Shown piece by piece: positions 1-64,000 of a stretch of DNA of 64,000 bases (within the stretch, counting starts at the first letter, position 1; each line of letters opens with the position of its first letter). This stretch comes from Chitinophagaceae bacterium (GTDB taxonomy: Bacteria > Bacteroidota > Bacteroidia > Chitinophagales > Chitinophagaceae): contig CANCVE010000005.1 in the NCBI GenBank assembly GCA_947381435.1, forward strand, positions 33,474 through 97,473, given 5' to 3'. A program made the translations under genes and the position numbers. Below the pieces are notes generated by a model. It ran no database searches. It worked only from the letters and a program-made list of their open reading frames with translations, and had not been told where the DNA came from.

Positions 1-868
1 CAGGCAAAATAGTTTTTACGCCTTTCCCATTTGGAGCATAGCTTGTGCCAATAAATAATAATCGAAATTTATTAAATAGAACCGGATCCTCAGTTAACCC
101 TAGTTTAAAAGCTTTAAAGAATGTCGTTAATGCTGGTTGCATATCAAAACCGCCCCGTCCCACATATAAAATATACTTATATTCAGGTTTAAATAATAAT
201 TCATCTGAAATATTTAAGTTTTTAGAAATCTCTAGGTCTTTATCAAAAGCACCAAAGGTTATTGTAGCATTAACTTTGGTGCGTAAGTCAGGATACCTTT
301 CATGTAGCTGTTTTATATACGAATCGGATACACTTATCAACCCACTACAACTCTTCATTGCAATAGGTTCTAAAAATTTATTTAGATAATACGAAAACCA
401 ATATTTTTTTGGACGCTCGTTTTTAGGTTTATCAATATAATAGGTAGAATACCATGGATCTTGCATATCAATTACGTAAGGAATTTTATAGTACCATCTC
501 CATAAATTACCAAGAATAAGCACAGGAAAACATGTTGTAGAAAAGTATATTAAATCAATTTTCTTTGATTTAATAAGTTTATTAACAGCAAAAAAGTAAA
601 AAAAAAGAGATCTCAATGCAAGTGCACCCAACCCAATTTTTCTTGTCCAAATACTTGAAAAGGCTTTTATTTTTATTATTGATAAATTTGCAGGCAGCGA
701 TGATAATAAACGTTCATCTTTAGCACCTTCCACATACTTTTCATCAACACAAACTACAATTGGATTCCAACCATAATTTTTAAGATAGGGAACACTTTGT
801 CTTACCCTATGCATATCAGCAGCGTTTACAGGTGGAAAGTGAGGGGAAATAATAAGAATGTTCTTCAA
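1..868 (-). CDS. Glycosyltransferase (GT4-like), 3' end truncated by the window edge; probable TTG start
   Basis: Manual minus-strand translation from TTG (866-868): (L/M)KNILIISPHFPPVNAADMHRVRQSVPYLKNYGWNPIVVCVDEKYVEG...DPWYSTYYIDKP...LISVSDSYIKQLHERYPDL...YKYILYVGRGGFDMQP; open to the window edge; absent from the ORF track. Confidence 0.75.
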   Translation of the reverse strand, partial: MKNILIISPHFPPVNAADMHRVRQSVPYLKNYGWNPIVVCVDEKYVEGAKDERLLSSLPANLSIIKIKAFSSIWTRKIGLGALALRSLFFYFFAVNKLIKSKKIDLIYFSTTCFPVLILGNLWRWYYKIPYVIDMQDPWYSTYYIDKPKNERPKKYWFSYYLNKFLEPIAMKSCSGLISVSDSYIKQLHERYPDLRTKVNATITFGAFDKDLEISKNLNISDELLFKPEYKYILYVGRGGFDMQPALTTFFKAFKLGLTEDPVLFNKFRLLFIGTSYAPNGKGVKTILP

Positions 869-951
869 TAATTTATCAATAACTAATTACTTTAACCTAT
901 TTATTTTTACTCCTGTTCCTTTAAGAAACATTAAAGGATAAATGTCTAAGC

Positions 952-2052
952 TTAACTCCTTCGTGCCATAAACTTCTTTTCAGTATAAAAATGGCTTGCA
1001 TAAGCCACTAAAACACTTACTAAAATACCAATAAATGCCAAATAAAAGTTATGAGGTAATTGATCGTGGTAGTAACGTTTATAGATGCTCACAATAAACG
1101 ATTGTATAGGAAAATGAATAATGTAGAGCGTATAGGAAAACGGGCTAACCCATTTGAAGTATCCAATAAACTTGTTTAAAATATTTTTGCAGTAAAAATT
1201 ACTTTCCGATAATAAAAATATAAACACTGGCAATAATCCGATACCAAACATAAAGTCGCTAATAAAGTTATCATACTTCCCTTGCAGAATAAGACATATT
1301 GGCAACAGAACAATGAAAATGTTTAATATTTTAAACCACTTAATCCTTTCGGACAAAACATCTGCTACGTATGCACCAATGCACCAAGTGGGTAAAAACA
1401 GCAAGGTTTCAATCCAAAAATATTGTCGATTAAAGTTTAGAAAGTATAAAATGATTGATGTTATTGCAACAAGTAAATAGCCCAAATAAATTTTTTGTCT
1501 GTTTATTAAAAGCAAAAAAGGATAAACTAAATAAATCCACCACTCCACGCGCAATGACCATAATGGAAAATTATTGCCTGCTACTGAGAAGAAAGGGGTA
1601 GTAATAAAAGTAAGATTTGCAAGAATAGTTTTTACAGAAAGATTATCGGGATAGGCTTGCTGAAATAAAAAATAGGAAATGTTTGCCAATAATATCATTA
1701 GTAGAATACTAAAAAGAAGTGGGGGAAATATCCTTCTGATTCTATTTTGAAGGTACTTAGCTACATTAAATTTATATTCTGATGATAATTCTTGAATATT
1801 ATGAGACTGTTTATAATGAATAACCAATCCAGACAATACGAAAAACAAGGTTACGGCCTCAGAACCATATTTGAATATTGAAAAGAAGTATAAACATGCT
1901 TTGTCAAAATGATTATACAAATTTGGATGCTTTAAGTATCCTGTATTATAACTTTCCCAACAAACAAGTCTTGCATGATGAATAACCACATATAATGCGG
2001 CAAAACCCCTCAAGCCATCCAAAATCTCAAACCTGTCTTTATGTATTTTCAA
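952..2052 (-). CDS. Acyltransferase 3 family membrane protein (OafA/YrhL-like)
   Basis: ORF 366 aa; N-terminal EILDGLRGFAALYVVIHHAR, FFVLSGLVI, multiple TM segments. Confidence 0.88.
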   Translation of the reverse strand: MKIHKDRFEILDGLRGFAALYVVIHHARLVCWESYNTGYLKHPNLYNHFDKACLYFFSIFKYGSEAVTLFFVLSGLVIHYKQSHNIQELSSEYKFNVAKYLQNRIRRIFPPLLFSILLMILLANISYFLFQQAYPDNLSVKTILANLTFITTPFFSVAGNNFPLWSLRVEWWIYLVYPFLLLINRQKIYLGYLLVAITSIILYFLNFNRQYFWIETLLFLPTWCIGAYVADVLSERIKWFKILNIFIVLLPICLILQGKYDNFISDFMFGIGLLPVFIFLLSESNFYCKNILNKFIGYFKWVSPFSYTLYIIHFPIQSFIVSIYKRYYHDQLPHNFYLAFIGILVSVLVAYASHFYTEKKFMARRS

Positions 2053-3269
2053 GCTAAATTGTTTGAAATAATAGTTAAAAATTTAGCTGATTCAAGTTCC
2101 CAATTATACTTGTCAGTAGCCAATTGAGTTGCTTTTAATTTACAATCCTTCAAAATATTCCTGTTTTGAAATAGGTAATCTATTTTGCCAGCTAATTCTG
2201 CCGCATTTCCTATTTGATAAACAAAACCAATACCCTCATTATTTTCGATAAATCCTTTTTGGGCAGTTGTGTTCGAAGCAATAATTGCCAATCCAGAAGT
2301 GAGGTAAGAAAATATTTTATTGGTTAAACAAATGTCTCTGTTTAAGGGTGTATTAGATTCTAAGGCAAGCCCAATATCAAACTGAGCAGAAAAACTAAAA
2401 ATTTCTTGTGAAAGAATAGGTTTGTGAAAGACCAAATTTGCTTTGTTATGCATAAAAAGACCTAAAAAGTAATTTTCTGATTCTTTATTATAACTTCCAA
2501 GTAAATGCAATTCTATAGCATCGTTGGCAAGTATATTTAAAGCTCCAATTACATCCTCCAACCCCCTGTTTTTTCCAATAGTCTGAGAAAACCAAAATAA
2601 TTTAAGATTATTATCAGACCTCTTACTGATTTTTTGTAAATGCCTGACTTCAAAAACATTATTAATCACTATAGGATTTAATCGAGGATATAATTGATTA
2701 TACGCTTTCGCTATCAAAGGGCTTGCAGCTGAAATGTAAGCACAGCGACATAAATATTTGTCTTCTAAAAATTTAGAAATTCTAAAATTAAAGTCTAATG
2801 ATGAATCCGAAACCTCTTGCCGATGAAAATCCTCTGCATCAAAACCACACTTTGTTTTATGATGATTGGATGCCCTTGCAGCTACAGGCAAAGCCGCCAA
2901 GTTGTGGGCAATATATAAATCAGCTTTTGTGGACTTAGCTTTTCGTAATAGTTCTACCGATGCTCGCCCCTGAGCTAACTCTGCAATACCAAACTTTAGT
3001 GTTAATTTATTGGCTATTAATCTAACCAATTTGAAACGAAGTCTTGAAAAGGTATAAACAGCATTACCTATATAAGGAGATCCTCCTGCTAAAACGGGTT
3101 TCCAAGCTACAGTTGAAAACAACTGTTCATCCATTTCCCACGCCCAATTTGTCCAAAATGAATAAATGACCGAAACATCAAATCCTGCCAAAACCAAAGC
3201 ATTTGCTTCTTTAACCAAACGAGGATTTACGGAAGGTTGACCTGAAGAAATCAGCACAATCTTCTTCAT
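2049..3269 (-). CDS. Glycosyltransferase, GT4-like
   Basis: ORF 406 aa; C-terminal SYLTSGLAIIASNT; 4-bp overlap with the next gene. Confidence 0.75.
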   Translation of the reverse strand: MKKIVLISSGQPSVNPRLVKEANALVLAGFDVSVIYSFWTNWAWEMDEQLFSTVAWKPVLAGGSPYIGNAVYTFSRLRFKLVRLIANKLTLKFGIAELAQGRASVELLRKAKSTKADLYIAHNLAALPVAARASNHHKTKCGFDAEDFHRQEVSDSSLDFNFRISKFLEDKYLCRCAYISAASPLIAKAYNQLYPRLNPIVINNVFEVRHLQKISKRSDNNLKLFWFSQTIGKNRGLEDVIGALNILANDAIELHLLGSYNKESENYFLGLFMHNKANLVFHKPILSQEIFSFSAQFDIGLALESNTPLNRDICLTNKIFSYLTSGLAIIASNTTAQKGFIENNEGIGFVYQIGNAAELAGKIDYLFQNRNILKDCKLKATQLATDKYNWELESAKFLTIISNNLA

Positions 3270-4288
3270 CCCTTTAATAAGTTAAGGTAATTTTCTGCAA
3301 TCACATCCACATTAAATCTCATCATCGCCCTTTCCCTGCAAAGTGAGCGATTGATTGTAGGAATTTTATTTACGACTCCAATTGCTTCATCTAAAGTATT
3401 TACTACAAATCCTGTTATTTCCTCTTCTACAACTTCTCGAACAGACCCTCGTTTGAAACCAATTACAGGTGTGCCACATGCCATTGCCTCCGCCATAACC
3501 ATCCCAAATGGCTCATCCCACTCAATTAGCATTAGTAATGCTGAACATTTTCCCAAATATTCGTTCTTTTCTTCATCATTCAGTGGGCCAACATACTGAA
3601 TCTGAGTGCCATCCACATAAGGTTTAACTTCAGTTTCAAAATAGGTTTGCTCTTCCTTAATATGCGAAATATTACCTGCAATAATTAACTTTCTTCCAGT
3701 TTTTTGGGCCAATGCAATCGCATTATGACATCCCTTTATTTTATCTAGTCTACTCAGAAATATCAGCGGGGCATCATCTTCAACATTTGTTTGCAGATTA
3801 TATTTACCGAAGTCAATGGCATTATAAACTGTTTTCCAAACCCCCGCCACATTGCCGGTTGAGACCAGATAATTGCTACAGCCTGTAAAAATTAGTTTCA
3901 TATTTGGTTTAGAACATATCTTTTCAATGTTTTTTGAAGTTACAGCCCGACCATAAGTCATTATTTTTTGGACAGGTTTATTCACTATTGGAATTAAATA
4001 GGCCAATCTTCCAAAATTGTGAATTAAATCATACTTACTATGATTCAGATATAAATATTTCCAAGCGATGAGTGCCTCCCATAACAATTGAAACCTCCTC
4101 TTTTTTAATCCATTTTTCCCAAAACAAATTGTTTTACCTGAGCAATATGAATCTGGCCCTGCCAAAATTGTAACAGAATGCCCCATTTTTATGTATTGCT
4201 CAGCAAACATATACACTAAACGCTCATGCCCTCCATATAGCTTGGGAGGAACAGCAACACCAGGATCCATTATTAGTAATATTCTCAT
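3266..4288 (-). CDS. Glycosyltransferase family 4
   Basis: ORF 340 aa; GGHERLVYMFAEQ, FGMVMAEAMACGTPVIGFKRGSVREVV. Confidence 0.9.
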   Translation of the reverse strand: MRILLIMDPGVAVPPKLYGGHERLVYMFAEQYIKMGHSVTILAGPDSYCSGKTICFGKNGLKKRRFQLLWEALIAWKYLYLNHSKYDLIHNFGRLAYLIPIVNKPVQKIMTYGRAVTSKNIEKICSKPNMKLIFTGCSNYLVSTGNVAGVWKTVYNAIDFGKYNLQTNVEDDAPLIFLSRLDKIKGCHNAIALAQKTGRKLIIAGNISHIKEEQTYFETEVKPYVDGTQIQYVGPLNDEEKNEYLGKCSALLMLIEWDEPFGMVMAEAMACGTPVIGFKRGSVREVVEEEITGFVVNTLDEAIGVVNKIPTINRSLCRERAMMRFNVDVIAENYLNLLKG

Positions 4289-4292
4289 CTAT

Positions 4293-5264
4293 TTATTCTA
4301 CGGAATTGATGATTTCTAAAAAGTTTTGTGCAGACTTTTCTAATGTCAAATTTTCTAAAATGTAATCTCTTGGTGTAAAGTCAAATCCATTTACTTTGCA
4401 GATAAAAGAATCAATATTTGACTTAAAACCTTCGAAATTATTAAATTTCATTCCACATCGTTTATCAAAGTATGGTACAGAGGAAGTTGGCCTATGTTGA
4501 TCTCCCCAAATTTTGTAATTCTCATCAACTAATTTCCCTTGATCCCAAGCGAAAATTGGCACACCCGAAGAGAGTGCTTCTTGATATGCTATTCCCTGAC
4601 TTTCGTGCTCACTTAAAAAAATCATAGCTTTTGATTTTAGAAGCAACTTTCTATATTCATCTGAATGATAGTTACCATATCTAACCTCAGTAAATTTTAT
4701 ATTTTTTTCGTTGAGCAATTCTTTAATTGGTTGTACTAAAACTCGATTCATTTCTTCAAAATGCCAATGAATTTTATTATAAATTAGAATGTCAAATTCT
4801 TTTTCGATAGTCGAGTCGGGCTTCCACATGTCGGTTTCAATTCCTACTGGCCAAATTTCACATCTACTTCCATAGTAGGGTTTATAAATATCATTTACCC
4901 ATTCCGAATGTTGTAAATATTTCACAATGGGATATTCATTACACAGCTCAGGCCATTCACTAGGATGTGTCATTAGCCCTATACCAGCAACAATTTTATT
5001 TGACCGATTATACCCGTCTAGACAATGTTTTCCTGCACCCAAAATTGCAACTTTATCCGAGGGCTTCAACTGAGAAAAAGGAGTGTTTACAGTATAATCA
5101 ATCCCAAGCCGATCTAACCCCTTACATAAGTTAATAAAAACTTTTTCTACCCCACCAAGTCTAGGCTTGCCCCTTAATAAAGTTCTTATAAAAGAGCGAA
5201 TATATTTATCCCCTTTAATCCAACGATTTTTTTCGGGAGGTTTAATGAAATAAAGACTAATCAT
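4293..5264 (-). CDS. Putative glycosyltransferase
   Basis: ORF 323 aa; GGVEKVFINLCKGLDRLG, FLSEHESQGIAYQEALSSGVPIFAWDQG. Confidence 0.7.
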   Translation of the reverse strand: MISLYFIKPPEKNRWIKGDKYIRSFIRTLLRGKPRLGGVEKVFINLCKGLDRLGIDYTVNTPFSQLKPSDKVAILGAGKHCLDGYNRSNKIVAGIGLMTHPSEWPELCNEYPIVKYLQHSEWVNDIYKPYYGSRCEIWPVGIETDMWKPDSTIEKEFDILIYNKIHWHFEEMNRVLVQPIKELLNEKNIKFTEVRYGNYHSDEYRKLLLKSKAMIFLSEHESQGIAYQEALSSGVPIFAWDQGKLVDENYKIWGDQHRPTSSVPYFDKRCGMKFNNFEGFKSNIDSFICKVNGFDFTPRDYILENLTLEKSAQNFLEIINSVE

Positions 5265-6490
5265 TTAAAGATTAATTTAAATTTTGGTTGAAGTTTTATT
5301 TCCATAAAATAAGCCAACATAAATGTTATCGATAACCAAAGGCTATATTTTATAATAATTTCTAAATATAAATTTTTTATCATCACACACTTCGCAATTA
5401 AGAAAATAATTGGTTCATGAAGTATGTAAATACCAAAAGAAATCTTACCAATCCATTCAAGTTTAACCATTAAATGCGCTGAAACCCGTCGTTCTTTATA
5501 AAATAAAAGAGCCAATCCCCAAAAAATTAAACACATAATCCAACGCTCATTTTCGAAAATTCTTTTTTCAATTGCTAAATAAATAAAAAGTAACCCGGGC
5601 AGTGCATACACGAAAAGCTTGTTAATCTTGATAAATAAATTTTCTGTAGCAGTTAAAGAGGCCAATATCATAATACAAAATGGCAAATCAAAAAGCCAGT
5701 TAAAGTTATTTGTTGAACTTATTCTTGTCAAATTCATAATAATCATACCTAATCCTAAATGATTTTGACACAAATGCAAAAATAATAATGATAAAAGAGA
5801 CCATTTACTTGATGAAAAATTAGATTGCACATTTGATTCTACTTTTTTTTTCCAAGCAAAGAGCAACCCCGTCATCCAAAAAGCAAATCCATTTAAATAA
5901 CAAGCAATAAAGCTAATTGAAGAATTTGAATGAATTAGTCCAATACTAGCTATCAAACAGATTGAAAAAAATAGAAAAACATTAGGTTTTATTAAAAATA
6001 TTACTCCAAAAAGCAAATAATATACTACTTCATAATTTAAACTCCATGTTGCACCATTAATAAATATTGGAACATCAAAACCAAAATAGCTATTAGAATT
6101 CTGCAAAAAAAACAAATTGCCTGCTAGATTCGAAAGTTTAAAATTTTGAGCAACAAATAAGCTTAAAAGTATCGAAAGTATATATGTAGGATATAGTCTT
6201 ATTGCACGTTTCTTTAGGTAGTCTGTAAAATTCAAAGTAGTTCTATTATTTGTTAGACCAATTACATACCCAGACATGCAAAAAAAGACCATGACAGATA
6301 AATATCCAGCGTTTATATAATGTAAATACTCATTAAACTTAAAAGATTTAAAGAACCAATCTTCATGGCACATCCCATGATTTAACAAAACCAATAATGC
6401 ACAAAGACCTCTATATGCTTCCAAAGGTCTGTTAAACTCTAGTTTCTCTAAGGATGGCTGTACTTTTTCTTTAACTAATTGAGATAGCAT
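5261..6490 (-). CDS. Acyltransferase 3 family membrane protein
   Basis: ORF 409 aa; RPLEAYRGLCALLVLLNHG, VMVFFCMSGYVIG, many TM segments. Confidence 0.85.
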   Translation of the reverse strand: MLSQLVKEKVQPSLEKLEFNRPLEAYRGLCALLVLLNHGMCHEDWFFKSFKFNEYLHYINAGYLSVMVFFCMSGYVIGLTNNRTTLNFTDYLKKRAIRLYPTYILSILLSLFVAQNFKLSNLAGNLFFLQNSNSYFGFDVPIFINGATWSLNYEVVYYLLFGVIFLIKPNVFLFFSICLIASIGLIHSNSSISFIACYLNGFAFWMTGLLFAWKKKVESNVQSNFSSSKWSLLSLLFLHLCQNHLGLGMIIMNLTRISSTNNFNWLFDLPFCIMILASLTATENLFIKINKLFVYALPGLLFIYLAIEKRIFENERWIMCLIFWGLALLFYKERRVSAHLMVKLEWIGKISFGIYILHEPIIFLIAKCVMIKNLYLEIIIKYSLWLSITFMLAYFMEIKLQPKFKLIFK

Positions 6491-7635
6491 AATATCGAAT
6501 CTAACGTTTTAGGTATACCATAATTATCTAATGCTTTTTTTTGTGCATTTATTCTTAATTCATTTCGCTTCTCCTTAGAATTTAGTAAAGCAATTACTTT
6601 TTGTAATAATTCATCCGTTGTTTTATAAACTTCTATTTCTTTACCTATTTCATACATTTCATCAATCCCTTCAGTCCATTCTGTTAGATAGCAAGCTCCC
6701 AACATTGGCGCTTCTATATCTCGAAGCCTAGAATATGTGTCTGGATTATTTAGAGGATGATGAAAAGATGGATAACGATTTACCCCCAAGGTAATTGCAC
6801 TTTCTTTTGTAATTTTTATATACTCATCAAATTTTGGTTTCCCCTTCAGGCATTGCTCCAAAGAAATTGAAATATTTATTTTTAAGTTTTTTTGATTCAA
6901 CTTATGATAGAACCCTGTTATGCCAAACCTTTTTAAAAAACTAATTTGATTTTGTAGTTTTTGCTTAAATCCACTATTCGCCATATTATCAAGGATAGAC
7001 AGATTCGTACCTTCATTTATCCATCCATGGCCATAAATATTTAAATCTAATCCTTTTTTTACAACTTCTTCAAACAATAGCCATCGTTGAACATCCTTTG
7101 AGCCAATAAAAGACACTTCATTCGTTTCCTCGTTTGATAACTCTCTATATTTTGGGGCTACCCACATTGGCATTGGGAGGTGGAGATAATTGTAATTAGC
7201 ATTTTTGTATATCTCTACTGCCTTATATTCTGGCACCCAAATTAAATCAAACACAGCAAATTGAATTGGAGCCTTTTTAAATTCTCTTACGTTATCACAA
7301 AAAAAGTTGACACAAGGAATGCCCATTTTTTGTATTTCTTTAATCGCCTGCTCCTCAACTTGATGTGGATATAAGTAACTAAGAAAATAGGAAACAGGCT
7401 TCTTAGAATGTTTTATTTTTATGTCTCTTATCGTTTTTTCCCACGTTTCAGCCTTCCAGGCATCAAGTTTTATCTTATCGGTCGAGTACATCAATCCCTC
7501 TGCCCAATCAACATCTCCTTCTTGCCATTCTGCACCAGCTTCCGATATTCCATTTTTAACGTAATACTCCCAAAAAGAATAAGCTGGTATTGGATGGTTA
7601 ATTTTGGATTGAAGGAAAGATAAATAAACATTCAT
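6475..7635 (-). CDS. Glycosyltransferase, CgeB/GT1-like
   Basis: ORF 386 aa; RLRDIEAPMLGACYLTEWTEGIDEMYEIGKEIEVY C-terminal pattern. Confidence 0.65.
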   Translation of the reverse strand: MNVYLSFLQSKINHPIPAYSFWEYYVKNGISEAGAEWQEGDVDWAEGLMYSTDKIKLDAWKAETWEKTIRDIKIKHSKKPVSYFLSYLYPHQVEEQAIKEIQKMGIPCVNFFCDNVREFKKAPIQFAVFDLIWVPEYKAVEIYKNANYNYLHLPMPMWVAPKYRELSNEETNEVSFIGSKDVQRWLLFEEVVKKGLDLNIYGHGWINEGTNLSILDNMANSGFKQKLQNQISFLKRFGITGFYHKLNQKNLKINISISLEQCLKGKPKFDEYIKITKESAITLGVNRYPSFHHPLNNPDTYSRLRDIEAPMLGACYLTEWTEGIDEMYEIGKEIEVYKTTDELLQKVIALLNSKEKRNELRINAQKKALDNYGIPKTLDSILCYLN

Positions 7636-7693
7636 CAGTTAAAGATTTGAAATGTATTTAAAAGAGTTCAATCAATTAAACTTCAGACTTGGG

Positions 7694-8644
7694 CTATCTT
7701 TTTGTAATTACAACTTTTCTAACTCCAATAATTTTATGACTAATTGGTCTTAAATATTTTTTAATTGACTCTTTGATTAATCCTGGGTAATAAACAGTAG
7801 AACTGGCAACTAGATTAGCAGCTATTTTTGATTTGAATTTATAAAATATTAAAAGTCTTTTTACATCGGCTTTATATATATATTGCTCACTGAAAGAAGC
7901 ATTGAAGTGAGTGATGATAGGTTTTGAAGAAATAAGTTTATTCCATGTAGGATACTCATTTTTTTTATTAAAAAGCTCACATTTACCATACAATACATTA
8001 CTTTTTATTGACGAAAAAGACATTCTATCCGCTTTTAACTTTCCATCGTCAATAATAGGTTTCTGATTGTTTTTTGCCATGCTTATTGCGATCAAAGGCT
8101 CTTCATTCTCTTTATTTCTCAATCTAATTAGTCCAATGTCATCATACTGTGGTTTTAGATACCTTGCGAAATCGAAAATAGAAGAAGATACAATTCCTTT
8201 TTTTATAAAATAAATAGCCCCTACAAACCTAGGTAGATAATTGATTTTAAAATTTTTACAAATTGAAAATATATCTCCAAAAAAATCACCATTCTCGCAA
8301 ATTTCACCTATCAAAGAAAAATCTTGATTTTTAAATTTTTCAAAAACAATAGCTACGTCACTATAAACTAGACAATCGCAATCAATGAAAAGAGTTTCGT
8401 CTGTCTGTACGAACTTATCCAAATAAAGTTTTATTGCAAAACCATCATCATACATTTTTGAATCAATTTCTAAAACAATTATATCATTGTATATAATAGA
8501 CTTTTTTACAATATCAGCTCTATCTGTTACTAATATAAACTTAATTCCATTACCTTTATTCCAAAGCAAATAAGACATAGCAAGATTTATAGCCATGTCT
8601 ACATATACTTGCTTACCAACAGCAATTGTAAGAACTGATTTCAT
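7694..8644 (-). CDS. Putative nucleotide-sugar-dependent transferase
   Basis: ORF 316 aa; DETLFIDCDCLVYSDV (DxD-like) in a polysaccharide cluster. Confidence 0.55.
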   Translation of the reverse strand: MKSVLTIAVGKQVYVDMAINLAMSYLLWNKGNGIKFILVTDRADIVKKSIIYNDIIVLEIDSKMYDDGFAIKLYLDKFVQTDETLFIDCDCLVYSDVAIVFEKFKNQDFSLIGEICENGDFFGDIFSICKNFKINYLPRFVGAIYFIKKGIVSSSIFDFARYLKPQYDDIGLIRLRNKENEEPLIAISMAKNNQKPIIDDGKLKADRMSFSSIKSNVLYGKCELFNKKNEYPTWNKLISSKPIITHFNASFSEQYIYKADVKRLLIFYKFKSKIAANLVASSTVYYPGLIKESIKKYLRPISHKIIGVRKVVITKR

Positions 8645-8885
8645 TTTCGGAAAACTAAATATAAAATTTCAACGTTTAAACCTTGTGTAATAAATAAAAT
8701 CCTTGCTACCTATTACATTATTATAACTCAATGATTAGATGGAAATGTCAGTAATTTACTGTTTCTTTCACTAATTAAGCTCTTTAATGTTCTCTTACAA
8801 TTTATTAACCTTAATAAATAATGAACAAATAATATTTAAAATAAGTATACTTTGTTCGCAATCAGTACCTAAAAAAAATGTACAT

Positions 8886-9914
8886 TTAACATTTAGCTGA
8901 TGTATTGCTTATTTTTCGAATACAAAATTGAATCAGTCTCGCTGCTTTCCAACCAAATATCTTTTTAATTAGCTCTATGATATTCCCCCCTAGCGTAACG
9001 TCATGATTAGAGCCTCCTAATTCATCAAGCTTTTCAATGCAAAGTCTGGTAATACCATAAAATCTAGGATAAGTGTCCACAGCCATTCTTTTATACGCTC
9101 TAGCAAATGCTTTTCTGTACCTTGAATTGTCTTGATACTGTGACAAATGTTTTTGTTTTAACTCTAATGCATGTAAAGCACTTTTAATCGCGATTTCATT
9201 GGTTTGCGAAGAAAGACTCTTGGTTTTACGGAATTTTCTATAATAATTTATTCCAAATGGTTCGTGTCTTACCCCATTGGAAGCTAAAACAACTCTACAA
9301 AAAAATTCACCATCATCATCAACAGTCAATGCCTCATTCCAAAACCCAACTTTATCTATTAGGTGTTTTGGCGTAAGCCAAGAATGAATTGTTATAAATC
9401 CACCTTCTCCATTTCCTCCATAAAGATTAAATAAAAACTCACTTGGATTATCGCTATCATATAGGAAATAATTGTCTCCTCCAGTCCCTGAACTATTTTT
9501 TTCTTCCCCATCAAAAAAATGTATTATCGAACTTGTTGAAACTGCGTTAGGAGATTTGAGTAAAAGTTTTATTTGATTCTCAATTTTATTTTCACTAAGT
9601 AAATCATCAGCATCCAAGAACTGAATAAAATCACCATTTGCTTCTCGCAGTCCAAAGTTTCTAGCAGCACTTGCTCCACTATTGATTTGAGAAAATATTT
9701 TTACATTTTTGCACTCAAAGGTTCTTGCAATTGCGAGGCTATTGTCTGTACTGCCATCATCAACTACAAGTATTTCAATCGGACTATATGTTTGCTCTAA
9801 AACATTTTGCAGAGTTTCTGCAATATACTTTTCTGCATTATAAAGTGGTATAATTACTGAAACTAATGGATTATTATTCACCTGAAGATTAGTGTTATCT
9901 ATTTCCTGCGCCAC
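8886..9914 (-). CDS. Glycosyltransferase family 2
   Basis: ORF 342 aa; PLVSVIIPLYNAEKYIAETLQNVLEQTY, EILVVDDGSTDNS, DADD. Confidence 0.93.
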   Translation of the reverse strand: MAQEIDNTNLQVNNNPLVSVIIPLYNAEKYIAETLQNVLEQTYSPIEILVVDDGSTDNSLAIARTFECKNVKIFSQINSGASAARNFGLREANGDFIQFLDADDLLSENKIENQIKLLLKSPNAVSTSSIIHFFDGEEKNSSGTGGDNYFLYDSDNPSEFLFNLYGGNGEGGFITIHSWLTPKHLIDKVGFWNEALTVDDDGEFFCRVVLASNGVRHEPFGINYYRKFRKTKSLSSQTNEIAIKSALHALELKQKHLSQYQDNSRYRKAFARAYKRMAVDTYPRFYGITRLCIEKLDELGGSNHDVTLGGNIIELIKKIFGWKAARLIQFCIRKISNTSAKC

Positions 9915-9917
9915 TAT

Positions 9918-11012
9918 TTAGTTTATCTTCGTATTGAAAATTTCCCTCCATCTTTCTGTAACGCTGTCCAAGGCTGGGGCAGTATTATTATTGAACCACG
10001 GCTGAGTAAGCATTTTTCTATACAAGCCTTCATTTTCGTCAATTTCTACAATTCTATCAACCAGTGCTTTGTAGTTAAGATTCTTAAACTCAATTTTCAT
10101 TTTTAACTCTCTGCCTAATTGTTTTACCTTTCGAACTGCTCGGTGACTTATGTTGTTATAAAATTGAGGTCTTATATCTACAAAACTCATTTGAACTTTT
10201 TGTTCTAGCTTTTGCACAATTAAAGAATAGTTGGGCTTGAGGATATCAAACGCATTTACAAAACTATTTCTATTGAAAATATCGCCAATATAAGGATCTC
10301 CACAATAAATAGGAACGCTATTTATTGTCATTGCATCGTATAGTTTTTCTGTTTGGTATCCGGGATACGAATAATTTTCAAAGGCAATGGTAAACTTATA
10401 AGGACTCAAAAATTGACGCTTCCTTTCCCAAATATCTCCTTTATAAATAGAATCTATACTTGGCATGTTATTCATTGATTTTCCCGGAGCATCCACTTTT
10501 TTGTATTTGGAAAGTTCCTTGAAAAATTGTTCACGATAAAAAACTTTGTGGCTATATAAGAAGTTGCAAAAAAGAGTTTTTGAATCTACAATTCTATCTA
10601 TTTGAAGATTATCTGGTTTAATGAAAGTTTGGGGAAATACGCCATGCCATTGTATTCTTTTGTAATTATTGTGTCCTATCTCTTCTTCGCGGGGAACACC
10701 AAACGCCCATTCACAATTGGTAAAATCGGGGGTAATATTTTCACAGTAATAAGCAATTCGAATGTAGTTACCCTGTGCCGGAATGTCATTTCCATAGGGA
10801 CCGAAGATGATAAAATCTGGATGGTCAGATTCTATAAATTCAAAATAAGTAGAAACATTATTTACATCAAAAACTTCTTTTTTAAAAGTTTCGAAGCTGA
10901 GTCCATTCTGAAAATGAAGATTAATCGTTTTTTTCAAGCTTATGCTAATTGATAGATTTATCTGACAAACTAATTTTAGTTTTCTTCGAAATCCCAATAA
11001 ATCGTTCTTCAA
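9918..11012 (-). CDS. GT10-like (alpha-1,3/4-fucosyltransferase family) glycosyltransferase
   Basis: ORF 364 aa; YKFTIAFENYSYPGYQTEKLYDAMTINSVPIYCGDPYIGDIFNRNSFVNAFD matches the GT10 C-terminal signature. Confidence 0.8.
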   Translation of the reverse strand: MKNDLLGFRRKLKLVCQINLSISISLKKTINLHFQNGLSFETFKKEVFDVNNVSTYFEFIESDHPDFIIFGPYGNDIPAQGNYIRIAYYCENITPDFTNCEWAFGVPREEEIGHNNYKRIQWHGVFPQTFIKPDNLQIDRIVDSKTLFCNFLYSHKVFYREQFFKELSKYKKVDAPGKSMNNMPSIDSIYKGDIWERKRQFLSPYKFTIAFENYSYPGYQTEKLYDAMTINSVPIYCGDPYIGDIFNRNSFVNAFDILKPNYSLIVQKLEQKVQMSFVDIRPQFYNNISHRAVRKVKQLGRELKMKIEFKNLNYKALVDRIVEIDENEGLYRKMLTQPWFNNNTAPALDSVTERWREIFNTKIN

Positions 11013-11107
11013 TTAACCAATCAAGAACTAGGCAAATAGTAATGCAATAAACATTTCGGAAATTAGCAGCAATAGCGCTCAAAGGATTTAATACATTTAT
11101 ATAGCCC

Positions 11108-12133
11108 TTATCCATTAATTATTTTTTTTCTTAATTTTAAAACAGGCTTTTCTAGTAAATAGTAAGAAACTAAAGAAACTAAATAAATGGCAACTAGATT
11201 ATAAGGAAAAGCTCGCCAAAAAACATCAAGTGTACCAATAAAAAAGAATTGCTGCCATATATAAATACTGTATGAAAGTACACCTATATGAACGAATGTT
11301 TTGCAGTTAAGTATTTGAAATATCAAACCTTTCGATAGAGAAGTGTAAGCAAATAGCAAAAATAGAATTGAAACAGAAATAATTGTATTGCCAAATGGCA
11401 ATGAAACAGGAGCTAACTTCCCATGTCCGGATAAATAAACAAACAATACTATCAATAAAACTGAAATTAATTGATAAAATGGATTTCTTAATATTTTAGC
11501 ATACAATTGAATTTTGTTTTCAAAAAACAAAATCCCTCCCCATGCACCAATTAAGATAGAATCCGAATAAGAAAAAAAGGGGGCTAGTGACAAATTGGTA
11601 AATGAGGGATATTTATATCCAATAATTCTAACAAAACATGAATAACTAATCAAAAAAAGCAATGCCAACTTTATATGTTTTTTAAACACGAATATCAAAA
11701 TTGGCCAAAAAAGGTAGAATTGTTCTTCAACAGATAAAGACCAAAAATGACCCAAAAACCAATTTCTATTTTTAGAAAAATTGGTAGTAAATGTAATTGC
11801 ATGAATAAAATCAACATTTTTCAATTGCAAATCTTCGAAATAATTCCAACAGAATATAAATGTCGTATAAAGTATAAAAACGGGTAGAATTCTAAAGGCT
11901 CTTCTTACAAAAAAATATTTAAGGTTAACCCTTCCATTAATTCGGTCTTCATTAAATAGTAGGTACGTAATTAAAAATCCACTTATAACAAAAAATATTG
12001 TAACCCCTACGTCTCCATGTTTCACCAATTCAATATAACGAGAAGGAAAACCTTTTGAAAGCCTACTGTGAGCGAGTAAAACCAATATAATTGAAACTGC
12101 TCTAAACCCGTCTAATGAAGGTATTCTATTCAT
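11108..12133 (-). CDS. Acyltransferase 3 family membrane protein
   Basis: ORF 341 aa; IPSLDGFRAVSIILVLLAHSR, GVTIFFVISGFLITYLL, FWSLSVEEQFYLFWP. Confidence 0.92.
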   Translation of the reverse strand: MNRIPSLDGFRAVSIILVLLAHSRLSKGFPSRYIELVKHGDVGVTIFFVISGFLITYLLFNEDRINGRVNLKYFFVRRAFRILPVFILYTTFIFCWNYFEDLQLKNVDFIHAITFTTNFSKNRNWFLGHFWSLSVEEQFYLFWPILIFVFKKHIKLALLFLISYSCFVRIIGYKYPSFTNLSLAPFFSYSDSILIGAWGGILFFENKIQLYAKILRNPFYQLISVLLIVLFVYLSGHGKLAPVSLPFGNTIISVSILFLLFAYTSLSKGLIFQILNCKTFVHIGVLSYSIYIWQQFFFIGTLDVFWRAFPYNLVAIYLVSLVSYYLLEKPVLKLRKKIING

Positions 12134-13017
12134 TATAAAAAAGAGTATTTTTCTTCCAAGTTCAATTGGTTGATATATTTGTAAAAGTAAAAATATTTTG
12201 CTTGGACATTTTCTACTACCGCCTCTTCCTCCTTCAAATACGTTAACCGTTTCATGTAAATTTTCTTACCTATGTAAATTTTAATTTTTGACCAAAGAGA
12301 TATATCAGAAGAATCACCAGAATATTCGTACAATATTTTTCCTATTTCTCCTTCCCTCCTAAGTTCAGAATTGTTTTTTTGTGCCGAGACTGTATTAGGA
12401 TGAGAGACTGACAATGCAATATATCCAGTATAATAAATAATATTAGCTTGCAAATAGCTGATTCGCAGAGAATATTCCCAATCCATCATCACAAAATCTG
12501 TATTGTACAGACCGATATAGGCTAATGAAGTTCTTCTTATAAGCAAATGAACATCGCCAAATGTAAAAGAGGGAGTTTCCTTTTTCTTCCAGCTTTGATA
12601 ATACTCATACCTTGAATACTTTTCTATTGATTTAAAATTAGAGAGATTAGACCCTAAGTCATTTGAAATACAAACATCTATGTGGCTATTGGTTAACATA
12701 TAATTTTTACATTCCCTTATTGCAGGATAACAATATACATCATCATCAATGATTTTTTTTATGATGATCCCTTTAGCTAATAACATTGCTTTATTCCAGC
12801 CATGGGCTTGATTCTTATCAGGCTCTGAAACATATTGGTGAATTATTCCTGTTTCATATAGCTCTTGCAGGTATTCTTTTGTGCCATCTGTACTATTTCC
12901 ATCCACCACCACGATTTCTTCATCGGGTTGTATTTCTAATAAGAGTCTTTCGAGTGTAATTTTTAGGAAAGGAAGTCTATTTCTAGTAGAAAAAATATAT
13001 GAGAGGCTATAATTCAT
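12133..13017 (-). CDS. Glycosyltransferase family 2
   Basis: ORF 294 aa; LSYIFSTRNRLPFLKITLERLL, EEIVVVDGNSTDGTKEYLQE. Confidence 0.9.
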   Translation of the reverse strand: MNYSLSYIFSTRNRLPFLKITLERLLLEIQPDEEIVVVDGNSTDGTKEYLQELYETGIIHQYVSEPDKNQAHGWNKAMLLAKGIIIKKIIDDDVYCYPAIRECKNYMLTNSHIDVCISNDLGSNLSNFKSIEKYSRYEYYQSWKKKETPSFTFGDVHLLIRRTSLAYIGLYNTDFVMMDWEYSLRISYLQANIIYYTGYIALSVSHPNTVSAQKNNSELRREGEIGKILYEYSGDSSDISLWSKIKIYIGKKIYMKRLTYLKEEEAVVENVQAKYFYFYKYINQLNLEEKYSFL

Positions 13018-13024
13018 TTTCTGT

Positions 13025-13513
13025 TTAATTTTTCAATTTTTTTGCAGGAACACCAACAACTGTAGTATTCGCCTCAACATTTTTAGTGACTACACTACCC
13101 GCTCCAATTATTGCATTATCCCCAATAATAATACCAGGCAAAATTGTAGCATGTGTCCCAATCCATACATTGCTTCCGATAACGACTTTTTTTTCAATAC
13201 AAGAATTTTTATATAGTACAGCGTTTGAATCATGGGTAACACTAACTATTGAAACGTGTGATGCAATCAAAGTATTATCTCCAATTACCACCCCACCGTG
13301 CCCCCATATATGTACGAAAGCATTTATACAAACATTATTACCAATGGTAATATACTCAATACCCTCTAGCCTCACAGGAAATTGAATAAACACATTTAAG
13401 CCACATTTTTTAAATTTTGTTGTAAATTTTTTAAGTTTAATTTTATAACCTAACTTTTCAATTTTTTTTAATTGATTAGTTAATTTAAAAATAAAATACT
13501 TATATAAAATCAT
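13025..13513 (-). CDS. Hexapeptide-repeat O-acetyltransferase
   Basis: ORF 162 aa; left-handed beta-helix hexapeptide repeats, VWIGTHATILPGIIIGDNAIIGAGSVVTKNV. Confidence 0.9.
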   Translation of the reverse strand: MILYKYFIFKLTNQLKKIEKLGYKIKLKKFTTKFKKCGLNVFIQFPVRLEGIEYITIGNNVCINAFVHIWGHGGVVIGDNTLIASHVSIVSVTHDSNAVLYKNSCIEKKVVIGSNVWIGTHATILPGIIIGDNAIIGAGSVVTKNVEANTTVVGVPAKKLKN

Positions 13514-13522
13514 TTTCTATTT

Positions 13523-14782
13523 TTAACTAGACCAAACCCCATTCAACACTACTTTTCCTAGTCTATTATCATAAGCTGCTCCATTTGAAAAATTTGGATC
13601 TACAGTAAATGATTCAGCTCTTTCAACCCAATCAACAAAATCGCCTGTCCTATTAAAGGCTCCTGCTGAAACAAAATAATTACCAGGTAATAGAGGAATC
13701 TTTGTTTTAAATCTTACGCTTCCATTTTCATATTCTGATACACTATAAGATTTCAATTCTGTAAAATCTCTTTGAAAAGAACTCATTGTAACATCACCTT
13801 CATCAGAATAAATCAAAATAAAAAATTCTAATGCATCCTCTTTATTAAAAACTTCAAAAGATATTTTTATATCAAATTCATCATTTATACTAACTGACTT
13901 ATTATACCCCCCTAAAATTTTAATATCATTTATTAAAATTGATTTGTTTCCAGCAATATGGGAATAATTTTTGTCTTTAACCTGTTCACTACTTTCATCA
14001 TACATGTACTTTTTAATAATTGAAGAAGTTTCGCCAATTGATTCAATAATTCCCTTTTTTAACAAAATTGATTTACCACAAAAACTCCTTACAGCTCCCA
14101 TATTATGACTCACGAACAAGACTGTGCGCCCCTCCCCTTTACTCACTTCCCCCATTTTTCCCAGACACTTCTTCTGAAATTCTGCATCACCTACTGCTAA
14201 CACCTCATCCACTATCAATATCTCACTCTCTAAGTGTGCCGCTACCGCAAAGGCAAGACGCACATACATTCCGCTGCTATAACGCTTAACCGGTGTGTCT
14301 ATGTATCTTTCTACCCCAGAAAAATCAACAATAGCATCAAAATGTTTTGTTATCTCATGCTTTCGCATACCCAATATAGCACCATTGAGATAGATATTCT
14401 CTCTACCTGTCAATTCGGGATGAAACCCTGTACCAACCTCTAACAGACTTGCAATCCTTCCTTTAACTTTAATATTACCAATAGTGGGAGAGGTAACTCT
14501 GCTAAGTACTTTTAATAGTGTACTCTTTCCTGCACCATTCCTTCCAATTATACCTACAGCATCGCCTTGGTTTATTTCGAAATTGATGTCTTTTAAACTC
14601 CAAACAATATCGCTAGTTCCTTTTGTGCTTCGATCGTTAGTTTCTCCAAGCCTCAAAAATGGATCTTCTTTACCTCTTAGTAAAGCCCACCACCTCTCAA
14701 TATCTCTAGAAATGGTACCAGTGCTAAACTCTCCTAACTGATAAGCTTTTCCAATATTTTCAGCTTTTATTGCTATGCTCAT
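13523..14782 (-). CDS. wzt: Polysaccharide ABC exporter ATP-binding subunit with C-terminal Wzt-like domain
   Basis: ORF 419 aa; Walker A GRNGAGKSTLLKVLSR, SSGMYVRLAFAVAAHLESEILIVDEVLAVGD; about 170 aa C-terminal extension. Confidence 0.9.
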   Translation of the reverse strand: MSIAIKAENIGKAYQLGEFSTGTISRDIERWWALLRGKEDPFLRLGETNDRSTKGTSDIVWSLKDINFEINQGDAVGIIGRNGAGKSTLLKVLSRVTSPTIGNIKVKGRIASLLEVGTGFHPELTGRENIYLNGAILGMRKHEITKHFDAIVDFSGVERYIDTPVKRYSSGMYVRLAFAVAAHLESEILIVDEVLAVGDAEFQKKCLGKMGEVSKGEGRTVLFVSHNMGAVRSFCGKSILLKKGIIESIGETSSIIKKYMYDESSEQVKDKNYSHIAGNKSILINDIKILGGYNKSVSINDEFDIKISFEVFNKEDALEFFILIYSDEGDVTMSSFQRDFTELKSYSVSEYENGSVRFKTKIPLLPGNYFVSAGAFNRTGDFVDWVERAESFTVDPNFSNGAAYDNRLGKVVLNGVWSS

Positions 14783-14972
14783 TGTGTTTAATAAATATTC
14801 CTTATTAATTAATTTTGGTTACAACTTGGTGTTTTTACACAAGGAAAACTATAATTTGTTTTCAATATCTGCGCCTTTGCTTTTTGAAACCCCTTTTTTA
14901 TTAAGTGATAAAAAGTGCAAAATCTTGTGGTTAACCCTAAAATCCCTACTCTTCTAAGCAAAATATTTCAAT

Positions 14973-15161
14973 TTGGCAATCGGATTGTCCATTTTGTCAA
15001 TAATATAGTCAATGGAGTCAATCGGATTGTCAATGGGGTCAATATTATTGACAAACTCAGCAATATTATTGTCAATTAGCTCAATATTATGGTCAAATTT
15101 GTCAATCAGTTTGTATAATTTGTCAATCAGATTGCCAATTGAATCAATCGGATTGTCAATT
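14973..15161. repeat. 21-bp degenerate tandem array A (9 units)
   Basis: ttggcaatcggattgtccatt|ttgtcaataatatagtcaatg|gagtcaatcggattgtcaatg|gggtcaatattattgacaaac|tcagcaatattattgtcaatt|agctcaatattatggtcaaat|ttgtcaatcagtttgtataat|ttgtcaatcagattgccaatt|gaatcaatcggattgtcaatt; no indels. Confidence 0.95.
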
Positions 15162-15180
15162 GGTCTATTAAGAGATTTGT

Positions 15181-16038
15181 TTAAACTGTATCTACAAAGG
15201 TTTTCTCCACTTTATTAAAGACAACCAATCCAATTAAGAAAAGTACTAAACTGGCTACTACACTATATAGAAAAGCTCCAACAAAGAACTCACCTTTACC
15301 AGTAAACCCATATCTAAATGTTTCTATAAGCCCACTCAGTGGATTAAGGCTAATGTAAACTCGATATTTTGCTGGTGCAGCAGAAAGTGGATAGATGATT
15401 GGGGTGGCATACATTAATAATTGTACACCAAAAGTTACTAAGAAAACCAAATCTCGGTACTTGGTAGTAAGTGCTGTAATGATGAGACCAATTCCTAACC
15501 CAAGAATGGCCATAAATGCCAGAATTAAAGGAAAAAGTAGCGCATATAAATTTGGATGAATACTATTGCCTTTAATCGTAAAATAAACCATCATTAATAT
15601 AAACAGTACAAACTGTACCCCAAACTTGATTAGGTTTGAAAAAACAATACTCAAGGGCATAATCAACCTTGGGAAATAGACCTTACCAAAAATGTTTGCA
15701 TTATCTCTAAATACAGTAGACGTTTTATTTAAACAATCTGAGAAATAGTTCCACGCGATGTTTCCAGTTAAATAAAATAGCGGCGCAGGAACATCGTCGG
15801 TAGAAATTTTAGCCAATCTACTGAATATGATGGTGAACGTTATGGTGGTAAAAATGGGTTGAATAAAAAACCAAAGCGGTCCAAAAATGGTTTGTTTGTA
15901 AAAGGAAACAAAATCTCTACGAACCAATAACCACAATAAATCTCGATAATTCCATACATCTTTCAAATGAAGATTAAATAGGCTATCCTGCGGTTTTATT
16001 TCCATATCCCATTCTTGGGAAGAAGCTGTAATACTCAT
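15181..16038 (-). CDS. wzm: Polysaccharide ABC exporter permease
   Basis: ORF 285 aa; LLWLLVRRDFVSFYKQTIFGPLWFFIQPIFTT; ABC-2 permease signature. Confidence 0.92.
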   Translation of the reverse strand: MSITASSQEWDMEIKPQDSLFNLHLKDVWNYRDLLWLLVRRDFVSFYKQTIFGPLWFFIQPIFTTITFTIIFSRLAKISTDDVPAPLFYLTGNIAWNYFSDCLNKTSTVFRDNANIFGKVYFPRLIMPLSIVFSNLIKFGVQFVLFILMMVYFTIKGNSIHPNLYALLFPLILAFMAILGLGIGLIITALTTKYRDLVFLVTFGVQLLMYATPIIYPLSAAPAKYRVYISLNPLSGLIETFRYGFTGKGEFFVGAFLYSVVASLVLFLIGLVVFNKVEKTFVDTV

Positions 16039-16040
16039 AA

Positions 16041-18947
16041 TTAATGTACTAATTGAGTTTTAAGGTTTTTTTGAAAAACTGGGAATCCGAAATAACCATC
16101 AACTTTATTTTGAAGTTGCTGTTTTTGAGATGGAGTATAGCTATCTCCCGCAAGTACTTTAAGTATAGTGGCAATCATTTCTTCCTTGTCATCGGGATTA
16201 ACTAACATTCCTAGTTCCCCATTTTTTAAAGCATCCACACTTCCATCCTGATTGCCTGCAATTACAGGTAATCCACATGCCATAGCTTCTATAAATACAA
16301 TCCCGAAGCCTTCTTTTTTACTAGGCATTACAAAAACATCGGCTAGTTGATAATGATCAGATATTTCTTCATCTGCTATAAAACCAACTAAAAAAACATG
16401 CTTTTCAAGTTTGAATTGACTTATTAAACTTGTGAGTCTATTTTTCTCCAATTCATCGGGTTTTCCAGCAATCAAATACTTTACACTTGGATAACTTTTA
16501 ATTATTTCTGGTAATACAGATATTACTTTATCATAGCCTTTATACTTCTCTGTATAGGAAAGCCTTGTAAGCGTTAAAATTATTTTTTCATTTGGGCTAA
16601 TATCATATCTATCCAATAAATAATTCGGCTTGATAAACTTTTTAGGAAATTTAAAAAATGGGTCAATTGTATTGTGAAATATGGATACTTTTCGAGGTGC
16701 TACATTATTTACCTCGATTAGTTTTTGTTTTGTGTAATTACTAACGGCCAAAATAACGTCGCATCTTTCAAGTATTTTTTTTTTAAGACCGGATAAATTT
16801 CCCCAAACTTCAATGCCGTGCGCAACTAAATAAACTTTTATCGAAGGATTAAAAAATTTAATTAATATACCAAATAAGGCAAGGTTAACATGCCCTAATA
16901 TAACTTGGTTGTATTTATGGGCAGATCGTAATTCATTCCAAACAAAGGAAAGTTTATTTTTTTTATACAATCTATAATTATCAGCCCTGAAATAATCTGT
17001 CTCAACTTCTTTATCATACATCGATGCAGCATCAGCAATTATCAAAGAATCTTGTTCTAGCGTAGATAAGCCACACAAAAAAGCTCTATTAAACTTTTCA
17101 ATCCCGCCCATTGTTGCAAACGTGCTAGTGTTGTAAAAGCAAACTCGATCAAATTTTTTAGGCAGAAATATGAAATTCTTCGGATTGGTAGTTGCAAGAA
17201 GGTAAGTCCAATATCTGCTCCAATGTATTAAAGAGTTATTTAAATCACTATACTTTTTCTCAAATACAGAACCCCTATCCAATGGTACTACGTGATTAAT
17301 CCACTTGGTAAAAGGAAAAGTAAACCCTTGCTTTTTTCTATTCCATATTGCAGAAGGAAGTATATCTTGAAAAGCTTGAATTAATAAATATTTAGGTCGC
17401 TTATTTAAAGAAAACTTAACGGATGGAGCAATAGAATTACAAGCTTCTATTACTTCTTTATCTAAAAATGGGACTCGCACTTCAATGCCGTGCCACATAC
17501 TCATGCAATCAGTATCCTTTAGCAATTGGTTTTGCATATACAAATGTTCCTCTAAATATGCAGCTTCCTGAATTTCAGACTTACTATCAAGCGGTGCTAT
17601 TGTTACACATTTTAATACTCGTAATACTTTTTCAAGTGGAATATTTAATAAAGTAGAAATTCTAAGCGGACTATAAATCCCCCTGTAGAATAAATACTTA
17701 TTTAATAAAGTATTATCTTTTAAATAGGAAATTCTTTTTAGCTTATCGTTTGGAAAATAATTAGTGGCGGCTAGTACAAAGGAAGGCAAATAAGCAAGTT
17801 TTTTCAAAAGTTGACTTCGTTTTGCAGAATCATATCCACCTAAAAGTTCGTCTGCACCAAGTCCACTCAAAACGGCAGTTAACCCGTATTGTTTTGCGAA
17901 CTTGCATATAAAATAACTATTAATTCCATCAATTGAGGGCTGATCCATTGCCTCCATTATTTGATCAAACTCATCACGAAACATTTGATTCGTTACTAAA
18001 AAAGAATGATGTTCTACATTGGTTTGTTCTATCACCATTTTTTGATAAATCTCCTCAGAAAAATCCTGCTCTTCGAATACTATTGAAAGTGTTTTTATTT
18101 TCGAATTTGCAAACTTTGATGCTAATATCGTTATAATGCTTGAATCTATTCCTCCACTAAGAAATACCCCAATAGGTGCATCAGAGACTAGGTGTCTTTC
18201 TATCGCCCTCTCTACTTTATCTCTTAGAAGTTTAATTGCAGATTCAGTGGTCACCACCGAATCTGTATATTTAGAAATAAAGAATGGGGTAATTTGTATA
18301 GACAAATTCTTTAAATCAACTATTGCAAAACAACCCTTTGGAAGAAGTTGTACATTCTGGAGTGTAGTAAAAGGCTCAGGTAAATGACCATAGGCGAGAA
18401 ACGGAATTTTCCAATCTATATTTTCCTCCCAATTTGGTTTTAGGGCTTTAAAAGCTCGTATCTCAGAAGCAAACAAAAACTGTTTATCAGTTAAATTATA
18501 ATAGAGAGGCTTTATACCAGCGTAATCTCTAGCCAATATTAATTCACTCTTACCAGAATCCCACAATGCCAACGCAAACATTCCATTGAAACGCTCAAAA
18601 CATTTTGTACCCCAATGTATATAAGCGTTTATAATTACTTCTGTGTCTGTTTTAGTAATGAACGTAAAACCTTCCTTTTCAAGTTCATGCTTAATTTGAA
18701 GAAAATTATAAATTTCTCCATTGAAAACAATACTAACAGCTTCGTCTTTTGAAAACATTGGTTGATGTCCAGCGCTAGTTAGGTCTATAAGTGCAAGTCG
18801 TCTATGCCCTAGTGCCAATCCAATTTTTTCATCCACAAAAATACCAGAATCATCAGGACCTCCTCTGTGCATAGCATCCCTCATCAGAAGTATATCTTCT
18901 GTTAAAGAGTTAGATGTATGATTAATAATGCCTGCAATTCTGCACAT
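16041..18947 (-). CDS. Fusion protein: asparagine synthase (glutamine-hydrolysing) plus GT4 glycosyltransferase
   Basis: ORF 968 aa; N-term MCRIAGIINHTS..MHRGGPDDSG, SGGIDSSIITILAS; C-term MGGIEKFNRAFL...YKGYDKVISVLPEI...EGFGIVFIEAMACGLPVIAG. Confidence 0.92.
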   Translation of the reverse strand: MCRIAGIINHTSNSLTEDILLMRDAMHRGGPDDSGIFVDEKIGLALGHRRLALIDLTSAGHQPMFSKDEAVSIVFNGEIYNFLQIKHELEKEGFTFITKTDTEVIINAYIHWGTKCFERFNGMFALALWDSGKSELILARDYAGIKPLYYNLTDKQFLFASEIRAFKALKPNWEENIDWKIPFLAYGHLPEPFTTLQNVQLLPKGCFAIVDLKNLSIQITPFFISKYTDSVVTTESAIKLLRDKVERAIERHLVSDAPIGVFLSGGIDSSIITILASKFANSKIKTLSIVFEEQDFSEEIYQKMVIEQTNVEHHSFLVTNQMFRDEFDQIMEAMDQPSIDGINSYFICKFAKQYGLTAVLSGLGADELLGGYDSAKRSQLLKKLAYLPSFVLAATNYFPNDKLKRISYLKDNTLLNKYLFYRGIYSPLRISTLLNIPLEKVLRVLKCVTIAPLDSKSEIQEAAYLEEHLYMQNQLLKDTDCMSMWHGIEVRVPFLDKEVIEACNSIAPSVKFSLNKRPKYLLIQAFQDILPSAIWNRKKQGFTFPFTKWINHVVPLDRGSVFEKKYSDLNNSLIHWSRYWTYLLATTNPKNFIFLPKKFDRVCFYNTSTFATMGGIEKFNRAFLCGLSTLEQDSLIIADAASMYDKEVETDYFRADNYRLYKKNKLSFVWNELRSAHKYNQVILGHVNLALFGILIKFFNPSIKVYLVAHGIEVWGNLSGLKKKILERCDVILAVSNYTKQKLIEVNNVAPRKVSIFHNTIDPFFKFPKKFIKPNYLLDRYDISPNEKIILTLTRLSYTEKYKGYDKVISVLPEIIKSYPSVKYLIAGKPDELEKNRLTSLISQFKLEKHVFLVGFIADEEISDHYQLADVFVMPSKKEGFGIVFIEAMACGLPVIAGNQDGSVDALKNGELGMLVNPDDKEEMIATILKVLAGDSYTPSQKQQLQNKVDGYFGFPVFQKNLKTQLVH

Positions 18948-18991
18948 AAGAGGAAGGTGGGGTAGTTTGGCAGAAAAACTTCAAAGAATAT

Positions 18992-21409
18992 CTAAATTTT
19001 AAATAGAGCCTTAACTTTTGTCCAAATAGTAATTCTATCACTACCATATCGATAATTGTAGCTATAATTATAGCTGTAACCATAACCATAACCATAACCA
19101 TAACCATAGTATGAATTTATACCCCCAATTTTCACGTCATTTACCAATATTCCTATACTTGGAAGTAGGTTTTGAGTATATAATTCATTTATAAATGGTA
19201 ACTGTTTTTTAACTGTAAAACGCTGTCTTACAATATAAATGGTAGCATCCGCAAGTTGTGCAATAATTTTTGAGTCACTTACTAATCCAACTGGGGCAGA
19301 ATCAATAATAATTAGGTCAAATACTGTTTTTAAATAAGAAATAAATTCACCCATCCTTGGATCCATAATCATTTCAGATGGATTTGGGGGTATTATACCA
19401 GCGGGTACTATATATAAATTTTCAGTATTTGGAATAGGAATAGGAATATCCTCAGCATTTACTTGACCTAACATGAAATGCGTAATACCTTTTTCATTTA
19501 TTAAACCAAGTGATTTTGCAATTTTTGGTTTCCTCAAATCTAATTCAAGAATTACAGTTTTTTTACCAGCAATACCCCAAACGGCAGCTAAGTTCATTGA
19601 ACAAAAAGTTTTACCCTCTCCTGCAATACTAGAGGAGACTAATAAAACAGGGGACTTAACATTAGGTCCTAATAAAAAACCAATATTAGTTCTCAGTATT
19701 CTAAATTGTTCAGCTAATACACTTCTATCTTTATTACTTACTACCAAGACCCTGTTTTGACTACTATGATGAGCTACTTCTCCAATAATAGGTGCTGTAG
19801 TAACCCTTGCTATATCATTTCTGACAATAATTTTATCATTTAACAAATCAAGTAAGTAAATAAATATTATCGGAATAAGGAAGCCGATTACAAAAGCTGT
19901 TCTATATATGTTATTTACATCGGGACTAACTCTTCCTCCACTTACTGCAGGATCTACAGGTATAGAATTACCGATTGTAGAAGCTCTTGTAATCTCAGAC
20001 TCCTCTCTTTTCTGTAATAAAAATAGATATTCTTTTTCTTTTATACCGCGTTGTCTAAGAATTTCAAGGTGTTGTCTTTCTTTTGGAGGAATTGAATTGA
20101 GACTCGAGGAAAATTTATCCGATTGAGATTGAAATGCTCTGTTTATTGAAGTATAATTTTTTGTTAGGTTATTTAAATTTTCGATAATTCCTACTCTTAT
20201 TTTTTCAATTTGATTTTCTAACTGTTTTGTTGTGGGATGGTTTATGGTTGAACTTTTAATCCAATCCGCCCGTTTAAGGAGAGTAGTATTATACTGTGAA
20301 ATTAATCCAGCTAAAGTTACGTCCTCAATATCCAATGGCGTTACTATGATATCATATTTTTTTTGCGGCGTTGATACATATTCTTTAATAGACTTTACAA
20401 TATCTAATTTTACATTTTGACTTGCAATCTTTTCTTGTAATTCTACGGTTTTACCTGCTTCAAGTGTTGCCTGAGATTCTAGAGGCAAAACACCATTATT
20501 TTGGTTAAACCTTTGCAAATCATCCTCAATTTTTCCCAAGTCAATTGTCAGAATGTCCAATTGTTTGTCTATAAACTTAATAGTATTGTCAACAATTTTA
20601 TTTTTGTCTTCAACGTTTACATCGTTATATACATTAACTAAAGTGTTCAAAATATCTTTTCCTTTTTGTGGAACTTCTAAACTAATAGCTAAACTCAGAA
20701 TAGTTGTTTCTTTGCTTAATTGTCTTATTTGTAAGGCACTTCCAATCACACCTGCCGCTACAATAGTAGGTTGGTAACTTATAATGTACTTATTGTCTTT
20801 AATTATTTCATTAGGATCAAAAAAAACACGCATTTTGCCAAAAGGATATTCAACAATATCTCCATTAGAAATTGGTTTGTATCGATTTGGTCCGTATTCT
20901 ATATATATTTTTTCTCTTTTTCTTACAATAATTAAATTAGCACCGGTAGAACTATCTTTAAGTTCAACCCAATTAGCATGTATTGTTGTATTTCCATACA
21001 GTTCTACTCTTTTTATATTCCCCTCGTTATAATATGTCCAATTAAGATTTAGTATGCGCACAACCCTACCAATCATACTCGATGACTTAATTAACTCAAT
21101 TTCATTTGCTAGGTTCGTCTTTTTTTTGTATGAGGTTAAGTTCTCTGAGATAAGGTCTTCTCCCCCGCCCCTACTACTCTTATCATCTTTTATTAATAAC
21201 GAAATTGATGCACTATATATTGGCACTTTATATCTAATATTAATATAAGCAACCGTCATCGCAATACTAATTGAGACAATGAACAAAGGCAAAAAAACGA
21301 TATATTTATAAACAATTTCTTTACCTGAAAGCTTTGCTGGAGGTGCAACATCCTGCAAAACATTCTTTTTTTGCAAAGTAGGTTGTATTTGCTGATTTAA
21401 TGGGGTCAT
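18992..21409 (-). CDS. wzc: Wzc-type polysaccharide co-polymerase / BY-kinase with Tyr-rich tail
   Basis: ORF 805 aa; Wzz-like N-terminus, SSSIAGEGKTFCSMNLAAVWG Walker A, ELDLRKPK, C-terminal YYGYGYGYGYGYSYNYSYNYRYG. Confidence 0.92.
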   Translation of the reverse strand: MTPLNQQIQPTLQKKNVLQDVAPPAKLSGKEIVYKYIVFLPLFIVSISIAMTVAYINIRYKVPIYSASISLLIKDDKSSRGGGEDLISENLTSYKKKTNLANEIELIKSSSMIGRVVRILNLNWTYYNEGNIKRVELYGNTTIHANWVELKDSSTGANLIIVRKREKIYIEYGPNRYKPISNGDIVEYPFGKMRVFFDPNEIIKDNKYIISYQPTIVAAGVIGSALQIRQLSKETTILSLAISLEVPQKGKDILNTLVNVYNDVNVEDKNKIVDNTIKFIDKQLDILTIDLGKIEDDLQRFNQNNGVLPLESQATLEAGKTVELQEKIASQNVKLDIVKSIKEYVSTPQKKYDIIVTPLDIEDVTLAGLISQYNTTLLKRADWIKSSTINHPTTKQLENQIEKIRVGIIENLNNLTKNYTSINRAFQSQSDKFSSSLNSIPPKERQHLEILRQRGIKEKEYLFLLQKREESEITRASTIGNSIPVDPAVSGGRVSPDVNNIYRTAFVIGFLIPIIFIYLLDLLNDKIIVRNDIARVTTAPIIGEVAHHSSQNRVLVVSNKDRSVLAEQFRILRTNIGFLLGPNVKSPVLLVSSSIAGEGKTFCSMNLAAVWGIAGKKTVILELDLRKPKIAKSLGLINEKGITHFMLGQVNAEDIPIPIPNTENLYIVPAGIIPPNPSEMIMDPRMGEFISYLKTVFDLIIIDSAPVGLVSDSKIIAQLADATIYIVRQRFTVKKQLPFINELYTQNLLPSIGILVNDVKIGGINSYYGYGYGYGYGYSYNYSYNYRYGSDRITIWTKVKALFKI
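19078..19107. repeat. Hexanucleotide microsatellite (aaccat)x5 inside wzc
   Basis: aaccat aaccat aaccat aaccat aaccat; encodes a (GY)n stretch on the minus strand. Confidence 0.9.
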
Positions 21410-22197
21410 TTAATTGACTTAAGGTAAGTTATCAAAAAAAACAATGAGGTTAGTATAGTGGTCGCACTAGTTATCAACCCAACATTCGACAAATAAAATT
21501 GATTACTCTGCTGCTTAATCTTCTGTAGTGTTGGTTCTACATAAACCAAATCATTTTGCCTTAAGTAAAAGTAAGGCGATTTATATATGTTATGGGATAG
21601 CAGACTAACATTTGCAAATATTCTCTGGCCATTTTCTTCCCGTACAACTAATACATTATCTTTTCTTCCTGTAAAAGGGATATCGCCTGATAAAGTTATT
21701 GCTTCAAGAATAGTTAATTTTCCATCAGGAATAGGTATTGGACCCGGTTTTCCGACCTCTCCCATTACCAACACTCTTGCATTTGCAAATTGTACTGTTA
21801 CAACTGGGTCAGTTAAATATTTAGATAATAAAGTCAGTAATTCACTTCTTATTTCTAAGAGAGTTTTTCCCTCAACCAATATCCTACCTAACTGCGGAAA
21901 TAAAATAGCACCATCTTTTTCTACTAAATAGCCACCACTCCCAGTACTTGCACCTGTGCTAACATTTGAATTTGAAGTAGTAATATTATAAGGAACTGCT
22001 GACTCAAGATTCAAGGCACTAACTACAATATTTAGCCTATCATCAACATTTACAGTTGCAATATAATTAGCCAATACACGGTGTGAACTGTCTAATACAT
22101 CATTAAAGTATAGTTGTTCTTGAAGCTTTTTTTGATAATTACAAGAACTTATAAAACTTGAAATGATGACCACAATAACCAATGAATAAAATTTCAT
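21406..22197 (-). CDS. wza: Polysaccharide export outer membrane lipoprotein (Wza-like)
   Basis: ORF 263 aa; lipoprotein signal (SSFISSCNYQKK), NVDDRLNIVVSALN, VTVQFANARVLVMGEVGKPGPIPIPDGKLTILEAI (SLBB). Confidence 0.9.
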   Translation of the reverse strand: MKFYSLVIVVIISSFISSCNYQKKLQEQLYFNDVLDSSHRVLANYIATVNVDDRLNIVVSALNLESAVPYNITTSNSNVSTGASTGSGGYLVEKDGAILFPQLGRILVEGKTLLEIRSELLTLLSKYLTDPVVTVQFANARVLVMGEVGKPGPIPIPDGKLTILEAITLSGDIPFTGRKDNVLVVREENGQRIFANVSLLSHNIYKSPYFYLRQNDLVYVEPTLQKIKQQSNQFYLSNVGLITSATTILTSLFFLITYLKSIK

Positions 22198-22531
22198 TAT
22201 CTGAACATTAATTTAATACCAATTCACTTAATAAAGAGCTGGAGGAGTATCGTTAGTATGTTAATTTGAGTAAGACTTTTATTACGGAAATTGTTATAAG
22301 ATGTTTATTGAGATTTTACACGGCTTCGCCATCTTACTCACAAGCAACTATTAATATAATTCTTAATAAAAAAACAATGTTTGGTACTAAATAAAAACAA
22401 AAGGGGCTTGCAAGAAAAAGAATTGGCATGTTCATTTTTAATGAATTCTGCTACATTACTTTTTGCTCAAAACCCTTTACACTCATAATTCCCGTATAAA
22501 TTCCGTCTGCGTACTCATTAGATAGAGGCAA

Positions 22532-22564
22532 CAAATATAGGGAAAGGTTATATTCTTTTTCAAA
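22532..22564 (-). promoter_or_regulatory. Candidate Bacteroidetes promoter for the EPS operon (TTTG-N21-TATATTTG)
   Basis: Plus strand CAAATATA (22532-22539) and CAAA (22561-22564), i.e. minus-strand TTTG-N21-TATATTTG, matching the TTTG/TAnnTTTG consensus; implies a leader of about 330 nt. Confidence 0.35.
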
Positions 22565-22731
22565 TGGCACTCTCGATATTAGAGTAAATATTATTAATAC
22601 TAAACGTTTGTAAAAATACTTGCTAAAGATGTTACATATTAGGATTGCTATTCAATTTTCAATTAAACAGTAATTTAAGTTCATTTAAAGAATGACTTAT
22701 CTAATAATTAATTTCAGATAAATCTACTTTA

Positions 22732-23733
22732 TTAATCAACTGAAGTATTTAGTGTATCCCAAAGGGCATCTTTCAATTCAACTAAACCAGTATTTGTTAC
22801 CGATGAGATAAAGTAATGTGGGATATTAGTGGGCAATTCTTTAGATATAGCTTCTTTCAATTCATCATCTAGCATATCGCTTTTACTGACAGCAATAATA
22901 AAATCCTTTTGCAAAAGTTCGGGATTATATTCCTCTAATTCATTTACTAATACTTCATATTCCCTTCTATGATCACTACTATCAGCTGGAATAAGAAAAA
23001 GCAAACATGAATTACGTTCTATATGGCGTAGAAACCGATGACCTAAACCTTTTCCTTCCGCAGCACCTTCAATTATACCCGGCAAATCGGCAATACAAAA
23101 GCTTTTTCCATCCCGATATTCAACAATGCCTAGTTGAGGAACTAAGGTTGTAAAGGCATAATTAGCAATCTTTGGTTTTGCCGCAGTAACTACAGACAAT
23201 AAAGTTGATTTACCAGCATTGGGAAAACCCACCAGCCCAACATCAGCTAAAACTTTCAGTTCTAAGTTCTTCCAGCCCTCCGAACCTGATTCACCAGGTT
23301 GTGAGTGTTCAGGAACTTGATTTGTAGAAGTAGCAAAATGTTGATTTCCCCAACCACCACGACCACCCTTTATCCAAACAATTTCTTGACCATGGTCTAA
23401 TACCTCTGCTTCAATCTCACCCGTCTCTTCATCTCTAGCTATGGTTCCCAACGGTACTTCAAGTATTATATCATCTCCATCCTTGCCAGTACAATTTCCC
23501 TTGCTGCCATTAGTGCCATCTTCTGCCAATACATTTTTATGATACCTAAGGTGCAGTAATGTCCACAAATTAGCATTCCCCCTAAGTATTATATGTGCAC
23601 CCCTTCCTCCATCGCCACCATCAGGTCCGCCCTTTGCCGTTAGTTTATTTCGCATAAAGTGCGTTTGCCCTGCTCCGCCATGTCCACTTCGACAAAATAT
23701 GCGTATGTAATCTATAAAATTTCTTTCTGACAT
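22732..23733 (-). CDS. obgE: GTPase ObgE/CgtA
   Basis: ORF 333 aa; glycine-rich Obg fold [40 protein letters not shown]. Confidence 0.96.
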
Positions 23734-23876
23734 GATGTAACTGAATTGTTTGCGAAAGTACGTTAAACCAACAAGAAGCTACTAATTAGAAGTTGAAAGC
23801 TCGTTTTCATTTTTAGATACAATATTCTATTCAAAAAATAGTTGTCTATGTGAATGCTTTTAGTTCTATAAACTAA

Positions 23877-26060
23877 TTACTGTTTTAAAAACATGATACT
23901 AGTAGATTCACCGTCTCTTGTATACCTAAGAAAATAAGTGCCTTTTTGCAAATTAGCCACATTAATATTACTTGTCGAAGTCCCTAAAGGAATAAAAGCA
24001 CTCGTTGCCTTAATTGTTTTCCCCTCTATAGAAAGTATTTCAAAAAGAGCATTGTTTACAACCTTATCGCTTGAAATACGAAGATTTAGACAATTTATTG
24101 CAGGATTGGGATAAGCTGCTACTTTAAACAGAACTGGCATAATAACGCTATCGACAGTAGTCTTGTCATTTGTGTTATCTATTTTTAGCACTTTACTAAA
24201 TTCAATTTTGCCATCCATGTAAAGTATTTTTAATGTATAGTAATTTACATTTGGAGTCACATTTGTATCAATAAAAGAATAATCGCTACCATTTATTTTA
24301 TTATTGCTTTCTACAATGCCAATATTTGTATAATCAATAGCATTTCCACTTTTCTCTATTTGAAAATTGGCTACACCCATTTCACTTCCTGTTGACCAAT
24401 TCAAAACATTCTCTTTTCTACCTTTTGTAACTGAGAAATTAAAATAATGTACAGTCAATGGACCTTCAATGACATAAAGAAATAAACTTCTACCAACCAT
24501 TAAATACCAGGAGCTGTCACGATAAATAACTTTTCCAATACTCGAGCCGATATTAATAAGTGATTTCGATTGATATTTCACTAAATACCGATTCGAGCCA
24601 TTTATTATAATTATATCACCTTTTGGGTTTAATCCATCAATCTTACAATCTGTGCCAAAAAAAGTGATTTGTGTGTTTATTCCAAACGTATCCCTTAGCC
24701 AGATTTGCTTTTCTCCAGTAAGTCCTGGCTTTGCATAAGCGATAAAATTGTTATTAACTGCGTAATCCTGATTCGGATATAGTTGTGTAGAGGAACTAAA
24801 ACTACTTAACTGGGTTTCGTTATTCCCATCAGATATATAAATTGACGATATTGTTTTATTATCCCTTTTGTTATAAACGAAATATTTATCAGTTACTAAT
24901 GGGTAAACATCCCAGAAACCGCTTGCACTATCATGTGTTATTGAAGTAGTTAGTCCTTGCTTGTACTTTTTAATGTTGTAATCTGTTCGTCCAGTCCAAT
25001 AAACAACTTCCCCGTTCTCTGTAACAACATTATTCCAATTACCAACCTCTGAGGAAATCAATGTATCAGTTTTAGTGGCCAGATTTCTAAGAAATAACGC
25101 ATTATAATTCATCCAAATTGCATAGTCTCCAGCAGCTGCAAATCCAGAATTCAATCCCCCTATCGAGTCAAGTACGCCACTATTCCAATCATATATGTCA
25201 GGAATATAATCTGGCCTCACTCCTGCAAAAAACGCCCCATACTTAGTTAGAATCGGGTTGTTAACTGGTTTTGTAAAAGGGATACTTATTTTTGAATTTG
25301 AGTTAATAACAATAATTTGAAGGTTATAGGAAGTATAATTTAGATAATCTGTAGAATCTGTCAAGAGTTTATTGTAATTAAAGTCAACTATTTTTCTATC
25401 AGCCGTGTATACTTCTTTTATGTAAGGACTTGTTTCGACATAAATATGATATTTCAAGTTACTCATTTGCCCCCTTCGATTGGTTACTTGTATGTCTAAT
25501 GGACCGCCAAGACCATTCAAGGCTACAAAATCTAGTATAAAGTTTATAGAATCTTTGAAATGAGTTTCTAAAATAAAATGATCCGAGAAAGTAATTCTTA
25601 AATAGCAGCTGTCTTTTTGATTGCATTTGATATTAACTGGCAAAAATGGTCTGACCACCGATTCATCTATCAGACCATTTATTGTTATTGAAGGAGGATT
25701 ATTATAAATAACCGGCTCAACAACCGATCCTTGACTATTAAAATAATCCGTTGCAATGGCTTGCAAGGCGATTGTATCCCCTTCGCTAAACCCTTGCAAA
25801 GTAAACGCCCCTTCAAAATTGCCAGTTGAACTGTTATATACTAATAATTGCTGAACAGAGCCTGCATTTATAGAAACCGATGACAATTGGTACGTAGACT
25901 GTACATTAACACTAACATAGAAAGTTGTAGGCACTATTACTAGTGCGAATGTTTTATATGGTGCTGGACTTAAAATAGAAACTTTTATGGAAGCAAATAC
26001 TTTGATAGCAATACTTTGTAATGTCAACACTACTAAGAGTATAAAAAAAAGTTTCTTCAT
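23877..26060 (-). CDS. Secreted protein with TolB-like beta-propeller repeats and T9SS type A sorting domain
   Basis: ORF 727 aa; N-terminal signal peptide; C-terminal AAYPNPAINCLNLRIS...NLQKGTYFLRYTRDGESTSIMFLKQ. Confidence 0.75.
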   Translation of the reverse strand: MKKLFFILLVVLTLQSIAIKVFASIKVSILSPAPYKTFALVIVPTTFYVSVNVQSTYQLSSVSINAGSVQQLLVYNSSTGNFEGAFTLQGFSEGDTIALQAIATDYFNSQGSVVEPVIYNNPPSITINGLIDESVVRPFLPVNIKCNQKDSCYLRITFSDHFILETHFKDSINFILDFVALNGLGGPLDIQVTNRRGQMSNLKYHIYVETSPYIKEVYTADRKIVDFNYNKLLTDSTDYLNYTSYNLQIIVINSNSKISIPFTKPVNNPILTKYGAFFAGVRPDYIPDIYDWNSGVLDSIGGLNSGFAAAGDYAIWMNYNALFLRNLATKTDTLISSEVGNWNNVVTENGEVVYWTGRTDYNIKKYKQGLTTSITHDSASGFWDVYPLVTDKYFVYNKRDNKTISSIYISDGNNETQLSSFSSSTQLYPNQDYAVNNNFIAYAKPGLTGEKQIWLRDTFGINTQITFFGTDCKIDGLNPKGDIIIINGSNRYLVKYQSKSLINIGSSIGKVIYRDSSWYLMVGRSLFLYVIEGPLTVHYFNFSVTKGRKENVLNWSTGSEMGVANFQIEKSGNAIDYTNIGIVESNNKINGSDYSFIDTNVTPNVNYYTLKILYMDGKIEFSKVLKIDNTNDKTTVDSVIMPVLFKVAAYPNPAINCLNLRISSDKVVNNALFEILSIEGKTIKATSAFIPLGTSTSNINVANLQKGTYFLRYTRDGESTSIMFLKQ

Positions 26061-26150
26061 AGTTTTACATTTAAGATTACCTGTTCAAATTTAAAACTGT
26101 TAGAGGGTATATTTATTTAAACAAAAGCCAAAATTAAATAAACTAAACAG

Positions 26151-26182
26151 AAAAGCCCCCGATATTGTCGAGGGCTTTTCTG
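26151..26182 (-). terminator. Rho-independent terminator downstream of fusA
   Basis: Inverted repeat aaaagccc(cc)gatattgtcgagggctttt. Confidence 0.7.
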
Positions 26183-26201
26183 TATTTAATTGAGATTAAA
26201 A

Positions 26202-28352
26202 TTATTCTTCAATCTTCACTTTTCCTTTGCTCTTTGCAACTACCTCTTCAGCAATATTGTTTGGAGCATTGTTGTAATGAGAAAACTCCATGGTAGAAGA
26301 TGCACGACCAGAAGACAATGAACGCAATTGGGTTACATAACCAAACATTTCGCTCAATGGAACTTTAGCCTTGATAACTTGTAAGTTAGCTCTGCTATCC
26401 ATACCTTCCAACATACCACGACGACGGTTAAGGTCACCTGTTACATCTCCCATATATTGGTCAGGAGTTAATACTTCTACCTTCATGATAGGTTCCAACA
26501 AAGTGGGTTTTGCTTTACGACCAGCTTCACGGAATGCACTCTTAGCACATAATTCAAAGCTCATCGCATCACTATCCACATCGTGGTAACTACCATCAAA
26601 TATTCTTACTTTCATGTTATTAACTGGGTAACCAGCTAATATACCTTGAGGCATAGATGTTTCGAAACCTTTCTGGATAGCAGCATGGAATTCCTTAGGA
26701 ACAGAACCACCATGAATGTCATTCACAAATTGGAAGCTCTTACCTTCATTTTCCTTAATCCATTCTTCATCAGCAGGTCCAAGATCAAATTGAATATCAG
26801 CGAACTTACCACGACCACCAGATTGTTTTTTCAAAATTTCACGGTGAGTAACAGTAATTCCAAAGCACTCTTTGTAAGCAACCTGAGGCGCACCTTGGTT
26901 AACTTCTACCTTAAACTCACGACGCAAACGGTCGATGATAATTTCAAGGTGCAATTCACCCATACCACGCAAAATGGTTTGCCCAGTATCTTCATCGGTA
27001 TTTACACGCAATGTAGGATCTTCTTCTACCAATTTAGCGATAGCCATACCCATTTTCTCTACGTCTGCTTGCGTTTTAGGCTCAACAGCAATAGCGATAA
27101 CTGGTTCTGGAATAAACATATTCTCCAAAGTGATAGGATGTTTTTCATCACACAAAGTATCACCAGTTTTAATTTCTTTAAATCCTACTGCAGCAGCGAT
27201 ATCGCCAGCTTCAATAAAATCTATTGGGTTTTGCTTGTTAGCAAACATCTTCATGATACGGCTGATACGCTCTTTTTTACCACTTCTTACATTCAATACA
27301 TAGGAACCAGCATCTAAGTGACCAGAATAGCAACGGAAGAAAGCCAAACGACCCACGAAAGGATCGGTCATAATTTTGAAAGCCAATGCTGCAAAAGGTT
27401 CTTTTGCATTTGGAGCTCTTGTAACCGTTTCGCCAGTATCAGGATTTACACCAGTGATGTCTTCAACATCAACAGGAGAAGGCAAGTAACGACAAACAGC
27501 ATCCAATGCAGTTTGTACACCCTTATTCTTAAATGAAGAACCACACATCATTGGAACAATGCTCAAATCGATGGTAGCCTTACGGATAGCTTCGTGCATT
27601 TCAGTTTCGGTGATGCTATTAGGATCATCAAAGAATTTCTCCAATAGTTTATCATCGTATTCTGCAACAGCTTCTACTAGCTTAGCTCTCCATTCGTTAG
27701 CTTCTTCAACCATGTCAGCCGGAACAGGGATTTCTTGGAAGGTCATACCTTCTGTTGCCATATCCCAAATAACACCCTTCATGGTAATTAAATCTACCAC
27801 ACCTTTAAAATCGTCTTCTGCACCGATAGGCAATTGCAAAGGCACCGCATTAGCACCCAACATTTCCTTAACCTGCGCAACAACCATTAAGAAGTCTGCA
27901 CCAGAACGGTCCATTTTGTTAACGAAACCGATACGTGGAACTTTGTAACGATTAGCTTGGCGCCATACAGTTTCAGATTGTGGCTCAACACCATCAACCG
28001 CACTGAACAAAGCGATCAAACCATCCAATACACGCATAGAACGTTCTACCTCGATGGTAAAATCCACGTGACCTGGAGTATCGATAATATTAAAGTAGTA
28101 ATCTTTAGTATTTGCATCAGCAACACCCTTGTTTGTAGGGAATTTCCATTGGCAACTAACTGCCGCAGAAGTAATGGTGATACCTCTTTCTTTTTCTTGC
28201 TCCATCCAGTCGGTGGTAGCAGCACCATCGTGCACTTCTCCAATCTTATGAATCATACCTGTGTAGCGTAGAATACGCTCGGTGGTTGTGGTTTTACCAG
28301 CATCAATGTGAGCGGCAATACCGAAGTTGCGTTGTAATTTCAAATCCGCCAT
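26202..28352 (-). CDS. fusA: Elongation factor G
   Basis: ORF 716 aa; [45 protein letters not shown]. Confidence 0.98.
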
Positions 28353-28799
28353 AACTCTGAGTTATTATTGTTTGTTTATTTTATTTAATGAGAAAGCCCA
28401 TTTTTAAAGGCTGCAAAAGTAGGGGTTTACTTTATTTAATTAATCCTAATGCAAAATTCATTTTAATACAAGCAGAAAGTATCTCCTTTACAACTTACAT
28501 TTTCATGAAATTTTGCTTCATTCGCTATCAACCTTTAATCTAAAATAAAAGTAACAATCACTCAGAAATGTATACTTATATATTAGTAGGATACATTTTT
28601 GGTTCGTAAATACCATTTTTTTGTGTTTTAATGATCTTTATCCTCTTGAACAATCGTGATTTGTTTGAATTCCTCTTATTGATCATAAATTAACTTCTAT
28701 CTACTTCCAATTTTCATCTTCCATTTGTTATATAAGAACAAATAGGTAAAATATTTCTCAATATAGCACTTTTTGCAAAAGATTAGCTTAACGAAACCG

Positions 28800-28826
28800 T
28801 TGTATGAACACAATCCTTTACCTTCG
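28800..28826 (+). promoter_or_regulatory. Candidate promoter for gapA (TTG-N16-TACCTTCG)
   Basis: TTG 28800-28802 and TAnnTTTG-like TACCTTCG 28819-28826, about 45 nt upstream of the ATG at 28872. Confidence 0.35.
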
Positions 28827-28871
28827 CGGCGGAAAAAAAAGAAAGTATTTATAAATTTTAAATTAATAATT

Positions 28872-29876
28872 ATGGTAAAAGTTGCAATTAACGGGTTTGG
28901 ACGCATAGGCAGATTGGTTTATCGTCAAATTTTCAATATAGAAGGTATTGAAGTAGTAGCTATCAATGATCTTACTAGCCCTAAGGCTCTGGCTCACCTA
29001 TTAAAGTACGATAGTGCACAAGGACGTTTTGGTCAAGAGGTTACACACACTGATAGCTCAATCATTGTTAATGGTCATGAAGTAAAAATTTATGCCCAAA
29101 GAGATCCTTCTCAAATTCCTTGGGGACAACACGATGTTGATGTAGTAATTGAAAGCACTGGTTTCTTTACTGATAAAGAAAAAGCTGAATTACACATTAA
29201 AGCTGGTGCTAAAAGAGTAGTTATTTCTGCTCCTGCTACTGGCGAAATGAAAACAGTAGTGTTTAATGTAAACCATACCATCCTTGATGGTAGCGAAACA
29301 GTTATTAGTGCAGCATCTTGTACTACAAATTGCTTGGCACCAATGGCTCAAGCATTGCATAATGCACTAACTATCGAAGCAGGTAGCATGACTACCATTC
29401 ACGCTTACACAAACGACCAAAATACTTTGGATGCTCCTCATGCTAAAGGCGATTTGCGCAGAGCTCGTGCAGCTGCAGCCAACATTGTTCCTAATAGTAC
29501 AGGTGCTGCAAAAGCAATTGGTTTAGTATTACCAGAACTAAAAGGTAAATTGGATGGTAGTGCTCAGCGTGTTCCTGTTATCACTGGTTCTGTAACTGAA
29601 TTAACTGCTATTGTTGGAAAGAAAACAACTGCCGATGAAGTTAATGCAATCATGAAAGCAGCTAGCAACGAAAGTTTTGGTTATACTGAAGACGAAATTG
29701 TAAGCAGCGACGTTATTGGTATTTCTTTCGGTTCATTGTTCGATGCTACTCAAACTAAAGTTATCACCGTAGGCGACAAACAATTAGTAAAAGTTGTTAG
29801 CTGGTACGATAACGAAATGAGTTATGTAAGCCAATTGGTACGTACAGTAAAATATTTCGCTGGTTTAATAGCTTAA
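28872..29876 (+). CDS. gapA: Glyceraldehyde-3-phosphate dehydrogenase
   Basis: [37 protein letters not shown]-track start 28773 is an upstream extension, real start likely ATG 28872. Confidence 0.96.
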
Positions 29877-29913
29877 TCATTCATTTACAGAGAACTCGCT
29901 TCTCTATCTCAAT

Positions 29914-29960
29914 AAACCATCATTCATTGCTTTCATTAGTTTTGAATGATGGTTTTTTTA
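29914..29960 (+). terminator. Rho-independent terminator downstream of gapA
   Basis: aaaccatcattca...tgaatgatggttttttta. Confidence 0.7.
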
Positions 29961-29983
29961 TACATCATTTTTAATAAATCCCC

Positions 29984-30241
29984 ATGCTCAGTTCCATAAC
30001 TATCGTAAGTTTAATAGCCGCATCCTGCACTACCATTTCTTTTTTGCCGCAAGCCCTTCAAACCATCAAAACCAAAAACACAAAAGGCATCTCCTTGCCC
30101 ATGTATTCCCTCTTTACTTTTGGCACTACGCTATGGTTTATCTTCGGAATCATGATACAAAACTATCCCATCGTATTAGCAAACGGAATCACCACACTAT
30201 TGGCCCTAATTATCCTTATTTGCAAGATTAAGTACAAGTAA
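29984..30241 (+). CDS. SemiSWEET sugar transporter (PQ-loop/MtN3)
   Basis: ORF 85 aa; SFLPQALQTIKTKNTKGISLPMYSLFTFGTTLWFIFG. Confidence 0.9.
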   Translation: MLSSITIVSLIAASCTTISFLPQALQTIKTKNTKGISLPMYSLFTFGTTLWFIFGIMIQNYPIVLANGITTLLALIILICKIKYK

Positions 30242-30375
30242 TAAGGCGCTTCTTGGAACTTATTTATGATTTTAAAGTGTCCGTCTTCACTGTTTTTCCT
30301 TTTTCAATTTTGGTTTTTATATCAGATTGCAAATCATCGCCTCACAGATACTTAAATATAGTATCCCAAACCTCA

Positions 30376-30564
30376 TTTTCTTTGTAACGAAAATGGTTTT
30401 TCGTATCAATAAAGCAATTTTTCGTTTCAATTAAATGGTTTTCTTTATAAAGAAAATGACTTTTCGTTTCGATTAAATGATTTTTCGTATCAATTAAACG
30501 ACTTTCTTTATAACGAAAATGGATTTTCGTTTCAATTAAACAGTTTTCTTACCAAAGAAAACTT
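30376..30564. repeat. 21-bp degenerate tandem array B (9 units)
   Basis: ttttctttgtaacgaaaatgg|tttttcgtatcaataaagcaa|tttttcgtttcaattaaatgg|ttttctttataaagaaaatga|cttttcgtttcgattaaatga|tttttcgtatcaattaaacga|ctttctttataacgaaaatgg|attttcgtttcaattaaacag|ttttcttaccaaagaaaactt. Confidence 0.95.
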
Positions 30565-30787
30565 GATCATTTTGAAATAACCTTTGCATTGCCGGCAGGA
30601 AAAAGGATTCTATTACCAAAAGCATACTTTAAGTCCTCAATTCAGTACAAGTCTGCCCTCCACATTTACTAAAATTCAGAATCTCCTAGTAGATATTAAA
30701 AAGATATAGAGTCATTTTAAGCGTAAATTATTCTGAATTTAAGGATGAATACTCATTTAAATCGCATTAAATAAATCCTCCAAAAGC

Positions 30788-30826
30788 AAAAGAGGTCGAA
30801 AGCACCAAGCCTTCAACCTCTTTTAT
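30788..30826 (-). terminator. Rho-independent terminator downstream of ffh
   Basis: aaaagaggtcgaaagcaccaagccttcaacctcttttatt inverted repeat. Confidence 0.6.
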
Positions 30827-30846
30827 TATCTAAATCGTATTACTTT

Positions 30847-32184
30847 CTATCTTCTAAACTTCGGCATCATAGAAGGCATCTTTGGCATCATGCCTCCGCT
30901 TTTATTCATCATTGCCATCATGCTTCTCATCTGTTCAAACTGTTTAATAAATGCATTAACCTCGTTTATGTGTTTGCCAGAACCCTTTGCTATGCGCATT
31001 TTTCTACTTTGATTGATTAAATCAGGATTCCCTCTTTCCTTTGGCGTCATACTGTGGATGATACTTTCAAATCCTTTAAAGCTATCATTATCAATATCTA
31101 CGTCCTTCATTGCTTTGCCCACTCCAGGAATCATTCCCATCAGATCTTTGATGTTACCCATCTTTTTAATCTGTTGTAATTGGTCTAAAAAGTCTTGAAA
31201 ATCGAATTGATTCTTTCTAATCTTCGACTCTAGCTTTTTAGATTGGGCCTCATCAAACTGTTCTTGCGCTCTTTCTACCAAACTCGTTATATCCCCCATG
31301 CCAAGGATACGTTGCGCCATACGTTCTGGGTAAAAAATATCCAGCGTATCCATCTTTTCGCCGCTGCTCATAAACTTTATGGGCTTATTCACGGTGTATT
31401 TAATGGTAAGGGCGGCACCACCTCTTGTATCGCCATCTAGTTTTGTAAGTACTACACCATCAAAATCTAGTCTGTCGTTAAAAGCCTTGGCTGTGTTTAC
31501 GGCATCTTGCCCGGTCATGGCATCCACCACAAAAAGTATCTCGGTTGGGTTTACAGCCGCCTTCAAATTGGCAACTTCGGTCATCATTGCCTCGTCAACT
31601 GCCAATCGGCCCGCCGTATCTATGATAACCACGTTTTTGTTAGTGGCCTTTGCTTCCTTTATTGCGTTTAGGGCAATAGAAACCACGTCTTTACTTTCCC
31701 GTTCCGAGTAAATAGGCACACCTACCTGGCCTGCAAGAACGGTAAGCTGGTCGATAGCCGCTGGACGATACACATCGGCTGCTACTAACAACGGACTTTT
31801 GCCTTTTTTTGTTTTTAAATAATTGGCTAGCTTGCCCGTAAAGGTTGTTTTACCGCTACCCTGCAAGCCTGCAATCAAAATAACAGCTGGATTTCCGGTA
31901 ATATTAAAGGGAGCTTCGGTGCCGCCCATCAATTCGGTTAGTTCGTCCTTTACAATCTTTACCATCAACTGACCTGGACTGATGGAATTGAGTACTTTTT
32001 CGCCCGCAGCTTTTTCTTTTACCTTGTCCGTAAACTCTTTAGCTATCTTAAAGTTTACATCGGCATCAATTAAGGCCCTTCGTATGTCTTTAATGGTGTT
32101 AGAAACGTTGAGGTCGTTGATGCGTCCCTGACCTTTCAGGTTTTTAAACGCGGTTTCTAATTTATCACTTAATGAATTGAACAT
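30847..32184 (-). CDS. ffh: Signal recognition particle protein Ffh
   Basis: ORF 445 aa; AGLQGSGKTTFTGKLANYL, VVIIDTAGRL, GMGD, Met-rich M domain. Confidence 0.97.
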   Translation of the reverse strand: MFNSLSDKLETAFKNLKGQGRINDLNVSNTIKDIRRALIDADVNFKIAKEFTDKVKEKAAGEKVLNSISPGQLMVKIVKDELTELMGGTEAPFNITGNPAVILIAGLQGSGKTTFTGKLANYLKTKKGKSPLLVAADVYRPAAIDQLTVLAGQVGVPIYSERESKDVVSIALNAIKEAKATNKNVVIIDTAGRLAVDEAMMTEVANLKAAVNPTEILFVVDAMTGQDAVNTAKAFNDRLDFDGVVLTKLDGDTRGGAALTIKYTVNKPIKFMSSGEKMDTLDIFYPERMAQRILGMGDITSLVERAQEQFDEAQSKKLESKIRKNQFDFQDFLDQLQQIKKMGNIKDLMGMIPGVGKAMKDVDIDNDSFKGFESIIHSMTPKERGNPDLINQSRKMRIAKGSGKHINEVNAFIKQFEQMRSMMAMMNKSGGMMPKMPSMMPKFRR

Positions 32185-32345
32185 TTGTTGTTATTTTTCT
32201 TCCTTAATCAATTAAAATAAAAATTCTTTACAAAACAATCGTTTGTAAGGGTTGCAAATATATACAACTGGCAAATGTTACTGCCATGTACGTAGTGGAT
32301 TTAGCAAAGAAACACAAGGATTTTATGCTAATAAAGGGCAGAATT

Positions 32346-33731
32346 TTATTTTAAATCGGGCATTAATACTTCATTGCCTTTAATGATGAAAGATAAACGA
32401 TAAAAATCTACGTTTTCGGCAGCCCAAGGGTCTTGCACTTTCCATTCTCTAAAGGTATCATTGCTAACCAACAAACAATGATTGATTTTTACATATTGAA
32501 GGAGGAAAATGTCAGCTTGTGTTTCCCTCGGCGACTCTAAATAGGTGCACATCTTCTTCACCTTTTCCAGAATTGGATGGTCTTCTACCTTATGCCTCAA
32601 AGAAGCATCCGCAATTACAATGATGTCGGTAAAACCTTTCTCTTTCAGGAAGTCAATCATCAAAACAAGGTTATTAGCATACACTTTTTTATCTACTCTA
32701 CCCACACTATTGTGCGCTACATTGCTTGCATCGAGCACAATAGATCTGTCTTGCATTTTATTAATCTCAAAAAACTCACCATCTACATTATAAGTGCCAT
32801 ATAATTTTACATGTTCACTCTTTTCCAAAAAGTTGGTGAGCTCATTTACATCGTTCATCCCAATAGTAAACCATTTTGGCATCTCGGTGGTGTCCTCGTA
32901 CTTGTAATTTTCGATATTTGTTTTTAAAATAGCACCAAGCTTATTTAACGAGATTTTTTTACCTTGTTCTATCTTAGATAATACAATTAATAGCACTCTT
33001 TGGTCGTGCGTTGTTGTTCCTTTCTTTACATATTCAAGATCTACGTACCTTAAAAGATCTTGCGAATCTCTGATTCCTTTATCATTAGATAATTTTAAAT
33101 CGACAAAGGTTCTAAATCCTCTTTTGCCTGCATCAATAAAATCAGCATGCGTAGGAAAACCCAATTCTTTGGCGGCAGTGTACAAATTAGCGTCCGTAAA
33201 TCCTTTTGCAAAGGCCTCTATCAGCTTACTGCAATCCTCAAAATTGTGCAACTTGGCATAACTATACAGTTCGTAAGGGTTATTAATAGAAGTTTCGAGT
33301 TCATAAGGCTTCGGAATGCTTGCTTCTAGCTCTTTATAAGTGGTATAACCAAGCATGTAGCCCTTTTTCCTCATCGTTTCAAAGGTTGCAAGGTCGCTAA
33401 TGCCAGATTCTTTAACCAAAAGATAGTCTTCGTGCTTAGTGTAACCAAGTTCTGCAGAATCGTAGTAAACGGCCGCATTGGGGAATCCTTTTTCTTGTGC
33501 AGTTAAGTAGTTTTCTAAGGTTTTAAAACCATTTGTATTGTGCAATAACAAGCAAGCATTATGGTACAAGGCAAAAAAGTCGTCTTCCGACTTTTCTCCA
33601 CGTAGAATAAAGATATTATTTACTAGATTGGTGTCCGCAAAGCGGCACATGTCGGTCAGACTCTCAAACTCGAGCCTTGCAGCCATAGATTGTACTTTAA
33701 CCGAAAAATAATTGTACTGTTCCTTTCTCAT
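32346..33731 (-). CDS. Protein with C-terminal NYN/PIN (Zc3h12a-like) RNase domain and N-terminal helical repeats
   Basis: ORF 461 aa; SIVLDASNVAHNSV...IIVIADASLRH...ETQADIFLLQYVKINHCLLVSNDTFREW; repeated xGFxxxxxYxxAxELGF-type motifs. Confidence 0.7.
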   Translation of the reverse strand: MRKEQYNYFSVKVQSMAARLEFESLTDMCRFADTNLVNNIFILRGEKSEDDFFALYHNACLLLHNTNGFKTLENYLTAQEKGFPNAAVYYDSAELGYTKHEDYLLVKESGISDLATFETMRKKGYMLGYTTYKELEASIPKPYELETSINNPYELYSYAKLHNFEDCSKLIEAFAKGFTDANLYTAAKELGFPTHADFIDAGKRGFRTFVDLKLSNDKGIRDSQDLLRYVDLEYVKKGTTTHDQRVLLIVLSKIEQGKKISLNKLGAILKTNIENYKYEDTTEMPKWFTIGMNDVNELTNFLEKSEHVKLYGTYNVDGEFFEINKMQDRSIVLDASNVAHNSVGRVDKKVYANNLVLMIDFLKEKGFTDIIVIADASLRHKVEDHPILEKVKKMCTYLESPRETQADIFLLQYVKINHCLLVSNDTFREWKVQDPWAAENVDFYRLSFIIKGNEVLMPDLK

Positions 33732-33751
33732 GGCATTCCTTTTTTAAATAA

Positions 33752-34873
33752 TTAATCTATTTCTAAATACTTTTTTGAGGCAGTTATTACTACTTCTTCA
33801 CTCACTTCACTTTCTTTTAAGTCGGAATTCAATATTAGCTTCAATCCAACACCTGGTGCAGTGAAAAGCATTACGGGTATAGTGTAATTAAGTATTGAAT
33901 CGTATTCATTTACTAATGTATTGTATTCTTCTTCTTTCAAAACCTTCTTTTCAAAATAGTATTTCCAGAGTATTAATGGCGAAATCTCTCCCATATAAAC
34001 AGGTGCAGAGATGCAACCAGCAGGAATGCTTTTTAAATGTTTGATTATCGGGTTTTCATCAATTGCTTTTTGCAAAGAAGACATTCTGGGCAAAACTTTT
34101 TTTATAAATGGCTCGTTTCCGTTAGACATATAGCATGACAAAGCCCATTTTTCAATTTCGTTTTTTATGGGATCAATGAGTTCTCCCAAATGTATTCTTA
34201 CTGATATTAATTCACTACTGGACAACATGTTTAAATTAGGCAAATCGAAACACTTAATGAAGTAAGGCATATCTGGTTCTATCTCTTCGATGCTTTCTGC
34301 CACGAAAGTCTCGAAAACATCTTCATTATAAAACTTTTCTGGCATCATCCAAACAGCATAATCTGCGCCTGGAATGGTTGGTTTATTAGTTAGTAAATCG
34401 GTTGCCGATAAATTTTTCATGTTTTCAATAACAGATAAAGTATCGCAGTTGCTAATAACAAAATAATCATCATGAACCAATTCTAATAAACCATTATACC
34501 CATGATAAGCCAATCTTGCTTTAAAGGTATCCGACCATTCGTCTAATACCCTCTCGAGTTCTCTTTCTAATTTTTTGAAAGCTTGAAAATATTGGGTAGG
34601 GGGATGCTTAATACTCTTAAATTCTTTATGATCTTGAAAGAAGCTTTCTATTATCTCAGTAACCTCTTCGTCGTTACACATGCGAGAACCATAAATAAAT
34701 CGGGCTTTGTTTAGCGATGACAGCGATTTTACAATATAGTTGTAGGTAATGTAAAAAGTGCTTGCCCCTGCCACACTCATCATGGTACTAAGTAGGTATC
34801 CAGCACGAACTTTATAAGCGAATTCGTATCCGTTAAAATTGTCTACAGGGAAGTCTAGTTGGATACAGCGCAT
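33752..34873 (-). CDS. Hypothetical protein
   Basis: ORF 373 aa; no recognised motif; 20 bp from the NYN gene and probably co-transcribed. Confidence 0.6.
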   Translation of the reverse strand: MRCIQLDFPVDNFNGYEFAYKVRAGYLLSTMMSVAGASTFYITYNYIVKSLSSLNKARFIYGSRMCNDEEVTEIIESFFQDHKEFKSIKHPPTQYFQAFKKLERELERVLDEWSDTFKARLAYHGYNGLLELVHDDYFVISNCDTLSVIENMKNLSATDLLTNKPTIPGADYAVWMMPEKFYNEDVFETFVAESIEEIEPDMPYFIKCFDLPNLNMLSSSELISVRIHLGELIDPIKNEIEKWALSCYMSNGNEPFIKKVLPRMSSLQKAIDENPIIKHLKSIPAGCISAPVYMGEISPLILWKYYFEKKVLKEEEYNTLVNEYDSILNYTIPVMLFTAPGVGLKLILNSDLKESEVSEEVVITASKKYLEID

Positions 34874-35180
34874 ATTCTGTTTTATGCAAGTGTAGTCTAT
34901 ATTAAAGGGATTGGGGTTTTTAATAATTTAGGGCTAATATTCAGACGTAGAAAGCAGTTTTAAGCCATTACTTAAATATGTATTATTCAATATCTACCAA
35001 TTGATTATTTGGAACATTAAATTGCAACCATTGGCAAAATTGGGTATTAACTATTAAAGTCAATTTGCCTTTTATTCGTAAAAGCTACTTACCAATAATT
35101 ATTAAGACTGTAAATACTGTTGTTGTCAATTAAACCCTACAGCCTAATTTTGGTTTAATAAAAAAAATAAAAAAAGTTAT

Positions 35181-36686
35181 ATGAAAAGAAGTTTTGCATT
35201 TGTTTTATTGAGCCTAATGTTCGCGAAAAGTTTCGCTACTGTGAAGCCAAACAGTTTGTTTTCGGACAATATGGTGTTACAGCGGGGCGTTGCCTTACCA
35301 ATTTGGGGAACAGCTAATGAGGATGAAAAGATTACGGTAGAATTTAACGGACAAAAGGCTTCTACAGTGGCTAAAAACGGTAAATGGATGCTAAAATTAA
35401 ATCCATTAAAAGCAGGAGGACCTTATAAAATGACTATTACTGGCGAAAACACCATCACTATCCAAAATATATTGGTAGGTGAAGTTTGGATTTGCGGCGG
35501 ACAAAGTAATATGGAGCGTCAACTAGGTTTGCGTGCTGGGCAAAAACCAATTGTAAACTGGAAAGAGGAAGCTGCTAATGCAAATTATCCTGAAATACGC
35601 CAATACCACGTTGGTCGTAAGGCTTCCGACACCATGATAACGGATGCAAACACTAAATGGGAAGTTTGTGATACTAGTAGTGTGAAGGAATTTAGTGCTG
35701 TAGGCTACTTTTTTGCTAGAGACTTGTATAAACAATTAAAAGTACCCATTGGTCTACTATTTTCTACGGTGGGTGGAACACCAGCGGAGAACTGGACAAC
35801 AAGGGCTGCACTAGAAGCAAACCCAGAATTGAAGAAATTGGCCGAAGACTATGATAAGGCAAAGCAAAACTACCCAATTGCTGCTGCTAATTTCAAGAAA
35901 GACTTACCTTCTTTATTAGCAAAATGGCAAACTGATAGTGCCGCAGCTGTAAGTGCCAATAAAAAGGTTCCTATCAAGCCAGCTCCTCCTCGTAATCCTG
36001 CCGGTGGAGCCGGTGGTTTGTATAATGGCATGATAAATCCGTTGATTCCGTATGCTATTAAAGGTGTTATTTGGTATCAAGGAGAAAGCAATAGTGGTAG
36101 AGGTAAACAATACCAAACCTTGTTCCCGACAATGATTACTGACTGGAGGAAAAACTGGAATCAAGGAGACTTCTTTTTTTTCTACGTACAAATAGCTCCT
36201 TTCAGAGGTGCTGATCCAATGATTAGAGAAGCACAATTACTTACTTTAAATAAAATTCCAAATGTGGCAATGGCTGTTATAACAGATTGTGGTGATACTG
36301 TAGATATTCATCCTGCCTTTAAACAACCTGTTGGCAACCGTTTGTCATTAGCAGCAAGAGCATTAGCTTATAAAGAGAAAATTGAATATTCTGGACCAAT
36401 TTACAAATCATTCGAAGTAAAAGGAAACACTGTTGAAGTAAGTTTTACTCATATAGGTAAAGGGTTAGTGGCAAAAGATGGTGATTTAGTTGGCTTTACC
36501 ATTGCAGGAGAAGATAAAAAGTTTGTTACTGCTACTGCAACCATTAGTGGCAATAAAATTATTGTAACCAATGCAGATGTTACTAAGCCTGTAGCTGTAC
36601 GATTTAGTTTTAACCCAGTAGCAAAGGGTAATTTATTTAATAGTGAGGGTTTACCGGCATCTCCATTTAGGACAGATGTAGAGTAA
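35181..36686 (+). CDS. Sialate O-acetylesterase family protein
   Basis: ORF 501 aa; signal peptide; LFSDNMVLQRG, WICGGQSNMERQLG, GVIWYQGESNSGRG. Confidence 0.92.
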   Translation: MKRSFAFVLLSLMFAKSFATVKPNSLFSDNMVLQRGVALPIWGTANEDEKITVEFNGQKASTVAKNGKWMLKLNPLKAGGPYKMTITGENTITIQNILVGEVWICGGQSNMERQLGLRAGQKPIVNWKEEAANANYPEIRQYHVGRKASDTMITDANTKWEVCDTSSVKEFSAVGYFFARDLYKQLKVPIGLLFSTVGGTPAENWTTRAALEANPELKKLAEDYDKAKQNYPIAAANFKKDLPSLLAKWQTDSAAAVSANKKVPIKPAPPRNPAGGAGGLYNGMINPLIPYAIKGVIWYQGESNSGRGKQYQTLFPTMITDWRKNWNQGDFFFFYVQIAPFRGADPMIREAQLLTLNKIPNVAMAVITDCGDTVDIHPAFKQPVGNRLSLAARALAYKEKIEYSGPIYKSFEVKGNTVEVSFTHIGKGLVAKDGDLVGFTIAGEDKKFVTATATISGNKIIVTNADVTKPVAVRFSFNPVAKGNLFNSEGLPASPFRTDVE

Positions 36687-36723
36687 TATTTGGTTTTTAT
36701 ACAACAAAGGTTACTATAAAAAA

Positions 36724-36760
36724 AGATGGATTGGGCTTATACTCCAATCCATCTTTTTTA
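36724..36760. terminator. Bidirectional terminator between convergent genes
   Basis: aagatggattggg cttatact ccaatccatctttttt. Confidence 0.75.
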
Positions 36761-36762
36761 TG

Positions 36763-37170
36763 TTATTCTTCTGTAGTCTCCTCTTCTTCTACAAGTACTA
36801 CTTTTATTTCGTGTTGCTTAATTAGTTTAAACCAACGCACCATTTTCTTCATATCACTAGCATAAACCCTGTCAAAATCTAAATCGGGATATACTTTAGT
36901 AAAATATGCCTTTGTGGCTTTAGGGTCATTTGCGTCTGGAAGTGTTTCGTCACTGGCTTCCATTGCTAAAAACACTTTGGCTAATCTTACGTTTTCTCTG
37001 ATGGTAAACACTTCTATAGATTCTAGCTGAGAGAATGTGTTGCTTCTGGATGAAACATATTTTATCGACTTATCTTCTAGGCTTCTTATCAAAATGCCAT
37101 CTCCTTTTTTACCAAAGATCTCAAACAAACTTGAAAACCCTGTTACTGCTATTAATTTACTGTACTCCAT
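36763..37170 (-). CDS. DUF5606-like protein
   Basis: ORF 135 aa; MEYSKLIAVTGFSSLFEIFGKKGDGILIRSLEDKS. Confidence 0.65.
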   Translation of the reverse strand: MEYSKLIAVTGFSSLFEIFGKKGDGILIRSLEDKSIKYVSSRSNTFSQLESIEVFTIRENVRLAKVFLAMEASDETLPDANDPKATKAYFTKVYPDLDFDRVYASDMKKMVRWFKLIKQHEIKVVLVEEEETTEE

Positions 37171-37260
37171 TTATAATTTTTTCAGTGGCAAAATAAAGGG
37201 AAATGGTTAAACGAAGCTTTCTTTTTAAAATTGTGTGCTAAAATAACACACTGGTAACAA

Positions 37261-37698
37261 TTAGCCAATCTCTTTTTCCATGTGATAATGAGGGATACTA
37301 ACCTCCACAAATTCATCTCCCACTATGTGATACCCAAGTTTTAGGTAGAACCCTTCAACAGATTTTCGGGCATGAAGAACAATTTTAGTAATGCCCATAC
37401 ACTTCGCTACCTCCTCTGCATACTCTATCAGCGACCTTCCTACTCCACTGCCTTGCTGCTCCTTTGCAACAGCCATTTGTCGAAGTTGTAAAGTGTGTTC
37501 ATCTACTGAGGATAATACACTACATCCTAATAAATCATCTCCCGAATCATGATAGCATCCTAATAGTATATCATATTCTTCGGCGGCCAATTGCTCTGCA
37601 GTAAAATTCAGTCCAAGTGGTTTTCTAAGTACCTCATAGCGTAAATCTATCATCTGCTGGTGCTGTTTACTATTAAAATCTATCACGGCATACTTCAT
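37261..37698 (-). CDS. GNAT family N-acetyltransferase
   Basis: ORF 145 aa; LRQMAVAKEQQGSGVGRSLIEYAEEVAKCMG. Confidence 0.9.
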   Translation of the reverse strand: MKYAVIDFNSKQHQQMIDLRYEVLRKPLGLNFTAEQLAAEEYDILLGCYHDSGDDLLGCSVLSSVDEHTLQLRQMAVAKEQQGSGVGRSLIEYAEEVAKCMGITKIVLHARKSVEGFYLKLGYHIVGDEFVEVSIPHYHMEKEIG

Positions 37699-37722
37699 AA
37701 TAGGGTTTTACTTTATGTTATT

Positions 37723-37790
37723 AATCAATTGATAATTATTACTCTGGTTTTGAAAATGTATTGCTTTTGCAATAATAATTATTATTGATT
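37723..37790. repeat. AT-rich inverted repeat
   Basis: aatcaattgataattatta ... taataattattattgatt. Confidence 0.55.
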
Positions 37791-37833
37791 GACTAAAGCT
37801 GTTTGAACCATGATTTGTATGATTAAGGTGATT

Positions 37834-38002
37834 AGACCTCTTCGTCAATTGCTTTGTGATAAAAAAGAGTGTCTTCTATTTGATTTCTCTGTTTTTTCTG
37901 TGCCTTCTGTGGCAAACATTTTATACAATTATGTAGAATTTCTTTGCCACTGAGGCACTGAGGTAACAGAAAAAGAGAGAGAATGGATTTCCGAAGAGGT
38001 CT
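37834..38002. repeat. MITE-like palindromic intergenic element
   Basis: Outer arms agacctcttcg / cgaagaggtct; inner arms ctctgttttttctgtgccttctgtggcaaa / tttgccactgaggcactgaggtaacagaaaaagag. Confidence 0.6.
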
Positions 38003-38099
38003 ATTGAACTGATTATCGAAGGACACAATCCTTTTTTAATCCTTATAATCACACAAATCCTAGTTTAGACAATGCCCCCAAACCTTCCATTTACCTTCA

Positions 38100-38330
38100 A
38101 AAAGTAAAACACTGCCAAGTTTCATCAAAAGATGGTCGTGTTTTTCATAAACTCACCCATGTTTCGAGAAAACATGGCAGTGTTTTTAATAAACTCGGTA
38201 ATTTTTTGGGCAAACATGGTCAACTTTAACAAAAACTCACCCGTGTTTCTTATAAACACTGCCAAGTTTCTTAAAAAGAAGGTCATGTTTCTCAAAAACT
38301 TGGCAGTGTTTTGTAAAAACATGACCATCT
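38100..38330. repeat. 21-bp degenerate tandem array C (11 units)
   Basis: aaaagtaaaacactgccaagt|ttcatcaaaagatggtcgtgt|ttttcataaactcacccatgt|ttcgagaaaacatggcagtgt|ttttaataaactcggtaattt|tttgggcaaacatggtcaact|ttaacaaaaactcacccgtgt|ttcttataaacactgccaagt|ttcttaaaaagaaggtcatgt|ttctcaaaaacttggcagtgt|tttgtaaaaacatgaccatct. Confidence 0.95.
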
Positions 38331-38369
38331 TCTGGTTTTGGCAGTAAATCTCGACTTTAGGCTCCCCAC

Positions 38370-39293
38370 TTACTTCCCACTATTCAAATCGGTGCTGATT
38401 GTTTTATTATCTAATGAACCCCTATAACGTTTAATGGCATTAATGATAGATTGTACAATTTGGGTTTGTCCGGCTGGGCTATTTAGATAATCTTCTTCTT
38501 CAGGATTGGAGATATAACCCGTTTCTACCAATACTGCCGGCATTGCTACCGCTTGCAATACCCAAATACCCACTTGTCTTTGCAAAGCATCGCGATTAAT
38601 GCGGCCTGCTTTTGCAAACTCTTGCTGGATGGTAAGCGCCAAGTAGGCACTTCTGTCAAAGTATTGACGTGTTTTTAAGTTGATGTAATTCATCTTCTCT
38701 GGCGATTCTACATCGAAGCCATCTACCGATTTTGCAGTATTACTATCCAAGTATAAACTCTGATTTTCGCGCATGGCTATCAGCTTCAAATCATTTCTAT
38801 GCGCTCCCCATATATAGGTTTCCGTTCCTTTTGCAGGATTTGGTGTGCTGTAAGTGTGGTATTCTTTTACCTGACGTGTATGCTTTTTTCGTCCCTTGCG
38901 GTAGGTTTCGGTTTTATAACCAACAAATTCGCTGCGTCTTATTGGGTCGGCACTATTGCAGTGTATGCACACAAACAAATCGCCTTTGGCCTGATTGGCA
39001 ATCTTGGCTTTTTCTACAGGCGAATCAAAAACATCGGTTCTTCTGGTTAATACTATTTCAATATCTGGAAGTTGATCTTTCATCATTTCTTCCAGTTTTA
39101 AGGATATTGCCAACGATATGTCTTTCTCGTTAGAGTACTTTCCTGGAGCACCACTATCATGTCCTCCATGACCAGCATCTATCACAATTCGGCGTAATTT
39201 CGATTTCTGAGTGGCATCTTTTGTAGAAAAGGAAGTTAAAAGCAATACACAAAATCCAAGCATGTATAGCAGTGTATTTTTCTTTATCATCAT
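38370..39293 (-). CDS. N-acetylmuramoyl-L-alanine amidase
   Basis: ORF 307 aa; RIVIDAGHGGHDSGAPGKYSNEKDISLAISLKL, FVCIHCNSAD, AVLVETGYISNPEEEDYL. Confidence 0.95.
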   Translation of the reverse strand: MMIKKNTLLYMLGFCVLLLTSFSTKDATQKSKLRRIVIDAGHGGHDSGAPGKYSNEKDISLAISLKLEEMMKDQLPDIEIVLTRRTDVFDSPVEKAKIANQAKGDLFVCIHCNSADPIRRSEFVGYKTETYRKGRKKHTRQVKEYHTYSTPNPAKGTETYIWGAHRNDLKLIAMRENQSLYLDSNTAKSVDGFDVESPEKMNYINLKTRQYFDRSAYLALTIQQEFAKAGRINRDALQRQVGIWVLQAVAMPAVLVETGYISNPEEEDYLNSPAGQTQIVQSIINAIKRYRGSLDNKTISTDLNSGK

Positions 39294-39375
39294 GTCTATA
39301 AAAGTTAAAGTATTTAATATTATGCCTTTCTTTAGGCAATAGTTAGTTTACCGACTATTTTTGCCACCTCACAAT

Positions 39376-42111
39376 ATGAAGGAACTGTGTAAAAATAAAG
39401 TAAAAACATTTTGGGCGTATACTGCTTGGATAAGTTTGTTCGTAATTGTGTTGCAATTAACAGCTAGTGGATTGCCCTCATTAATTCATTCGTCTAAAGA
39501 ATATTTATCTACTGATACAATTCCGAAAAGAAACAATACGCCTTCACTAAAAAAGAATACCCCTTTACCAATACCCGCGCAAGCTGCAATAGTAGACACT
39601 TCTTTGCGAAATAATAAAGATTCCATTATAAAGATTGATACCCTCAATATTTCGAAAGATAGTTTAGATGCCCCCATCAGTTACGAAGCATCAGACTCTG
39701 GCGTACTTATTATTCCTACAAAAGAATTTACGCTGTATGGCAAGGCAAAGGTGTCTAATAAGGATGTAAACCTAGATGCGGCTACCATAAAATACAATTC
39801 TGGAACACAATTGGTGCAGGCTTACGGTGCAAAAGACACAACAGGCAATCCGTATAGTAAACCTAATTTGACGCAAGGAGCAACTAAAACCATCAGCGAT
39901 TCTATTCTTTTCAGTCTAAAAACATTAAAAGGTCTTACTAAGAATACTTATTTGCAAGACGGTGAAATGTATGTGAATGCACAGGTGCTTAAAAAAGTAA
40001 ATAAAACAGATTATTATGGCTATAGGGCTAGGTTTACTACTTGCAACCTCGACACACCACACTTTGCCTTTAGGGCACGAAAAATAAAGATGGTTACCAA
40101 TAAGCTAGCCGTTACTGGCCCTACTACACCAGAAATAGAAGGAGTACCCTTGCCTATTGGGATACCTTTTGGCATTTTTCCGCTAGCACAAGGTCGACAT
40201 TCGGGTGTGTTGCCCCCTGCCTTTGCCACGAGCGAAAACTATGGTTTAGGACTAGAAGGCTTAGGCTATTATAAGGTAGTTAATGATAATCTGGATGTTA
40301 CCCTTAGAAGCGATATCTACTCTTATGGAGGATGGAGGGTGACTGCAAGCCCCAAATATTTAAAAAGATACCGATACCAAGGTAATCTGGATGTAACGGT
40401 GCAACACACAAAATCGTTGAATGCAGTGGGATATGGCGGATTTGTTGAGGATGAGTTTACAACCAGCAATTCGTACATGATAAACTGGAACCATAACCAA
40501 GATCAGCGTGTAAGACCAGGAACTAGCTTTGGAGCTAACGTGCATTTTGGTAGCACTCGTTTCAATCAAAATGTGCAGAATAATCCTTTTATAACTTATA
40601 ATAACCAATTAAGCTCTACCGTTAATTACTCAAAGAATTTTAAAGACAAGGCAAATGTGGCTTTGTCATTTAATCATAGCCAAAATAGTATAACACATTT
40701 AGTAAACTTAATATTGCCTAGTGTTTCTGGTAGTGTGGTAACATTTTACCCTTTTCAGCGTAAGGAAATGGTGGGTACGCCAAAGTGGTACGAGAAGCTA
40801 GGCATTGGCTATAGCGGTAGCCTTACTAATGAACTTGCATTTTACGATACTGCTTTTAGCCTAAAAAGAATGCTTGATACCTTACAATGGGGTGCCACAC
40901 ATAGTATTCCTATCTCCTTATCGCTACCTTCTTTAGGCCCTGTACAAATATCGCCAAGTGTTTCTTTTTCGCACAAATGGTATGGGCAATCTATACTTAG
41001 AAAATGGGACGATGCCAACAATAAAATAGATACTGTTATTACCAAAGGTTTCTATACTGGCAGCCAGATGAGCTTTGGGGTTAGTGCCAATACACGTGTG
41101 TTTGGTACAGTAAACTTTGGTAAGAAAAGTAATATTGTGGCAATAAGACACGAGATGAGGCCAAGCATTGGCTTTAGCTATACGCCAGACTTATCGAGCC
41201 AAAACTTTTATACCGTAAAGGTTGACACCATAAATAAGGTTGGGCACTATATGCGTTACTCTAAGTTTGATGGTGTTACACCGGGTGCTTATGGCGAAGG
41301 AAACTCTGGTGCGGTTAGCTTTGGTATAGACAATACGCTAGAGATGAAGGTGAAGGATAGTAAAGATACCACAAAAGAGGATGCAACTAAAAAAGTAAAA
41401 CTAATAGATGGGTTTGGGTTTAGTGGATCGTATAACTTAATGGCGGATAGCTTTGCGCTAAGTAATATATCCTTCAACTTTAGGAGTACTTTGTTTAAAG
41501 TGGTGAATATAACTTCCGGCTTTACACTTGATCCTTATGCCGTAGATAAATATGGTTATAGACTAAAGAATTATTATTGGACTGGGAAAGACTTAAACTT
41601 TGGCCGTATTACCAATGGAAACATTGCCTTATCTACTTCTTTTAAAAGCAAAACCAAGGATGGTAAAGCAGGAAAAGACAGTATCCCTTTAGATCCATTT
41701 ATGACACCCGAAGAGCAACAACAACAATTGCAGTATACACGAAGTAATCCGCAGGAGTTTACAGATTTCAATATTCCGTGGTCTGTAACGCTAGGTTATT
41801 CCCTCAATTTCTCCAAGCAATTAATGTCTAACTACGTTTATAAGAACGTTTTTACATCTAGTTTAAATTTTAATGGAGACTTCAACCTGACGGAGAAATG
41901 GAAGGTTGGGGGATCTGGCAACTACGACTTTAATGAAAATAAGGTTCAGTACCTAAGTATGTTTATTACCCGCGAAATGCATTGCTGGCAGTTGGCCATA
42001 AATATTACCCCGATAGGCCCTTCTCGATCCTTCAACATTACCATCAACCCCAAGGCGGGCATTCTTAGAGATTTAAAGATTAATAGAAGCAGGTACTTTT
42101 CTAGCAATTAG
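39376..42111 (+). CDS. LptD/OstA-like outer membrane protein
   Basis: ORF 916 aa from 39361 (first codon TTG); ATG at 39376 more likely; OstA-like KEFTLYGKAKVSNKDVNLDAATIKYNS then long beta-barrel. Confidence 0.82.
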   Translation: MKELCKNKVKTFWAYTAWISLFVIVLQLTASGLPSLIHSSKEYLSTDTIPKRNNTPSLKKNTPLPIPAQAAIVDTSLRNNKDSIIKIDTLNISKDSLDAPISYEASDSGVLIIPTKEFTLYGKAKVSNKDVNLDAATIKYNSGTQLVQAYGAKDTTGNPYSKPNLTQGATKTISDSILFSLKTLKGLTKNTYLQDGEMYVNAQVLKKVNKTDYYGYRARFTTCNLDTPHFAFRARKIKMVTNKLAVTGPTTPEIEGVPLPIGIPFGIFPLAQGRHSGVLPPAFATSENYGLGLEGLGYYKVVNDNLDVTLRSDIYSYGGWRVTASPKYLKRYRYQGNLDVTVQHTKSLNAVGYGGFVEDEFTTSNSYMINWNHNQDQRVRPGTSFGANVHFGSTRFNQNVQNNPFITYNNQLSSTVNYSKNFKDKANVALSFNHSQNSITHLVNLILPSVSGSVVTFYPFQRKEMVGTPKWYEKLGIGYSGSLTNELAFYDTAFSLKRMLDTLQWGATHSIPISLSLPSLGPVQISPSVSFSHKWYGQSILRKWDDANNKIDTVITKGFYTGSQMSFGVSANTRVFGTVNFGKKSNIVAIRHEMRPSIGFSYTPDLSSQNFYTVKVDTINKVGHYMRYSKFDGVTPGAYGEGNSGAVSFGIDNTLEMKVKDSKDTTKEDATKKVKLIDGFGFSGSYNLMADSFALSNISFNFRSTLFKVVNITSGFTLDPYAVDKYGYRLKNYYWTGKDLNFGRITNGNIALSTSFKSKTKDGKAGKDSIPLDPFMTPEEQQQQLQYTRSNPQEFTDFNIPWSVTLGYSLNFSKQLMSNYVYKNVFTSSLNFNGDFNLTEKWKVGGSGNYDFNENKVQYLSMFITREMHCWQLAINITPIGPSRSFNITINPKAGILRDLKINRSRYFSSN

Positions 42112-42147
42112 AAAGTAATTAGTCGAAAGTCAAAAGTTATAAATCAC

Positions 42148-42378
42148 TTGAGTTGACATTAGTAATACATCCGTTGACTAGATTATTGACTCCTGATGCA
42201 ATACTATTGCTTCCATTGACTAGATTATTGCCTCACGAAGCAATATTATTGCTTCCATTGACTAATTTATTGCCTCTAAAATCAATACTATAGCTTCCGT
42301 TGACTAAGTTTTTGCCTCGCGAGACAATAATATTGCTTACGTTGACTATATTATTGCTTCGCGAGGCGATAATAGTTC
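42148..42378. repeat. 21-bp degenerate tandem array D (11 units, alternating X/Y types)
   Basis: ttgagttgacattagtaatac|atccgttgactagattattga|ctcctgatgcaatactattgc|ttccattgactagattattgc|ctcacgaagcaatattattgc|ttccattgactaatttattgc|ctctaaaatcaatactatagc|ttccgttgactaagtttttgc|ctcgcgagacaataatattgc|ttacgttgactatattattgc|ttcgcgaggcgataatagttc. Confidence 0.95.
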
Positions 42379-42390
42379 ATTACGCTAGAT

Positions 42391-43806
42391 TTATTTACTG
42401 ATAATAAAAGTATTGTACGAGCCGGCTGTAAGGGTTGCAGTCATGGTTTTATTGCCTATTACGATGGAAAAAGGCTTTTCCTGTTTTTTATTTTCAACTA
42501 CCACAACTATGCTTCCATCAGGATTCTTAAACGAGAGTGCATTGCTATCTTTCTTATCATTTTTAAGTAAATACGCACCTGGGCTTACAAACCTGCTAAA
42601 GTGTTTCATAACATAAAACTGAGGATTGTAAATTACTTTCTTAGCTTTTGTATCAATGGTTATTGAGCTGTTTTGACTCCATGCCCAGCTACTCAACCCT
42701 GTTTCATCAAGTACCATATTCCAATACATGTAGGCTTGGCAACCACCTGTTAGGTATTGTTTCATTAAACCATAAGTATCATCGGCTTCCTTCCAAGTAT
42801 TCTTTCCATTATAACACTTAGTTTCTGTTTCCATCATTGGCAAGCTCGTATTTCTTCTTAGAAAAGATAAAATAAAGCGGCTATTGTATTGCAATCCTAA
42901 GCCCGATATGTATTGCATCGTTTCTTTATCATCCAATATGTGCTTAAACCAACTAGAATCTTTATTGGTGATAGTTCCTAACCATATCTGTGCAGGAATC
43001 TTTTCCTTTTTAAATGTAGGCCCTAAGTAATTCTTTATGTAGTTATTCATTGTTTCTGGATTATCCCATTTGCAAGAAGGATACTTGGTTTCATAAATAG
43101 GCTCATTTTGCGGATGAATCTGGTAAATATCAATACCTGCTTTCTTGTATTCCAACACATACTTAGCTTGGTAATGAGCATAAGTGTTTAGGATAGCAGG
43201 TTCCATTCTCAAACTTCCGCTATCATACTTGTTGTTGGTTTTCATCCAAGCGGGCGGACTCCAAGGTGAAGCCCATATTTTAAGCTTTGGGTTTACGTTC
43301 AAAGCCGCCTTTATATAGGGTATTAAATATTTGTTATCACGCTCTATCGAGAAACCTTTTAAGTCATAATCTCCAGGCACATCATCATAAGAATAAGCAT
43401 CAATGGCAAAATCGCTTGCTGCCATTGGTGTACGACAAATGTTGAATCTGCTACCATCCTTTTGGTTAAACAAAGCGTTTATAACCTCATTTCTATCTTT
43501 CTCGTCCAAAGCAAGAATTGCTTTCCATCCCAATTCATTGAAGCAACCACCCCAACCTGTTATCTGTTGTTCGGTAGCTTTTGTATCAATAATAAGTGCA
43601 GAATCGAGGTTTTCGGATGCTATTTTATGTAATTGCAAAGGATTTTGTTCTACCCATTGAGCTTGTTCGGTAGTTGTAACCCATTTTACTTTTTGGGCAT
43701 TCAAATTAATAACTAGACCTAGCAATAAAAACAAGGATACACCTATATGTAGGGGCATCTTAATGTTTAATGACATTGGGACTATTTGAATTGTACGCTT
43801 CTTCAT
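42391..43806 (-). CDS. Glycoside hydrolase family 30
   Basis: ORF 471 aa; QQITGWGGCFNELGWKAILALD, RTPMAASDFAIDAYSYDD, KIWASPWSPPAWMKTN, IHPQNEP. Confidence 0.9.
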   Translation of the reverse strand: MKKRTIQIVPMSLNIKMPLHIGVSLFLLLGLVINLNAQKVKWVTTTEQAQWVEQNPLQLHKIASENLDSALIIDTKATEQQITGWGGCFNELGWKAILALDEKDRNEVINALFNQKDGSRFNICRTPMAASDFAIDAYSYDDVPGDYDLKGFSIERDNKYLIPYIKAALNVNPKLKIWASPWSPPAWMKTNNKYDSGSLRMEPAILNTYAHYQAKYVLEYKKAGIDIYQIHPQNEPIYETKYPSCKWDNPETMNNYIKNYLGPTFKKEKIPAQIWLGTITNKDSSWFKHILDDKETMQYISGLGLQYNSRFILSFLRRNTSLPMMETETKCYNGKNTWKEADDTYGLMKQYLTGGCQAYMYWNMVLDETGLSSWAWSQNSSITIDTKAKKVIYNPQFYVMKHFSRFVSPGAYLLKNDKKDSNALSFKNPDGSIVVVVENKKQEKPFSIVIGNKTMTATLTAGSYNTFIISK

Positions 43807-43839
43807 ATTGTTATCAATTATTTATTAATAGTACATTGA

Positions 43840-44613
43840 TTAATTCTTAACGAATTTGTTTAATGAGCAATCTTTTATCAGCTTCAATCCTTCAATTACA
43901 GATGCAGCATTTAGTTCGGCACCTACAAAGTTGGTATGTGTATGGTCTGTAGTAAAGAAGGATTTTACTTTTTCTTGACCCATTTCTTCCCAATGTTTAG
44001 CAATAATGCTATTTAGATTTATGTAGAAAGCACCTGTAGTTTTGGCAGTTTCCTCAGCCCATTGCGGATATTGGTCTTCTACAACCACTTTACCATCCTT
44101 CCATTTATCTCTTGGCACCAACGAACAAATAATAACAGTTGCCCCTTTTGCCTTGGCCTCATTTACCATTTTTCGCATATACCAACCGTAAGTATGTACT
44201 GTTTCTGGTTTATTTGTTTTTGGATTAATGATGTCCTTTATTTCTTCCCCTGTGCCTTTTATCGTTCCTCTTGCCCTTGCTGTATCATCTAATGGGCTGC
44301 CATCATTATGACCAAACTGCATCATCAGATAGTCGCCCGGTTTAATGGCATCAACTACTTTATCCCACAATCCATCTCTAATAAAAGTTCGAGAACTAGT
44401 GCCCGGCTTGGCGCGGTTTACAATTGCAATCCTATTTGTATCGAGATGTTCTCTCAACAGTGTTCCCCAACCCCAATGTAAGTTGGTTCCATTTCCATCA
44501 CTATTTTGCACCGTAGAATCGCCAATAATGAATACTGACTGCTTTCTTTGTTGCACTATAAAGGCAAAAGAAGTAAGAGCAAATGCACACAATACAAAAA
44601 GGGGTTTCCTCAT
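43840..44613 (-). CDS. SGNH/GDSL esterase, CE12-like (rhamnogalacturonan acetylesterase)
   Basis: ORF 257 aa; FIIGDSTVQNSDGNG, GHND, TTDHTHTN. Confidence 0.88.
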   Translation of the reverse strand: MRKPLFVLCAFALTSFAFIVQQRKQSVFIIGDSTVQNSDGNGTNLHWGWGTLLREHLDTNRIAIVNRAKPGTSSRTFIRDGLWDKVVDAIKPGDYLMMQFGHNDGSPLDDTARARGTIKGTGEEIKDIINPKTNKPETVHTYGWYMRKMVNEAKAKGATVIICSLVPRDKWKDGKVVVEDQYPQWAEETAKTTGAFYINLNSIIAKHWEEMGQEKVKSFFTTDHTHTNFVGAELNAASVIEGLKLIKDCSLNKFVKN

Positions 44614-44649
44614 TTTATTATTTTATAAATAATGTATTAGTATTGAAAT

Positions 44650-46338
44650 TTAATAAGCCCATCTAGGGTCGCCGATGGTTCCACCACTAAGGCTCGAAGA
44701 AAATATTGGGTCAGTTGCTGGAACATTAACTAGACTAAAACTAGTTGTACTTGGCGTCCATCCAAGATCATCAATAATATTATCGGTTTGTTCTAATCCA
44801 GTTAAAACTAAATCAAAGCCTCCTACGGAAGAGGCAAACTTGAAGTAATTATTATTGGAAAATATCAATTTATTTCCGGCCGCACCACCACGGTAAGCAG
44901 CTGTTTTTACAGTACCTGTTCCCATTGGTGTATTTGCCAATATACTATTACTCAAAGTATAATTTACTTGATTGGCATTTGCATCGAATAAGAGATATTT
45001 TGCATTGCCGCCAATGTTGTTGATAGTGCAATAATCGATAGTGATTTGAGGTTTAACTGTAGGTTTAGCCAATGTGGTCCCCATATTTATTAGCCCTTCA
45101 CCCATATTGTAAAAGGTAGATTTAGTGAAGCTGACTTCATTAAATTGAAGTTTCTCTAAAGAGCAAGAATAATATCCGGAGTTATTTGCTAAATCAATAT
45201 TATATATCTGACAATTGTTTATACTGATAGACCCGATTTTGAAATTATTGGCAACTGCGCCAACATTCCCTCTAATAACACAACGAGAATATTCGTGAAT
45301 GATGCAATTATCTATTTTAACATTAGTGAAGGTGGCAGGTGCGCCCGGAGTAGCAGCACTTCCTAATAGCTGAAGGAAAGTGGTGCCGTTACTAGAACCA
45401 CCATAGCTTGCATTAAAGTCTATTCCTGCAAGTGTAATACCAGCGCCATCACCTACAACATCTATTTCTTTTGACAGCACTTTAGTATCTGTTGGATTGT
45501 TAGAAACGGATCTGATAGTAATAGTTTTTTGCAAAACGCTTGTTGCATTGGATAAAGTATACGTTCCTGGATTTAACCCTATAATATCTCCATCTGCTGC
45601 TGCGGCAATGGCAGCCGCCAAATCATCAACATCAGGATTAAGAATGGTGGTATAATTAATGGCGGGTGCAGTGGTAAAAGTTAGAATACCAAGACTCTTC
45701 TTTCCGGCAAATAACTGAATAGTATATTTTGTACCAGGCAATAAATCAGTTACTTGTTTTGCGCCTAAGGCTACTTCGTCAGCAGAAACATTACTTGCAA
45801 CAGCCACCCCATTCTTTGGCGTCAGAACAACACTAGTAACCTTTTGGGTATAGCTATTTAAATACCAATGTAAAAGAACAGAATTTGCACTTATCTCAAA
45901 ATCTCTGATTGCCTTGAGGTATTGTAATCCCATCAATTTAAAAGTACCCACTTTAGTAAAATAATGAGATGCTGCAAATACACTGTACGGGTTAATTTTC
46001 ACCCTACTGTAGTATGGCGTATTGAGTGCAATAACAGAATCTGTAGCATACGCAAAAGTTGTATCTGTAATTACAGAAAAATCGATAGTAGAAAAAGATG
46101 AGTCCTTAGATGCCTCGATAGTATAAGTCATTCCACTAGTTGCATATACTGGCGCTGTAAATGAAAACCTTGCAGAATCCTTATTTGCTTTTACTGCCAA
46201 ATTGTAAGGCGTAAAAGACCGCCTAGTAGACGCATCTACTACTGTACCATCTACAGACTTATTGCACGATGTTATTGTAAATACTATCGATAAACCAACA
46301 AAAATGGCTATCGCTACTTTTAGAGTATGTTTTTTCAT
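44650..46338 (-). CDS. PUL lipoprotein, DUF4957/DUF5123-like right-handed beta-helix
   Basis: ORF 565 aa; lipoprotein signal ITSCNKS, fibronectin-like N-terminus, DGDIIGLNPGTYTLSN beta-helix repeats. Confidence 0.75.
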   Translation of the reverse strand: MKKHTLKVAIAIFVGLSIVFTITSCNKSVDGTVVDASTRRSFTPYNLAVKANKDSARFSFTAPVYATSGMTYTIEASKDSSFSTIDFSVITDTTFAYATDSVIALNTPYYSRVKINPYSVFAASHYFTKVGTFKLMGLQYLKAIRDFEISANSVLLHWYLNSYTQKVTSVVLTPKNGVAVASNVSADEVALGAKQVTDLLPGTKYTIQLFAGKKSLGILTFTTAPAINYTTILNPDVDDLAAAIAAAADGDIIGLNPGTYTLSNATSVLQKTITIRSVSNNPTDTKVLSKEIDVVGDGAGITLAGIDFNASYGGSSNGTTFLQLLGSAATPGAPATFTNVKIDNCIIHEYSRCVIRGNVGAVANNFKIGSISINNCQIYNIDLANNSGYYSCSLEKLQFNEVSFTKSTFYNMGEGLINMGTTLAKPTVKPQITIDYCTINNIGGNAKYLLFDANANQVNYTLSNSILANTPMGTGTVKTAAYRGGAAGNKLIFSNNNYFKFASSVGGFDLVLTGLEQTDNIIDDLGWTPSTTSFSLVNVPATDPIFSSSLSGGTIGDPRWAY

Positions 46339-46419
46339 TTCAAGCAATATTTAGCTTATTTAATAATGTAACTACTGTTTATTTAATACCCTCCTTTAGT
46401 AAAAAGGATAATAACAGCT

Positions 46420-48312
46420 TTACTGGTAGGCAAAGTTTTGAATAACCCCGCCTCTATTTTCATTAATAAAATTGTTTGGATAAGGTAATAGCTCTTTTGC
46501 ATTTTGGACATACCGACTTACATAACCACTATTTATGTCGAACAAATACGATGAAGCAAGTATTCCATTGGTGTAAGTGCCGGCATCTTTTCTCCAAGGA
46601 ACCCTTACTGGATATGCTGCAGGAGCAGAAGTAACGGAACTTTTCTTGAAGAATGCAGCATTAGGCCCCCCTCCATTCATTTTTAGGGTAGCCGACTCAT
46701 TAGCACAAGAGCCATTACTAAATGCAGTATCAACTGCATATACATAATCTGGATAATTACTATAAGGATTGCCATCTGTGGGAGAACCAATTGCAAACTG
46801 TGCAATTTTCCTTTTCGTTTCGGCAATTTTGGTGTCGAGCAAATTCCATCTTATCAAGTCATATTTTCTAATTCCTTCACCTCCAAACTCTAAGAGTCTT
46901 TCTTTTACAATGGCATTAAAGAATCCGTCATGATCTGTTGGGGTAGTTGGTATTGGGTTACTACCATAAGCTCTCTGTTGAACCTTTTGCAATGCGGAAA
47001 GAGGGGAAATGGAACCACTGAAATCTTGTAATTCATTGGCTGCTTCAGCATACATTAACAAAACATCAGCATACCGGATAATTGGCCAGTTTATGCCATA
47101 CGTGCTAGTAATAGAGGCATTGAAGCCTGTCCATGATTTTCTGAATTTGCCAATATTCATCGAAGCAGCACCGGTTACTATTTTTTGGTTATGTGTTTTA
47201 GTTGCATCAGTTTGTACTTTAAAATACGACAGTGTAACTTCTCTTCTTGAATCGATGCCCAAGGTATCAAACTCATAAAAGTACGTTGGCACTGCTGCTA
47301 AATCTCCTCCGTCTGTACCCCAAGATGGCGTGCCTACAAAATTTAATCCATTCAAGCTACCCAAGTTACTATCATTTACCTGACCGAACATCGCCACTTC
47401 AAACATTAGTTCATACGTATCATCGTATCTGGTAGAGGTATGCAGGGACTTAAATATGTTTTCATAAACAGGATTCAATCCATGTTTGCCAGAATTAATA
47501 ATATCCAAACATTCATCAAAGGCTATCTTGTAATAAGTAAGATAGTCGGCCCTGCGTTCCATTCTTCTTGTATCATTTCTTAATGAATAACCTCCTCTAG
47601 CCAAAGCTATACGAGCCCTTAATCCTTTAATAGCCCCCTTTGTTATACGAAAATCCCCATAAGTTGGAATAGCATCTCTCCATGGAACTAAATCTTCTGC
47701 TAATTTCAAATCGCTTAAAATTCGGTCATAGGTACTATCTCTATTTACATTTCCAGAAAAGTTTGAAGGTCTATCAGCAGCAGGAATAAAAGATGCTGGC
47801 ACATCGCCCCAATGCCTAATCAATTCGTAATAAAATTGAGCACGAAGCGTCAGCGCTTCTCCGTAGTACATTGCCAATGCTTGTTTTTGTGCAGCCGTTC
47901 CATTATTATACAATTTAGATGCTGGTATATACTTACAAGCAATATTTGCTCTCTCTATACCATTATATAATTGCACCATTACATTGTAAAGCACCGTACT
48001 TTCTTTGCCAGCACCAAAATTTGCAATTGCATAAGTAGCAGATGGGTCAAAAGAAGAACTTGATTTGTATGTAAATTCATCTGAACCCAACGGGAAATAA
48101 ATAGAGAGTTGTCTGCCATAACCACTTGGCCCAGTTAAATCTGTGTAAATGCCCACAACCTGGCTATTGGTATAGTTTACATCTTCAAAAGTTTCTGCCA
48201 GGCTAAGATTAGAAGGAGACTTGTAGTCCAAATATTTATTACATGAGCCTAAGGCAAGTGTTACAATAGCAACAGGCACCATTAATAAACATTTATAATT
48301 CATATTTTTCAT
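46420..48312 (-). CDS. susD: RagB/SusD family nutrient-uptake lipoprotein
   Basis: ORF 630 aa; LGSCNKYLDYKSPSNLSLAETF, NIACKYIP, ALTLRAQFYYELIRHWGDVP. Confidence 0.93.
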   Translation of the reverse strand: MKNMNYKCLLMVPVAIVTLALGSCNKYLDYKSPSNLSLAETFEDVNYTNSQVVGIYTDLTGPSGYGRQLSIYFPLGSDEFTYKSSSSFDPSATYAIANFGAGKESTVLYNVMVQLYNGIERANIACKYIPASKLYNNGTAAQKQALAMYYGEALTLRAQFYYELIRHWGDVPASFIPAADRPSNFSGNVNRDSTYDRILSDLKLAEDLVPWRDAIPTYGDFRITKGAIKGLRARIALARGGYSLRNDTRRMERRADYLTYYKIAFDECLDIINSGKHGLNPVYENIFKSLHTSTRYDDTYELMFEVAMFGQVNDSNLGSLNGLNFVGTPSWGTDGGDLAAVPTYFYEFDTLGIDSRREVTLSYFKVQTDATKTHNQKIVTGAASMNIGKFRKSWTGFNASITSTYGINWPIIRYADVLLMYAEAANELQDFSGSISPLSALQKVQQRAYGSNPIPTTPTDHDGFFNAIVKERLLEFGGEGIRKYDLIRWNLLDTKIAETKRKIAQFAIGSPTDGNPYSNYPDYVYAVDTAFSNGSCANESATLKMNGGGPNAAFFKKSSVTSAPAAYPVRVPWRKDAGTYTNGILASSYLFDINSGYVSRYVQNAKELLPYPNNFINENRGGVIQNFAYQ

Positions 48313-48333
48313 TGCGAGTGATTTAGAGAATAA

Positions 48334-51300
48334 TTAAAATATAACATTCAACCCTATTAAATAATACCTATTTCTAGGATACGCAGAATAATCTACGCCA
48401 GGCGTTAGTGGGTTGTTTCGAGTACTTGCTTCGGGATCAAATCCTGTATAATTTGTAAACGTATATAAATTATTCACTGTGGCATAAACACGGAAGGTGC
48501 TAAAAGGCGTACGTTGTAGTATTTTTTTAGGTAGTGTGTACCCGAAACTAACATTCGTAATTCTTAAAAATGAACCGTCTTCAATTGCATCCGACCTTAG
48601 AACATAGTTTCCTCTTGTAGGAGCATACGTTTTAGCATTTTTGTTGGCAGCGGCTATTTGATCCCAATCATACATGAAGTTACCGTTAGCATCAAAGGTT
48701 TTCCATCTATTTGCAACTTTTGAAAGCATATTATTACCTGTTGCCTTATAGGCAGATGTATATTCTATACTATTAGCATTGTAGGTTTTACTTCCATAGG
48801 AGAAATTGATAAATACGCCCAAATCGAAGCCTTTGAATGTAAATTGGTTATTGAGGCCACCAAAAAACAAAGGTTGATTGTTGCCTAGTACAGATCTATC
48901 ATTTGGACCAACTATTGAATCTGTTTTGCTATCACCCAACTTCTTCAATTTCATTACTCCTGGAATAACCTTTTGCGCCAAAATTGAAGATGCGTCTGCA
49001 ACACCTTGTTTAAGTACCCACTTACTTGTTGCAGGGTTAGAACGAACCTTATCAAAATCATCTAACGTATAAAAACCATCAGAAATGTACCCAAAGTACT
49101 GGCCAACTGGAGATCCCACTTGAACTAGAAAGTCTTCACCATTAGTACCCCATCCTGAGGATACATAATATTTTTGGACACCGCCTTGTAATTCAACAAT
49201 CGTATTTTTATTAAATGAAATATTAAAACTAGCATTATATCCAAAGTTCTTTTTTCTAATAACACTTCCGTTTAACTGTAGCTCTATTCCTTCATTCTTA
49301 GTTTTCCCGACATTTTGAAATTGAGTGGTATAACCCGTTTGTTGAGGGATATTACTGTTTAACAAAAGATCGTTAGTATGGTTAATATAACCATCAATAG
49401 AGGCAGAAAGCCTACCATGAAAAAGCTCCATATCAAAACCAAGGTTCCTAGAAATTATAGTTTCCCATTTTAAATTTTTATTAGCTAAATATGGAGAATA
49501 AAGCCCCGAATACATTGAAGCATCTCCTACTGCATATCCTGCACTTGTAACACTATTAGTAAATTGGGTTTCAAATAAATTATTGCCACTTACTCTATTA
49601 TTTCCTGCAGAACCATAGCTCATCCTCATTTTTAGGTAGCCTAACCATTTTAGTTCTAGTTTCTGCATAAATCGCTCATCGCTCATTTTCCAAGAGAACT
49701 GTGCAGAAGGAAATGTTCCTACATTATGGCTTTCAAAAAACTTACTAGAGCCGTCTCTTCTAATTGCCAAGTTGAAGTTATACTTACCTTTTAGTGAATA
49801 CATGGCACGAGCAAAAATGGAAATAAGCCTATCACCTGAAACATTACTTACTGGTGCTGCCTGAATGGCTCCTGCAGGGGGATTGGCTTGTTGAACATTA
49901 GCAAATGCTTGATCTGGAGATACAGCAGATGGAAAATATCTAATTGTTTGATCATAACTAGTTGCATCATTCATTATTGTTTCTTCACCAATCAATATGT
50001 CTAGCGTTTTAGAAGAAGAGCTTAATGGTCTATAGTTAATAGTATTGGTGTTACTCAAGGTATTTACGCCAGCATTACTCAAAGTAATAAAAGGCATATT
50101 GGCATAAATGCTATTTGTACTTGCTACTTGGAAGTTTGTTAACCCTTGAAAAGAATTTACTTTTTTATCTGAAATTGTATAACCCAATACACTGCTAAAT
50201 GTTAGTTTTGGTATTATTGTATACGTTAATGTTCCACTAGTAAACAATACTTTAGTTGTGTTATATTTTACTGCATTTAAAGCTGCAGCTAATGGATTAC
50301 TCAAATTAATACTCAAGTCGTAAGCATCACTGGCATCTACGTCTTCTACATTTATTAACCCATTATACGGTTGAAATCTCACAATGTTTTTTAGTGTATT
50401 GTTGGCCGAAGAACCCGTACTAGATGTTCCTGCACCATTGATAGTTTGTTGACTATACCGTACGTTTAAACCAACTTTTAAATCATTCGAGATTTTATTT
50501 TCAAATCTGAAACTTCCAAGTGTTCTTTTTAGCCCAGAATTTACCATTATCCCATTCTCAGTATAATTATTTATAGTGGCATAATAGTTAGTTCCTTCTC
50601 CACCACCACTCATAGAAAGTACTTGTGAACTAGAGGCTGCATTTCTACCAAAAACTCTGCTTTGCCAGTCTACCATCGGAACACTCTTATAAATATCTAA
50701 ATCACTATATGCACCATACTTTTTTGTAAATGCGTTCGCAGTATCTATTAATTCATACCCATTATAATGCAAGTGTGTAAGCTCATATTGATATTGCACA
50801 AAGTCGTAAGGATTCATTACGCTTATTTCGCTTGTAATCTTTCTTTTTCCAGCATAAGTATTAAAACTAATAGTGGGCCGTCCTTTTTTACCTGCTTTTG
50901 TAGTAATCAATACCACACCATTTGCACCTCTTGCTCCGTATATAGAGGTAGATGCCACATCTTTCAGAACGTCAATCGTTTTAATTTCATCGGGAGAAAG
51001 AATAGAAAGTGCATTTTCCAATTGAACACCATCTACTATGTATAAAGGTGAATTATCCTGCGTTAATGATGTGCCACCACGCACCGTAATTTTTATATCA
51101 GCACCTGGCGCCCCCTCACTAGTTGTAACAGAAACGCCTGCCAGCTTGCCTGCCAATGCTTCTGCAACTGATCCAACCGGAAAATCTTTTAAATCCTTTT
51201 CTGAAATTGATGAAATTGATCCTGCTAGCTTTGTTTTAGCAACACTACTGTATCCAATGTTTACTACCACTACTTCATCTAAAGTTTTGTTTTCGTCATC

Positions 51301-51588
51301 TTCTAAAGTAATTGTCACATCAGTCTCTGTGGTAATACTGATTGCTTGAGATTTGTATCCAAGATGCGTTGCAATTAAAGTGACTTTTCCTTTGCCCGGC
51401 ACATTCAATTTAAACTTTCCGTTCTTGTCGGTTTGTCCACCAACGGTTGTTCCCATGAATTTTAAACTAACACTCTCCAATGGAATATTAGCTTTTGTAA
51501 CTACTTTACCCGTTAGTATTCTTTGCTGTGCCCATCCGCTGATAAAAAAGGACATAAGTATCACAATAGATAGCAATCGTTTTTTCAT
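48334..51588 (-). CDS. susC: SusC/RagA family TonB-dependent receptor
   Basis: ORF 1084 aa; CarboxypepD_reg-like N-terminus, VVVNIGYSSVAKTKLAGSISSIS, YIVDGVQ, STSIYGARGANGVVLITTKAGKKG. Confidence 0.95.
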   Translation of the reverse strand: MKKRLLSIVILMSFFISGWAQQRILTGKVVTKANIPLESVSLKFMGTTVGGQTDKNGKFKLNVPGKGKVTLIATHLGYKSQAISITTETDVTITLEDDENKTLDEVVVVNIGYSSVAKTKLAGSISSISEKDLKDFPVGSVAEALAGKLAGVSVTTSEGAPGADIKITVRGGTSLTQDNSPLYIVDGVQLENALSILSPDEIKTIDVLKDVASTSIYGARGANGVVLITTKAGKKGRPTISFNTYAGKRKITSEISVMNPYDFVQYQYELTHLHYNGYELIDTANAFTKKYGAYSDLDIYKSVPMVDWQSRVFGRNAASSSQVLSMSGGGEGTNYYATINNYTENGIMVNSGLKRTLGSFRFENKISNDLKVGLNVRYSQQTINGAGTSSTGSSANNTLKNIVRFQPYNGLINVEDVDASDAYDLSINLSNPLAAALNAVKYNTTKVLFTSGTLTYTIIPKLTFSSVLGYTISDKKVNSFQGLTNFQVASTNSIYANMPFITLSNAGVNTLSNTNTINYRPLSSSSKTLDILIGEETIMNDATSYDQTIRYFPSAVSPDQAFANVQQANPPAGAIQAAPVSNVSGDRLISIFARAMYSLKGKYNFNLAIRRDGSSKFFESHNVGTFPSAQFSWKMSDERFMQKLELKWLGYLKMRMSYGSAGNNRVSGNNLFETQFTNSVTSAGYAVGDASMYSGLYSPYLANKNLKWETIISRNLGFDMELFHGRLSASIDGYINHTNDLLLNSNIPQQTGYTTQFQNVGKTKNEGIELQLNGSVIRKKNFGYNASFNISFNKNTIVELQGGVQKYYVSSGWGTNGEDFLVQVGSPVGQYFGYISDGFYTLDDFDKVRSNPATSKWVLKQGVADASSILAQKVIPGVMKLKKLGDSKTDSIVGPNDRSVLGNNQPLFFGGLNNQFTFKGFDLGVFINFSYGSKTYNANSIEYTSAYKATGNNMLSKVANRWKTFDANGNFMYDWDQIAAANKNAKTYAPTRGNYVLRSDAIEDGSFLRITNVSFGYTLPKKILQRTPFSTFRVYATVNNLYTFTNYTGFDPEASTRNNPLTPGVDYSAYPRNRYYLIGLNVIF

Positions 51589-51796
51589 GTATGTTCTTTT
51601 TAAACGTATTTATTTGTTCAATTTAACCAACCTTAATTGGCAATGGTTATTATTTTGCCATGAGAAAAAATTGAACTCACGGCTAATGCCTAGTATAACC
51701 CTAATTTATAGTTTGTAGGATACCCTTTAACTCTTGTAAGATACGCGCACAAAAGTTCGGACTCGAATATTGATAACCTTTACAAGGTAAAAAAAT

Positions 51797-51834
51797 AGGC
51801 TTAACAACATCGATCAAAGGATGCTGTTAAGCCT
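51797..51834 (-). terminator. Rho-independent terminator downstream of the pectinesterase gene
   Basis: aggcttaacaacatc gatcaaag gatgctgttaagcct. Confidence 0.7.
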
Positions 51835-51845
51835 AAAACTATACA

Positions 51846-54746
51846 TTAATCTTTGTTGAATTGTTGTGTACTAACGTCTCCATTTTCCGCTCTAACAACG
51901 AATAAGTATTGTCCTTTTGCTAATTTAGAAACAGCTACTTTCTTTAAAGATGCTCCTTTTTCTAAAGAAACATCCAATACTTTCTTACCTGCTAAAGTCA
52001 AAATTTCAGCGTGTTTACTGCTTGAAGCATCATTCACTGTAACAGTCAATTCGCTCTTTACAGGGTTAGGATAAATACTGTAAAGCGCTATTGCCTTTGT
52101 AGCAACACTCACTTTAAGTATTTTGCTATATACAAACTTTCCATCTCTGTCAGTCATTTTCAAACGATAATAGGCAGTACCTTTTTGTGCAGCATTATCT
52201 ATTGCGCTGTAGCTATTTAACCCAACACTATTAGTTGATTTTACAGTAGAAAGAAGTGAGAAATTAATACCATCATTACTTTTTTCAACATAGAAAAAGC
52301 TGGTAGCAATTTCATTCGAAGTTGACCAACTTAACGTTGTTGCTCCTTGTTTGTTAGTAGCAGCAAAAGATAAAAGATTTAGAGGTAATACAACTTCGGT
52401 AGGGTGTCCCTTAATAATTACATTCTTTAAATAAGCATACCGTGGAGTATTTGTAGAACCTACTCCATAATACAATCTGATAGTAAGTGTATCTTTTGGA
52501 TTTATTATAATACTAGAATCAGCCAAAAAGCGTAAAGTAGAATCATTGTTTCCAGCAAGTTTGCTAACGGCTGCAGGAAAAGCATAGGCACCGTAATTTG
52601 TAGCAGGCAATCCTAAACCAGTAGTGCCAATACCACTAGAAATATCGGCTGAATCATTTACAAAACCAGATTTTGAATACTGCACAGCAACAGAACCATT
52701 AAATGTACTTTGAACGCTTGTACTGAATACAATAGAATCTATCCTTATTTGATGTGAAGAATCAGCTACCACAGAGAATTGATAATAGCAACCCCTATTT
52801 AAAGTTGCAGGCACAGACCATTTTCCTACTGTTGCATCATTTGCAAACCCGATACCTTTAGCAGAATAAGCTGGTGTTGCAGCACTCAACATGCTACTGA
52901 ATGTTGGTACAGAAGGAACAATTCCTGCAGCACGAACAGAAGCCTTATCATCGCTAGAGGCAGTGAGAGGCCATTGAATTAAAGTGTATGAATCGTGCAA
53001 TAATGGTATTGAAAGCATGGTTCCTTTTACTCTTAGTGGAACTGTATTTCCGCCCACTGTACTATGATATATAGAATCTATGTAAACACCGGGTGTTTTT
53101 CCATTTATCCTAACAAAAACTGTTGTGGCAGGGAGTGCATTTCCAGTAGGCACAATCACTAAAGGATTATCGTGTGTATACCAAGTTGTGGTAGTATCGA
53201 GTGTAACTTCAAATGGAACTGGTGGCGTAACTATTACATTGTTAATTAGGTTTGAACCAGAAAGTTGGTAAGTAGACGGATCAGATGGCACATCAACACC
53301 TTGAATAATATTGCTTAAATTGCCTGATGCTACTAGTTTTGGAGTACTGCTTATAACACCAGTATCAGACGTTATGCTTGTTAGACCAGATTTTGAAGCC
53401 TTGATTAAATAATAAAAGTTTGTACCTGCAGCTGGTAACGAACTATCTGTATAACTAAAATTGCAAGCAGTATCTTCTTTACTTAAGAATGAACTTACAA
53501 AACTATAGTTCTTGCCATCGGCACTCTTATACAAATCGCAGGTTACATCTGGCATTGGAAAAGTGATATTCCAAGTAACACTTGTGTTGTTGCCAGACTT
53601 TCTTGCCAATAAATTAGAAATAGAAATTTCTGGAACAAAAGGTTTAGCAGCTATAACCGGCCAACTAGCAACCGGGTTCCAAGGACGTAATGGAATTGTA
53701 TCTGCATTTAAAAATACTGTATCGTTATTATAATATTTGGCTGCTTCAGAAGCAGATAATTGGTAAGACCAACTTATACGTTTAGAAACATCCACTGCAG
53801 AAGCATCATAGTGTGTAGAATTATATTCAGCATACAAAACGGTAGCAGGGGTTGTATTTGCATCAAATACTGACCATCCCACTGCACTAATATTACTTCC
53901 CATTGATGTGTTTAAAAAGACAGTCTTATTATAGGTTCCACCAGAACCACTTTGCCATGGACGACCAAGTGTATAGTTTGTAGAACCTCTATTTTTAGAC
54001 AGTTTACAATCTCTAAATACATAGCCATATCCAGACCTGGCCTTTGTATTAGCTGCCGTAACGTATCCGCCAGTACCCTTATCAAGTCTTGTACGAGGGT
54101 AAATAACACAAGTGTCAAAAATTACAGTAGCATCACCAAAGATGAAATCTGTATTACCATCTATATAACAGTTTTTAAAATAATTTCTTTTACCTGCACC
54201 ACCGCCTGCAAAAAGAGTATCCTGACCTCCATTAAATCTGCAATTGTAAAAAACAACCCTATCTGCCGAAACGTTCAGTGCTAATGCTTGTGGGCCATCG
54301 CCAGGAGCGGGAGGTATTGCATTTGCATCAACACCATAACCAGTTGCGTTTTCAATTGATAGATTCATTAACATACAATCTGATGCCGAAACAAAAACGG
54401 TTGCCGAAGTAGACGTTCCATAAGTGCTACCTGCAGGGTTCGGTTTACCGGAATAATTATCATACGAGATAATTGTTTCAGCCATACTCTCTCCTATCAA
54501 CTGAATAAATGGTTTTGAACTAGGAATAGTTACTACTTCGCGGTATTTACCTTTCTTAATAAAAATTACATAGGGGGTAGTCTGACCAGAAGGTGCAGCA
54601 TTTATTGCCGCCTGAATAGTAGTAAAACTGCCCGACCCATTTACGTCAACAACAGTGTTGTATTGACTGTAAGCCGTCGTTCCCATTAGTAAAATGAGGC
54701 AGAAAGAATAAAATACTTTTTTTGACAAACAAGCAAAATACGTCAT
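51846..54746 (-). CDS. Pectinesterase (CE8) with additional domains and T9SS sorting domain
   Basis: ORF 966 aa; FTTIQAAINAAPSG, KGKYREVVTIPSSKPFIQLIGES, CRFNGGQDTLFA; C-terminal YSIYPNPVKSELTVTVND...KGQYLFVVRAENGDVSTQQFNKD. Confidence 0.93.
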   Translation of the reverse strand: MTYFACLSKKVFYSFCLILLMGTTAYSQYNTVVDVNGSGSFTTIQAAINAAPSGQTTPYVIFIKKGKYREVVTIPSSKPFIQLIGESMAETIISYDNYSGKPNPAGSTYGTSTSATVFVSASDCMLMNLSIENATGYGVDANAIPPAPGDGPQALALNVSADRVVFYNCRFNGGQDTLFAGGGAGKRNYFKNCYIDGNTDFIFGDATVIFDTCVIYPRTRLDKGTGGYVTAANTKARSGYGYVFRDCKLSKNRGSTNYTLGRPWQSGSGGTYNKTVFLNTSMGSNISAVGWSVFDANTTPATVLYAEYNSTHYDASAVDVSKRISWSYQLSASEAAKYYNNDTVFLNADTIPLRPWNPVASWPVIAAKPFVPEISISNLLARKSGNNTSVTWNITFPMPDVTCDLYKSADGKNYSFVSSFLSKEDTACNFSYTDSSLPAAGTNFYYLIKASKSGLTSITSDTGVISSTPKLVASGNLSNIIQGVDVPSDPSTYQLSGSNLINNVIVTPPVPFEVTLDTTTTWYTHDNPLVIVPTGNALPATTVFVRINGKTPGVYIDSIYHSTVGGNTVPLRVKGTMLSIPLLHDSYTLIQWPLTASSDDKASVRAAGIVPSVPTFSSMLSAATPAYSAKGIGFANDATVGKWSVPATLNRGCYYQFSVVADSSHQIRIDSIVFSTSVQSTFNGSVAVQYSKSGFVNDSADISSGIGTTGLGLPATNYGAYAFPAAVSKLAGNNDSTLRFLADSSIIINPKDTLTIRLYYGVGSTNTPRYAYLKNVIIKGHPTEVVLPLNLLSFAATNKQGATTLSWSTSNEIATSFFYVEKSNDGINFSLLSTVKSTNSVGLNSYSAIDNAAQKGTAYYRLKMTDRDGKFVYSKILKVSVATKAIALYSIYPNPVKSELTVTVNDASSSKHAEILTLAGKKVLDVSLEKGASLKKVAVSKLAKGQYLFVVRAENGDVSTQQFNKD

Positions 54747-55086
54747 AGTGAAAGTTTTAAATTGATTATTGAAAAGTTTATTTGATCCTAAATATTTGCA
54801 TTTAAGTAATCAATTAGCAGTGTTTGAAGATGAAGCAATCTTGTGCAAAGAACACGTTTTTTTATCAAGGCAAAATCATTTTATTATCAACTAATATTAT
54901 TTTTCTATTTTTTACCATTATAGTTAATTGTTAATATTAATATGGTTGTAAAATTAATAGGCAAACTATTATATCTGTCATGTACTATCCTGTAATTATA
55001 TCTAAGAATTAATTTTGATCAAACATATTTCCATTTTATCCTCGCAAATGCAAGCTAAAACCACTCAATTTATATTTGATACCCAA

Positions 55087-55315
55087 TTGCCGCAAGCTTG
55101 GTCTTCGAAGACGCAACTAAAAGCCACCTACTTTAAGGCATAATCCTCGAATAAATAGCAATAATTCCCCAAGTTCGGCCTTTGGTCATCGAGGCTAATG
55201 GGAGTATCTTCTTGATTTATACCTTTATTTTCTTATAAATGACATATTACTTCTAAAATCACTCCCGGTTATTCATTGAAATGTCTCGCGTCTTCGAAGA
55301 CCAAGCTTGCGGCAA
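55087..55315. repeat. 229-bp element bounded by 28-bp perfect inverted repeats
   Basis: ttgccgcaagcttggtcttcgaagacgc (55087-55114) and its exact reverse complement gcgtcttcgaagaccaagcttgcggcaa (55288-55315). Confidence 0.85.
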
Positions 55316-55440
55316 CCTGCTTTCAAATTAAAACTACTCGAATTTGGCTTTAATCGGGTAGCTTTTAAGTTTAGTTTTAAGCCAAATTACGCAGTAGAGT
55401 CTATCGCATAATTTGGGTTAAAGGGAGATTTTAATCTATT

Positions 55441-55475
55441 AAATAGAAAAAGGGCGAGAAGCCCTTTTCTATTAT
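55441..55475. terminator. Rho-independent terminator
   Basis: aatagaaaaagggc gagaa gcccttttctatt. Confidence 0.75.
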
Positions 55476-55572
55476 TCTATAAATTATTTAATTTGAAAAA
55501 GCAATTTGCACTAACATTAGGATTACTACAAACCAAAAATATTGTAATAAAATTTACAACAATTAAAAGCGA

Positions 55573-58500
55573 TTATGAGAATAGATACTCCACATCTTCG
55601 CGGGTAAGGCTCTTCACAAAACCTTCATCGTCAGTTATCAAATCGCGGGCAAGCGCACGCTTTCTGTCTTGAAGTTTCAATATTTTATCTTCTACTGTAT
55701 CTGTACAAATCATACGATAGGCAAATACATTTTTAGTTTGCCCAATACGGTGCGTACGGTCTATTGCCTGTTGCTCTACTGCAGGGTTCCACCATGGGTC
55801 TACAATGTACACATAATCGGCAGCAGTAAGATTCAAGCCCACACCACCTGCTTTTAGTGAGATAAGGAATACCCTGCACTCATCATTATTTTGGAAATTT
55901 TGTATTGCTTTTTCTCTATCCGCTGCTTGCGTACTACCATCAAAATATTCAAAAGGCACTTTTAGTTCGCGAAGTTTCTCTTTTATCAAAGCCAACATAC
56001 CCAAAAACTGAGAGAACACCAATGCCTTGTGGTTACTTATGTTTTCCGTAATCTCTCTTCCCAACTCTTCTAGTTTCACCGAAGTGTTTGGATACTTATC
56101 AGGCTCGTTCATGATGTAAGGGCTATCACAAATCTGACGAAGTTTCATCAAACCTTGCAAGATGGTCAACTGCGATTTACCCACACCCACCATATCTACT
56201 ACACCCAAGATTTTATCTCTAAAATCATTTCGGAATGCATCATAAATCCTTCTTTGTTCGGCACCCATTTCGCAGAAGAGAACCATTTCTTGCTTCTCAG
56301 GCAAGTCTTTAGCCACTTGTTCCTTTGTTCTTCTTAGTATAAATGGATACAATATTCTACGTAAATGTTCTTTCTGTACCTTTTCTCCAAACTTATCTAT
56401 AGGTACGGCAAACTCTTGTTTAAAGAATTCTACACTTCCCAACATGCCCGGATTAAGGAAATTCATTTGAGCAAAAATGTCAAAAGTATTGTTTTGTAAA
56501 GGTGTACCACTTAAACACAACCGGTTTTTAGCCCTTAGCAAACAAGCTGCTTTTGCAACCTTACTGCTAGGATTTTTGATAGCCTGACTTTCATCTAGCA
56601 CCACATAATCTAAATCTAGCTCAACAAACTGTTTTATATCGCTACGCAATGTGCCATAAGTTGTAATAATTACATCTATATGGTCTTGTTGCAAATTATC
56701 TCGAAGCCTACTACCTCCATGATGAATGTAGAAAGTAAGATTTGGTGTAAACTTTTTAATTTCATTTTGCCAGTTGTACATCAGTGTTGTTGGACAAACC
56801 ACCAATGCTTTCAAGGTGCCAACCTTTTCCTTTAGGTAACACATAAAGCTTAATGCCTGTATGGTTTTACCCAAACCCATGTCATCAGCCAAAATACCAC
56901 CCCACTGAACTTCGCGTAAATAGTTTAACCAACGGAAACCACTCTCTTGATAAGGTCGTAAAACTGCTTTTAAATGTGGAGGCGCATCAATTTCCTTTAT
57001 CGCAAAGTTTTCTTTAAGCTTATCATACTTTTCTTCTAGTTGAAAAAACAATTCTTCCTCATTACGCTCATTGTAAAGCTCTTCAATTACGCTAAAATGA
57101 TACTTACTTAGCTTTATTGAGTTCGTTTTTCCCTCCCCTACTCTAAACAATAGAGAGTATCTTTTAATCCATTCTTCTGGCAATATACCCAACGAACCAT
57201 CCTGCAATTGCACAAATTGCTGTTTGCTAGAAAGCGCTTTCTTGATATCATCAACAGTTACTTTCTGTGTGCCAAATGTTATTTCTATCTTAGCATCAAA
57301 CCAATCGGTATTACTACTAATAAATATTTTAGTAGAAGGCTTTGCCGTATTAAAGCGGAAATGTTTAAGTGCATCGAAACCGTATACGGTGATACTCATT
57401 TCTTTAACTGCATCAATAAACAAGAAAAACCAATTATCCTTCAATACATCCACCCCCTTCAGTGCAAGCGTATTGGTATTTTCTGGCTTTACAAAGTTGG
57501 AGTGTAAGTTTTCGAGTCTTTGAATAAATGCATTCTCGGCCTCAATGTTACGTGTAATTACTAATAACTTTTCTGCAAATGGCATAATGATTTTATCCTT
57601 GTCACTATGCGCAATTTCGTATCCTTTATAACTGAATATGGGTTCTAGGATTAACCAATCGCCTTTTTCTTTCAACAATAATTTGCAATCTGGCAATACA
57701 TCACGAATGTCTTCTTTCTCCAGATTGCCAAAGTTTACATTATAATTTTTGGTTAATGGAAGAATGAAATTTTGCAATTTGTCGGCCCATGCAGACTCTT
57801 TAACAACCATTTGCCCCGTAGGTAAAAAATTATTTACTATGGAAATATCTTCTGTATTAGCCCAAGTAAAAAACTGGTTATGGTATTGGAATATCATTGG
57901 GCTAATACACTCATTTTCGTGAACACCCAATTCTGCCAATGGAAGTTTTACGTAACATTCTACCGTATATACACCCTCATCATAAGATATAATAAATCCG
58001 GGAGTAATGAGGGTAGACGAAAATTCTGCTTCTAGTAAGTTTGCATCAGAAAACTTTTTTTCTTTTGGAAGATAAAATAAAAAGTTACTACCAGAAAGCT
58101 CGCCCAATAACTTTCTATATTTAGGATGCAAGTACTCATTAATGATGTTTCTAGTTTCCTCTGGCAAAGTATCTGGCTGTCCATCTATCGTGTTCAACTG
58201 AATGATATTGTCCCAAACACCACTAAATGGAGAGTTTCTATTGATAAATTTACTAACCTCTGTATTCATCAACTTTCTAAGTTGTTGAACCATTATCTTG
58301 TCATCTTCGTTAAATACCTCAGTGTTGATGTATTTATTTAGATCTAAATGCTCAATTTTGCCTGTATACTTAGAAAAGTCATCATCTGTTTCAGCTTGAA
58401 TGGCTTCTACAGTCAAGAATGGATACTGAGACTCGTCTGTTGTAATCACTAAACCCAACTTATAGGCGGCTTTCTTCATCACCGGACCTTCTGGCGCTGC

Positions 58501-59382
58501 GGCTTCATAAGCTTCAGAAGTGCTTTTGGTTTCTTTAACCTCTATAACTTCCTGCTTAGGCTTTACCTCAGTGGCAATTGGCGCTAGTACTTTTTGAATA
58601 GAACTATCAAGTACTCGCAAAAAAGGTCGGCCTTCTGTGTATGTAAATTCAAATTTTCCTTTTAAATCGTCTTTTAAAGAGTACCCATAAAGACTTAATA
58701 ATTTGTTTTTAACTGCATCCCAGTTTCTGATGCTATCAAAATAATTAGCTCCTTTTGCTTTTAGCAGTTGAAGAAAAACAATTGTTTTATGAATACAAAG
58801 CGGGTGCTTTGAATCAGTATTACAAGTACAGCTTGTATCGAAGTTTCTTTCTTCATTTTTTTGGATGACTAGTTTATACAATTCTTCATTGTAAGTAACT
58901 TCTGCCACAACCCTTTCCTCTTTAGCACTAACAATCTTTGCCTTATTGCCTCCAGACAAAAAAGATTCTGCCATTATCAGCGTTTCGGGGGAAGAAAGCA
59001 TACGGATTATTTTCAAATCCAGTTGCTTCATCTTTACTACCGTGTGCTTTTGGTCGTAAACTAATTCCCTTTCGCCAAGCATGTTTCTGTCCAACATATC
59101 CTGAAGGGTAAAGAGTGCACCAGCTTTATGTCTACAAATTTCACTAAGGTTATAAGGGCAAGTACAGCGAAGTTTTAGTGTGGAAGGATCCTTGAAATGC
59201 GATATGTAAACCTTATAATAAAGATGGTAGTTATCATCTCTAACCCTAAAATTTACAGATGACATCAGTTCGTCGTACTCCATCAAATCAACATAACCTG
59301 ATGAGTGAATCTTCTTACCACGACGAATTACTTCCTCGGAACCATTATTATATATATGTTTTACGAGATAAGGTAGCGCCAT
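55573..59382 (-). CDS. SNF2-family DEAD/DEAH helicase with N-terminal SWIM zinc finger
   Basis: ORF 1269 aa; CTCPYNLSEICRH (SWIM), WGGILADDMGLGKTIQALSFM, DESQAIKN, KAGGVGLNLTAADYV. Confidence 0.95.
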   Translation of the reverse strand: MALPYLVKHIYNNGSEEVIRRGKKIHSSGYVDLMEYDELMSSVNFRVRDDNYHLYYKVYISHFKDPSTLKLRCTCPYNLSEICRHKAGALFTLQDMLDRNMLGERELVYDQKHTVVKMKQLDLKIIRMLSSPETLIMAESFLSGGNKAKIVSAKEERVVAEVTYNEELYKLVIQKNEERNFDTSCTCNTDSKHPLCIHKTIVFLQLLKAKGANYFDSIRNWDAVKNKLLSLYGYSLKDDLKGKFEFTYTEGRPFLRVLDSSIQKVLAPIATEVKPKQEVIEVKETKSTSEAYEAAAPEGPVMKKAAYKLGLVITTDESQYPFLTVEAIQAETDDDFSKYTGKIEHLDLNKYINTEVFNEDDKIMVQQLRKLMNTEVSKFINRNSPFSGVWDNIIQLNTIDGQPDTLPEETRNIINEYLHPKYRKLLGELSGSNFLFYLPKEKKFSDANLLEAEFSSTLITPGFIISYDEGVYTVECYVKLPLAELGVHENECISPMIFQYHNQFFTWANTEDISIVNNFLPTGQMVVKESAWADKLQNFILPLTKNYNVNFGNLEKEDIRDVLPDCKLLLKEKGDWLILEPIFSYKGYEIAHSDKDKIIMPFAEKLLVITRNIEAENAFIQRLENLHSNFVKPENTNTLALKGVDVLKDNWFFLFIDAVKEMSITVYGFDALKHFRFNTAKPSTKIFISSNTDWFDAKIEITFGTQKVTVDDIKKALSSKQQFVQLQDGSLGILPEEWIKRYSLLFRVGEGKTNSIKLSKYHFSVIEELYNERNEEELFFQLEEKYDKLKENFAIKEIDAPPHLKAVLRPYQESGFRWLNYLREVQWGGILADDMGLGKTIQALSFMCYLKEKVGTLKALVVCPTTLMYNWQNEIKKFTPNLTFYIHHGGSRLRDNLQQDHIDVIITTYGTLRSDIKQFVELDLDYVVLDESQAIKNPSSKVAKAACLLRAKNRLCLSGTPLQNNTFDIFAQMNFLNPGMLGSVEFFKQEFAVPIDKFGEKVQKEHLRRILYPFILRRTKEQVAKDLPEKQEMVLFCEMGAEQRRIYDAFRNDFRDKILGVVDMVGVGKSQLTILQGLMKLRQICDSPYIMNEPDKYPNTSVKLEELGREITENISNHKALVFSQFLGMLALIKEKLRELKVPFEYFDGSTQAADREKAIQNFQNNDECRVFLISLKAGGVGLNLTAADYVYIVDPWWNPAVEQQAIDRTHRIGQTKNVFAYRMICTDTVEDKILKLQDRKRALARDLITDDEGFVKSLTREDVEYLFS

Positions 59383-59599
59383 GTGTTGTATTAAAGTTGA
59401 TTTTAGGATGACCAGTAATCATCCATAATGCTGAAATTAGCAAACCGCAAATGTACAGTATAGATTGGGAGACAAAAAAGTATTAACAAGTATTGGTATT
59501 ATTTTTTAATTAATTTCAATTAAAACCAAGAACCATTGTGGAAGAATAAAGACATATTTATGAAGATTATAAAACTATACATCGTTTAGTTTAAGTAAA

Positions 59600-59971
59600 C
59601 TAGTCCACATTTTCCTTCTTTCTAAAGAATCCTATAGCGGTTTTTAATAATCCTACAATGCCTATTTGTTTGGCAATATCTATCAACAATTCGGATTTAT
59701 TATTGGAAAAAGGAGAAAACAATCCAACTACATCTTTTAGAACGTTCCAAGAACGACCCGTAATTTTTGAATTAATAAACGCAGGAATTACAATGCCTGT
59801 AGCAGATTTAAAAGTTTCTTTAGGCAAATCTTGCAACCTAAGTTCCAACTCTTGCTCTCTTTGTTTAATGCGTTTACGCACAAGCTTGATGGCAAGTTGC
59901 GCCTCTTGTACTGTATTAATCTTGATATCTTCAGTTGATAGTTTCAATTTCATCCTCCTTTTCTTTTTCAA
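59600..59971 (-). CDS. Hypothetical small protein
   Basis: ORF 123 aa; start may be the internal ATG at 59953; overlaps the upstream gene. Confidence 0.55.
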   Translation of the reverse strand: MKKKRRMKLKLSTEDIKINTVQEAQLAIKLVRKRIKQREQELELRLQDLPKETFKSATGIVIPAFINSKITGRSWNVLKDVVGLFSPFSNNKSELLIDIAKQIGIVGLLKTAIGFFRKKENVD

Positions 59972-60308
59972 AGAATACCCTGATAATGGTATCTCCTACC
60001 CATTTTTCTATCAGCGTTTTTCTAAATTTAAAAATCAACAGTAGTATTAACAAATAAAACGCAGCTACAATGCCAAAGCCACAATATAAACTACCCGTAA
60101 GGCTTGCAAACAAATAGCCTCCCATCATACTTATAAACAATAGCACGAAGAAACTAAATAGACCAAGGATTAACCCGGTAAAAAGCAGCCCTGTCAATCG
60201 TGCAGTTTTCTCAGCTGTTTGCAATTTCAGTAGCAGCAGCCTGTCTTTAATGTAAAGTTCTATTTGTTCCTTACTCTCCGAAAAGTAGGAGGATTCTTCG
60301 TTTTCCAT
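59931..60308 (-). CDS. Phage-holin-family-like membrane protein
   Basis: ORF 125 aa; two TM helices, ESKEQIELYIKDRLLLLKLQTAEK. Confidence 0.6.
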   Translation of the reverse strand: MENEESSYFSESKEQIELYIKDRLLLLKLQTAEKTARLTGLLFTGLILGLFSFFVLLFISMMGGYLFASLTGSLYCGFGIVAAFYLLILLLIFKFRKTLIEKWVGDTIIRVFFEKEKEDEIETIN

Positions 60309-60345
60309 GATATTAATAGTTGGAGGGCGTGAGTTAAAAGAAGTG

Positions 60346-60422
60346 AGTCGAAAGTCGAAAGTTAAAAGTAAGTAGCGTAATTATAATTGGAACAATTTAC
60401 TTTCAACTTTCGACTTTCAACT
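60346..60422. repeat. Imperfect inverted repeat built from cgaaagt heptamers
   Basis: agtcgaaagtcgaaagttaaaagtaa (60346-60371) versus ttactttcaactttcgactttcaact (60397-60422), 24/26 complementary. Confidence 0.75.
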
Positions 60423-60432
60423 TTCCGCTTAT

Positions 60433-60684
60433 TTATGAAATGATTGTTTCAGCCACTTTGTTTTCTGCTTCTTCGGCAACGGCTTTTCCTTTTTCCATCA
60501 GGTCTCTAAACTGTTTTTCTAGTTCATCTAATCTAGTTTTCAGGTCACTTCCTAGTTTTTCGGCGGTATCTTTTGCGTCGGCCATCACCTCCTTTCCCTT
60601 ATCGCTACTTAAAAACATGGCTATTGCGGCACCTGCGGCTGCACCAACTATTATACCGCTCCAAAACTTTTGATTGCTATTCAT
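60433..60684 (-). CDS. YtxH domain-containing protein
   Basis: MNSNQKFWSGIIVGAAAGAAIAMFLSSDKGKEVMADAKDTAEKLGSDLKTRL; ATG at 60684 preferred over the ORF-track start. Confidence 0.85.
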   Translation of the reverse strand: MNSNQKFWSGIIVGAAAGAAIAMFLSSDKGKEVMADAKDTAEKLGSDLKTRLDELEKQFRDLMEKGKAVAEEAENKVAETIIS

Positions 60685-60758
60685 AACCTTTAATTTTAAA
60701 TAATACCCTATTTTTATTTTTCGTAAATGTACTACTTTCATTCTTACTGGTATTAAAC

Positions 60759-61811
60759 ATGGCAATTAAAAGACAGGGTTCTGTAAATCGTTATTTATTT
60801 CTTACAATTATTATTGTCTTTGCTGGCGCCTTGCTTTGGAGCATGATGGAGTTTTTTACTGCCTTTCTGGGTGCTACCATGTTTTATGTATTGAGCAAAC
60901 AATCAGCAAACTGGCTTATTCTAAAAAGGAAGTGGAAGCCTAGTATCGTTGCAATCCTCATTATCCTTATTTCATTTTTTATCATCTTAGTACCCATTGG
61001 CATTGTAGCTACGATGCTCTACGAGAAAATTATTAGTGTAGCCCTAAGCCCTACTACACTCATTAAACCCATCAAAGAACTTGGCGAACTAGCAGAAAAA
61101 CGCTATCACATCAACATTGTAAATAGTAGCATTAGTGGCATTCAGGAATTTGCTACTCGCTTTGTTTCGTCGGTATTAAATACCAGTATCAACTTTTTCA
61201 CCACCATCAGTATGCTTTACTTTTTCCTATTCTTTATGATTGTAAATATCAATAAAATGGAAGAGGCTGTTTCAGAATACCTTCCCTTTAAGCAAAGCCA
61301 TATAAAATTATTCAGTACCGAACTAAAATCTCAAACCATTGGCAATTCGGTTGGCATTCCGCTTATCATCATTATGCACGTTATCCTTGCTTTTCTGGCT
61401 TATTTGATTGCTGGAGTGGCAGACCCAGTTTTTTGGGGAGTTATTACAGGTTTTGCTTCTATCATCCCCTTGGTGGGTAGTGCTTTGGTGTGGTTGCCCA
61501 TTGCGGCTTATACTTTATTGAACGGCCATACTTGGCAAGGAAGTTTTATTGGTGGTTGGGGTGTTTTGGTAATTGGCACTAGCGATAACCTAATAAGGTT
61601 TTTATTAGCCAAGAAAATGGCAGATGTTCATCCGATTGTTACAGTACTTGGGGTGATTCTTGGCTTGAAGTATTTTGGAATGACTGGTCTAATTTTCGGT
61701 CCATTAATCATTTCTTACTTTCTTATTTTGATTAAAATATACCATATCGAGTACCAATTGGTGCCAACTAGTGTAGACGATGTGAAAGAAGAACTTGAAG
61801 AGCTACATTAA
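60759..61811 (+). CDS. AI-2E family transporter
   Basis: ORF 350 aa; polytopic, ADPVFWGVITGFASIIPLVGSALVWLPIA, IFGPLIISYF. Confidence 0.9.
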   Translation: MAIKRQGSVNRYLFLTIIIVFAGALLWSMMEFFTAFLGATMFYVLSKQSANWLILKRKWKPSIVAILIILISFFIILVPIGIVATMLYEKIISVALSPTTLIKPIKELGELAEKRYHINIVNSSISGIQEFATRFVSSVLNTSINFFTTISMLYFFLFFMIVNINKMEEAVSEYLPFKQSHIKLFSTELKSQTIGNSVGIPLIIIMHVILAFLAYLIAGVADPVFWGVITGFASIIPLVGSALVWLPIAAYTLLNGHTWQGSFIGGWGVLVIGTSDNLIRFLLAKKMADVHPIVTVLGVILGLKYFGMTGLIFGPLIISYFLILIKIYHIEYQLVPTSVDDVKEELEELH

Positions 61812-61825
61812 CTGAATTTAAAGAG

Positions 61826-61970
61826 CGTTTCACCACAAAGGACAATAGGAAAAAACAAGGGACACCAAGATATATGGCGTCCCTGTTGGTATAATTCTAC
61901 ACAATTATTTCCCTATAAACCTAGTCTTCCTTGTGAAATACTTAGTGTGCTATGTGGTAAAAAGCATTTC
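61826..61970. repeat. Possible second copy of the palindromic intergenic element seen at 37834-38002
   Basis: tttcaccacaaaggacaatagg ... ccttgtgaaatacttagtgtgctatgtggtaaa; core ataattctacacaattat resembles the reverse complement of acaattatgtagaattt in the first copy. Confidence 0.4.
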
Positions 61971-63530
61971 CTATCCTACATTTTCAGGGCGCATTTGTGG
62001 GAAGAACAATACATCCTGAATACTCGGACTATTGGTCATCAACATACAAAGTCTATCTATCCCAATACCGATACCACTTGTTGGCGGCATACCATATTCT
62101 AAGGCACGCAAAAAGTCGTTATCAATAAACATGGCCTCGTCATCGCCACGTTCCATCAGTTTGGCCTGCTCTTCAAAACGCTGACGTTGATCTATCGGAT
62201 CATTCAATTCGCTGTAGGCGTTGGCAATCTCCTTTCCGTTTACCATCAATTCAAAACGTTCTACCAATCCTTCCTTGCTACGGTGCTTTTTGGTAAGCGG
62301 ACTCATTTCCACCGGATAATCAATAATAAAAGTAGGTTGTATGTACGTATGCTCGCTGGTAGCACCAAATATTTCATCAATCAATTTTCCCTTACCAATG
62401 TTTGTAGGAACGCCTATTTCCAGTTGTTTACAAACATCCCTCAATCCAGCTTCATCTTTATCGCTCACATCAATTCCTGTATTTTCTTTAATGGCTTCAT
62501 GAATGCTGATGCGCTTAAACGGTGCTTTAAAGCTGATGGTTTTATCGCCCACTGTAACTTCTGTAGTTCCGTGCAAGGCAATGGCAATCTGCTCAAATAG
62601 TTGCTCTGTTATTTCCATCATCCAATAATAATCCTTGTAGGCGGTGTACCATTCTAGCACGGTAAACTCTGGGTTGTGCGTTCTGTCCATCCCCTCATTG
62701 CGGAAGTTTCGGCTAAACTCATACACCCAATCAAAGCCTCCAACAATCAATCTTTTCAAATACAATTCATTAGCAATACGCAGATACAAAGGAATATCCA
62801 AAGCATTGTGGTGCGTAATAAATGGCCTTGCCGCTGCCCCTCCAGGAATACTTTGCAGCACAGGTGTATCAACTTCCAATGCACCATGACCATTTAAAAA
62901 AGTACGGATGGTATTCATCAAAGTGGTACGCTTTACAAACGTATCCTTCACCGAAGGGTTAATAACTAAGTCTACATAACGCTGACGGTAACGGAATTCA
63001 GGATCAGTTACTTCATCAAAAACATTTCCTTCTTCGTCTCTTTTCACCACTGGCAATGGCTTCAACGACTTAGCCAATAAGGTTATAGATTGTGTGTGCA
63101 AGGAAGTTTCACCCGTTTTAGTGATGAATACATATCCAGTAACACCAATAAAATCGCCCAAATCCAAGCCATGCTTTATTACATTATCCCAGAGTGATTT
63201 GTCTTCTTCTGGGCAGATGTCATCGCGTTTTACGTACAATTGAATGATGCCTTTACTATCTTGTATCTTAATAAAAAATACTTTACCCTTATCGTTAATG
63301 CTCATGATTCTGCCAGCAAGGCAAACATTGGCAAACCCTTCCAGTGGATTTTCGATGGCAATTCCAGCTTCTTCCAGTCTTTTCACCTCTGCATTATAGG
63401 CTTCTTTTACGGGTGTGGAATAATGCGAAACAGGGTATAATGCCGCAGGATATGCATCTATGCCAGCAGCTTGTAGTTTGGCTAATTTTTCTCTTCTTAC
63501 TAGTTCTTGTTCACTTAAATGTGCGCTCAT
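61971..63530 (-). CDS. lysS: Lysyl-tRNA synthetase, class II
   Basis: ORF to 63566; MSAHLSEQELVRREKLAKLQAAGIDAYP from 63530; YEFSRNFRNEGMDRTHNPEFTVLEWYTAY, PTSGIGIGIDRLCMLMTN. Confidence 0.96.
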   Translation of the reverse strand: MSAHLSEQELVRREKLAKLQAAGIDAYPAALYPVSHYSTPVKEAYNAEVKRLEEAGIAIENPLEGFANVCLAGRIMSINDKGKVFFIKIQDSKGIIQLYVKRDDICPEEDKSLWDNVIKHGLDLGDFIGVTGYVFITKTGETSLHTQSITLLAKSLKPLPVVKRDEEGNVFDEVTDPEFRYRQRYVDLVINPSVKDTFVKRTTLMNTIRTFLNGHGALEVDTPVLQSIPGGAAARPFITHHNALDIPLYLRIANELYLKRLIVGGFDWVYEFSRNFRNEGMDRTHNPEFTVLEWYTAYKDYYWMMEITEQLFEQIAIALHGTTEVTVGDKTISFKAPFKRISIHEAIKENTGIDVSDKDEAGLRDVCKQLEIGVPTNIGKGKLIDEIFGATSEHTYIQPTFIIDYPVEMSPLTKKHRSKEGLVERFELMVNGKEIANAYSELNDPIDQRQRFEEQAKLMERGDDEAMFIDNDFLRALEYGMPPTSGIGIGIDRLCMLMTNSPSIQDVLFFPQMRPENVG

Positions 63531-64000
63531 TAATCTTATTTTATGGGTGGCAAAGATATAGTTCAAGGCAATTACATTTTTTTGTGTGCCAAATCCTTTG
63601 TGTGTATGGGTGCATACCTACTAAATGGCTAGCAGAATGTAAATTTAAAAAGTGGGGTGTCAGGTTGAGGCATTAATTAATGTTCTCAAGTTTGTTGTCC
63701 TTCGATAAACTCAGGATTACAATGAAAAATATTCACTTCTAAAACTTGAGATTCTATACTTAATGCATAAGGGAGACAATTAGATTGCTAATGACGAGTC
63801 TGCAAAGGGTTGAAATTCAATAGTGATAATTTAGCCTGTTTGCCCTTCGACAGCTACCGTGTACACACATCTTTCAAGTTCCAGTTTGATAACGTGTTTT
63901 ATGTTTGCGTTATCATCTTTTTCAAGGTCCATCCTTTATAAATAGTGGAGAATTCATCCAATCCTGCTATGATGGTTGTCATTCCTGCCTTTCTCTGGGA

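Follow-up and report, generated by a model that had tools for sequence, protein, structure and literature searches.

A 21-bp intergenic array with mirrored arms and exchangeable cores, one of a class of arrays in a Chitinophagaceae genus

Genes and arrays in the window

The window, that is, the whole stretch of DNA analysed, covers 64,000 nucleotides on contig C5 of a Chitinophagaceae genome (G000) and encodes SusC/RagA, LptD_2 and T9SS sorting domains, as in Bacteroidota. Array C lies between an amidase gene and an acetyltransferase gene (Table 1). Three more arrays of the same class, A, B and D, are also intergenic and have a period of 21, the palindromic unit differing from one array to the next. 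The amidase-LptD pair (window 38367-42110) is kept throughout the genus, and gene order shifts at its ends, which hold arrays C and D; arrays may coincide with synteny breakpoints. In the congener G003, contig C197 (L195) terminates next to the amidase gene; its end is a near-perfect palindrome, ~58 bp long, around AAAGTTTAAACTTT, which could be an assembly fold-back. The sequence AAAGTTTAAACTTT is also the core of a G000 array (L076, 15455-15658).

Table 1. Arrays and neighbouring genes, in window coordinates
Feature	Coordinates	Strand	Description
Array A	14961..15165	.	Intergenic; 21-nt units; CAAT...ATTG dyads
Array B	30375..30563	.	21/42/63-nt units; TTTTCNTT...AANGAAAA dyads; related arrays on contigs C88 and C17
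GNAT acetyltransferase	37261..37698	-	Gene across array C from the amidase
Leader of dispersed element	38077..38106	.	CCCCAAACC...CTTCAAAAAGTA; common to the C23 copy and partly to C99; outside flanks unrelated
Array C	38107..38337	.	Eleven exact 21-nt units, AAAC-N8-GTTT-N5
Trailer	38338..38348	.	TTGGCAGTAAA; also kept in the G003 ortholog as GGTTTTGGCAGTAAAA
N-acetylmuramoyl-L-alanine amidase (Amidase_3)	38370..39293	-	Part of conserved amidase-LptD block
LptD_2 gene	39361-42111		Forms the conserved block with the amidase gene; block flanked by arrays C and D
Array D	42170..42380	.	21/42-nt units; GCAATANTATTGC dyads; far end of the amidase-LptD block

Anatomy of array C

A first-pass annotation, made from the letters alone, had placed a modular array here, and the array is found at that place in the register given in Table 1, with a partial twelfth unit at 38338-38345. 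The modular build of constant and variable parts holds, but the proposed split into an 11-nt constant and a 10-nt variable half does not: the constant part consists of two mirrored 4-nt arms (AAAC and GTTT), and the variable part of an 8-nt core and a 5-nt linker. From unit 1 to unit 11 the cores are ACTGCCAA, ATGGTCGT, TCACCCAT, ATGGCAGT, TCGGTAAT, ATGGTCAA, TCACCCGT, ACTGCCAA, AAGGTCAT, TTGGCAGT and ATGACCAT, nearly all of which read NNGG-NNNN once set in one common orientation. Because the cores differ, TRF detects the array only in part (38244-38328).

The likeness of units 1 and 8 that had been pointed out extends to an identical 16-mer (AAACACTGCCAAGTTT), of which unit 10 carries the exact reverse complement, closer than the near match described before. 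Unit 2 and the reverse-complemented unit 11 share 14 of 16 positions, and units 3-4 read CATGTTT-CGAG-AAAACATG, both in line with the same annotation. Its broader claim that cores are reused in both orientations is supported by seven reverse-complement core pairs matching at 7/8 or better, where column shuffles give 1.9 (P = 0.001) and free shuffles 0.02, and by two exact pairs against 0.22 (P = 0.02). At a threshold of 6/8 or better the reverse-complement core pairs are not above column shuffles, so that the excess is one of near-exact reuse. Units 10-11 together with the trailer repeat units 1-2 imperfectly in inverted orientation and may be MITE-like ends. Units 1-2 pair imperfectly with unit 11 and the trailer, but so would any units of an array with this mirror symmetry.

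Dispersed copies and replacement of cores

Array C is one copy of a scattered intergenic repeat of ~270 bases. A copy on contig C23 of the same genome shows 95% identity over 272 bp (window 38077-38348) between unrelated flanks, another on contig C99 shows 78%, and the search of 12 congeners yielded three copies in G003 and one weak match in G001. Like a MITE, the element has multiple dispersed intergenic copies with common boundaries and unrelated flanks (C5 against C23; the C99 and G003 copies). For this family neither a target-site duplication nor a clean empty site was shown, and orthologs of the amidase block adjoin a different gene on the other side. Phages had been named as a place to look for matching modules; nothing similar to array C was found in phage or plasmid collections, and an origin from either was rejected on that ground.

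The G003 copy on contig C61 is orthologous to the C23 copy. On one side, homology extends from unit 1 across the array into the next gene (80% amino-acid identity); on the other side it ends at unit 1. The ends of the array are retained in this ortholog, and its interior consists of alternating AGTTAACT and TCACCCAT cores. Between the C5 and C23 copies there are 10 substitutions, none of them in the arms. Between C5 and C99 there are 54, distributed as 4/88 in the arms, 28/88 in the cores and 22/55 in the linkers, so that the arms have changed far less than core and linker together (4/88 versus 50/143, P = 2×10−8). Both pairs align unit for unit without net change in length, in a draft genome of 231 contigs whose assembly may have compressed array lengths. 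Whole cores have been exchanged between C5 and C99, from ACTGCCAA to ATCCAACT in unit 8 and from ATGGTCAA to TTGGCAGT, the core of unit 10, in unit 6; in C99 unit 9 the core is ACGACCAT, which reverse-complements exactly to ATGGTCGT, the core of unit 2. The first-pass annotation had set reshuffling of modules against mere point-mutation drift, and the C5 and C99 copies and the G003 ortholog agree with the former. Module turnover between copies of array C is real: whole cores are replaced while arms and length stay nearly constant. Inversion is a plausible route by which cores are flipped, but it is not proven because the cores themselves are partly palindromic.

A genome-wide class of 21-bp arrays

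Array C had been treated as a single case, but it is one member of a genome-wide class. In the ~0.8 Mb of G000 surveyed, 67 arrays are intergenic and one lies in an ORF. Their TRF periods are 21 (53 rows), 42 (33), 63 (13) and 84 (10), with a few each at 20, 22, 41, 43, 44, 64, 82 and 85; the merging step selected near-multiples of 21, but the unselected list holds just a handful of other periods (28, 66, 71). The mean autocorrelation of the arrays is 0.59 at lag 21, 0.67 at lag 42 and 0.57 at lag 63, against 0.22-0.35 at the remaining lags from 8 to 66, where the highest value is at 41. Unit sequences are unlike between most arrays, and a good number of arrays belong to dispersed families. 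Dyad symmetry exceeds that of column shuffles (P < 0.05) in 21 of 60 arrays, and about two thirds have no significant dyad. In 10 pairs of homologous arrays, 14 indels accompany 416 substitutions, whereas ordinary intergenic DNA has 62 indels for 735 substitutions (P = 0.002), a difference that is supporting rather than conclusive, as the rates come from unlike comparisons (paralogs versus an alignment with G005).

Arrays are found in tandem (34), divergent (15) and convergent (11) gene contexts, without bias relative to all gaps (219/73/62), and are thus not tied to the 3′ ends of transcripts. A gene 3′-end or terminator element, which the four arrays of the window had suggested, was ruled out by these counts. 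Phasing of A-tracts at 10.5 bp is weak over the arrays (z 1.1 for A/T, 2.9 for AA/TT), and harmonics of 7 and 21 bp are at least as clear; the 7-nt harmonic in A/T content reaches z 3.7. Genomes of the genus also carry many dispersed copies of heptamer arrays of the AAGTCGT/AAGTCAA type (L009 5430-5640; L056, L057, L073 and L076; window 60399-60425), 21 being three heptamers. Arrays of period 14, a multiple of 7 and not of 21, are found in the congener G009 (L086 7969-8112 and 11137-11276).

Phylogenetic range and turnover of array sites

Congeners bear the 21-nt class as well, with seven arrays in 120 kb of G005, three of the 21-nt type in 80 kb of G007 and three in 60 kb of G001. Among other genera of the family, ~0.48 Mb sampled contained a single 21-nt array (G033), compared with ~40 predicted from the density in G000. 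The class is frequent in the genus and nearly absent from the other family genera sampled. Beside the amidase gene, the 21-nt array of G010 is not the one seen in G000, and no array is present in G005, G006, G007 or G011. At the site orthologous to array A, the array of G005 is again another one, its periods lying near 20-21 and 41-42, and G011 has just 51 nt. Orthologous array sites turn over fast.

The exact three-unit AAAC-N8-GTTT scaffold is also found in records from Methylococcaceae, Sphingobacterium, Planctomycetaceae and other Bacteroidetes. Several Methylococcaceae/Methylococcales MAGs (L118-L149) have AAAC-N8-GTTT at 21-nt spacing in the form of AAACAAG..CTTGTTT arrays, and a lake Bacteroidetes MAG (G066) carries several unrelated core families on the AAAC-N8-GTTT scaffold at the same spacing.

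Possible origin and function

That arms and spacing are kept while the rest is replaced fits information held in double-stranded DNA. We tentatively favor, with somewhat less than even confidence, the reading that array C represents one copy of a MITE-like intergenic element, short and non-coding, the minisatellite body of which acts as double-stranded DNA with putative half-sites every two turns; we infer that double-stranded DNA is the unit of function. The mirrored arms would be half-sites for a putative dimeric protein that binds or copies DNA and that would sit on one face of the helix at every second turn, 21 bp being two helical turns. The core would be a spacer that is not read, free to drift and to be overwritten by neighbouring units. 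Cores could be flipped by template switching at the mirrored arms, and in-register slippage combined with template switching could account for both reuse and flipping. Against this stands the unlikeness of most arrays of one genome in unit sequence, about two thirds of them having no significant dyad; given such diversity, no single sequence-specific protein could read the whole class. No candidate binder of the arrays was found.

Amplification and spread without function would yield much of the same picture, and a neutral minisatellite shaped by a mutational bias towards 21 bp is a close rival, nearly as likely as the reading in which array C acts as double-stranded sites. A clade-specific mutational process may make intergenic tandem duplications of 21 bp, an explanation given a little over one chance in three. 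Slippage, conversion and quasi-palindrome template switching may then homogenise, flip or replace units, with recombination scattering some arrays, and we rate this second part as we do the first. Such a process agrees with a period common to most arrays despite their different units, with lags 42 and 63 as strong as 21 (as expected from in-register slippage), with the occupation of all gene contexts in background proportions, and with the fast turnover by which relatives have a different array or none at orthologous sites. However, such a process would not easily keep the period at 21 with a shortage of indels, nor hold the arms constant amid changing cores (P = 2×10−8, as above), unless selection or an enzyme sensitive to spacing were at work.

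A bolder and rather unlikely possibility is that the genus has a dedicated enzyme or DNA-binding protein that gauges two helical turns and makes and maintains 21-bp intergenic arrays of almost any sequence. If so, each genome would contain hundreds of phased lattices, with a chromosomal role in, for example, nucleoid architecture, silencing or recombination, and array C would be an old, diversified member.

It is very unlikely that array C is an RNA element, transcribed and either folded into hairpins or cut at 21-nt steps. The array comes after the amidase gene on the same strand, and the folds of both strands are much more stable than those of dinucleotide shuffles (z -8.2 and -9.6). However, shuffles of unit order fold equally well or better (P 0.53-0.94), which indicates that the long hairpins are a consequence of the mirror symmetry of the scaffold, and column shuffles fold similarly in five of six tests (P 0.09-0.68), the exception being the plus strand of C99 (P 0.01). 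Mismatches in the dyad arrays, scored on the same strand as the upstream gene, comprise 43 G.T and 41 A.C, with no strand bias of the kind that tolerates G.U, and so give no sign of RNA pairing. In addition, divergent intergenic regions hold arrays equally, and the window has no Rfam match. The idea of an array built for alternative hairpins is not borne out by the unit-order shuffles or by the balance of G.T and A.C.

We give as little weight to a REP/BIME element mobilised by a Y1 (RAYT) transposase. The units are palindromic, intergenic and dispersed, and G000 has Y1_Tnp genes (7 matches), but array C units carry no GTAG or CGTC tag. Over all arrays GTAG is not enriched (58 versus 75 expected), and the excess of CGTC (93 versus 47) is due to a few arrays. 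Y1_Tnp genes do not correlate with arrays: they are about as common in relatives without arrays, and some congeners with arrays nearly lack them (no match in G009, one in G010). Least credible of all is a small coiled or heptad-repeat protein, 21 nt being seven codons: ORFs of 67 and 71 aa do span array C, open on both strands and with regular xxxFxxN heptads, but substitutions between copies favour no codon position (14/19/20), most of them are non-synonymous whatever the frame, TGATGA stops break the minus frame in C5, the open frames of array C have no Pfam match, and other arrays are full of stops.

Comparison with known systems

Bacterial minisatellites are usually of assorted unit lengths, or form one family per species. 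That nearly all longer intergenic tandem arrays here keep the period 21 whatever their sequence points to a ruler, mutational or protein-based, set by the geometry of the DNA helix. None of the literature searched describes such a 21-nt class from Bacteroidetes, though this does not prove that there is none.

Array C resembles a CRISPR array in its GTTT...AAAC words and in the alternation of constant and variable parts. However, CRISPR arrays have near-identical repeats and unique spacers of ~25-40 nt, whereas array C has a 21-nt period and 8-nt cores that recur within it in both orientations, and a CRISPR-like array was ruled out by this recurrence. With REP/BIME elements array C shares short intergenic palindromes in both orientations, but these elements are tagged with GTAG or CGTC, whereas array C is a tagless, strict 21-bp tandem lattice of a class without bias to gene 3′ ends (PMC3733652). 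Direct heptamer repeats of the TAACTGA type, known from Beggiatoaceae, Cyanobacteria and some Bacteroidetes, are likewise lineage-patchy intergenic tandem repeats, and heptamer arrays occur in this genus too, but their unit is 7 nt and non-palindromic, and in Beggiatoaceae they lie upstream of start codons (PMC4679880).

The nearest published relative in kind, though neither in sequence nor in period, is BrickBuilt, a MITE-borne 23-nt minisatellite of Porphyromonas gingivalis that forms one sequence family of 19 copies (PMC4596501). Both are dispersed intergenic tandem repeats of Bacteroidota without spacers, with leader and tail flanks, conserved and variable halves in the unit and long predicted stem-loops (PMC4596501). 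BrickBuilt has a period of 23 and a longer leader and tail, whereas the unit of array C is 21 nt; unlike BrickBuilt, the arrays described here comprise many families on one period, with mirrored arms and with cores in both orientations (PMC4596501). Array C is useful in that its copies represent several stages of divergence within one genome and a congener, so that the positions that are held (arms and spacing) and those that are swapped (cores) can be read directly.
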